From positions 1 through 28,513 of IMG/VR virus record IMGVR_UViG_3300031825_000230: a DNA stretch of 28,513 nucleotides. One strand, given 5' to 3'. How positions within the stretch are numbered: the first letter of the stretch is position 1; each line of letters opens with the position of its first letter. The notes beneath the pieces are model-generated. The model did no database searches. It saw only the letters and a program-made list of their open reading frames with translations, and was not told the origin of the DNA. The translations under genes and the position numbers were made by a program. Origin of the DNA: a virus. Shown in pieces: positions 1 through 28,513 of this stretch.

Positions 1-864
1 CGTCGCTGGCTCGTCGTCGCTCGCGGTTGCATCCCGCCGCCGCGTGTGGCGGTCGTCGCCCTGCTGCTGGTCGCGGCGCTCGTTGGCTCCGTCGCCGCCC
101 AGACGCTCCCCGTCGCCCATTGGAAGATGGACGAGGCGAGCGGCAACCTCGTCGACGTCGTCAACGGTTACAACCTGGTTGAAACCAGCGGCACGATGGA
201 CGCCGCGACCGGCAAGGTCAACGGCGGGCGCGATTGGGAAGCGACGACAGACACCGAATATGCCGAGATCGCCGACAACGCGGATCTCTCGGGCGGTAAT
301 CGCACCTTCGGCGGCACATTTTGGGTGCGCCCAGAAACCGTCAGCGGCGTCATTGCCGACAAGGGCTGGCAGGCCGCGAGCGATTCGAGCCGCGAGTGGG
401 TGCTGTGGTTCAACACGACCACCACGATCCGCTGGACGATGCAGAACGGCGGCTTCGTCCGCGACCTCACGTCGACGACGCCGAGCATCTCGACCAGCAC
501 CTGGTATTTCGTCGCCTTCTGGTACGACGCCAATACCGACCTGATGAACCTGCAGATCAACAACGGGACGCCCGTCACGCAGGCCGACACGCTGGGGAGC
601 TTTGACGGGACGCGCTCGTTTCGACTGGGGGCGTCGCCCGGCCAAACGCTCTACATGGACGGCATTCTCGACGAGTTTAGCTGGTTCGCGGGCAACTTCC
701 CCGACTCGACGCAGCGCACCCTCATGTACAACTCCGGCAACGGCTTGGCCTATCCCTGGTCGAGCCAAACCGCTGTCCCGAAAATCCTGCTGCAGTTGTC
801 AGATCGGCTGCAGAAGCAAGAGCGCCACTTCGCCACTTACGGGGTCTACGCCTTAGCGCCATGA
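1..864 (+). CDS. LamG-like (concanavalin A fold) protein, left end open at window edge
   Basis: The reading frame is open from base 1; the first start-like codon is GTG at 46, with no Shine-Dalgarno, so the true start may lie outside the window. From the GTG it has 272 residues. Residues 1-18 form a hydrophobic signal-like segment ending VAAQ. The rest resembles a LamG/concanavalin A-like glycan-binding domain: it opens with VAHWKMDEASGN, typical of these domains, has aromatic-rich beta strands in the middle, and ends with MDGILDEFSWF near residues 204-214, the usual last strand. It overlaps the next gene by 4 nt (ATGA), so the two are co-transcribed. Next to a hydrolase-bearing tail-type protein and packaging genes, a role in binding host surface sugar is inferred. 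A secreted protein encoded by the phage or host is the alternative. Confidence 0.65.
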   Translation, partial: RRWLVVARGCIPPPRVAVVALLLVAALVGSVAAQTLPVAHWKMDEASGNLVDVVNGYNLVETSGTMDAATGKVNGGRDWEATTDTEYAEIADNADLSGGNRTFGGTFWVRPETVSGVIADKGWQAASDSSREWVLWFNTTTTIRWTMQNGGFVRDLTSTTPSISTSTWYFVAFWYDANTDLMNLQINNGTPVTQADTLGSFDGTRSFRLGASPGQTLYMDGILDEFSWFAGNFPDSTQRTLMYNSGNGLAYPWSSQTAVPKILLQLSDRLQKQERHFATYGVYALAP

Positions 865-3443
865 AATACCTAGCTTCCATTCTCGCTCTGTTGGTCGCCA
901 TGCCGGCGGCCTTCGCCGATCGCACCTACACCGCGGGCTCGACGGATAAGAGCGCCTACGTCCGCATCATTGACGCGACCGACGGCTCCGCCGAGACGGG
1001 CGTCACGAGCGCCACGAGCGGCCTGGACCTGGAATACGTTCGCACCGGCGCCGCGGCCGTCGACCTGACCGAAAGCGATCTTGGCTCGGCTGGGGCGGCT
1101 CACACTGATGGCGGCATCATTCACGTCGGCGGCGGACGCTATCGAGTTGACCTGCCCGACCTCGCCTTCCGCCCCGGAGTCCCCAACGTCGACGTGCAAG
1201 GCGTGGTGACGGGGATGATCGTCGTTCCCGAGACGATTAGCCTCGCGCCCGAGGCGCCGGCCCAAATTCCCGGCCTGCTGTTCTGGATCGAGCCGCGACT
1301 CGGCGGCCTCTACCAAGACTCGGCGGGGACCGCCACGCCCGCGACGGCGAACGACGACCCCGTCGGCTTTGCTCCCGATCTGTCGGGCAACGGCTTTAAC
1401 GCGACTCAAGCGACTGCCGGCAACCGCCCGCTGCGGAAGACGTCGGGCCTCAGTTCCGCCTACGTCAGCATGTTGTTCGATGGCAGCAACGACAACCTGA
1501 CGCTAGGGGCGACCGTCGGCAACATCCAAGGCAACGCGACCTCGACGCGCGTCTACGTCGTCCAGCCCGTGGCCGTCGATGGCTTCCGTATTCTCGGCTA
1601 CAAGGCCGGGCCGGTGAGCGACGACATTAACGCCGCGACGACGCTGTTCCCGAGCGGAACGGTCGGCGCGAGAGTGATTCGCGACGCTTACTCGGGATCT
1701 TCAGGGACCGGGCCGGGGGCAATCGCCGCCGCGACGCCCTACCTGATCGTCGTCCAGCAAAAGGTCGAGTACCTCGGCAACGGCACAACCGCGTCGAACA
1801 CGATGAAGATGATCCATGAGCGGATTTGGATCAACGGCCATTTGGCGAGCGACCAGTATCAGACCGCGACCGCGTGGAGCAACGCGACTGAATGGACGCT
1901 TGGCGGGGCCGGCGCGTCGTTCCCAACGACCGGCCATATGAGCTTGGCGTGCGCCTACGCGGGCGACGTGTCGGAAGATCAGTTGAACCTGCTGGGAACC
2001 TACGTTGCTAAAAACTACGGGATTGCCGTTGGCGACCATCGACCGCCGGCCCGTACCGGCCTGCCGATCGGGACGTTCTTCGTGGGCGACTCGCTCACCA
2101 AAGGCATCGGGGCCAGCGGACACCCTTGGCCGCTGACCGTCTCTCGGCTGCTTTCCGACAAGTTCGTGACCGTCCCGCATAATTTTGGGATTTCTGGCCT
2201 GAGCATCGTCGACGCCGATACGAACCTGCGGCCCGTGATGGTTCCGGGCGAGAACTTCGCGTTTTTCTTTTTGGGGACGAACCCCCTTGGCTCGGGGACG
2301 ACTGCCGCAACGGCCTACGCGCAACTGAAGGCCGAGTGCCAGGAGTCGGACGCGCTGAGGATACGGAACATCGTCATCACCATCCCCGACCGCAACGCGG
2401 GTTTCAGCGGGGGCATCGATACCGCCTCATTCGAGACGGCACGACAGGCGTTCAACGCCCTGGTTGTCGCCAACGCCGTGAGCGAAGGCTGGGCCGACTA
2501 CGTCATTGACATTGGTTCTAGCACGACGCAAGAGATCAACGGCGTGACGCATACGTTCACGCCGCTCAGCGACCCTAACGCCGCCAGCGATACAAACTAC
2601 TTTTCGGACGGGACGCACATTGCCATCAGCGGGCAAAACATCATCGCCGCGGCTGGAGCCGATGCGATTCGCGAGCTTGCCGGCGACACGACCAACCTAG
2701 CCAACCGAACGACGATCGTGGCTCTGCCTGCTGACGCTGCGCCCGGAGCATCGGGCGGCGTGCTGATCGCCGGAGCCAACGCGGCGACGACGTTCTCGAC
2801 GCTCACCTCTACCGGGGCGTTCACCATCAACGGGACAAGCATGGCCGCCCAAACGGGCGACAGCTTCGCTCGCATCGGGCCGACCGGAAGCGGGCTCACG
2901 ACGCTGGCCACGCAAGCCACGCTCAATAACGTGCAGACTACCGTCAATGCAACGTCCGCGGTGATGAGCGTGGCGGGGCCTGAGGTAACGTCGATCAAAG
3001 CGACGACCGACGCCCTTGATCCGCTGCTGCCTGCGACCACGATTGCGGCTGAAGCGGACCTAACTGGCATTGGCGGCACGTCCCAGCCACGCATCAACCG
3101 CAAGCCATCGCCATTTACCACGATCCAAGTCAGCCGCAGAGCAGACGGAACTTATAAATGCTATCCGCCCATCAGGCTCACTGCAGGCCCAGTCAATAAC
3201 GTCTATGCCTTCATTGATATGAGCCCTTTGTTCGGCAAGGAGGACTTCGTCGAGACGGTAGGCGAGGCCACAATCTCGGCAGGCAGTGTTACGCAGGGGG
3301 CAGAGAAAGGCCCTCGCGATTACTACGCGGTGACTGAGTTGGACGGCACAGTAGACGTTGACTGTGAGATCACATTGCCGGTGACGATGGAGAGTGGGAC
3401 GACTGTGGACGTGGTGTTCGATGTGGAGGTGTTGGGTGATTGA
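861..3443 (+). CDS. Multidomain tail-appendage-like protein with SGNH/GDSL hydrolase domain
   Basis: This is an 860-residue protein. Residues 1-19 look like a cleavable signal peptide (ends AAFA). Residues 20-125 form a beta-rich module of the kind common in phage fibre proteins (SAYVRIIDATDG, then YRVDLPD). Residues 135-385 resemble a concanavalin/LamG domain (PGLLFWIEP, DLSGNGFNATQ). Residues 400-605 are an SGNH/GDSL esterase-type hydrolase: block I GDSLT at 409-413, a GTNP block at 472-475 where the Asn is expected, and the catalytic Asp583-Gly-Thr-His586 block. A Thr/Ala-rich linker and a separate C-terminal beta domain (about 750-860) follow. Such hydrolases in phage tails usually remove ester groups (for example O-acetyl) from host glycans; the substrate here is unknown. 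ATGA overlap with the LamG gene suggests a shared appendage. The signal peptide is odd for a virion protein. Confidence 0.75.
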   Translation: MKYLASILALLVAMPAAFADRTYTAGSTDKSAYVRIIDATDGSAETGVTSATSGLDLEYVRTGAAAVDLTESDLGSAGAAHTDGGIIHVGGGRYRVDLPDLAFRPGVPNVDVQGVVTGMIVVPETISLAPEAPAQIPGLLFWIEPRLGGLYQDSAGTATPATANDDPVGFAPDLSGNGFNATQATAGNRPLRKTSGLSSAYVSMLFDGSNDNLTLGATVGNIQGNATSTRVYVVQPVAVDGFRILGYKAGPVSDDINAATTLFPSGTVGARVIRDAYSGSSGTGPGAIAAATPYLIVVQQKVEYLGNGTTASNTMKMIHERIWINGHLASDQYQTATAWSNATEWTLGGAGASFPTTGHMSLACAYAGDVSEDQLNLLGTYVAKNYGIAVGDHRPPARTGLPIGTFFVGDSLTKGIGASGHPWPLTVSRLLSDKFVTVPHNFGISGLSIVDADTNLRPVMVPGENFAFFFLGTNPLGSGTTAATAYAQLKAECQESDALRIRNIVITIPDRNAGFSGGIDTASFETARQAFNALVVANAVSEGWADYVIDIGSSTTQEINGVTHTFTPLSDPNAASDTNYFSDGTHIAISGQNIIAAAGADAIRELAGDTTNLANRTTIVALPADAAPGASGGVLIAGANAATTFSTLTSTGAFTINGTSMAAQTGDSFARIGPTGSGLTTLATQATLNNVQTTVNATSAVMSVAGPEVTSIKATTDALDPLLPATTIAAEADLTGIGGTSQPRINRKPSPFTTIQVSRRADGTYKCYPPIRLTAGPVNNVYAFIDMSPLFGKEDFVETVGEATISAGSVTQGAEKGPRDYYAVTELDGTVDVDCEITLPVTMESGTTVDVVFDVEVLGD

Positions 3444-3621
3444 AGCACGCATTAGCCTCACAATGACAGACGGTCGAGAGTTCGCATCGCGACTCGAATT
3501 GCCTTCGGATGAATACGACCAAGAGCAAGTGAAGTCGATCCTTGAGGCCCATTGGAGTGGCGTGGCGAGCGATGTGCTGCGATGCAAACGCCTTCCTGCT
3601 GACCCAAGCGCAAGGAGTTAG
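3436..3621 (+). CDS. Small hypothetical protein (61 aa)
   Basis: I place the start at GTG 3436 because GGAGGT at 3425-3430 sits five bases upstream, and the gene then overlaps the end of the hydrolase gene by 8 nt. The product begins VIEARISLTMTDGREF and is hydrophilic, with a predicted beta pair followed by a helix (DEYDQEQVKSILEAHW). There is no signal peptide or membrane segment. I do not recognise the family. Its placement directly behind the appendage gene suggests a small accessory or assembly factor, but this is only position-based. It is the last gene before the non-coding stretch that precedes the terminase genes. Confidence 0.6.
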   Translation: MIEARISLTMTDGREFASRLELPSDEYDQEQVKSILEAHWSGVASDVLRCKRLPADPSARS

Positions 3622-3653
3622 GGCGATGCTGACGCGACGTAAGTCCTTATGGA

Positions 3654-3700
3654 TGGGGGGGCCGGGGGGCCTTGGGTCCTTCCGGAACCACCCCGGGCAG
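3654..3700. other. G-rich non-coding element before terminase; candidate cos/packaging site
   Basis: The 116 nt between 3622 and 3737 carry no convincing gene. They contain runs of seven and six G separated by CC, the 8-bp palindrome TTCCGGAA at 3680-3687, and CCCGGG at 3691-3696. Phages with lambda-type terminases carry their cos site immediately upstream of the small terminase gene, which is where this lies. The sequence has no match to a known cos that I can name, so the assignment rests on position and unusual composition. Confidence 0.35.
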
Positions 3701-3737
3701 TGTGGCGTAGCCGCGATCAACCCACTTTTTTACACAC

Positions 3738-4301
3738 ATGGTTTGTAAGTCCGGTAGTAATAGCACCTTAGGTCAAGTCATTGGAACGCCTCCACCATAC
3801 GATCCGTCCGACGAGGCCTGGACGACTCTCCAAAAGCTCGCAAAGCAGCTTGGAATCGGTCGCGCCATGCTCGATCGCATCCGAACGCAATTTGGCCATC
3901 GATTTGAACACTCGACCGGCAGTGGACGTGCGGCACGGATTTATATCTACGCTCCACTCTGGTTGCCCGAGTGGGCTGCTTGGAAGAGCGATCCCAGACG
4001 GGTCAACGGAAAGCCTTCCGGAGGAATCGATCACAAGGACCGAAGGGAGCGGGCCAACGCCGACAAGGCCGAGCTTGAAGTCGAGAAGCTCCGCGGGGAG
4101 TTAGTTCACGTCAGCGACGTCCGGTATGGGTTGATGCGAATCGCGGACAAGCTCCGCGACAAGTTGGGCTTGTTGGGGCGATTCAGCACCGAGGCTCAAA
4201 GGATCATGGTTGACGCCCTCGACGAACTGGCAAAGGAAGGCGATTCGATCTTCGAAGTCAATGGCTACAGTCACGACCAAGCGACGGACGGCGAAGTATG
4301 A
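3738..4301 (+). CDS. Terminase small subunit (Nu1-like)
   Basis: This 187-residue protein lies directly before the large terminase gene. The N-terminal region (about residues 25-55) is helix-turn-helix-like: KLAKQLGIGRAMLDRIRTQF fits a DNA-recognition module. A basic stretch follows (KDRRERANADKAELEVEKLRGEL, about 98-120), then a long helical region. The KLRGELVHVSDVRYGL segment is typical of Nu1-type small terminases, where it links the DNA-binding part to the large-subunit contact region. The protein would bind the packaging site and load the large subunit. ATG 3738 has no clear Shine-Dalgarno. The gene overlaps the large subunit by 41 nt if that gene starts at 4261. Confidence 0.7.
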   Translation: MVCKSGSNSTLGQVIGTPPPYDPSDEAWTTLQKLAKQLGIGRAMLDRIRTQFGHRFEHSTGSGRAARIYIYAPLWLPEWAAWKSDPRRVNGKPSGGIDHKDRRERANADKAELEVEKLRGELVHVSDVRYGLMRIADKLRDKLGLLGRFSTEAQRIMVDALDELAKEGDSIFEVNGYSHDQATDGEV

Positions 4302-6321
4302 GGCGTTTGCGGACTTCTTCGTTCGTTGCCGCCCGCGGATTCCGTTGTCGCATCGTGAGTTTGCCGAGAGATTCATCCGATTGGCGACTGGCCCCTATGC
4401 CGGGCAGCCGTTCCGCGTCGATCGCCAGCCGTTCACGGGCCTTCTATTCGACGAACTGGACTCGGGCCGGTGGCCGGAGATTCACATTACGGGGCCGTCG
4501 CAGTCGAGCAAGACGCTCTCTGGATTCGTGATTCCAACCCTCCGCGACGTGGTTGAACTGAAAGAAGACGTGTTGATTGGCGTTCCGGAAGCAGACATGG
4601 CAGCGGACAAGTGGGATAAGGATTTCCTGCCCACGCTGCGAGAGTCCCCGGATCTGATGTGGCTGATTCCGGACAAAGGCCCGGGCAGCCGTGGCGGACG
4701 CATCAAAGACCGCGTGACGCTTGGCAATGGCGTCGATATCAAGATCATGTCCCGCGGCGGTCAGGATACCGCAAAGGCCGGCTACACTGCCCGTCGAATC
4801 CGCGTGACAGAGTCCGCCGGCTTCTCTCAAGCCGCCGAGGCGAGTGTGGAGGCTGATCCGCTCCGGCAGCTGAAGGCTCGGCAACGATCGTTTCGGCGTG
4901 CCGAGCGGAGCCTGATCGTGGAAGGAACGATCACGGTCGAGGAAGAGTTGCCGTACCGGGCGCGCGGAAATGACGATGACGACAAGCTAATCAGCACTCG
5001 CTCGCGAATTGTGTCGCCCTGCCCGTTCTGCGGAGAGTACATCTGCCCCGGTCGCAATCATTTAGTCGGCTGGCAGGATGCTGAAACGGAGCAAGAGGCG
5101 ACTGATCGGGCGTGTTTTATCTGCCCGGCATGCTCGAAGCTCATCAACGACGAGATGCGACGCGCTTCGATGGCGGAATGCCGTCTTGTTCATTGGGGGC
5201 AGTCGGTCGACAAGAACGGCCGAGTTGTCGGCGACCTACCGCCGACTTCGACGCTGTGGTTCCAGTGGCACGCCTGGCACAACTTGCTGCTGGACGCGGC
5301 CGACACGGCGATTGACGAATGGAAAGCCTCGCAACTCGAAGAAGGGACGGCTGAGCGCGAAAACGCCGAGAAGGAACTGTGTCAGTTTGCTCATAGCGTT
5401 CCGTTTAAGTCGAAGCTGGCTGAAAACGAGCCCTTGAGCGCGCAAGTCGTCCGCAAGCGAACCGACGAGTGGCGGAAGAATCTGCTGCCGGCGGATACGG
5501 TGAAGGTCACGATCGGCGTCGACGTCGGCGATTGGACGGCTTGGTGGGTCGCCGTCGCGTTTCGCGAGAACGGCCAATTGCACGTTCCGGCCTATGGCGC
5601 CTTTGACGTGAAGCGGCAGGACAACGACGAGCTCGCAACCAGAATTATTCGGTCGTTGACGGAGTTCAATGAGTCGACTGTGCTGGCGGGCTTCCCCGTA
5701 GAAGGCAGTGACGGCCTTCGGTTGCCCGACGGCGTCGGCGTCGACATTGGTCACATGCCGGACGAGGTCACTGCTGCGGTGCGAACGTTCGGCCGGGGCT
5801 GGAGCAATCGCTGGAAGCCGATGCGCGGCCGCGGCGGTTCGCGGCGCCAAGTCGGCAAGAACAACGGCGGCTACAACCATCCGATGCAGGTGAGCCAGGC
5901 CCGTCCGCTGGTGGGCAATCAGTGGTTCGCGGAGCTGAACCTCCACCGGCGGCTGTTCGAAGTCACCTTCAACGCCGATTACTGGCTCTTGCACATGCAA
6001 GATCGCCTGCGCGCGACGCCCGGCAGCAAGGGGGCGCTGACGCTCTACAAAAAGGACATGCCCAACGAGCATGATCGCGTTTCGAATCATTGGACCGCCG
6101 AGCAATTGAAGCGAAGTTGGGACCCAACCAAGGGCGGATTGGTCGAAAAGTGGGTCAAAAACGGCCAAAACCACCTTGGGGACGCCCTCAAAATGGCCCT
6201 TGTGATGGGCGACATTCACGGCTATCGGCTTCGCGAAATTGCCGAACCCGAGCCAATTCAGGTGCCGGAAAACGACACCTCAGACTCGCCGAGCGACTTC
6301 TACGCGAGGTTGATGCAATGA
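4261..6321 (+). CDS. Terminase large subunit, GpA family
   Basis: This is the ATP-driven DNA packaging motor and nuclease, 686 residues from ATG 4261; a TTG at 4210 would add 17. After an N-terminal segment (FRVDRQPFTGLLFDEL) there is a Walker A-like GPSQSSKT at about 78-85, the form used by GpA terminases. A Cys-rich stretch (CPFCGEYIC, then CFICPACSKLI) could bind zinc. The C-terminal half has the nuclease-like TIGVDVGDWTAWW strand and later acidic residues (DGVGVDIGHMPDEV). Length fits lambda gpA-type proteins (about 640-700). ATG 4261 is preferred because it keeps the usual GpA N-terminus and reduces overlap with the small subunit. It ends in an ATGA overlap with the zinc-ribbon gene. Confidence 0.9.
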   Translation: MATVTTKRRTAKYEAFADFFVRCRPRIPLSHREFAERFIRLATGPYAGQPFRVDRQPFTGLLFDELDSGRWPEIHITGPSQSSKTLSGFVIPTLRDVVELKEDVLIGVPEADMAADKWDKDFLPTLRESPDLMWLIPDKGPGSRGGRIKDRVTLGNGVDIKIMSRGGQDTAKAGYTARRIRVTESAGFSQAAEASVEADPLRQLKARQRSFRRAERSLIVEGTITVEEELPYRARGNDDDDKLISTRSRIVSPCPFCGEYICPGRNHLVGWQDAETEQEATDRACFICPACSKLINDEMRRASMAECRLVHWGQSVDKNGRVVGDLPPTSTLWFQWHAWHNLLLDAADTAIDEWKASQLEEGTAERENAEKELCQFAHSVPFKSKLAENEPLSAQVVRKRTDEWRKNLLPADTVKVTIGVDVGDWTAWWVAVAFRENGQLHVPAYGAFDVKRQDNDELATRIIRSLTEFNESTVLAGFPVEGSDGLRLPDGVGVDIGHMPDEVTAAVRTFGRGWSNRWKPMRGRGGSRRQVGKNNGGYNHPMQVSQARPLVGNQWFAELNLHRRLFEVTFNADYWLLHMQDRLRATPGSKGALTLYKKDMPNEHDRVSNHWTAEQLKRSWDPTKGGLVEKWVKNGQNHLGDALKMALVMGDIHGYRLREIAEPEPIQVPENDTSDSPSDFYARLMQ

Positions 6322-6635
6322 GCGTAGGACTCACACGCGCTGCTGGGCCGGATTGCCCGAAATGCGGCTGCAATGCGACGGCGATCGTTGAGGCGGGGCA
6401 GACACCCGCACCGTGGGCTAAGTTCGCGTGCGACTTCTGCGAGCATCGCTTCAGCATTGGACGCATTCCGCCGCCAGGCCCGACGGTCAACGGCGTCGTC
6501 TACACAACGACTCGCTGCGAATGCCCCAATCCTGGTTGCAAGGCGAAGAACCCCCGCGTTACCAGCACGGTCGGCAAGTATCGCTGGCACAAGTGCGACG
6601 CCTGCGGACAGACATTCAAGAGCGTGGAAGGCTGA
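6318..6635 (+). CDS. Small double zinc-ribbon-like protein (105 aa)
   Basis: ATG 6318 overlaps the terminase stop (ATGA). The protein carries paired cysteines: CPKC near the start, then CDFC about 25 residues later, then CEC/CK, and finally CDAC close to the C-terminus. This pattern suggests two zinc-ribbon folds in tandem. The last unit (YRWHKCDACGQTFKSVEG) is a classic ribbon end. Function is unknown; zinc ribbons usually bind nucleic acid or protein partners. Its location between terminase and portal suggests a packaging or head-assembly role, but a regulatory role is equally possible. A terminator hairpin follows the gene after about 20 nt. Confidence 0.7.
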   Translation: MSVGLTRAAGPDCPKCGCNATAIVEAGQTPAPWAKFACDFCEHRFSIGRIPPPGPTVNGVVYTTTRCECPNPGCKAKNPRVTSTVGKYRWHKCDACGQTFKSVEG

Positions 6636-6640
6636 TTCTA

Positions 6641-6655
6641 TTACAGTCGCTGTAA
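6641..6655. repeat. Perfect 6-bp inverted repeat
   Basis: TTACAG and CTGTAA flank a three-base TCG spacer. The repeat lies just after the zinc-ribbon gene and just before the terminator hairpin. It could be a small operator or part of a larger RNA structure together with the terminator. Confidence 0.35.
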
Positions 6656-6657
6656 AC

Positions 6658-6690
6658 AAGCCGCCTTTTGGGGCGGCTTTTCTTTTTACT
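6658..6690 (+). terminator. Rho-independent terminator
   Basis: AAGCCGCC (6658-6665) pairs perfectly with GGCGGCTT (6672-6679) across a six-base loop, followed by a T-rich tail (TTCTTTTT). It lies between the terminase/zinc-ribbon genes and the portal block, so it would split or attenuate the structural operon. Confidence 0.8.
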
Positions 6691-6698
6691 ATTCGGTC

Positions 6699-6989
6699 AT
6701 GGCCAGCACTGCGGACCTGATCGCGACCGTTGAGCAACTGCGCCTCGACGCAGTCACGCTGGTTGCAGCAGCTGACTACGCCGCGGCTTATATCAAGTTG
6801 TTGGCGATCAAAACGTTCATTGATACGGGCGTTATCAGCCAAGAGAAGGACGGCCATCGCTTTGATTTCCGCGACTTCGAAACGCTGATGGTGCGAGTTG
6901 AGCGCGAGAGGGACTTAACGGCTGATCATCGCGTCCTCCGAATGATTCGAGTGAATAGCAAGCGCCCCAGCGGCTGCGAATGCGACTAA
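6699..6989 (+). CDS. Small helical phage protein upstream of portal (head-tail joining gpW position)
   Basis: This 96-residue protein starts 9 nt after the terminator tail and ends right against the portal start. It is mostly helical (STADLIATVEQLRLDAVTLVAAADYAAAYIKLLAIK), then has a FDFRDFETLMVRVERERDL segment. Position between terminase and portal matches lambda gpW and similar joining proteins, which complete the head before tail attachment; gpW itself is shorter (68 residues). No diagnostic motif is visible, so the role rests on gene order. The start codon has no visible Shine-Dalgarno, and a promoter downstream of the terminator could serve it. Confidence 0.5.
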   Translation: MASTADLIATVEQLRLDAVTLVAAADYAAAYIKLLAIKTFIDTGVISQEKDGHRFDFRDFETLMVRVERERDLTADHRVLRMIRVNSKRPSGCECD

Positions 6990-8528
6990 ATGGGAATTAC
7001 CGCCACTATCTCAAGGCTCTTCAGCCGGAAGCCGTCGCCAGTCGACGACGCCCCGGCCGGCAAGGGCATTGAGATCATGCCGGCGGAGAAACTGCGACGG
7101 TTCCAAGCCGCGCAGCCGACGCGGCTGAACCGCGAGCAGTTCGCGCAGGCTCACGGCGAGTCGATTAACACCGATTTGGCCGGCGATTTGCCAGTTTTGC
7201 AGGCTCGGTGCGCGTTCGAATTCTCCAGCAATCCGCTCTTCGAAGGCGTCGTCAACACGTTCAAAGACGACGTCGTAGGGCGCAACGGCCCGCTTTTGCA
7301 GGTTAATAGCGACAACGACGCCTTTAATGAGGCCGTCGAGTCAGCGTTCAAGGTCGTGATGGCTGATCCTGATCCTTCACACCGCTTTGGCGGCGTGGAG
7401 GTGATGAAGACGTGGGTTCACGGGCTCCTGCTCGCCGGTTCCTACGTCAACGTCAACGCGAACGTGCGCCGTCCCACTTCGCCGATCACCTACGGCTGGC
7501 GAACGGTTCACGCGCGGCGCCTCGCTTCGCCCGCTCAACTCACCGGCGATCCTAATGTCGCGTTCGGCGTCCGCCTCAATCCGAAAACCGGCGAGGCGGT
7601 TGAATACTACATCGACAAGCCGCAGCAACTCGGCGCGTACACGCTATCGAACGGCGACTACGAAACCATCCCCGCAGCCGCCGTTCAGCACTGCTTTATT
7701 CCGATCGAACCGGAACAATTGACCGGCTACCCGATGCTGACCAGCGCGCTGGAAACGGCGTGCGATCTTCGGCAGTACGACCAATATGTGATGAAGGCTG
7801 CAAAGAACGCCGCGGGCCTCGCCGTCGGTCTTCAGTCGCAAGGCGCCGATGCGCAGATCAATCCAGACCCGATCGACAGCACCTGCGTCGACTTCGAACC
7901 GGACATGATCAACGTCGCTCCGAAAGGGTGGCAGTTTACCGGCCTGAATCCAACGCAGCCCGGCGCGATGTACACCGAATTCCGCCATGAGCGAGGCGCG
8001 GAACTCGGCAGACCAATTCACATGCCGATGCTCGTGGTCTTCCTGACCGCCGCGGACGCAAACTTTTCGTCAGCGCAGTACGAGGGGACGGTTTACTGCG
8101 ATGGCGTCGCCGGCATTCAGGGCTTCATCGAACGCCGAAGCATGACGCCGATCGTCAACGGGATCATCGCCGAGCTCGTTCTCAAGGGCATGGTGGGGAT
8201 TCCGAAGAAGTTCGATCTCGTGTGGACCTGGAATGTCCCCGCGCACGCGAACATCGAGAAGTTCGTATCGGCCATTCGCATGATGATCGAGGACGGTTTG
8301 ATCTCACAGGCGCAAGCCGCCGCCAAGCTCGGCCTGGACTGGGAAAAGGTTCAAGCCTCCCGTGAGCGATGTGCCAAGGACAACGAGGATAAGAAGCTTC
8401 CGCCCGCTCCGGCCAACGCCGGCAGCGCCGGATCGATCGCAAAAGAAGACGAAGAGGCGGACGCGAAGCCGCCCAGCAAGAAACCACCCGCGAAAAAGCC
8501 CAATGCCCGCTTTAGCGTCACGCATTGA
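6990..8528 (+). CDS. Portal protein (lambda/gpB type)
   Basis: This 512-residue protein would form the ring through which DNA enters and leaves the head. It follows the stop of the joining-type gene directly. Recognisable family features include an early RFQAAQPTRLNREQFAQAHGE segment, an ALETACDLRQYDQYVMKAAKNAAGLAV helix, NVAPKGWQFTGLNPTQPGAMYTEF in the middle, and ANFSSAQYEGTVYCDGVAGIQ, where lambda-type portals have their NYSS-like motif. The C-terminus is Lys/Pro/Ala-rich and disordered (KPPSKKPPAKKP). Length matches the family. The protease gene overlaps its last 26 nt. Confidence 0.9.
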   Translation: MGITATISRLFSRKPSPVDDAPAGKGIEIMPAEKLRRFQAAQPTRLNREQFAQAHGESINTDLAGDLPVLQARCAFEFSSNPLFEGVVNTFKDDVVGRNGPLLQVNSDNDAFNEAVESAFKVVMADPDPSHRFGGVEVMKTWVHGLLLAGSYVNVNANVRRPTSPITYGWRTVHARRLASPAQLTGDPNVAFGVRLNPKTGEAVEYYIDKPQQLGAYTLSNGDYETIPAAAVQHCFIPIEPEQLTGYPMLTSALETACDLRQYDQYVMKAAKNAAGLAVGLQSQGADAQINPDPIDSTCVDFEPDMINVAPKGWQFTGLNPTQPGAMYTEFRHERGAELGRPIHMPMLVVFLTAADANFSSAQYEGTVYCDGVAGIQGFIERRSMTPIVNGIIAELVLKGMVGIPKKFDLVWTWNVPAHANIEKFVSAIRMMIEDGLISQAQAAAKLGLDWEKVQASRERCAKDNEDKKLPPAPANAGSAGSIAKEDEEADAKPPSKKPPAKKPNARFSVTH

Positions 8529-9132
8529 CGAGTTCGACAAGCTCATGTGCGACCGCGGACTATTCGTTCGCGGCGCCAGCGAGCTAGAGATGCGCTCGCA
8601 GAGCATCAACAAGGAAGAGCGTAGCTTCGAAGCGGTCGCCGCGACCGAGACGCCGGCCATGATGCGCGACTACAGGACGTGGGACATCATCGACGAGATC
8701 CTGGTCGCCAAAGGTGGGCAGTTCCCGTCGCAGATCCCGCTCCTTGACAGTCACATGCGATTTGAATTGGCGGACCAGCTTGGTTCAGCCCGGGCGTTTA
8801 CCCGCAAAAACGAGCAGTGGGTTGGCCGCGGATTCGTCGGGCGTGCCGTCGCCGGCAATGCGAAGCGCGAGCAAGTGTGGCAGGACATCGAGGATGGCCA
8901 CATTCGTTCCGTTTCAATCGGTTATCAGGTCCTCAATTACGTCGACATTCCCGCCGGCAAGCGTTCGAAGATTGACGGCAAAACGTACCAGGCAGGCGAC
9001 CGCGTTCTCCGCATCTCGACGGAGTGGCGAGCGCACGAGCTTTCAGTTGTCTCCATCGGCGCCGATTCGCTGGCGTTAATCCGTTCACGTTTGGGCAATC
9101 ACGCCCCCCAGAAGAGGAGTTATTTCCTATGA
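8503..9132 (+). CDS. Prohead protease (HK97/S78 type)
   Basis: This 209-residue serine protease would mature the capsid by trimming capsid and scaffold. I place the start at ATG 8503, inside the end of the portal gene; upstream codons only shadow the portal. Family features are clear: PLLDSHMRF gives the likely catalytic His (H84), IRSVSIGYQ the Ser (S136 or S138), and EWRAHELSVVSIGAD the following HELS strand. Gene order portal-protease-capsid is the usual one. It ends in an ATGA overlap with the capsid gene, whose Shine-Dalgarno (AGAGGAG) lies within the last codons of this gene. Confidence 0.87.
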   Translation: MPALASRIDEFDKLMCDRGLFVRGASELEMRSQSINKEERSFEAVAATETPAMMRDYRTWDIIDEILVAKGGQFPSQIPLLDSHMRFELADQLGSARAFTRKNEQWVGRGFVGRAVAGNAKREQVWQDIEDGHIRSVSIGYQVLNYVDIPAGKRSKIDGKTYQAGDRVLRISTEWRAHELSVVSIGADSLALIRSRLGNHAPQKRSYFL

Positions 9133-10832
9133 ACCCGCGTCTGCTTCAGTACCTCCGCAGCATCGGCCTCGACGCCAACGCCACTGACGAGCAGGCGTGG
9201 GAGTTCTTTCAAGCTCGCCGCGGGTTGCAGTCCAGCATCGCGTGCGCGCTCAACTACAACCAGGCGGACGACGCCGCTCGCACGAATTGCGATTTGATGA
9301 TTCGTGCAATCGGTTACGACCCTGCTAATCCGAATACCCTGCTGGCCGTGGACAAGCCACCGGTTCCCGGTAGCGACGGCACGAGCCTCGGCGGCGACTT
9401 GGAAAAGCGACTGCTTGCTCAAGGCGCCGAGTCAGAGCGTAAGCGCCGCGCGGAGATCACGCAGTACGCAGCGATCGCGGGATGCACGGACGACTTCGTT
9501 CGCGGACTCCTCGACGATCCGCAGATCACTTCCGACGTCGCCCGCGACAAGATTTTCGAGGACCACAAGGCCCGCACTCGCGCGGACGTGTCGCCCGACA
9601 TGCCGACGGCGCCGGCTGGCCACTCTCGCAGCAGCGTCACTGGGATCTCTGTGGACATCCTTGAGGCGGCGATGCTTCACCGCAGCGGCATCGACCCCAC
9701 GAAGCATTGGGTTCGAAGCGATGCGGGAGGCAACCTGTTTCAGCGCCGAGCTACGGCGATCGAGCTTGAAAAGGCCGCCGATCTGTCGTGGGAGCTTCGC
9801 GGCATGTCGATGGAAGACATCCTGCGTCGTGCGGCCGTCATCGACAAGGTGACGTTGCCGGCGGGCCGGGAAGGTCTGATGGTTGCTTACGCCCGGTCGT
9901 TTAGCACCGCCGCGCTGTCGGCGATCTATACGACCAACATGAATTCTCAGCTTCTGGCCGCGTTCGAAGTGGCGCCCGACTCGACTACTGGCGGTTGGGT
10001 GCGCGAGGCTGACGTTCCGAACTTCAAGACCAACGAGCGAGCTCGCATGGTCAATGGCGGAGCCCTCAAGAAGCTCCCGCGGGGAAGTGCGGCCGATCAT
10101 GCGACGTTCGAAGACGTGGTCGAGACGTACAAGATTGCTCGCTATGCGAAGCAATTCGTGGTCGACGACCAGGACATCCAGGACGACACCTTCGGCGCCA
10201 TGAACGAGTTCACGCCGGCGGACTTTGGCGTCGCAGCCCGTCAGTTGCGACCTGATCTGATTTACTCGCTGATCATCGCCAACGCGGCGATGCGAGATTC
10301 CGTCGCCCTCTTCCACGCAACCCACGCGAACTTGAGCACCACAGCAGCGCTCGGGACCGCCGGCAAGTTGGAAGCCGCCCGCAAAGCCATGCGGATTCAG
10401 ACCGAAAACGGTCGCAATCTGAATCCCATGGCGAAGTTCCTGATCGTGCCGCCGGCGTTGGAAGACACCGCCGACGTGATGGTCAACTCGCGCCTGCTAA
10501 TCACCGGTGAGAGCGCCACGAAGCCGGAGAACAACCCGAACTACGGCAAGGGTCTTGTCGTGGTGACGGACGCTCGCTTGGAGAACGGCGTCGTCGATCC
10601 GACCGACGGCACTGGCGCAACGGTTCGCGCCGGCAGTGCGACGACATGGTACTTGGCCGCGATGGCCTCGGCCCACACGATCGAAGTCGGCTACCTGCGT
10701 GGCGCTGGTCGCCGACCGCAGATCCGCTCGTTCGTTCTCACCGAGGGCCGCTGGGGCATCGGCTGGGACATCAAGATGGACATCGGCGCCAAGGCCCTTG
10801 ATTGGCGTGGTTGGCACAAGGCCACGGCGTAG
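9129..10832 (+). CDS. Major capsid protein with long N-terminal extension
   Basis: ATG 9129 is supported by AGAGGAG just upstream and an ATGA overlap with the protease. The protein has 567 residues. The C-terminal part (about 250-567) resembles Mu gpT/HK97-fold capsid proteins: a YARSFSTAALSAIYTTNMNSQLL helix, the KIARYAKQFVVDDQDIQDD strand, ALFHATHANLSTTAALG, and a RTLNPMAKFLIVPPAL-like segment (here RNLNPMAKFLIVPP). The first roughly 230 residues are charged and helical and include GDLEKRLLAQGAESERKRRAEI. They look like a built-in scaffold or delta-like domain that the upstream protease could remove. It is the most abundant structural candidate in the head module. Confidence 0.83.
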   Translation: MNPRLLQYLRSIGLDANATDEQAWEFFQARRGLQSSIACALNYNQADDAARTNCDLMIRAIGYDPANPNTLLAVDKPPVPGSDGTSLGGDLEKRLLAQGAESERKRRAEITQYAAIAGCTDDFVRGLLDDPQITSDVARDKIFEDHKARTRADVSPDMPTAPAGHSRSSVTGISVDILEAAMLHRSGIDPTKHWVRSDAGGNLFQRRATAIELEKAADLSWELRGMSMEDILRRAAVIDKVTLPAGREGLMVAYARSFSTAALSAIYTTNMNSQLLAAFEVAPDSTTGGWVREADVPNFKTNERARMVNGGALKKLPRGSAADHATFEDVVETYKIARYAKQFVVDDQDIQDDTFGAMNEFTPADFGVAARQLRPDLIYSLIIANAAMRDSVALFHATHANLSTTAALGTAGKLEAARKAMRIQTENGRNLNPMAKFLIVPPALEDTADVMVNSRLLITGESATKPENNPNYGKGLVVVTDARLENGVVDPTDGTGATVRAGSATTWYLAAMASAHTIEVGYLRGAGRRPQIRSFVLTEGRWGIGWDIKMDIGAKALDWRGWHKATA

Positions 10833-10882
10833 TTCGTCTGGTTCCCATTCATTGAACGGAGCCCGCGAGCCGGGTGTGAGTC

Positions 10883-11278
10883 ATGAAAACACCTCTTTAC
10901 TGCAACGTCGATTCGATCTGGGTGGACAAGGGCGATCACAGCGTCCAGTTCTTCCGGGGGCAGGAGTTAGTGGACGTTCCGGATGGCACGCTGACTAGCA
11001 TGCTCAACCTCAAGCAGGCGGTGGACGACTTCCCGCCCGTGGAGACTGTCATCAAGCCAGCGGACGGTACGCCGTCCGATTGGCGACAGACGGAGATCGC
11101 ATCGCTCGACATCAGCAGGAACGCCAAGGCAGCGTTTGCTGAGGCTGAACTGGTGACCGTCGCGGATGCCATCAAATACGGCACTGAGAACGACGGTCTT
11201 CAATCGATCAATGGCATTGGCGAGGCGAGCGAGAAAGAGTTTCAAGCCGCCGTCAAAGCCATTCAACCGAAGGAGTAA
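10883..11278 (+). CDS. Hypothetical protein with C-terminal helix-hairpin-helix-like segment
   Basis: This 131-residue protein lies between capsid and decoration genes. The N-terminal half (LYCNVDSIWVDKGDHSVQFFRGQELVDVPDG) looks like a small beta domain seen in short head-region proteins. The C-terminal half has LQSINGIGEASEKEFQAAV at about residues 105-123, close to a helix-hairpin-helix signature (GIG followed by a helix). Such folds bind DNA or act as protein contacts. No function can be assigned, though a head-completion role is plausible from position. There is no strong Shine-Dalgarno before ATG 10883 and no terminator after the capsid gene, so it is probably in the same transcript. Confidence 0.6.
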   Translation: MKTPLYCNVDSIWVDKGDHSVQFFRGQELVDVPDGTLTSMLNLKQAVDDFPPVETVIKPADGTPSDWRQTEIASLDISRNAKAAFAEAELVTVADAIKYGTENDGLQSINGIGEASEKEFQAAVKAIQPKE

Positions 11279-11285
11279 TTGAAAC

Positions 11286-11651
11286 ATGCAAGCCTCTCTG
11301 AAATATGACGGCGGCAATGCGGAGTTCCTGAAGAAGTTCTCCGCTGCTGGTGCGCTCTCGCCCGGCGATATGGTCGTACAGAACGCCCGCTACGGCGTTG
11401 TCTCTGGCACGAAGCCGATCGCTATTGGCGACGACTACACGTTGCAGATGACGGGCGTATTCACGGGCCTCGCGACCTCCGCTGACGCTTGGGCTGACGG
11501 CGATCTCCTGTATTGGGACGATTCGACGAACATGCTGACCGACGTCGCCGGTTCGCTCAAATCGTGCGGCATCGCCGTCGGAGCTAAGGCGGCGCTCGCA
11601 CTTACGGCCGACTTTGACCTGAATGCGAGCGTGGCGTCGACCACGATCTAG
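11286..11651 (+). CDS. DUF2190-type capsid decoration-like protein
   Basis: This 121-residue protein has a strong Shine-Dalgarno (AAGGAG near 11269-11274, inside the end of the previous gene). The sequence fits DUF2190/decoration proteins: GALSPGDMVVQNARYGVVSGTKPIAIGDDYTLQMTGVFTG, then WADGDLLYWDDSTNMLTD and a GIAVGAKAAL turn. These proteins sit on or near the capsid surface and stabilise it after expansion. Length is typical. Position directly downstream of the capsid protein supports the call. Database annotations of this family as recombinase-like are generally considered unreliable. Confidence 0.75.
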   Translation: MQASLKYDGGNAEFLKKFSAAGALSPGDMVVQNARYGVVSGTKPIAIGDDYTLQMTGVFTGLATSADAWADGDLLYWDDSTNMLTDVAGSLKSCGIAVGAKAALALTADFDLNASVASTTI

Positions 11652-11653
11652 CC

Positions 11654-12064
11654 GTGAGCGACTTCGACCGCATGGCCGCCGCGTTCGCCGCTCCGATGCT
11701 CATGCAGCAATTCGGAGAGAAGGACGCGGCGGGCGCGTTCGTGGGCGTGAAGTATCGACTCCCCTCCCATCCGGAAGGCGTCGAACCCTACCAGTTCCCC
11801 GGCATTCCCTCGCCCGTTCGGTCCGAGATTCAGTTCACGGCCGACGGCGAGGTCCGCCGGGAGATGAAGACGTGGCAGATCGAAACCCCGCTGCTGACCG
11901 CCAAAGGCATCCTGCATCCGCAGCGAAACGCCGGCGTCGAGGACAGCGACGGGAAATGGATGGTGGACGCTGCGGCGTGCGTGTGGGGCGACGTCTTCGT
12001 GACGCTCGCTCTCACGCGGGCGCCGCGGACTGCCGGAAACGAGTTGCGTAGTGCCTCTGTATGA
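11654..12064 (+). CDS. Hypothetical head-tail connector candidate (136 aa)
   Basis: The gene begins with GTG two bases after the decoration gene stop and overlaps the next gene by 14 nt. The product has an N-terminal helix (MSDFDRMAAAFAAPMLMQQFGE) followed by beta-rich sequence with many charged turns. I recognise no motif. The size and place, between decoration protein and the next connector candidate, match the small adaptor or stopper proteins that seal the portal in long-tailed phages. The initial helix with DFDRMAAAFAAPML is reminiscent of proteins of lambda FII position. The assignment is positional. Confidence 0.5.
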   Translation: MSDFDRMAAAFAAPMLMQQFGEKDAAGAFVGVKYRLPSHPEGVEPYQFPGIPSPVRSEIQFTADGEVRREMKTWQIETPLLTAKGILHPQRNAGVEDSDGKWMVDAAACVWGDVFVTLALTRAPRTAGNELRSASV

Positions 12065-12614
12065 CAACAGCGCCGCGACGGGGAATGAGGCGAAAACCCT
12101 CGTCGCATTGGAGGACTTGATTGCAGAGTGCTCAGCGGCGCATTCGCTGGCGGAGGCGACAGGAACCGACGCCGAGAAGAAGGCCAAGGTGCTGACGAAG
12201 ACGGTGATTGGGCCTCAAGACGTTGCTTGGGACGCCGATGACTTCACCGAAGACGAGATGGCGACCAAGTTCGTCGAGTTCCAACTGTTCGTTCCGATGG
12301 AGGACAGCAAGTCGGTCATCGTCGAAGGATGGAACGTTAGCTCCGTCGGCGACTTCGGGATGATCATTCGCCGCTATGTGCGGCAGAGCGAGGCGGGCGA
12401 TAAGCGTGACGTTTACCTGTTTTTTCTCGACAAGATTTCGACGCTAGAAAATGAGATTGGAGCGTGGCTAGCGACTCGCAACTGTCCGCGAATCAAAAAC
12501 CTGAGGCGCATTCAGGGACCGAGTTTTCCAAGCAAGCCAGAAGAGTCCTCGCAGGGGGAATACATCTTCGCAGTTTACTCACTGAACTGGGGCGACTTCG
12601 TTAGCGACCAATGA
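12051..12614 (+). CDS. Hypothetical head-tail connector/neck protein (187 aa)
   Basis: Translation from GTG 12051 gives MPLYDNSAATG..., with the start inside the previous gene. The protein has 187 residues and a mixed alpha/beta look: an early helical region with AECSAAHSLAEATGTDAEKK, a central strand set (VEFQLFVPMEDSKSVIVEGWN), and a C-terminal FAVYSLNWGDFVSDQ. It overlaps the next gene by 4 nt (ATGA). Neck or tail-terminator proteins occupy this place in long-tailed phages, and the strand-rich C-terminal half would suit one. No family could be named from sequence alone. Confidence 0.5.
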   Translation: MPLYDNSAATGNEAKTLVALEDLIAECSAAHSLAEATGTDAEKKAKVLTKTVIGPQDVAWDADDFTEDEMATKFVEFQLFVPMEDSKSVIVEGWNVSSVGDFGMIIRRYVRQSEAGDKRDVYLFFLDKISTLENEIGAWLATRNCPRIKNLRRIQGPSFPSKPEESSQGEYIFAVYSLNWGDFVSDQ

Positions 12615-13132
12615 TCCGAGTTCAAATCACTAAAAGTGGTATCGCCACGATCGGCAAGCGCGGATTCCAAGAGATTGGCCGCAAAGCGATCGAGGCCAGC
12701 GTGCGCTATTGGTGGGAGCACTTCTTGCCGCTCCATTTCAAGAACATCGCGTATCTGCGCTACAACTACAGCCAGCGCGACGACGGCTACAACGCCATGA
12801 AGAGAGCCCGTCGATCGTGGGGCAAAGACAACCCGCCGGCGATTGGCGAAGTGAAGCCGTTAGTGTTCGGCGGACGAAGCCGAGAGCGCGCGTTGTCTTC
12901 TCCGAACATCAAGGCCAAGGCCCCTAATTACACGACCTACGTCGGTCAGGCCATCATCAACGCGCCAGCCTTCAACTTCGGTAAGGGCAAGACAATCGAC
13001 ATGCGGGACGAGGTGACTCGGTTGAACCCAACAGAGGTTCCGCAGTTGGAACGCATCTTCACGCGAACCTGGAACTCGCTCGCTCGCGCCGCAGGCCTCC
13101 GCGCCACCCGTCAAACAAAAGTCGCTGCCTAA
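12611..13132 (+). CDS. Tail completion/minor tail-like protein (173 aa)
   Basis: This basic protein of 173 residues overlaps the preceding gene by 4 nt. Its start has WWEHFLPLHFKNIAYLRYNYSQRDDGYNAMKRARR, which resembles phage neck or tail-completion proteins of the gpZ/HK97 gp10 type (an early helix, then a Tyr-rich basic segment). It precedes the tail-tube candidate, the usual place for a tail-completion gene. The middle is Lys/Arg-rich and may contact DNA or an acidic partner. The C-terminal helix (VPQLERIFTRTWNSLARAAGL) is typical for this size class. Function inferred from position and general resemblance. Confidence 0.5.
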   Translation: MIRVQITKSGIATIGKRGFQEIGRKAIEASVRYWWEHFLPLHFKNIAYLRYNYSQRDDGYNAMKRARRSWGKDNPPAIGEVKPLVFGGRSRERALSSPNIKAKAPNYTTYVGQAIINAPAFNFGKGKTIDMRDEVTRLNPTEVPQLERIFTRTWNSLARAAGLRATRQTKVAA

Positions 13133-13142
13133 CGAGGACCAA

Positions 13143-14087
13143 ATGGGAAAGCAATACACGCTAGGCTGCGTTTCGCTCTACGACGGCGCATCGGCCGCCA
13201 CGCACATCTCGGCGAGCAGCATCTCGATCGACGCCAATACGCAGGTGTCTGGCAACGAGTCGGGCTCGTTCTACGAGGAGTTTCAATCGGTTGTGCAGTT
13301 CGACCCGACGGTGAGCTTCACCAGCAAGTGCGTCGGCGAATTGCTCAGTTGGATCGGCTTGGCTGGGCAATGCGTTGGCTCGGCGTTCGACGTGACCCGG
13401 TTCGACGTCATTACCCGCCAGATCGCCGACTGCCAGAATGCTTTGAGCGGAACGCCACACATCCGCGACCGCTTCGACGACGGTCTGCTGACGCTCGGCT
13501 CGCTTGGCGCCGACCGGCAGGGCGACGCGGCCCTGACCGTCATGTTCGACGCGATCACCGACGGCACGAACGCCCCGATCACGCGCACCGACGGCGTTGC
13601 TCTGCCTTCGCCTGTGCTCGCCCAGCGTTATGCCCTGGGGCTTCCGGCGTTTGGCGGGACGACGTTTCCCGACACGGAGAACTGGTCGCTGGAGTTCAAC
13701 ATCTCGAAGACGGAGAAATCGCCGTCGCTCGGCTCGATTTGGACCGACTCAATCGGCGTGCTGACCGTTCGACCTGTCCTGACCATCCGCAATCGCGATA
13801 TCTCGAAGCTGACGAACGCCCTACTCACCGCGGCGAGCGATTCGGCGAGCCATGCTGACACGAAGCTGCAGCTAATCGCTCGAGAGAACGCCGGCAGCTT
13901 CCAAGACTTCGGCGACTCGGTCCACATCGGCATCACGATCGCCGGCCTGCTGACGCCCCAGAACATCGTCAACGCGGCCTCGAATCAGCGGGCAACCAAC
14001 GAACTGCGGATCGCAGCGTCCTACGACGGGACCAATGCCCCGATCCTGTTCGACCTGTCCTCCACCTACGACACGACGCCCCCATGA
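13143..14087 (+). CDS. Likely major tail (tube) protein
   Basis: GAGG precedes ATG 13143. The 314-residue product is beta-rich, with little charge clustering and with repeated strand-turn stretches (SISIDANTQVSGNESGSFYEEFQSVVQFDP; ENWSLEFNISKTEKSPSLGSIW). Tail-tube proteins of siphophages are beta-rich and are encoded between completion genes and the chaperone/tape-measure pair, as here. It is longer than many tube proteins, which could reflect an added surface domain. The 128-residue protein at 14405 is the other candidate for this role. There are only a few cysteines. It overlaps the following gene by 4 nt. Confidence 0.5.
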   Translation: MGKQYTLGCVSLYDGASAATHISASSISIDANTQVSGNESGSFYEEFQSVVQFDPTVSFTSKCVGELLSWIGLAGQCVGSAFDVTRFDVITRQIADCQNALSGTPHIRDRFDDGLLTLGSLGADRQGDAALTVMFDAITDGTNAPITRTDGVALPSPVLAQRYALGLPAFGGTTFPDTENWSLEFNISKTEKSPSLGSIWTDSIGVLTVRPVLTIRNRDISKLTNALLTAASDSASHADTKLQLIARENAGSFQDFGDSVHIGITIAGLLTPQNIVNAASNQRATNELRIAASYDGTNAPILFDLSSTYDTTPP

Positions 14088-14401
14088 CCGAAGACCAACG
14101 AATCACTCGCGTGCTGGCGTGCTGCGGGAAGGCTCCGCGGTCTGCCTGGGCGCTGGACGACGCCGAGAAGGCCGCTGTGGCCGCGCTGTGCGGCGACGAC
14201 GGGCTGCTTGTTGCCGGCGGGCAGGAAGCGTTTCGGCTGCTCATGGTCGAGCACTACGAGCGCCGTAAGGCGACGAGCGAGGAGTTGGAAACGCCAGTGG
14301 TCGGCACGGGAGTGGACCATCCATTCGTGGCGACGGAGATCGAACTAACCCCGGCGTGGTCGGAAGACGACGAAGCCGACTACCTGAAGGAATCGGAGTA
14401 A
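14084..14401 (+). CDS. Small acidic hypothetical tail-region protein (105 aa)
   Basis: ATG 14084 overlaps the tail-tube candidate stop (ATGA). The 105-residue product has an N-terminal helical half (EDQRITRVLACCGKAPRSAWALDDAEKAAVAAL) and an acidic tail (ELTPAWSEDDEADYLKESE). No known motif is seen. It could be a chaperone or adaptor acting on the adjacent tube proteins. The gene ends just ahead of the next start, with GGAG in its final codons serving as the likely ribosome site for the 14405 gene. Confidence 0.55.
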   Translation: MTEDQRITRVLACCGKAPRSAWALDDAEKAAVAALCGDDGLLVAGGQEAFRLLMVEHYERRKATSEELETPVVGTGVDHPFVATEIELTPAWSEDDEADYLKESE

Positions 14402-14404
14402 ACC

Positions 14405-14791
14405 ATGTCCCACTCTTTCCAGTTCACCGAAAAGGTGGTCATCGGCGGCGAGAGCACCAGCCAGCTCAACACGCTAACGGCCGGCACTCGCATTGCCATC
14501 TCCGAAGCGATGCCGATCGCCAACGACACGCTGGTGGCCCTCTCGGTCGACGTGTCGCAGGTGAAAGGTGTCTTCATCCTTAGCGACCAAGACTTGTTGC
14601 TGGAGACAAACAGCAACAACGCCGCCGGCGGCAACTCGCTCTCCCTCAAGGCGAACATCCCGTACATCTGGTACACGAACAAATACGACGCGCTGAAGTT
14701 CACAGTGGACATCACCGCCCTGTATGTCACGAACGCATCTGCCGCCGTGGCTAATCTGACCCTAGAGATCCTGACTGACCCGACGGTGTAA
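14405..14791 (+). CDS. Beta-rich virion protein candidate (128 aa)
   Basis: This 128-residue protein starts at ATG 14405 behind a GGAG. It is a compact all-beta-looking protein with alternating hydrophobics (FTEKVVIGGEST; TLVALSVDVSQVKGVFIL; YDALKFTVDITALYVTN) and no cysteines. It resembles small virion structural or decoration proteins rather than an enzyme. Lying between the tube candidate and the chaperone-position gene, it might be an additional tube or tail-surface subunit. The family is not recognised. Confidence 0.55.
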   Translation: MSHSFQFTEKVVIGGESTSQLNTLTAGTRIAISEAMPIANDTLVALSVDVSQVKGVFILSDQDLLLETNSNNAAGGNSLSLKANIPYIWYTNKYDALKFTVDITALYVTNASAAVANLTLEILTDPTV

Positions 14792-14793
14792 TC

Positions 14794-15576
14794 TTGGGAT
14801 GTGGATTCTTGTATTTCCGTTCTGGCGACCAGCGGACCCTCACCAAAGAGGGCGTCGCCAAGCTCGGCCTCGCCTATGCGTTCCCGGCCGGCATTCAGTG
14901 CGTCCAGGTCAACAGCAACTCTCCTAGCAAGTCGCAGGGGCTCGTCTTCGCGGACCCAGCCCGACACGAGGGGAAACGGGTCGGGTATTTTCCTGACCAG
15001 CAGACGTGGCGGAAGTTGCCGACGGTTGAGGGGCGTGCGGAGCTTTGGGTTGGGTATTGGAATGAGGCGAAACCGGGGCCGGAGGACTTGGCGAGAGACA
15101 AGTTCGTGCGCGGCATTAACTGCGACCTTGCCGACGGTCGCAAGTGGCACATTCCGGTCGTGCGGGTTTATGACGGTGCGCAAGAGCGGTGGATTAGCGA
15201 ACTCCCCTCGGCTTGGATAGATGACGGTCAGGGTGGGTTGTCCAGAGGTACAGAGCCCACCGCCAAGCACATTCATCTTTGGGAACTCACCGCCCCGCTG
15301 GCCGACGCGATGTTCGTTGTCGCCGCCGGCGAGCAGGGGGAGTGGCCGGACGATCGGGCAGTTGGTCGCGCCGTCGTTGCCCTGTTGCAAACAAACTACG
15401 TCGTCGGAGCGTCGGAGTTGGATTTCCTAGAGCTCGTCGGCACTGAAGAGGCATTTGCCATCGTATGCACGGCCACCCGCTACGACGTGTTGAGCGACTG
15501 GATGGATCAAAAAAAAAGGAACTGCGACCAATCGACCGAGAGTGGTGCGAGCTTGTCCGATGGAGCCGCGGCCTAG
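14794..15576 (+). CDS. Tail-assembly-chaperone-position protein, zero-frame product
   Basis: Starting at TTG 14794, the zero frame gives 260 residues. I see no enzyme motif; the later part (VVALLQTNYVVGASELDFLELVGTEEAFAIV) is helical. It sits immediately upstream of the tape measure gene, where lambda-type phages encode the tail chaperone pair G/GT. Near its end a run of nine A (15509-15517) allows a -1 shift that replaces the low-complexity zero-frame tail (RNCDQSTESGASLSD...) with 39 different residues ending exactly at 15635. That position and structure are the main evidence for a chaperone. The N-terminal two thirds do not look like a typical G protein, so the gene may be a fusion or a different family. 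No Shine-Dalgarno is visible. Confidence 0.55.
   Translation: MGCGFLYFRSGDQRTLTKEGVAKLGLAYAFPAGIQCVQVNSNSPSKSQGLVFADPARHEGKRVGYFPDQQTWRKLPTVEGRAELWVGYWNEAKPGPEDLARDKFVRGINCDLADGRKWHIPVVRVYDGAQERWISELPSAWIDDGQGGLSRGTEPTAKHIHLWELTAPLADAMFVVAAGEQGEWPDDRAVGRAVVALLQTNYVVGASELDFLELVGTEEAFAIVCTATRYDVLSDWMDQKKRNCDQSTESGASLSDGAAA
15509..15517 (+). promoter_or_regulatory. Slippery A-run for putative -1 ribosomal frameshift
   Basis: Nine consecutive A follow GATC. Read in the zero frame as CAA AAA AAA AGG, the tandem A-AAA-AAA permits a -1 slip. The -1 frame then reads KELRPIDREWCELVRW and on to a TAG at 15633-15635, one base before the tape measure ATG at 15636. The shifted product would be 280 residues. 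The -1 extension has a normal-looking amino-acid mix with Trp and charged residues, whereas the zero-frame tail is low-complexity. A homopolymer sequencing error is the main alternative. Confidence 0.6.
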
Positions 15577-15635
15577 CACCCGGACACGCCCCGTCGTGGG
15601 CGCAAGTTATGGCGCTCAATCTGGAGCTACTGTAG

Positions 15636-17198
15636 ATGAGCGCGAAATTCACACTCGAAGGATCGGCCGCGGGGGCGGTCAACGCCGTAGGTCAGGTCGA
15701 CAAAGGCCTGGCGTCCGCTGAGAAGAGCGCCGAGAAACTAACGGCGGCCTCTAAGAAAGTTGAAGAGTCGCTACAGAGGCAAGCGCAGCGAATTAAGGAA
15801 CTGGTCGACCCTCAGGAGCGATACAACCGCAAGGTACAGGAGCTTCAGCAGCACCTTCAATCTCAGCGGCTAACGCAAGATCAGGTTACGGCGGCCACGG
15901 CAAAGTATCGCGCCGAACAAGAGGCCACTGTTGGACCTGGTCCTATCTCAAAGGTAATGATGCTGGCGGCAAGCTATTTGTCGGTCCAGCAGGCTATTTC
16001 TCTCGGAACTCAGGCGCTTCGCGAGAACGCTGCAGAGCGTGAAAAGGCTGCCCAGCAGGCCATCCGCAGTCGCGCCGGTCTAGGGTCGTTGTCACAACTG
16101 GCAGCCAACGAGGGGAACACTCCGGCTGAGCGACAGGCGGCGAACGCGCGCCTTATCGCTGAAGCACGCGGCATGGTGGCAAAGGGCGCCGCCGTGGATG
16201 AGAACGAAGCAGGCGCTTTGTTGTTCCAATTGGCCGGCGCCGGACTTAACGAACGCGACCGAGGCTTTGCGGCAAACATCAGGGCCGCCGGTACGCTCAC
16301 GAACGTGGGCGGAGCCGCGGAAGCCTACAGCGCCCTCAAGACGGCACTCGGCGAGGGCGAGGTCGGCACCTTCCGCGAGTTTATGAGCAAGTCGCTCAAG
16401 GCCGCGGGGCCGGCTCCTGGATCGTTTGAGCAATTGCCAATCGCCGCGGCGGCCTCCGGCGGTTCGGCTAAGGCCCTGGGCGTCAGCGACGAGTTCTTAC
16501 TTGCCGCCACAACCATTCTCGGCAAGTCGTCAGGCTCGATCGAGGAAGGCGGGACGCAGCTTGCCGCGTTTCTTCGGCAAACTGAAAAGTCAGGACTGAA
16601 GGGAATCGACGGCGTTGGCGGCATGGCGATCATTGACCGGATCGCATCGCTGCCGGAAGCGAGACAGGGGCTTGGCGGCGTATTGGGCGACCGCTCTGAA
16701 GCAGTTCAGGCATTCCGCACGTTGCGAGACAACCGCGCAGAGCTCCAAGCTTTGATGGGCGGCGTGTCTGGTGCGCAAGGTCAGGACTTGGCGGGCGAGG
16801 CTGCCGGATTGCCAGACACCGACCGGCAACTGCGTGCTGCCGGAGTTCGCGTGCGAGCGGAAGGTGAGGCGCAGGTCGCCAAGACGATGGGTTTGAGCGA
16901 GAGAGAAAATGTTATTAAGGCGATTCGCGCAGAGCGGCGTGGAGTTTTGGCGTCTGAAGGAAGCGGCGGCGGAATGCGCAGTCTTTACGAGTCCGTGCAT
17001 GACCTCCTCGGTTCTGATCAGGAAATCAGATTAGCGCAGATGCAGATTGAAGAAACAAAGGCCCGGACGGGAGGGAAAATGTCCGCGTTCTCGCCAGAGG
17101 TTACTGCCCTCGTTGAAGACTACCAGCGACGGCAAGCGGAATCGCTAGAGAAGATCGAGCAGCAGGGGAGAGCTAGAGTCTCGACTCGCCCTGAATGA
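15636..17198 (+). CDS. Tail tape measure protein (short)
   Basis: This 520-residue protein begins directly after the stop of the -1 frame of the chaperone-position gene. Its N-terminus is a helical, Ala/Lys/Glu-rich coiled-coil stretch (VGQVDKGLASAEKSAEKLTAASKKVEESLQRQAQRIKELVDPQERYNRKVQEL), typical of tape measure proteins. A hydrophobic helix follows at about 108-122 (VMMLAASYLSVQQAISLG). Then come long Ala/Gly/Glu-rich helical regions and a final helix ETKARTGG...EDYQRRQAESLEKIEQQ. Tape measures set tail length, and this one would suit a fairly short tail. No peptidoglycan hydrolase domain is embedded. The order chaperone-tape measure-distal tail-hub is the standard siphophage one. Confidence 0.8.
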   Translation: MSAKFTLEGSAAGAVNAVGQVDKGLASAEKSAEKLTAASKKVEESLQRQAQRIKELVDPQERYNRKVQELQQHLQSQRLTQDQVTAATAKYRAEQEATVGPGPISKVMMLAASYLSVQQAISLGTQALRENAAEREKAAQQAIRSRAGLGSLSQLAANEGNTPAERQAANARLIAEARGMVAKGAAVDENEAGALLFQLAGAGLNERDRGFAANIRAAGTLTNVGGAAEAYSALKTALGEGEVGTFREFMSKSLKAAGPAPGSFEQLPIAAAASGGSAKALGVSDEFLLAATTILGKSSGSIEEGGTQLAAFLRQTEKSGLKGIDGVGGMAIIDRIASLPEARQGLGGVLGDRSEAVQAFRTLRDNRAELQALMGGVSGAQGQDLAGEAAGLPDTDRQLRAAGVRVRAEGEAQVAKTMGLSERENVIKAIRAERRGVLASEGSGGGMRSLYESVHDLLGSDQEIRLAQMQIEETKARTGGKMSAFSPEVTALVEDYQRRQAESLEKIEQQGRARVSTRPE

Positions 17199-17199
17199 C

Positions 17200-17400
17200 T
17201 TAAGGAATTATCAAGCGAGCGAGCGACGCAATCAGAAATCCCCCAAAGGCAATCGCAAATGCGAGCAGTAATATCGCGGCGATGGAACTGAAGGCGACTT
17301 TGCAAAGCGATCCAAACGGAATGTCAATGTCAACAATCTTCACCTGCGTCACCTGAACCGGCGGCGCCTTTGGCGGTTTGATCCCTTCGCTCATGCTCAC
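17200..17400 (-). CDS. Small opposite-strand single-pass membrane protein
   Basis: This gene fills the 215-nt gap between the tape measure and the next tail gene and runs against all surrounding tail genes. From GTG 17400 the product has 66 residues; an ATG at 17394 would give 64. Residues 1-40 are soluble with a Pro/Lys-rich start (EGIKPPKAPPVQVTQVK), and residues 38-60 are a strongly hydrophobic helix (AILLLAFAIAFGGFLIASLA). No membrane-protein family is recognised. A single-gene, opposite-strand insert in a tail operon has the look of a moron expressed in the lysogen. A role in superinfection exclusion or lysis is possible but unsupported. Shine-Dalgarno is weak. Confidence 0.6.
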   Translation of the reverse strand: MSMSEGIKPPKAPPVQVTQVKIVDIDIPFGSLCKVAFSSIAAILLLAFAIAFGGFLIASLARLIIP

Positions 17401-17413
17401 AGCTTAATCCCAA

Positions 17414-17809
17414 ATGCCCTTCCACACCAATACCATCGACGCCTACGAGTTCGAGGACATTCGCGGGAGCCTGCAGCCCGAGTCCGAAGAACTGGAGGTT
17501 TTCTCACGTCCGGGCAAAGACGGGTCGACGGTGCGACTTACTGGCGTGCGCGGTCGGCCGGTGCAAATCCAGACGCTGCACTACGTCGCGAGCTTCACCG
17601 CAGCCAAGAACGCCCTCTCGGCCTACGTCCAAATGAAGGACGGCGGGAATGTCGTGATCGTCCAGCACTCCGTCAGCTTTGGCAACTTCCGGATTCTGGA
17701 CGTGGTCGAGCTTCAGGCCCGGGCGGTCACGAACGTCATTGGTTCGATCATCCCCGGGGCAACCGTCATGCAAGTCTGCCTGTGGACCGTCCAGCACCAG
17801 GGAAGCTAA
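17414..17809 (+). CDS. Distal-tail-region protein (131 aa)
   Basis: This 131-residue beta-rich protein follows the tape measure in the + direction and stops directly before the hub-like gene (17810). Its first part (ELEVFSRPGKDGSTVRLTGVRGRPVQIQTLHYVASFTAAKNALSAY) resembles short phage tail proteins of the distal-tail/baseplate periphery, where a Gly/Arg-rich turn leads into strands and a helix. The C-terminal part (GSIIPGATVMQVCLWTVQH) is a strand pair. No enzyme motif is present. Position suggests a tail-tip adaptor. Confidence 0.5.
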   Translation: MPFHTNTIDAYEFEDIRGSLQPESEELEVFSRPGKDGSTVRLTGVRGRPVQIQTLHYVASFTAAKNALSAYVQMKDGGNVVIVQHSVSFGNFRILDVVELQARAVTNVIGSIIPGATVMQVCLWTVQHQGS

Positions 17810-19858
17810 ATGTCGGCCTCGGTCCCCTATTTCGTTTACACGAAGAACAAGCTGTCTGACGCTCTGTGGACTGAGCAGCCGCATTTGGTTTGCGAGACGC
17901 TAATCGAAGGCGCGGCCCCGACTTTGAACTCCGCGAGCCTGCGGTATGAATTTGGCACGATGGCGCGAGAGGACGAGACGGAGGCCACCTACCAACCACC
18001 GCTCGATTTGGTTCGCAAGTTCGTCCGCATCACCGTTCCCTCAATCTCGAAAAGTTGGGTGTTTGTCGTGCTGCAACAGGGCGGTGACTATGGCCCGCTA
18101 GAAGACGTCGGCGGGACGCGGCAGGCTTACGGGACGCAGAACTTTTCCGCTGTCGGCCTCGAATGGTTCCTGATGCGGAAGACGATCACTTATTCGTATA
18201 TCTACAGCACGATTGATGGCGCGACTCGCATTGAAAGAGCCATTGGGTACAACACCGGATTCGGCAACGGGCGTGGGGGGGAGTACGAGAACCGCGGCAA
18301 TTGCTCTAGCGATAGCATAGGAACAGGCTCTCTGTTCATGTTTGCCCGCGAAAAGGACGACGCCATCCTGTGGCGTGGCGATTACATTGCTCGCAGCCTG
18401 ATTGAGGACTATCAACCAAAAGACAAGGACCTCAACCTTGAGCCATGCGAATTCGTTCTGACTAACGAAAACTACCTAGAGCCGTTCACACCCACGCTCG
18501 AAGTCGAAGGGCATTCCGTCTGGCAGGCCCTCAACGACCTCATTAGCCCCAGCCGCGGCCTGCAGTGGCGGCTCGAGTACGACGACGCGCTGAACCAGGC
18601 CGAAGTCATCGTCGACAGCATGGCCACCGCCCCAATCTCCATCCCAGGCGGCGGCACGCTCCCGGCCGCTTCGAGCCAAGTCGCCCTGACCGACGCTGAC
18701 GCCACCGAATGGCGCGTCACGGTCAACCAGCGGGGCGATCGCCGCTATGACAACGTCGTCTGCCGTGGGGCTCGCAGGCGGGCCGTGTTCACCGTCTCGA
18801 TTGCCTCGGGGAATCTGGAGCCAAGCTGGCGGGCAGTTGACGAGACGGCCTACAAGGCGGCCGTGGGCGCCGACCCGGAAGTCAATGACGCCTTTCGCGA
18901 AGGGAACCGATTTGAGCGGGTCTACCAGTGCTTTCAGATTCCGCCCGCATGGAATGGGGCGAGCAATGATGGTGGCAGCGTGCCGTCGATCAGCACGCCG
19001 GCATGTCCGACCGTCCCGCAAGGGTCGGTGTCGATCGTCGGCGTCTCTCCGATCTCCATGCCGGGGCTGCGGTTACTTCGCACGCTCCCGATTCGCGTCG
19101 GATACGACTACGACGACGCGACGGCGCCGACGGCCCGAGATCCCGACAACATCTATTCCGAGTGGCAACGGCCTTTCGCGGTGGTCGACGACGACGGCGA
19201 GGGAACCTGGCGGTTTACGCACGCGGCCGGCAAGACGAACGACGACGGCGAGAGGCGGAGCGGCTTCAGCTTTACGGTGCTCGACGGCACGCCCGGCATT
19301 CAGTTCTCGCCGCCGCAAGGAATGCCGCACTCGCTGGCAAAAAACCACTTCGACCCGGACGTAGACGCCGAAAGCGAGCAAGCCCCGCTGGTCGACTATG
19401 CGACCATCCGCTGCACCGTCTGCGGTGAGTGGGACGCATTCTGTGAAGCCAAGTACCCGCTTGCCGACGGCGACAGCGACCCGCTGCAGACACTCTATAT
19501 CTCGATTGGCGAGCGCGCGAGGTTCGACTGGCTGGCGGCCGACACCGTTTACGACATCAACAACGGGGCCTTGCAGACAGTCAGCAGTGGCGGTCCGCTG
19601 CGCGACGACCGCGAACTCTGCGAGCAATTCGCTCGCATCGCCTTCGAGTGGTATGGCGTCGAGCGGGCCGACGTGCAAATCCAGTCGGCGCTCACCGAGG
19701 CACCTGTAGAGGTTGGCGACCTCATCACTGTCATTGGCAACGGAGCTGCGGCGGTCACGGTGAACGCGGTTGTGTCGCAGATTACCTACAGTTTGGAGCG
19801 CGGCGGGACTTCAATCTCGGCCGGCTTCGCGGAACTCGATATCGCGGGGCTGGCATGA
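17810..19858 (+). CDS. Tail hub/baseplate-like protein
   Basis: This 682-residue protein starts immediately after the previous stop. The N-terminal beta-rich half (LRYEFGTMAREDETEATYQPPLDLVRKFVRITVPS; RAYGTQNF-like QAYGTQNFSAVGLEWFL) and the LISPSRGLQWRLEYDD segment with its helix resemble hub or tail-tip proteins that thread the tail tube end and form the host-facing tip. The C-terminal quarter has a CEQFARIAFEWYGVERADVQIQSALTEAPVEVGDLITVIGNG region, typical of such hub proteins. There is no lysozyme domain. It overlaps the next gene by 4 nt. Function inferred from size, position and general resemblance. Confidence 0.6.
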   Translation: MSASVPYFVYTKNKLSDALWTEQPHLVCETLIEGAAPTLNSASLRYEFGTMAREDETEATYQPPLDLVRKFVRITVPSISKSWVFVVLQQGGDYGPLEDVGGTRQAYGTQNFSAVGLEWFLMRKTITYSYIYSTIDGATRIERAIGYNTGFGNGRGGEYENRGNCSSDSIGTGSLFMFAREKDDAILWRGDYIARSLIEDYQPKDKDLNLEPCEFVLTNENYLEPFTPTLEVEGHSVWQALNDLISPSRGLQWRLEYDDALNQAEVIVDSMATAPISIPGGGTLPAASSQVALTDADATEWRVTVNQRGDRRYDNVVCRGARRRAVFTVSIASGNLEPSWRAVDETAYKAAVGADPEVNDAFREGNRFERVYQCFQIPPAWNGASNDGGSVPSISTPACPTVPQGSVSIVGVSPISMPGLRLLRTLPIRVGYDYDDATAPTARDPDNIYSEWQRPFAVVDDDGEGTWRFTHAAGKTNDDGERRSGFSFTVLDGTPGIQFSPPQGMPHSLAKNHFDPDVDAESEQAPLVDYATIRCTVCGEWDAFCEAKYPLADGDSDPLQTLYISIGERARFDWLAADTVYDINNGALQTVSSGGPLRDDRELCEQFARIAFEWYGVERADVQIQSALTEAPVEVGDLITVIGNGAAAVTVNAVVSQITYSLERGGTSISAGFAELDIAGLA

Positions 19859-21489
19859 GCACAAAAGAAAACGACTGGATGCGCGATGCATCTCGCCGGC
19901 TTGCCGCTCTGGAGATTTCCGCTGCGCGGACACCGGTACGGCTGGGAAAGGTGAGACCGCCGAACACCGGCAACGTCATCTACGCCCAAGTAGTCGGCGC
20001 GGTCGCCAGCGGCGATCCGACCGGGACGTTTGACAACGCGACCGGTCCGTTCGTCGGCAGTATCCCAACCGGAGGAACCGGCACGTTTCAGAACGTCAAC
20101 GGCGAAACGTTTACCGACAATCAATGGGTGAAGTTCTTCCAACGGAAGGACAATAGCCAGTGGCTTCCTGAGCGCGGCGGGACGGCCGGCAGCCAGGTCA
20201 TCTATTTTGAGTTGACCGAAAACAAGAGCTTCGGCGATTCGTCGAAGCTGGCCAAGCCCGTCCTCGCTGACGGGTCGCTCGACACTGGCGCACCCGCCTT
20301 TCACGTCGTCGACGACCAAAATCAGTTTTACGGAAAAATCGGCTACCGCGGCTTCGCGGTTCGATACACCGACGACTTTCTCGAAGGCGTGCCCGGCTTC
20401 CGCATCATCACGATGCAGGGGCCGGCGCACTTCATGGTCGTGGCCCTCTCGTCGGCCTATAGCACGGGCGGTACGGATTGCACGCCTGTATCGAGCCCCA
20501 TTTACGGAAAGCCATTCCGCGGGGAGCGGTTGCCGGATACTGGTGACGTAACCGTCGTCGACGATTTGTTGGTAGCGCCCGCCGCACAAATAGGCGAGTT
20601 ATGGCTCATATCTTTCGATGAAATCGAAGAGCACTACATCTTTATCGTGCCGTTGACGCGTGGTACTCATTACTTACTGCGCTTCGAGACGACGGCTGCC
20701 AAGGATTGGAACGCCTCGACCGTCGCTGGAGTGATTCTAGATGCGAGCGACACGCCAGCAGGAGGCGCAATCACGCTCACGGACCGCGCCCCCGCGAAGC
20801 ACGAAGCACAGATCGGAAGTCGCGGCTGGTGTCTTTTGGTGGGCTCTATTGAGGATGGATTCACGTTTTGGATCGTCACGATGGACTCGCCGGCACGGTG
20901 GGTCGAGGGAGCATTGAACGCGGACTGGGCGTTGTCGTCAGATTCTGCGGTGATGACGAAAGACGATTGGTGGGGCGCGTCGCCAAATCACCTGGAGCCG
21001 GTAGATAGCACAATCACCATTTGGGACATCCTCAAAGTTCGATCACGCAAATACTTTTCGGGAGAAAAATTCAGGGCGTTATGGGACGAAAAGCGGAAGA
21101 AGTTCTACGTCGCTAATCCGCCGGGCGACTACATCACCATCAAGGGAACGACCGGCGCCGTAACGAGAGCGACGCCTACTTTCACGCTATCCGAGCCTGT
21201 CGCCGTCAATGGTCAATTGCCGACCGGAACGATCACCGTCACGAACGATCCGCCGATCAACACGCCCGGCGGACGAACGATCTACGCGCGATTCAACTTC
21301 TCGATCGGAACGGATTTACAGACCGCGTGGGACACCGGCGACGGCGGCAACTTCCTCCATCATCTCCGCGGCCTACTAGATGGCGGCACTGAAGTTCGCA
21401 TGGTTGTCGACTGGCATACTGCGAGCGGCGAAGGCAGCACGGACGATCCGCACTGGCATAAGGTCGCAGCTTGCACGCCGCCTGCGTAA
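19855..21489 (+). CDS. Tail-tip/fibre-like structural protein (544 aa)
   Basis: ATG 19855 overlaps the hub stop (ATGA); codons upstream of it only shadow the hub gene. The 544-residue protein has an N-terminal helix (ENDWMRDASRRLAALEISA), then a long series of beta segments rich in Thr, Gly and Asp (GDPTGTFDNATGPFVGSIPTGGTG), typical for tail fibre or tip proteins. The short N-terminal helix followed by a beta shaft would suit attachment to the baseplate. Charged and aromatic strands in the middle (GELWLISFDEIEEHYIFIVPL) could be a receptor domain. No enzyme signature is seen. It ends 3 nt before the PKD gene. Confidence 0.55.
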   Translation: MSTKENDWMRDASRRLAALEISAARTPVRLGKVRPPNTGNVIYAQVVGAVASGDPTGTFDNATGPFVGSIPTGGTGTFQNVNGETFTDNQWVKFFQRKDNSQWLPERGGTAGSQVIYFELTENKSFGDSSKLAKPVLADGSLDTGAPAFHVVDDQNQFYGKIGYRGFAVRYTDDFLEGVPGFRIITMQGPAHFMVVALSSAYSTGGTDCTPVSSPIYGKPFRGERLPDTGDVTVVDDLLVAPAAQIGELWLISFDEIEEHYIFIVPLTRGTHYLLRFETTAAKDWNASTVAGVILDASDTPAGGAITLTDRAPAKHEAQIGSRGWCLLVGSIEDGFTFWIVTMDSPARWVEGALNADWALSSDSAVMTKDDWWGASPNHLEPVDSTITIWDILKVRSRKYFSGEKFRALWDEKRKKFYVANPPGDYITIKGTTGAVTRATPTFTLSEPVAVNGQLPTGTITVTNDPPINTPGGRTIYARFNFSIGTDLQTAWDTGDGGNFLHHLRGLLDGGTEVRMVVDWHTASGEGSTDDPHWHKVAACTPPA

Positions 21490-21492
21490 ACA

Positions 21493-22548
21493 ATGGCTGA
21501 AATCATCTATGCCGATCCGGTCACTGAAGACATCCTCATCAACGAGAGTGATGAGATTGCCGGCGGTGAGGAAACCGAATGCACCTGTTGCTGCGACTGT
21601 GAAACGGACGGCCCGGCCGCATCTTTCACCAGCGAGCAAACGTCGGCCGACCCTGAGGGCAACGCCTGCTGCGTCCAGTTTGCTGATACTTCGACGCCCG
21701 GCGATTGCGGAGAGATCGTATCGTGGCTCTGGGATTTCGGCGACGAGAACACCAGTACGTCGCAAAACCCCGAGCACTGCTACACGGGAGCCGGTCCGTG
21801 GACGGTTCGTCTGACCGTGACGGATAGCAGCGGCTGCACCGACTTCTTGGAGACGAGCGTTCCCTGCCCGTGCAATTGCGCAACCAACGCTCCCGAGGCG
21901 GACTTCAGTTATACGCAAACCGACGACGACCCCTGCTGCTTTCAGTTCAATGATGAAAGCGTGGCTGAAGCAGAGTGCGGAGCAATCGCTTCGTGGTTAT
22001 GGGACTTCGGAGACGGCGACACTTCGACCTCAGAGAATCCGACGCATTGCTACGACGACGCAGGACCGTGGGATGTGACGCTGACGGTCACGGACGATAT
22101 GGGCTGCACCGACTCGGTCGTCATGGAGGTGACCTGCGAGCCGAACCCATGCTCCTGCTGCGATGAAGAGTTCTTGCCAGAGACTGCGACGGTGACGATT
22201 AGCGGCTTCGCGGAGAACGTTGCGGCAAACGATTGCGACGCTTGCTCAAGCATCAACGGCACGCATACGGTGACGAGCGGTCTTACTGGCGTTTTCTGTC
22301 ACTATCAAAAAGTATTCGACATCTCGCCATGCCGCGACGGCTTCTCTACTCAAGTCACCATAACCCTGGTGTTCTGTCAGTTTGTCGACAAGTGGCGGCT
22401 CACGATTGTCATCGACGGCGGCCAGACCGATTATTGGGAGAAAGACGCACTGGCGAGTTGCCGCGGCAGTCACACGTTCGACTTAGTGTTTTCGGGCGGC
22501 ATTGATCGTGTCTGCGACGTGCCAGCAACCGTGACCGTGGCCGTCTAG
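21493..22548 (+). CDS. Cysteine-rich tandem PKD-domain protein
   Basis: The 351-residue protein contains two PKD domains, at about 41-118 and 133-208, each with the hallmark WLWDFGD (78-84 and 168-174) followed by TSTS-NP-HCY. The second half (226-351) is a further beta domain. It has about 29 cysteines, placed regularly: clusters CTCCCDC (30-36), CPCNC (125-129) and C215/C220/C222/C223 bracket the PKD units. Within the units, C72/C96/C115 recur as C162/C186/C205 exactly 90 residues later, a tandem duplication. There is no signal peptide. PKD domains mediate surface or sugar contacts; the cysteines may form disulphides in the virion or bind metal. It is the last large gene of the tail block, so a tail-tip adhesin is the likeliest role. 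Confidence 0.75.
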   Translation: MAEIIYADPVTEDILINESDEIAGGEETECTCCCDCETDGPAASFTSEQTSADPEGNACCVQFADTSTPGDCGEIVSWLWDFGDENTSTSQNPEHCYTGAGPWTVRLTVTDSSGCTDFLETSVPCPCNCATNAPEADFSYTQTDDDPCCFQFNDESVAEAECGAIASWLWDFGDGDTSTSENPTHCYDDAGPWDVTLTVTDDMGCTDSVVMEVTCEPNPCSCCDEEFLPETATVTISGFAENVAANDCDACSSINGTHTVTSGLTGVFCHYQKVFDISPCRDGFSTQVTITLVFCQFVDKWRLTIVIDGGQTDYWEKDALASCRGSHTFDLVFSGGIDRVCDVPATVTVAV

Positions 22549-22558
22549 GGGCAACACT

Positions 22559-22918
22559 ATGTCAAAGCCTCGCCGCATCGCACCGAAGCCAAGGCCGAAA
22601 TGGTACGTCCCTCCCTCCAAGGAGGAGCGCCGCAAGCCGCGTGCGCCGCATGATCGCGAGCGCATCGAGTACGGATGGGGAGATTGGATGGCGTGGGCGC
22701 TGGCGAAGGGATACGTCATCCCGTTCGTGAAGATGACGCCCAGGAAATGGCGGCAATGGAAAGTAAGCTGCGGACTCTCCGGCGCGTGCGGATGTACGGA
22801 GCGGAAAATTGGACTCAACAAGTTCGGCCGCTGGGTCGTGAAGCCGTTCCGCCGCCTCGCAGCGAGCGTGAGGAAGTGGTGGAAAGCGTTGCCCCCCCCC
22901 GCCCCGCCCGCGGAGTGA
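22559..22918 (+). CDS. Basic hypothetical protein with CxC motif (119 aa)
   Basis: A very basic 119-residue protein: an N-terminal disordered Lys/Arg/Pro stretch (KPRRIAPKPRPKWYVPPSKEERRKPRAPHD), a Trp-rich middle (WGDWMAWALAKG), then CGLSGACGCTERKIGLNKFGRW around residues 71-92 and a Pro-rich tail. A Cys-Gly-Cys segment followed by a Leu-Asn helix is seen in small phage proteins near the end of structural modules, but I cannot name a function. The high positive charge suggests nucleic-acid or membrane-surface binding. Ten bases separate it from the PKD gene, so it is in the same operon. Confidence 0.55.
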   Translation: MSKPRRIAPKPRPKWYVPPSKEERRKPRAPHDRERIEYGWGDWMAWALAKGYVIPFVKMTPRKWRQWKVSCGLSGACGCTERKIGLNKFGRWVVKPFRRLAASVRKWWKALPPPAPPAE

Positions 22919-22954
22919 TTGGCGGAGTGGCGAGGGGGGAGTAGAATCGGGGGC

Positions 22955-23194
22955 ATGTGGGCTATCATTGTTGTCGACCGACACACCGACCCAGAAGTGA
23001 CGCTCTTCAAGGAAGAGCGAAAGGCCGTCGCGCAGGGAATGGAGTGGGCCACCGAATGGGGAGCAGAGTGGAAATCGCGATTCCCTGAAAGCTGGGCGGA
23101 GGTTAATAGCCCGGAGGACGATGCTCGCTATTGTTGGACCTACTCGCCTGAAGGCGACTGCATTATCGTCAAAGAAGTTGACGACCCAAACTGA
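22955..23194 (+). CDS. Small acidic hypothetical protein (79 aa)
   Basis: I start it at ATG 22955, which has purine-rich sequence (GAGGGGGGAG at 22932-22941) upstream; a TTG at 22919 would add 12 residues. The product begins MWAIIVVDRHTDPEVTLF, is Trp- and Glu-rich (EWATEWGAEWKSRFPESWAEV), and ends EGDCIIVKEVDDPN, a strand-like tail. No membrane segment or motif is seen. It is one of several small genes between the tail block and the integrase. Lysis accessory, tail assembly and host takeover are all possible; nothing in the sequence decides. Confidence 0.6.
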   Translation: MWAIIVVDRHTDPEVTLFKEERKAVAQGMEWATEWGAEWKSRFPESWAEVNSPEDDARYCWTYSPEGDCIIVKEVDDPN

Positions 23195-23215
23195 GCCCAT
23201 CCCCCAGGAGTGAAG

Positions 23216-23458
23216 ATGGACGACTTCAGCCCCGAGTATAAGGCCGCCTGCGTAGCGCTTCGCGACCGCATGGTCGATTACTGTCGGTCCCACCCGAACA
23301 TCATCGTCGAGAACGTCCCGGACGCCCAAGTCTTTATGGCGGCCGCCGACTTCGACGCGAGCGACATCGCCCCCACGCTCGGCATGCTGGATGCCGCTTG
23401 GGAATCGGCGATCGAGGTGTTGCGAGGCTCCACGCGGGCCGAGATCGCGGGGGAGTGA
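23216..23458 (+). CDS. Small helical hypothetical protein (80 aa)
   Basis: ATG 23216 is favoured because AGGAG sits five bases upstream at 23206-23210; GTG 23210 would use the Shine-Dalgarno itself as start. The product is helical (SPEYKAACVALRDRMVDYCRS) with two cysteines, and has a central VENVPDAQVFMAAADFDASDIAPTLGMLDAAW. No known motif is visible. Its stop overlaps the start of the 29-residue membrane peptide gene by one base, so translation may be coupled. Confidence 0.6.
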   Translation: MDDFSPEYKAACVALRDRMVDYCRSHPNIIVENVPDAQVFMAAADFDASDIAPTLGMLDAAWESAIEVLRGSTRAEIAGE

Positions 23459-23547
23459 TGACCGCCCTCCTCGTCATCGCGAAGATCCTCGGCGGAGCGG
23501 CGCTCATCGTCGCGGGGATTCTGCTGCGGGAGGTGGTGAGGCGCTAA
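23458..23547 (+). CDS. Tiny single-pass membrane peptide (29 aa)
   Basis: ATG 23458 overlaps the upstream stop (TGATG). The product is a short hydrophobic helix flanked by charged ends: MTALLVIAKILGGAALIVAG then LLREVVRR. It would span the membrane once. Its 3' end overlaps the convergent integrase stop by 4 nt. It could be a holin-like or host-membrane peptide, but phage peptides of this size often have unknown roles. Coupled translation and a clean helix argue that it is real. Confidence 0.5.
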   Translation: MTALLVIAKILGGAALIVAGILLREVVRR

Positions 23548-24338
23548 AGCTCCGGAGGCGAGATCGGCCCTGGATTCAACAATCGGAACGCCCAATAGTG
23601 CTGCCGGAAGATATCAGCCGCGTTCCCCAGTAGCTTGTGGCCGAAGCCCGGCTTGGCCGCTTCCATGTACGTCCCCGCCGAACGCCTCAGCCACTTCCAC
23701 GAGCCCCGCCTAACGCCGCTGGCGATGATCAGGGCCTTGAACTCTGTGCGGAACTGGTTGCCGCTAAAGGGCCACGGGACGGCTTGTGCGAGCCCGTGGC
23801 GGCGAATCGACCGCATCGCGTCGGCGGGGAATCGAACCGTCACCCCCCTGCCCGTCTTGCTCTGCGTGACGTGGCAGACGCCGTCGGCCTGAATGGCTCC
23901 CGTAGGCACGCCGAACAAGTCGCCGTAGCGGAGCCCTGTTCCATAGCCTGAGCGAATCGCCAGCGGCCAAAAGTCGCGGTATGCCATCCCATTGGGGAGC
24001 GTGCCGTCCATTCTCTCGGCAGTCTTGATCAGCAGCCGCAATTCTTCTAGCGAGTAGCAGTCGATTTGCTTCTCTCGCATCCGAACGTGACGCACGGGCG
24101 ATTCCGGCGACCAGCCTGAGAACTTCAAGACGGCGAGCAGCGACGTGCGATAGCCGCGCACCGTCTCCGGCTTGAGGCCGCGTTGCTCTAGGCCGGTGAG
24201 ATATTCATTGAGTAGTCGGGCGGTCGGCTGTCGCCCGGCAAGCCACGCGGTAAAGAGCTTCGTGCGGCTGCGAATCTGGCGGGCGTACTGGGGACAGGTG
24301 GGACGGGAAAGCAAGTAGGCTTCAGCGCGGTCTATCAT
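23544..24338 (-). CDS. int: Tyrosine recombinase (phage integrase)
   Basis: From ATG 24338 (AGGA five bases upstream) the product has 264 residues; a TTG at 24401 would add 21 and has no ribosome site. Residues 1-75 form a SAM-like core-binding domain (PQYARQIRSRTKLFTAWL). The catalytic domain has R137 (GYGTGLRYGD), K161 (QSKTGRG), R218 in KWLRRSAGT, and Y248 in FRQHYW as the nucleophile. The usual His of the HxxR box is K215, and the usual LGH is LGN (N239). The first substitution is known in some recombinases; the second is unusual. It recombines attP with the host attB, and its 5' end faces the tRNA-derived att core at 24522-24568. Confidence 0.87.
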   Translation of the reverse strand: MIDRAEAYLLSRPTCPQYARQIRSRTKLFTAWLAGRQPTARLLNEYLTGLEQRGLKPETVRGYRTSLLAVLKFSGWSPESPVRHVRMREKQIDCYSLEELRLLIKTAERMDGTLPNGMAYRDFWPLAIRSGYGTGLRYGDLFGVPTGAIQADGVCHVTQSKTGRGVTVRFPADAMRSIRRHGLAQAVPWPFSGNQFRTEFKALIIASGVRRGSWKWLRRSAGTYMEAAKPGFGHKLLGNAADIFRQHYWAFRLLNPGPISPPEL

Positions 24339-24444
24339 GGCGTTCCTGGGGAGGTACGCCGTCCGTGGTCCGTTCCGTGGCCGTCCAGCGGCCTTCGTCA
24401 AACAGTAATCCGGAGACGAGAAGAGAAGATTCCCTCATCGTAAT

Positions 24445-24464
24445 TACCCCGCTACGTGGGGGTA
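24445..24464. repeat. Inverted repeat upstream of integrase
   Basis: TACCCC (24445-24450) and GGGGTA (24459-24464) flank an 8-bp spacer. The repeat lies between the integrase start and the att core, so it could be an operator for the integrase or an arm-type recombination site. Confidence 0.4.
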
Positions 24465-24502
24465 TAGACCGGATTCAATGGCGTAACATTTCGATAAATA
24501 TC

Positions 24503-24516
24503 TACGAATATTCGTA
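24503..24516. repeat. Perfect 14-bp palindrome beside att core
   Basis: TACGAATATTCGTA reads the same on both strands. Its half site TACGAAT occurs again at 24528-24534, inside the tRNA anticodon loop of the att core. The shared 7-mer and 25-bp offset suggest a recombinase or excisionase contact site. Confidence 0.5.
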
Positions 24517-24521
24517 AGGCA

Positions 24522-24568
24522 TCGGACTACGAATCCGAAGGTTACAGGTTCGACTCCTGTGGGGTGTA
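24522..24568 (+). other. att core: 3' half of a tRNA-Arg(ACG)
   Basis: From 24522 the sequence folds as the 3' half of a tRNA. TCGGA/TCCGA form the anticodon stem around the loop CTACGAA (anticodon ACG), followed by an AGGTT variable loop, the T arm ACAGG-TTCGACT-CCTGT, acceptor strand GGGGTGT and discriminator A at 24568. Upstream sequence is AT-rich and lacks the D arm and the matching ACACCCC acceptor strand, so no complete tRNA is present. A phage carries such a piece as attP, restoring the host tRNA on integration; a prophage right end (attR) looks the same. The integrase next door supports this. Confidence 0.78.
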
Positions 24569-24595
24569 CTTACAACGCGGTGCGGAGTCGAAGGT

Positions 24596-24612
24596 GGTGG
24601 GAGCTTCCCACC
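24596..24612. terminator. Hairpin downstream of tRNA remnant
   Basis: GGTGGGA (24596-24602) and TCCCACC (24606-24612) form a perfect 7-bp stem with a GCT loop. Only a weak T-containing tail (TTAATT) follows. It could be a terminator retained from the host tRNA or a terminator for leftward/rightward transcription. Confidence 0.4.
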
Positions 24613-24683
24613 TTAATTGCGTGCGCGGTCGGGTCAAGTAAGTCGCCAAAACGCGAGGATTCTGCGGGGAAACGAGGGAATTT

Positions 24684-24902
24684 ATGGAAATCGGAACGGC
24701 CAAGATCGGCTGCTCATGCGGCGGCACCAAATGGGATTATGACGAGCCGCTTACGGAGGCGTCCGAAATGACGTGCGCCGCCTGCGGCGCGGTCACGAAC
24801 TACGGCAAGGCGATGGACGCCGCGCGCGACGCCGCAAAGGCGTTCGTCACCAAGCAAATCAAAGACTCACTCAGGGGCATTCCCGGAATCAGCGTCGAGT
24901 AG
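24684..24902 (+). CDS. Small zinc-ribbon-like protein (72 aa)
   Basis: The product starts MEIGTAKIGCSCGGTKWDYD and carries CSCG at about 10-13 and CAACG about 20 residues later, giving a likely four-Cys zinc site. The C-terminal half is a helix (DAARDAAKAFVTKQIKDSLRG). Such small ribbons occur in phage early regions, usually with unknown DNA- or RNA-related roles. The start is preceded by purine-rich GGGGAAACGAGGGAA. Its 3' end converges with, and overlaps by 36 nt, the minus-strand gene to the right. It is the first gene after the att core. Confidence 0.65.
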   Translation: MEIGTAKIGCSCGGTKWDYDEPLTEASEMTCAACGAVTNYGKAMDAARDAAKAFVTKQIKDSLRGIPGISVE

Positions 24903-25058
24903 CGTGTCCGCGACCTTGACGCCGAACGTCTCGGCGAGCGAGCGGACGGAGGCGTCCAGTTCCGTGCGGGCCGCGACGTAGCGGGCGATCGCCTGGCCGG
25001 CGGCCGACTGGTCGAAACAGGTTGGTTCGATGCGGACGGAGATGGTTCCAGAGGCCAT
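24867..25058 (-). CDS. Small hypothetical protein on minus strand (63 aa)
   Basis: AAAGGA lies seven bases upstream of ATG 25058 on the minus strand, a good ribosome site. The 63-residue product has a beta start (MASGTISVRIEP) and then a helix (AGQAIARYVAARTELDASVRSLAETFGV). No family is recognised. It converges on the zinc-ribbon gene, and its start faces the non-coding region upstream of the coiled-coil gene. The overlap with the neighbour's 3' end keeps confidence moderate. Confidence 0.5.
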   Translation of the reverse strand: MASGTISVRIEPTCFDQSAAGQAIARYVAARTELDASVRSLAETFGVKVADTLLDADSGNAPE

Positions 25059-25271
25059 AGGTCAATCCTTTAGAAAACGAGAACGCCCGCCCCGCGAGGC
25101 TGGCACGAAATTAGTAGGGGGACGCCGGACGCCGCGAGGCCGAGGAAACGAAACAAGCTGCCCGCTCCGGCCATCTGCGAAAGCCGATGGGGGGCGGGGT
25201 GAATCGAAAACTGCTGCCGACCGACTCAGTCGCCAAACCTAATCGGCCGGCAGCCCTTTGGAGGAAATGTC
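25059..25271. other. Non-coding interval with short repeats
   Basis: No convincing gene lies here. The 9-mer CCGCGAGGC occurs at 25092-25100 and 25132-25140, and once more at 25476-25484 in the next gap. GGAGGAAATG just before 25272 is the ribosome site for the following gene. The interval must hold promoters for the flanking divergent genes, but I can identify none confidently. Confidence 0.4.
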
Positions 25272-25433
25272 ATGAGCGAAGTTGAGCAACTGCAAAAACA
25301 ACTACGAAAGCTGGAACAAACGGTTGGCGACCTTCAAGAGCAGCTTCGGGAGAAGACGGCTACTAGAGACGAGTTCTCCGTGCTGCAAAAGAAAGTCGAC
25401 GACATGGCGTTCGCCATGATGCAGAACCGCTAA
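25272..25433 (+). CDS. Small coiled-coil protein (53 aa)
   Basis: A strong GGAGG precedes ATG 25272. The 53-residue product has a clear heptad pattern from about residue 4 (VEQLQKQLRKLEQTVGDLQE) and a second helix (FSVLQKKVDDMAFAMMQNR). It would self-associate as a coiled coil. Small proteins like this are common in phage early regions. Function unknown; an anti-host or regulatory dimer is possible. It precedes the hairpin element and the helix-turn-helix gene. Confidence 0.6.
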   Translation: MSEVEQLQKQLRKLEQTVGDLQEQLREKTATRDEFSVLQKKVDDMAFAMMQNR

Positions 25434-25453
25434 CGGCACCCAAGTAAAGCAAA

Positions 25454-25529
25454 GCAACAACGGAGTGGCGGGATACCGCGAGGCCCCGAAGGTACAAGTC
25501 ACTTGCGCCTAGGACCACTCCGTTGTTGC
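25454..25529. repeat. Perfect 15-bp inverted repeat around 46 nt; candidate structured RNA
   Basis: GCAACAACGGAGTGG (25454-25468) and CCACTCCGTTGTTGC (25515-25529) are exact reverse complements. The 46-nt interior can form further hairpins: CGG-GATA-CCG at 25469-25478 and AGGC...GCCT enclosing CAAGT-C-ACTTG (25495-25505). The right arm overlaps the -35 element of the next gene. There is no T tract on either side, so it is not a simple terminator. Confidence 0.6.
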
Positions 25530-25556
25530 ATTGTCTCACGCTGGTGTGTATCTTAG
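25526..25556 (+). promoter_or_regulatory. Promoter with embedded operator-like palindrome, upstream of the HTH gene
   Basis: A -35-like TTGCAT (25526-25531), a 17-bp spacer, and TATCTT (25549-25554) fit a sigma-70 promoter. The spacer contains the near-palindrome CACGCTGGTGTG (25537-25548). The same 20-bp unit, differing at three positions, recurs at 25826-25845 in the methyltransferase promoter. The expected transcript start is at about 25561, one base before the HTH gene ATG, so the mRNA may be leaderless. Confidence 0.55.
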
Positions 25557-25561
25557 GGGAA

Positions 25562-25768
25562 ATGAGTACCGTGTCAAACATCCCTGGTTACGTGACGGCT
25601 TCGGAAGCCGCCAAGATCATTGGCGTTGATGAAAGCCAGGTACGGCGCTACTGCATCGACGAAAAGCTGCCGGCCACTAAAGTCGGCCAGCAGTGGATGA
25701 TTCGCGAGACTGACGCGAAAAAGTTCAAGCGACCACCGATGGGCAATCCAAATCTAATCGAGCGATAG
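25562..25768 (+). CDS. Helix-turn-helix DNA-binding protein, excisionase/MerR-like
   Basis: This 68-residue protein is a single winged-HTH of the excisionase type: GYVTASEAAKIIGVDESQVRRY, then KLPATKVGQQWMIRETDAKKF, with a wing. The ATG at 25562 has GGGGA very close upstream; GTG 25571 is an alternative start. Proteins of this kind serve as excisionases or small repressors. The gene sits about 1 kb from the integrase and att core, which suits an excisionase. The promoter in front of it carries a palindromic element that also appears upstream of the methyltransferase, suggesting this protein regulates both. A strong terminator follows directly. Confidence 0.75.
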   Translation: MSTVSNIPGYVTASEAAKIIGVDESQVRRYCIDEKLPATKVGQQWMIRETDAKKFKRPPMGNPNLIER

Positions 25769-25772
25769 ACTT

Positions 25773-25810
25773 AGGCCGATTCTAGAAAATCTTTCTGGAA
25801 TCGGCCTTTT
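25773..25810 (+). terminator. Strong rho-independent terminator after HTH gene
   Basis: AGGCCGATTCTAGAAA (25773-25788) pairs with TTTCTGGAATCGGCCT (25792-25807) with one G-U pair and a three-base loop, and TTTT follows within the stem end. It isolates the HTH gene as a monocistronic unit and lies just before the second promoter. Confidence 0.85.
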
Positions 25811-25814
25811 GCAC

Positions 25815-25845
25815 TTTTCAAGTCGCACGCCAGCGTGTATCTTAG
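25815..25845 (+). promoter_or_regulatory. Second copy of the promoter/operator element, upstream of the methyltransferase
   Basis: TTTTCA (25815-25820), a 17-bp spacer and TATCTT (25838-25843) resemble a sigma-70 promoter. CACGCCAGCGTG (25826-25837) is a perfect 5-bp-arm palindrome in the spacer. The unit CACGC-to-TTAG shares 17 of 20 bases with 25537-25556 and has identical promoter spacing. Confidence 0.55.
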
Positions 25846-25932
25846 ACCACACCTAAAGCAAGTGACACTTCTAGCTCGCCTCTGAGCCTGAGTGTCGCCG
25901 TCCGACAACTCACACCGCATGGAGGCATCCGC

Positions 25933-27150
25933 ATGGATGCGATTGCGCGCGTTACGTTCTTGCCGAACGGATTGCAGTTCAGCGACGAGATGTCGTTCGA
26001 CGAATGGCAGGGCGTTGGCGAGCAGATCAAGGCGTCGGTCCAAGGCCACCAATGGTGGATTGGTGATTGGCTTCGCTTCGGCGGTCACAAGTGGGGCGAC
26101 AAGTATGAGTCGGCTGCCGAACTGCTGGGCCTGAAGCCAAACACGCTGCGGAACTTCAAGTCGACAGCAGAGCGATATCCGGACTTATCACTACGTAGTG
26201 ATAATCTTCCATTTGCCCACCATCAGATTGCAGCGGCACTCCCCGAAGAATCTCGCCAAACCGTACTTGAGCAAGCCGCCGAGAACGAATGGTCAGCCGC
26301 TCGCCTCCGCGCCGCCATCCGCGAACAACAACCTCCAGCCATCGCCGGTAAGGTTGAAGTCGAACTAGACGGCAGCGACGACGGCACTCGCTGGGAAATT
26401 CTCAACTGCGACGTGCTGGAGGGTTTGCAATCGCTGTTCGATCGCGGCGTCCAGGCTCGCGTAGCGTTCACCGACCCGCCGTACAACATCGGCATTGACT
26501 ACGGCAAGGGAAAGAAAGCCGACTCACTCACTGATGGGGAGTACATGCAGTGGGTTCGCGAGTGGTTGTGGGCGACTCGCGACTGCCTGACAGACGACGG
26601 CTCGCTGTGGGTAATGATAAATGACGAGTACGCCGCCGAGTACGCGATCGTCCTCAAATCACTGGGGCTGACGATTCGTTCTTGGATTAAGTGGTACGAG
26701 ACGTTCGGCGTTAATTGCAGCAACAAGTTCAATCGGACTTCGCGCCACATCTTCTACTGCGTCAAAGACCCCAAGCGTTTCGTCTTTAATCGTGACGCGG
26801 TGACTCGGCCGAGCGATCGCCAAACCAAATACAACGACCCTCGCGCTGCCGAAGGCGGCAAGATTTGGGACGACGTTTGGCAGATTCCCCGGCTATTCGG
26901 AACCGCCGTCGAGCGGCTTCCAGACTTTCCAACCCAACTGCCTCTGGCATTGGTTCGCCCCATCGTGGAGTGCGCTTCCGACGTGGGCGATTTGGTGATT
27001 GATCCGTTCAACGGCAGCGGAACAACGGGTGCCGCTGCAATCGAAACCGGCCGCTCGTATATCGGCATCGAGCTATCTGAGACGTTCGCGTCAAAGGCTC
27101 GAATTCGACTCGGACACACGCAGCGGCCACTGATTAGGAGTGCAACGTGA
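25933..27150 (+). CDS. DNA methyltransferase with N-terminal DNA-binding-like domain
   Basis: This 405-residue protein has GGAGG at 25921-25925 before ATG 25933. Residues 1-135 form a helical module with a helix-turn-helix-like part (AAELLGLKPNTLRNFKSTAERY) and a second set of helices (FAHHQIAAALPEESRQTVLEQAAE), as found in phage DNA-binding proteins. Residues 150-395 form an amino-methyltransferase: catalytic DPPYNIG (181-187) comes before the SAM-binding DPFNGSGTTG (357-366), the beta-class order. It would methylate adenine N6 or cytosine N4; target sequence unknown. No cognate restriction gene lies nearby, so it probably acts alone, to protect phage DNA or regulate genes. The next gene overlaps its stop by 4 nt. 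Confidence 0.85.
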   Translation: MDAIARVTFLPNGLQFSDEMSFDEWQGVGEQIKASVQGHQWWIGDWLRFGGHKWGDKYESAAELLGLKPNTLRNFKSTAERYPDLSLRSDNLPFAHHQIAAALPEESRQTVLEQAAENEWSAARLRAAIREQQPPAIAGKVEVELDGSDDGTRWEILNCDVLEGLQSLFDRGVQARVAFTDPPYNIGIDYGKGKKADSLTDGEYMQWVREWLWATRDCLTDDGSLWVMINDEYAAEYAIVLKSLGLTIRSWIKWYETFGVNCSNKFNRTSRHIFYCVKDPKRFVFNRDAVTRPSDRQTKYNDPRAAEGGKIWDDVWQIPRLFGTAVERLPDFPTQLPLALVRPIVECASDVGDLVIDPFNGSGTTGAAAIETGRSYIGIELSETFASKARIRLGHTQRPLIRSAT

Positions 27151-27422
27151 AGAAGCTCTGGGAAACGCTCAATGACATTGGCGTCACGATGGGTGCGGAT
27201 AAGTTTCGCGAGATCATCGTTGACGAGTTCACCGCGACCTTCGCCACGAAGGGATGGAGCGGCGATGAGCTTTGCATGCACCCGGATTGCGCTAAGGAGT
27301 TCTGCAACGTCATTCGCCGCAAGGTGAATCACGCGATGATTCCAGACGACGTGATCCTGCGAACGCTCATCAACATCAGGCGGCGTGGTACTGGTGCCGT
27401 GAACATGAAGACCTCCAAATAA
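27147..27422 (+). CDS. Hypothetical protein after the methyltransferase (91 aa)
   Basis: The start is GTG 27147, overlapping the methyltransferase stop (GTGA), so translation is likely coupled. The 91-residue protein is helical (ETLNDIGVTMGADKFREIIVDEF) with two central cysteines (ELCMHPDCAKEFC gives three) and a basic C-terminus (NIRRRGTGAVNMKTSK). A possible metal site is formed by C-x4-C-x4-C and a His. Family not recognised. Pairing with the methyltransferase may be functional or only positional. Confidence 0.6.
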   Translation: MKKLWETLNDIGVTMGADKFREIIVDEFTATFATKGWSGDELCMHPDCAKEFCNVIRRKVNHAMIPDDVILRTLINIRRRGTGAVNMKTSK

Positions 27423-27460
27423 CACCCCCGCCCCCGCCCCAACGCCCAAAGGAGAACGGA

Positions 27461-27691
27461 ATGAGCAACGAAAACGACACGTGCGTGATCGACGGCTGTG
27501 GCAAGCGAGTGAATGCACACGGCCTGTGCAATGCGTGCTATCGCGGCGCGAAACGCCTGGTCGATTCGGGCGAAGAGAGTTGGGAGTCGCTTATCACGAT
27601 GGGGCTGGCTCGATCGAGTGGTCGTGCTAGTAGGTGGGGCGTATTTTCGCAGGCGCACGCTAAGGCTAAGGAAGGCGGGACCACGCAATGA
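27461..27691 (+). CDS. Small zinc-finger-like protein (76 aa)
   Basis: AAAGGAGAA precedes ATG 27461. The product starts MSNENDTCVIDGCGKRVNAHGLCNACYRGAKR, the C-x4-C-x8-C-x2-C pattern found in many small phage proteins that look like a zinc finger (GLCNACY resembles a GATA-type end). The rest is a helix and a basic tail. It probably binds DNA or RNA, or a partner protein. It overlaps the next gene by 4 nt. Confidence 0.65.
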   Translation: MSNENDTCVIDGCGKRVNAHGLCNACYRGAKRLVDSGEESWESLITMGLARSSGRASRWGVFSQAHAKAKEGGTTQ

Positions 27692-27921
27692 GCCAAACAT
27701 CCGCCAACCACCCGTTAGACCGCAACGACCCAGCCGACCAACCGCGCTGCCAGATGGAGCGGCTAGCGGACAGGTTCATGGACGCGCCAAAGCCGAAGTG
27801 GCTGAAGGTCCACGCAACGCGGTGGCTTGACTCCAAGGTGTACATGGAGCTTGAGGCGTCGCTTACCAGCCCCGACCAGATCGAAGACCTCATCAACTAC
27901 TTAGCGAGGGTGAAGGGATGA
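27688..27921 (+). CDS. Small hypothetical protein (77 aa)
   Basis: ATG 27688 overlaps the stop of the zinc-finger gene (ATGA). The 77-residue product has a polar N-terminus (SQTSANHPLDRNDPADQPRCQ) and a C-terminal helical half (SKVYMELEASLTSPDQIEDLINYLARVKG). No motif is recognised. It belongs to a run of at least three overlapping small genes with coupled translation, typical for an early phage operon. Confidence 0.55.
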   Translation: MSQTSANHPLDRNDPADQPRCQMERLADRFMDAPKPKWLKVHATRWLDSKVYMELEASLTSPDQIEDLINYLARVKG

Positions 27922-28085
27922 CCGACTCACCAGTGAAGTTCGGCGACATAAAGGAAGCCGGCATCGAGTGGGAATTGGCTGGCGGTAACAAGCTCAGCGA
28001 GAACGACCGAACGCTTTGCCGAACGATGTGGCTCCTTGCTTGGGTCGCGAGCGAGGAGCGATTTATGGAGGCCGGCGTGAAATGA
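27918..28085 (+). CDS. Small hypothetical protein (55 aa)
   Basis: ATG 27918 overlaps the upstream stop (ATGA), with AAGGG close by. The 55-residue product is MTDSPVKFGDIKEAGIEWEL... and includes a Trp-rich helix (TMWLLAWVASEERFMEAG). It ends in an ATGA overlap with the next gene, so four genes from 27461 onward are chained. Function unknown. Confidence 0.55.
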   Translation: MTDSPVKFGDIKEAGIEWELAGGNKLSENDRTLCRTMWLLAWVASEERFMEAGVK

Positions 28086-28282
28086 CGATGACCCCCGCCA
28101 ACATCGAGATTCTAGCCCGCTACCTCCACAAGAAGGGCTACGGGCTGTTGGACCTCGCCGTGATTGTGCGTCAACCGGTCACCGTGGCCACGCTGTTTCG
28201 TCGCGCCCAGCAGTGGTCCGAACACGAGCAAGAGCTACAGCGTCGGTTCAACGAAGACGCTAAGCGAGTTTTGAAGTCCTAG
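28082..28282 (+). CDS. Small helical hypothetical protein (66 aa)
   Basis: ATG 28082 overlaps the previous stop; an internal ATG at 28088 is the alternative start. The product looks like a small all-helical, possibly helix-turn-helix protein: NIEILARYLHKKGYGLLDLAVIVRQPVTVATLFRRAQQW, then a basic C-terminal helix. The spacing of hydrophobics in GLLDLAVIVRQPVTVATLFRRA could fit a DNA-binding helix pair, but no family can be named. It is the end of the overlapping chain; a short GC-rich hairpin (CCCGC...GCGGG) follows the stop. Confidence 0.55.
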   Translation: MTMTPANIEILARYLHKKGYGLLDLAVIVRQPVTVATLFRRAQQWSEHEQELQRRFNEDAKRVLKS

Positions 28283-28326
28283 CCCGCCGCTGGTCCGCGG
28301 GAGTGAAAGCAAAAAGGAGAAATCAA

Positions 28327-28513
28327 ATGCGAACGTGGATTGTAGGTGAAAACGGCAACCGTGCCTCCATCGAGTTGTGGGGCAGCGAGGAAGCCGCGAA
28401 AGCGGCGTTAGCGACGCTTGAGGACTGCTCGGACTGCTCGGACTGCTCGCGCTGCTCGGGCTGCTCGGACTGCTCGGACTGCTCGCGCTGCTCGGGCTGC
28501 TCGGACTGCTCGC
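28327..28513 (+). CDS. Cys-Ser-X tripeptide-repeat protein, cut by right window edge
   Basis: AAGGAGA precedes ATG 28327. The first 33 residues are ordinary (RTWIVGENGNRASIELWGSE, then a short Ala-rich helix). After LED the protein becomes a perfect run of Cys-Ser-X triplets with X = Asp, Asp, Arg, Gly in a fourfold order, so residues repeat every 12 and the DNA unit is 9 bp. At least ten triplets are visible, and the frame is open at the edge. The regular Cys every third residue suggests a solenoid, metal-binding or disulphide-linked stack; function is unknown. Ser/Cys codons are the same in each copy, so recent tandem expansion is likely. Confidence 0.75.
   Translation, partial: MRTWIVGENGNRASIELWGSEEAAKAALATLEDCSDCSDCSRCSGCSDCSDCSRCSGCSDCS
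28418..28513 (+). repeat. 9-bp tandem repeat encoding Cys-Ser-X
   Basis: Nine-base units of the type RRCTGCTCG/GRCTGCTCG (for example GACTGCTCG) run to the window edge, with a 36-bp higher-order period set by the Asp-Asp-Arg-Gly order. Copies are almost identical at DNA level, in keeping with slippage or unequal crossing-over. Confidence 0.8.

Follow-up and report, generated by a model that had tools for sequence, protein, structure and literature searches.

A virus record of 28,513 nucleotides from IMG/VR, analyzed here over its whole length (the window), very probably encodes a conserved pair of tail assembly chaperones of the G/GT type, the longer of which is reached by a -1 frameshift, whatever the mechanism of that shift. 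The shift falls at a tract of nine adenines, and the evidence inclines us, with modest confidence, to the fuller statement that the pair is made by a slip at this tract with a transcriptional step included. What is new here, as far as the comparison of related sequences can tell, is a frameshift tract that conserves its length and not its register.

The two reading frames and their genomic setting

The chaperone gene (14794..15576, plus strand) begins with a TTG codon that agrees with the starts of its relatives, and normal decoding of 14794-15576 would yield a short, G-like form of 260 aa. The A9 tract lies near its end (15509..15517, plus strand), where the zero frame reads CAA AAA AAA AGG with the run in codon phase 2 and continues, as the initial annotation had described, into a 19-residue tail, RNCDQSTESGASLSDGAAA, at 15517..15576 on the plus strand, with its stop at 15574-15576. 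A one-base slip at the tract in a fraction of the products would replace this tail with a T-like domain of 39 residues, KELRPIDREWCELVRWSRGLAPGHAPSWAQVMALNLELL, and so give a fusion of 280 aa. This -1 frame extension (15516..15635, plus strand) is homologous in 15 relatives, and translation from 15516 reproduces both the length and the TAG stop at 15633-15635 that had been proposed for it. The extension was also correctly described as ending at the start of the tape measure gene, but not one base before it, as the TAG and the tape-measure ATG (15636-15638) abut with zero bases between them. The 28.5 kb window has no other A-run of seven or longer, and a first-order composition model predicts 0.07 A-runs of nine or more over this length. 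The only other homopolymer of nine is a run of C (22892-22900), close to the 3' end of an open reading frame at 22559-22918 whose product ends in KALPPPAPPAE.

The source record encodes a lambda-family portal, a GpA-type terminase and a capsid protein. Upstream of the chaperone gene lies a probable major tail protein gene (13143..14087, plus strand), which is assigned by position only, has a syntenic 310-aa counterpart in relative L022, and gave no family match in Pfam and PHROGs scans. Two small open reading frames (14084-14401 and 14405-14791) separate this candidate from the chaperone gene. A tape measure candidate of 520 aa (15636..17198, plus strand) stands directly downstream of the chaperone gene both in the window and in its relatives; it is assigned by this position and by its place in the relatives, and its Pfam and PHROGs scans returned no family match of its own except weak coiled-coil hits. 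In the head region, the family phrog_4523 (‘major head and protease protein’) matches first the reading frame at 8362-9132 and then the capsid reading frame at 9024-10832, which indicates that protease and capsid protein are separate here and fused in the phrog_4523 family. Elsewhere in the window, a large protein with a GDSL-lipase domain (PF13472) is encoded at 861-3443 and a protein with two PKD domains at 21493-22548, both of them possible tail-tip or host-contact proteins. An N6/N4 DNA methyltransferase (Pfam PF01555, E 3e-46) is found at 25933-27150. The product of 23544-24401, on the minus strand, resembles a tyrosine recombinase by eye and has no Pfam match at E 0.01; if it is a tyrosine recombinase, a temperate phage would be suggested.

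A probable chaperone family with a conserved extension

Relatives were collected by several routes. An IMG/VR protein scan led to L003/L004 and, by way of the terminase, to L008 and L009, and alignment searches contributed L015, L016, L018 and L019. L009 is about 30% identical, and L008 and L010 about 42%, and in all three the gene carries an A9 toward its end, followed by a -1 extension that runs up to the next gene. When DNA was scanned for an A9 with codons for YVRW..GL after it, regardless of frame, six stretches were returned, all of them from the family and including the new members L022 and L023/L025; relaxing the pattern to A6 or more added 18 further matches, with A6 or A7, none of which is related to the family. 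A scan for the N-domain motif Y[YF]P[DE][QEK]QTW, which is blind to the run, found 20 loci, all of them relatives. After removal of duplicates, 16 contigs (the window and 15 diverged relatives) carry the N-domain, the A-run and the -1 extension. The family has no match among phage GenBank records searched by tblastn with the chaperone, and no member was found in bacterial and archaeal genomes by protein and DNA-pattern searches, where the ten DNA-pattern matches are unrelated. The initial annotation had proposed a comparison with related phages, in which both the A-run and the open -1 frame are now seen to be present. It had also raised a homopolymer error as a concern, and the recurrence of A9 in independent metagenome assemblies argues against one.

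The arrangement next to the tape measure gene is likewise kept, with its start lying 0-9 nt past the -1 stop in seven of eight members measured and 126 nt past it in L018. Three related loci (L069, L070 and L072) have neither the extension nor the A-run and form one separate clade with support of 100/99. In them the chaperone N-domain still immediately precedes the tape measure gene, and this clade is the natural comparison for the role of the extension. In L003/L072 the tape-measure reading frame is interrupted (341 aa, then 272 aa; at about 7500-7520 in L003), while the near-identical L073 has an intact frame of 620 aa; the interruption is either an error or a real frame difference.

Across the family the extensions range from 29 to 51 aa, with identity down to about 22-25%, and share the consensus RWLxYxRWxxGLxPxYRPTxADLxAL, in which W, G and P are invariant; a search of the extension against PHROGs gave no match. 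Pairwise comparison of eight extensions counts 417, 415 and 622 differences at -1 codon positions 1, 2 and 3, respectively, and this excess at third positions indicates purifying selection on the -1 reading of the extension. The zero-frame tails of the relatives also resemble one another (NTSDG-like), a similarity that simply results from reading the conserved -1 motif YVRW in the zero frame. A -1-frame stop precedes the run by 1-9 nt in L010, L017 and L018, and start codons in that frame are absent from L022 and L023. With the -1 frame closed at the run in the first three and startless in the other two, separate initiation of the extension can be rejected and only a shift of frame reaches it. 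The stops in L010, L017 and L018 further place the change of frame in the run or right at it, and in each of the eight members tested the run supplies the sole in-register XXXYYYZ heptamers between the frame limits.

The N-terminal part of the protein measures 240 aa, and the whole N-domain and its start are common to the relatives. It is matched by no Pfam, PHROG or NCBIfam model. An AlphaFold (AF2) model of the N-domain, based on ten family members, has a mean pLDDT of 91 and a pTM of 0.87, and predicts a front half rich in beta structure and a helical back half. In a fold search of BFVD, the sole viral match with E <0.001 is A0A6J5LCU1, named ‘Tail assembly chaperone’ (probability 1.00, E 6e-4), a partial match with a TM-score of 0.27 by query and 0.43 by target; a PDB fold search of the N-domain returned nothing under E 0.001. 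The pair most probably belongs to the G/GT type, given its position, its architecture, the conserved frameshift and the predicted chaperone-like fold. The relatives, the substitution pattern in the -1 frame and the predicted fold thus support the earlier proposal of a tail chaperone pair produced by a -1 frameshift. Both proteins are presumably made, with roles that can be drawn by analogy with lambda: the N-terminal part common to both forms would form a coat around the tape measure protein, whose gene follows immediately, and the extension would bring in the major tail protein; how often the slip occurs would fix the ratio between the two forms.

Run length, codon phase and the origin of the slip

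The run is A9 in 14 of the 16 members, A7 in L056 and A10 in L067; leaving out L022, the sole member that was not also found by the run-independent protein search, A9 is present in 13 of 15. The A9 members are spread over codon phases 1, 2 and 3 (6, 5 and 3 members, respectively), such that, relative to the heptamer A_AAA_AAA, the two extra As stand before it in six, one on each side of it in five, and after it in three. A tree of the family, many inner branches of which are weakly supported, requires at least six changes of phase against at least two changes of length, one for each of the two members of deviating length (L056 and L067). If flanks were random and only A_AAA_AAA were needed, a total of nine would have a probability of about 0.07-0.15 per independent case (for A frequencies of 0.18-0.35), a figure that cannot simply be multiplied over the 16 members, as they share ancestry and are not fully independent. 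Three to five independent cases already make a fixed nine unlikely under a requirement for the heptamer only.

For the slip itself we regard transcriptional slippage as the likelier source, without great assurance, because the nine-base length persists whichever codon phase the run is in. RNA polymerase would add one extra A on the A9 template, and the resulting A10 transcripts would be read straight into the -1 frame; slippage of the polymerase on a 9-bp RNA:DNA hybrid would select for a fixed length in any phase. Bacterial transcription errors at A/T runs are mostly single-base insertions, whose frequency grows exponentially as the run lengthens to nine (PMC5574713); in many bacterial genomes, selection against slippage becomes apparent at this length (PMC1088944); and an A9 drives slippage in Thermus dnaX (PMC3711429). 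The shift in this family is in the -1 direction in all 16 members, and none of them is an ortholog shifting in the opposite direction. By a rule of thumb, families with a single direction are taken as cases of ribosomal frameshifting, which counts against transcription here, and orthologs with both directions as cases of transcriptional slippage, though the latter is not strictly defining (PMC3711429). Since insertions dominate at A-runs (PMC5574713), a single -1 direction is also expectable under transcriptional slippage. The A7 of L056 likewise speaks against transcription, as it is short for polymerase slippage and suits slippage of tRNAs.

Tandem tRNA slippage requires A_AAA_AAA, that is, seven As in a fixed register. 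It is possible, although we consider it doubtful, that the same G/GT pair arises by programmed -1 ribosomal frameshifting, with two tRNA-Lys slipping together on this heptamer. An in-register A_AAA_AAA is contained in the run of every one of the 16 members, all of which shift by -1, and the run of L056 is exactly that heptamer and no more. AAAAAAA slippery sites have been annotated in the same gene pair of Paenibacillus phages (PMC6256562), and chaperone genes related to those of HK97 show 6-7% frameshifting in reporters (PMC3711429). This mechanism needs only seven As and leaves unexplained a total of nine in 14 of the 16 members, whose two extra As may precede the heptamer, flank it or follow it. 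Nor do the flanks of the run offer the usual accompaniments: a search for stimulatory RNA structure on either side gave a z-score below -2 in none of eight members and no conserved structure, and no conserved upstream Shine-Dalgarno-like site was seen in the flanks inspected. Many phage G/T sites may also lack a downstream structure or a Shine-Dalgarno-like element. Transcriptional and ribosomal slippage may both contribute. The frameshift proposed in the initial annotation stands as a probable chaperone frameshift, but its assumption that the ribosome slips does not carry over in the same way, because the fixed length and variable phase point as much or more to transcription. Sliding of ribosomes on poly-A was considered separately and rejected, as it needs about A11 and occurs little at A9-A10 (PMC4363877).

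Genetic phase variation, in which virions with A9 or A10 DNA would constitutively produce either the short chaperone or the long one, is very unlikely. An A9 is prone to replication slippage, and one relative has A10 and another A7; however, with the A10 of L067 the extension is nonetheless in the -1 frame, and hence this run is not the switched-on state of the same allele. Moreover, 14 of the 16 assemblies have A9, and, judging from lambda, a phage that makes only one form should be poor at tail assembly. Least probable of all is that the frames are accidental, with a neutral or replication-slippage A9 before a chance-open -1 frame or an error of assembly: homopolymers are error-prone in both sequencing and replication, and the window alone could not exclude this, but 15 relatives keep the arrangement, including a -1 stop next to where the tape measure gene begins, at the low identities given above, the extension-less clade has also no run, and the relatives together with the codon-position bias of the -1 frame rule out an assembly error and a chance open frame.

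Known slippage systems and what the tract would mean

Among tailed phages, the G/GT frameshift is the textbook case of conserved recoding, and it is attributed to the ribosome; in lambda the slip site is GGGAAAG. The system described here has the same gene order as lambda gpG/gpGT (chaperone, -1 extension, tape measure), adds a short C-terminal domain by shifting to -1 shortly before the first reading frame ends, and, in several of the relatives, has like lambda no separate start for the extension. It differs from lambda in its N-terminal part, which has a beta-rich front half and is not detectably related in sequence to any known chaperone family, in a slip site that is an A9 of fixed length, and in the small size of the extension, which is only 29-51 aa.

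In other respects the tract resembles systems of transcriptional slippage. In Thermus thermophilus dnaX and in bacterial IS elements, which slip at about 8-10 As, a comparable A-run lies in a coding region, its length rather than its phase is apparently kept, and the alternative frame is used productively; the present case differs in being a phage morphogenesis gene with a shift in the -1 direction only, for which slippage is predicted from sequence. Transcriptional slippage in spa13 of the Shigella type III secretion system also adds a C-terminal extension, in proteins and an organism unrelated to those considered here, and it also affects spa32, the downstream length-control gene (PMC5009743). 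No transcriptional case of G/GT is reported in the literature covered here on transcriptional slippage with phage or tail assembly, a set that lies mostly outside the subscription papers and does not extend to the 2004 survey of tail-assembly frameshifts.

The family represents tail chaperones without an entry in Pfam, PHROGs or NCBIfam, and annotation pipelines would truncate the protein at the run. We lean slightly toward the view that this phage family sets the ratio of short to long chaperone by slippage of RNA polymerase on the conserved A9. An A-run that is held at nine while its register drifts suggests that RNA polymerase can set the same protein ratio, and a transcriptional version of this frameshift would show the ratio, not one particular mechanism, to be the target of selection.
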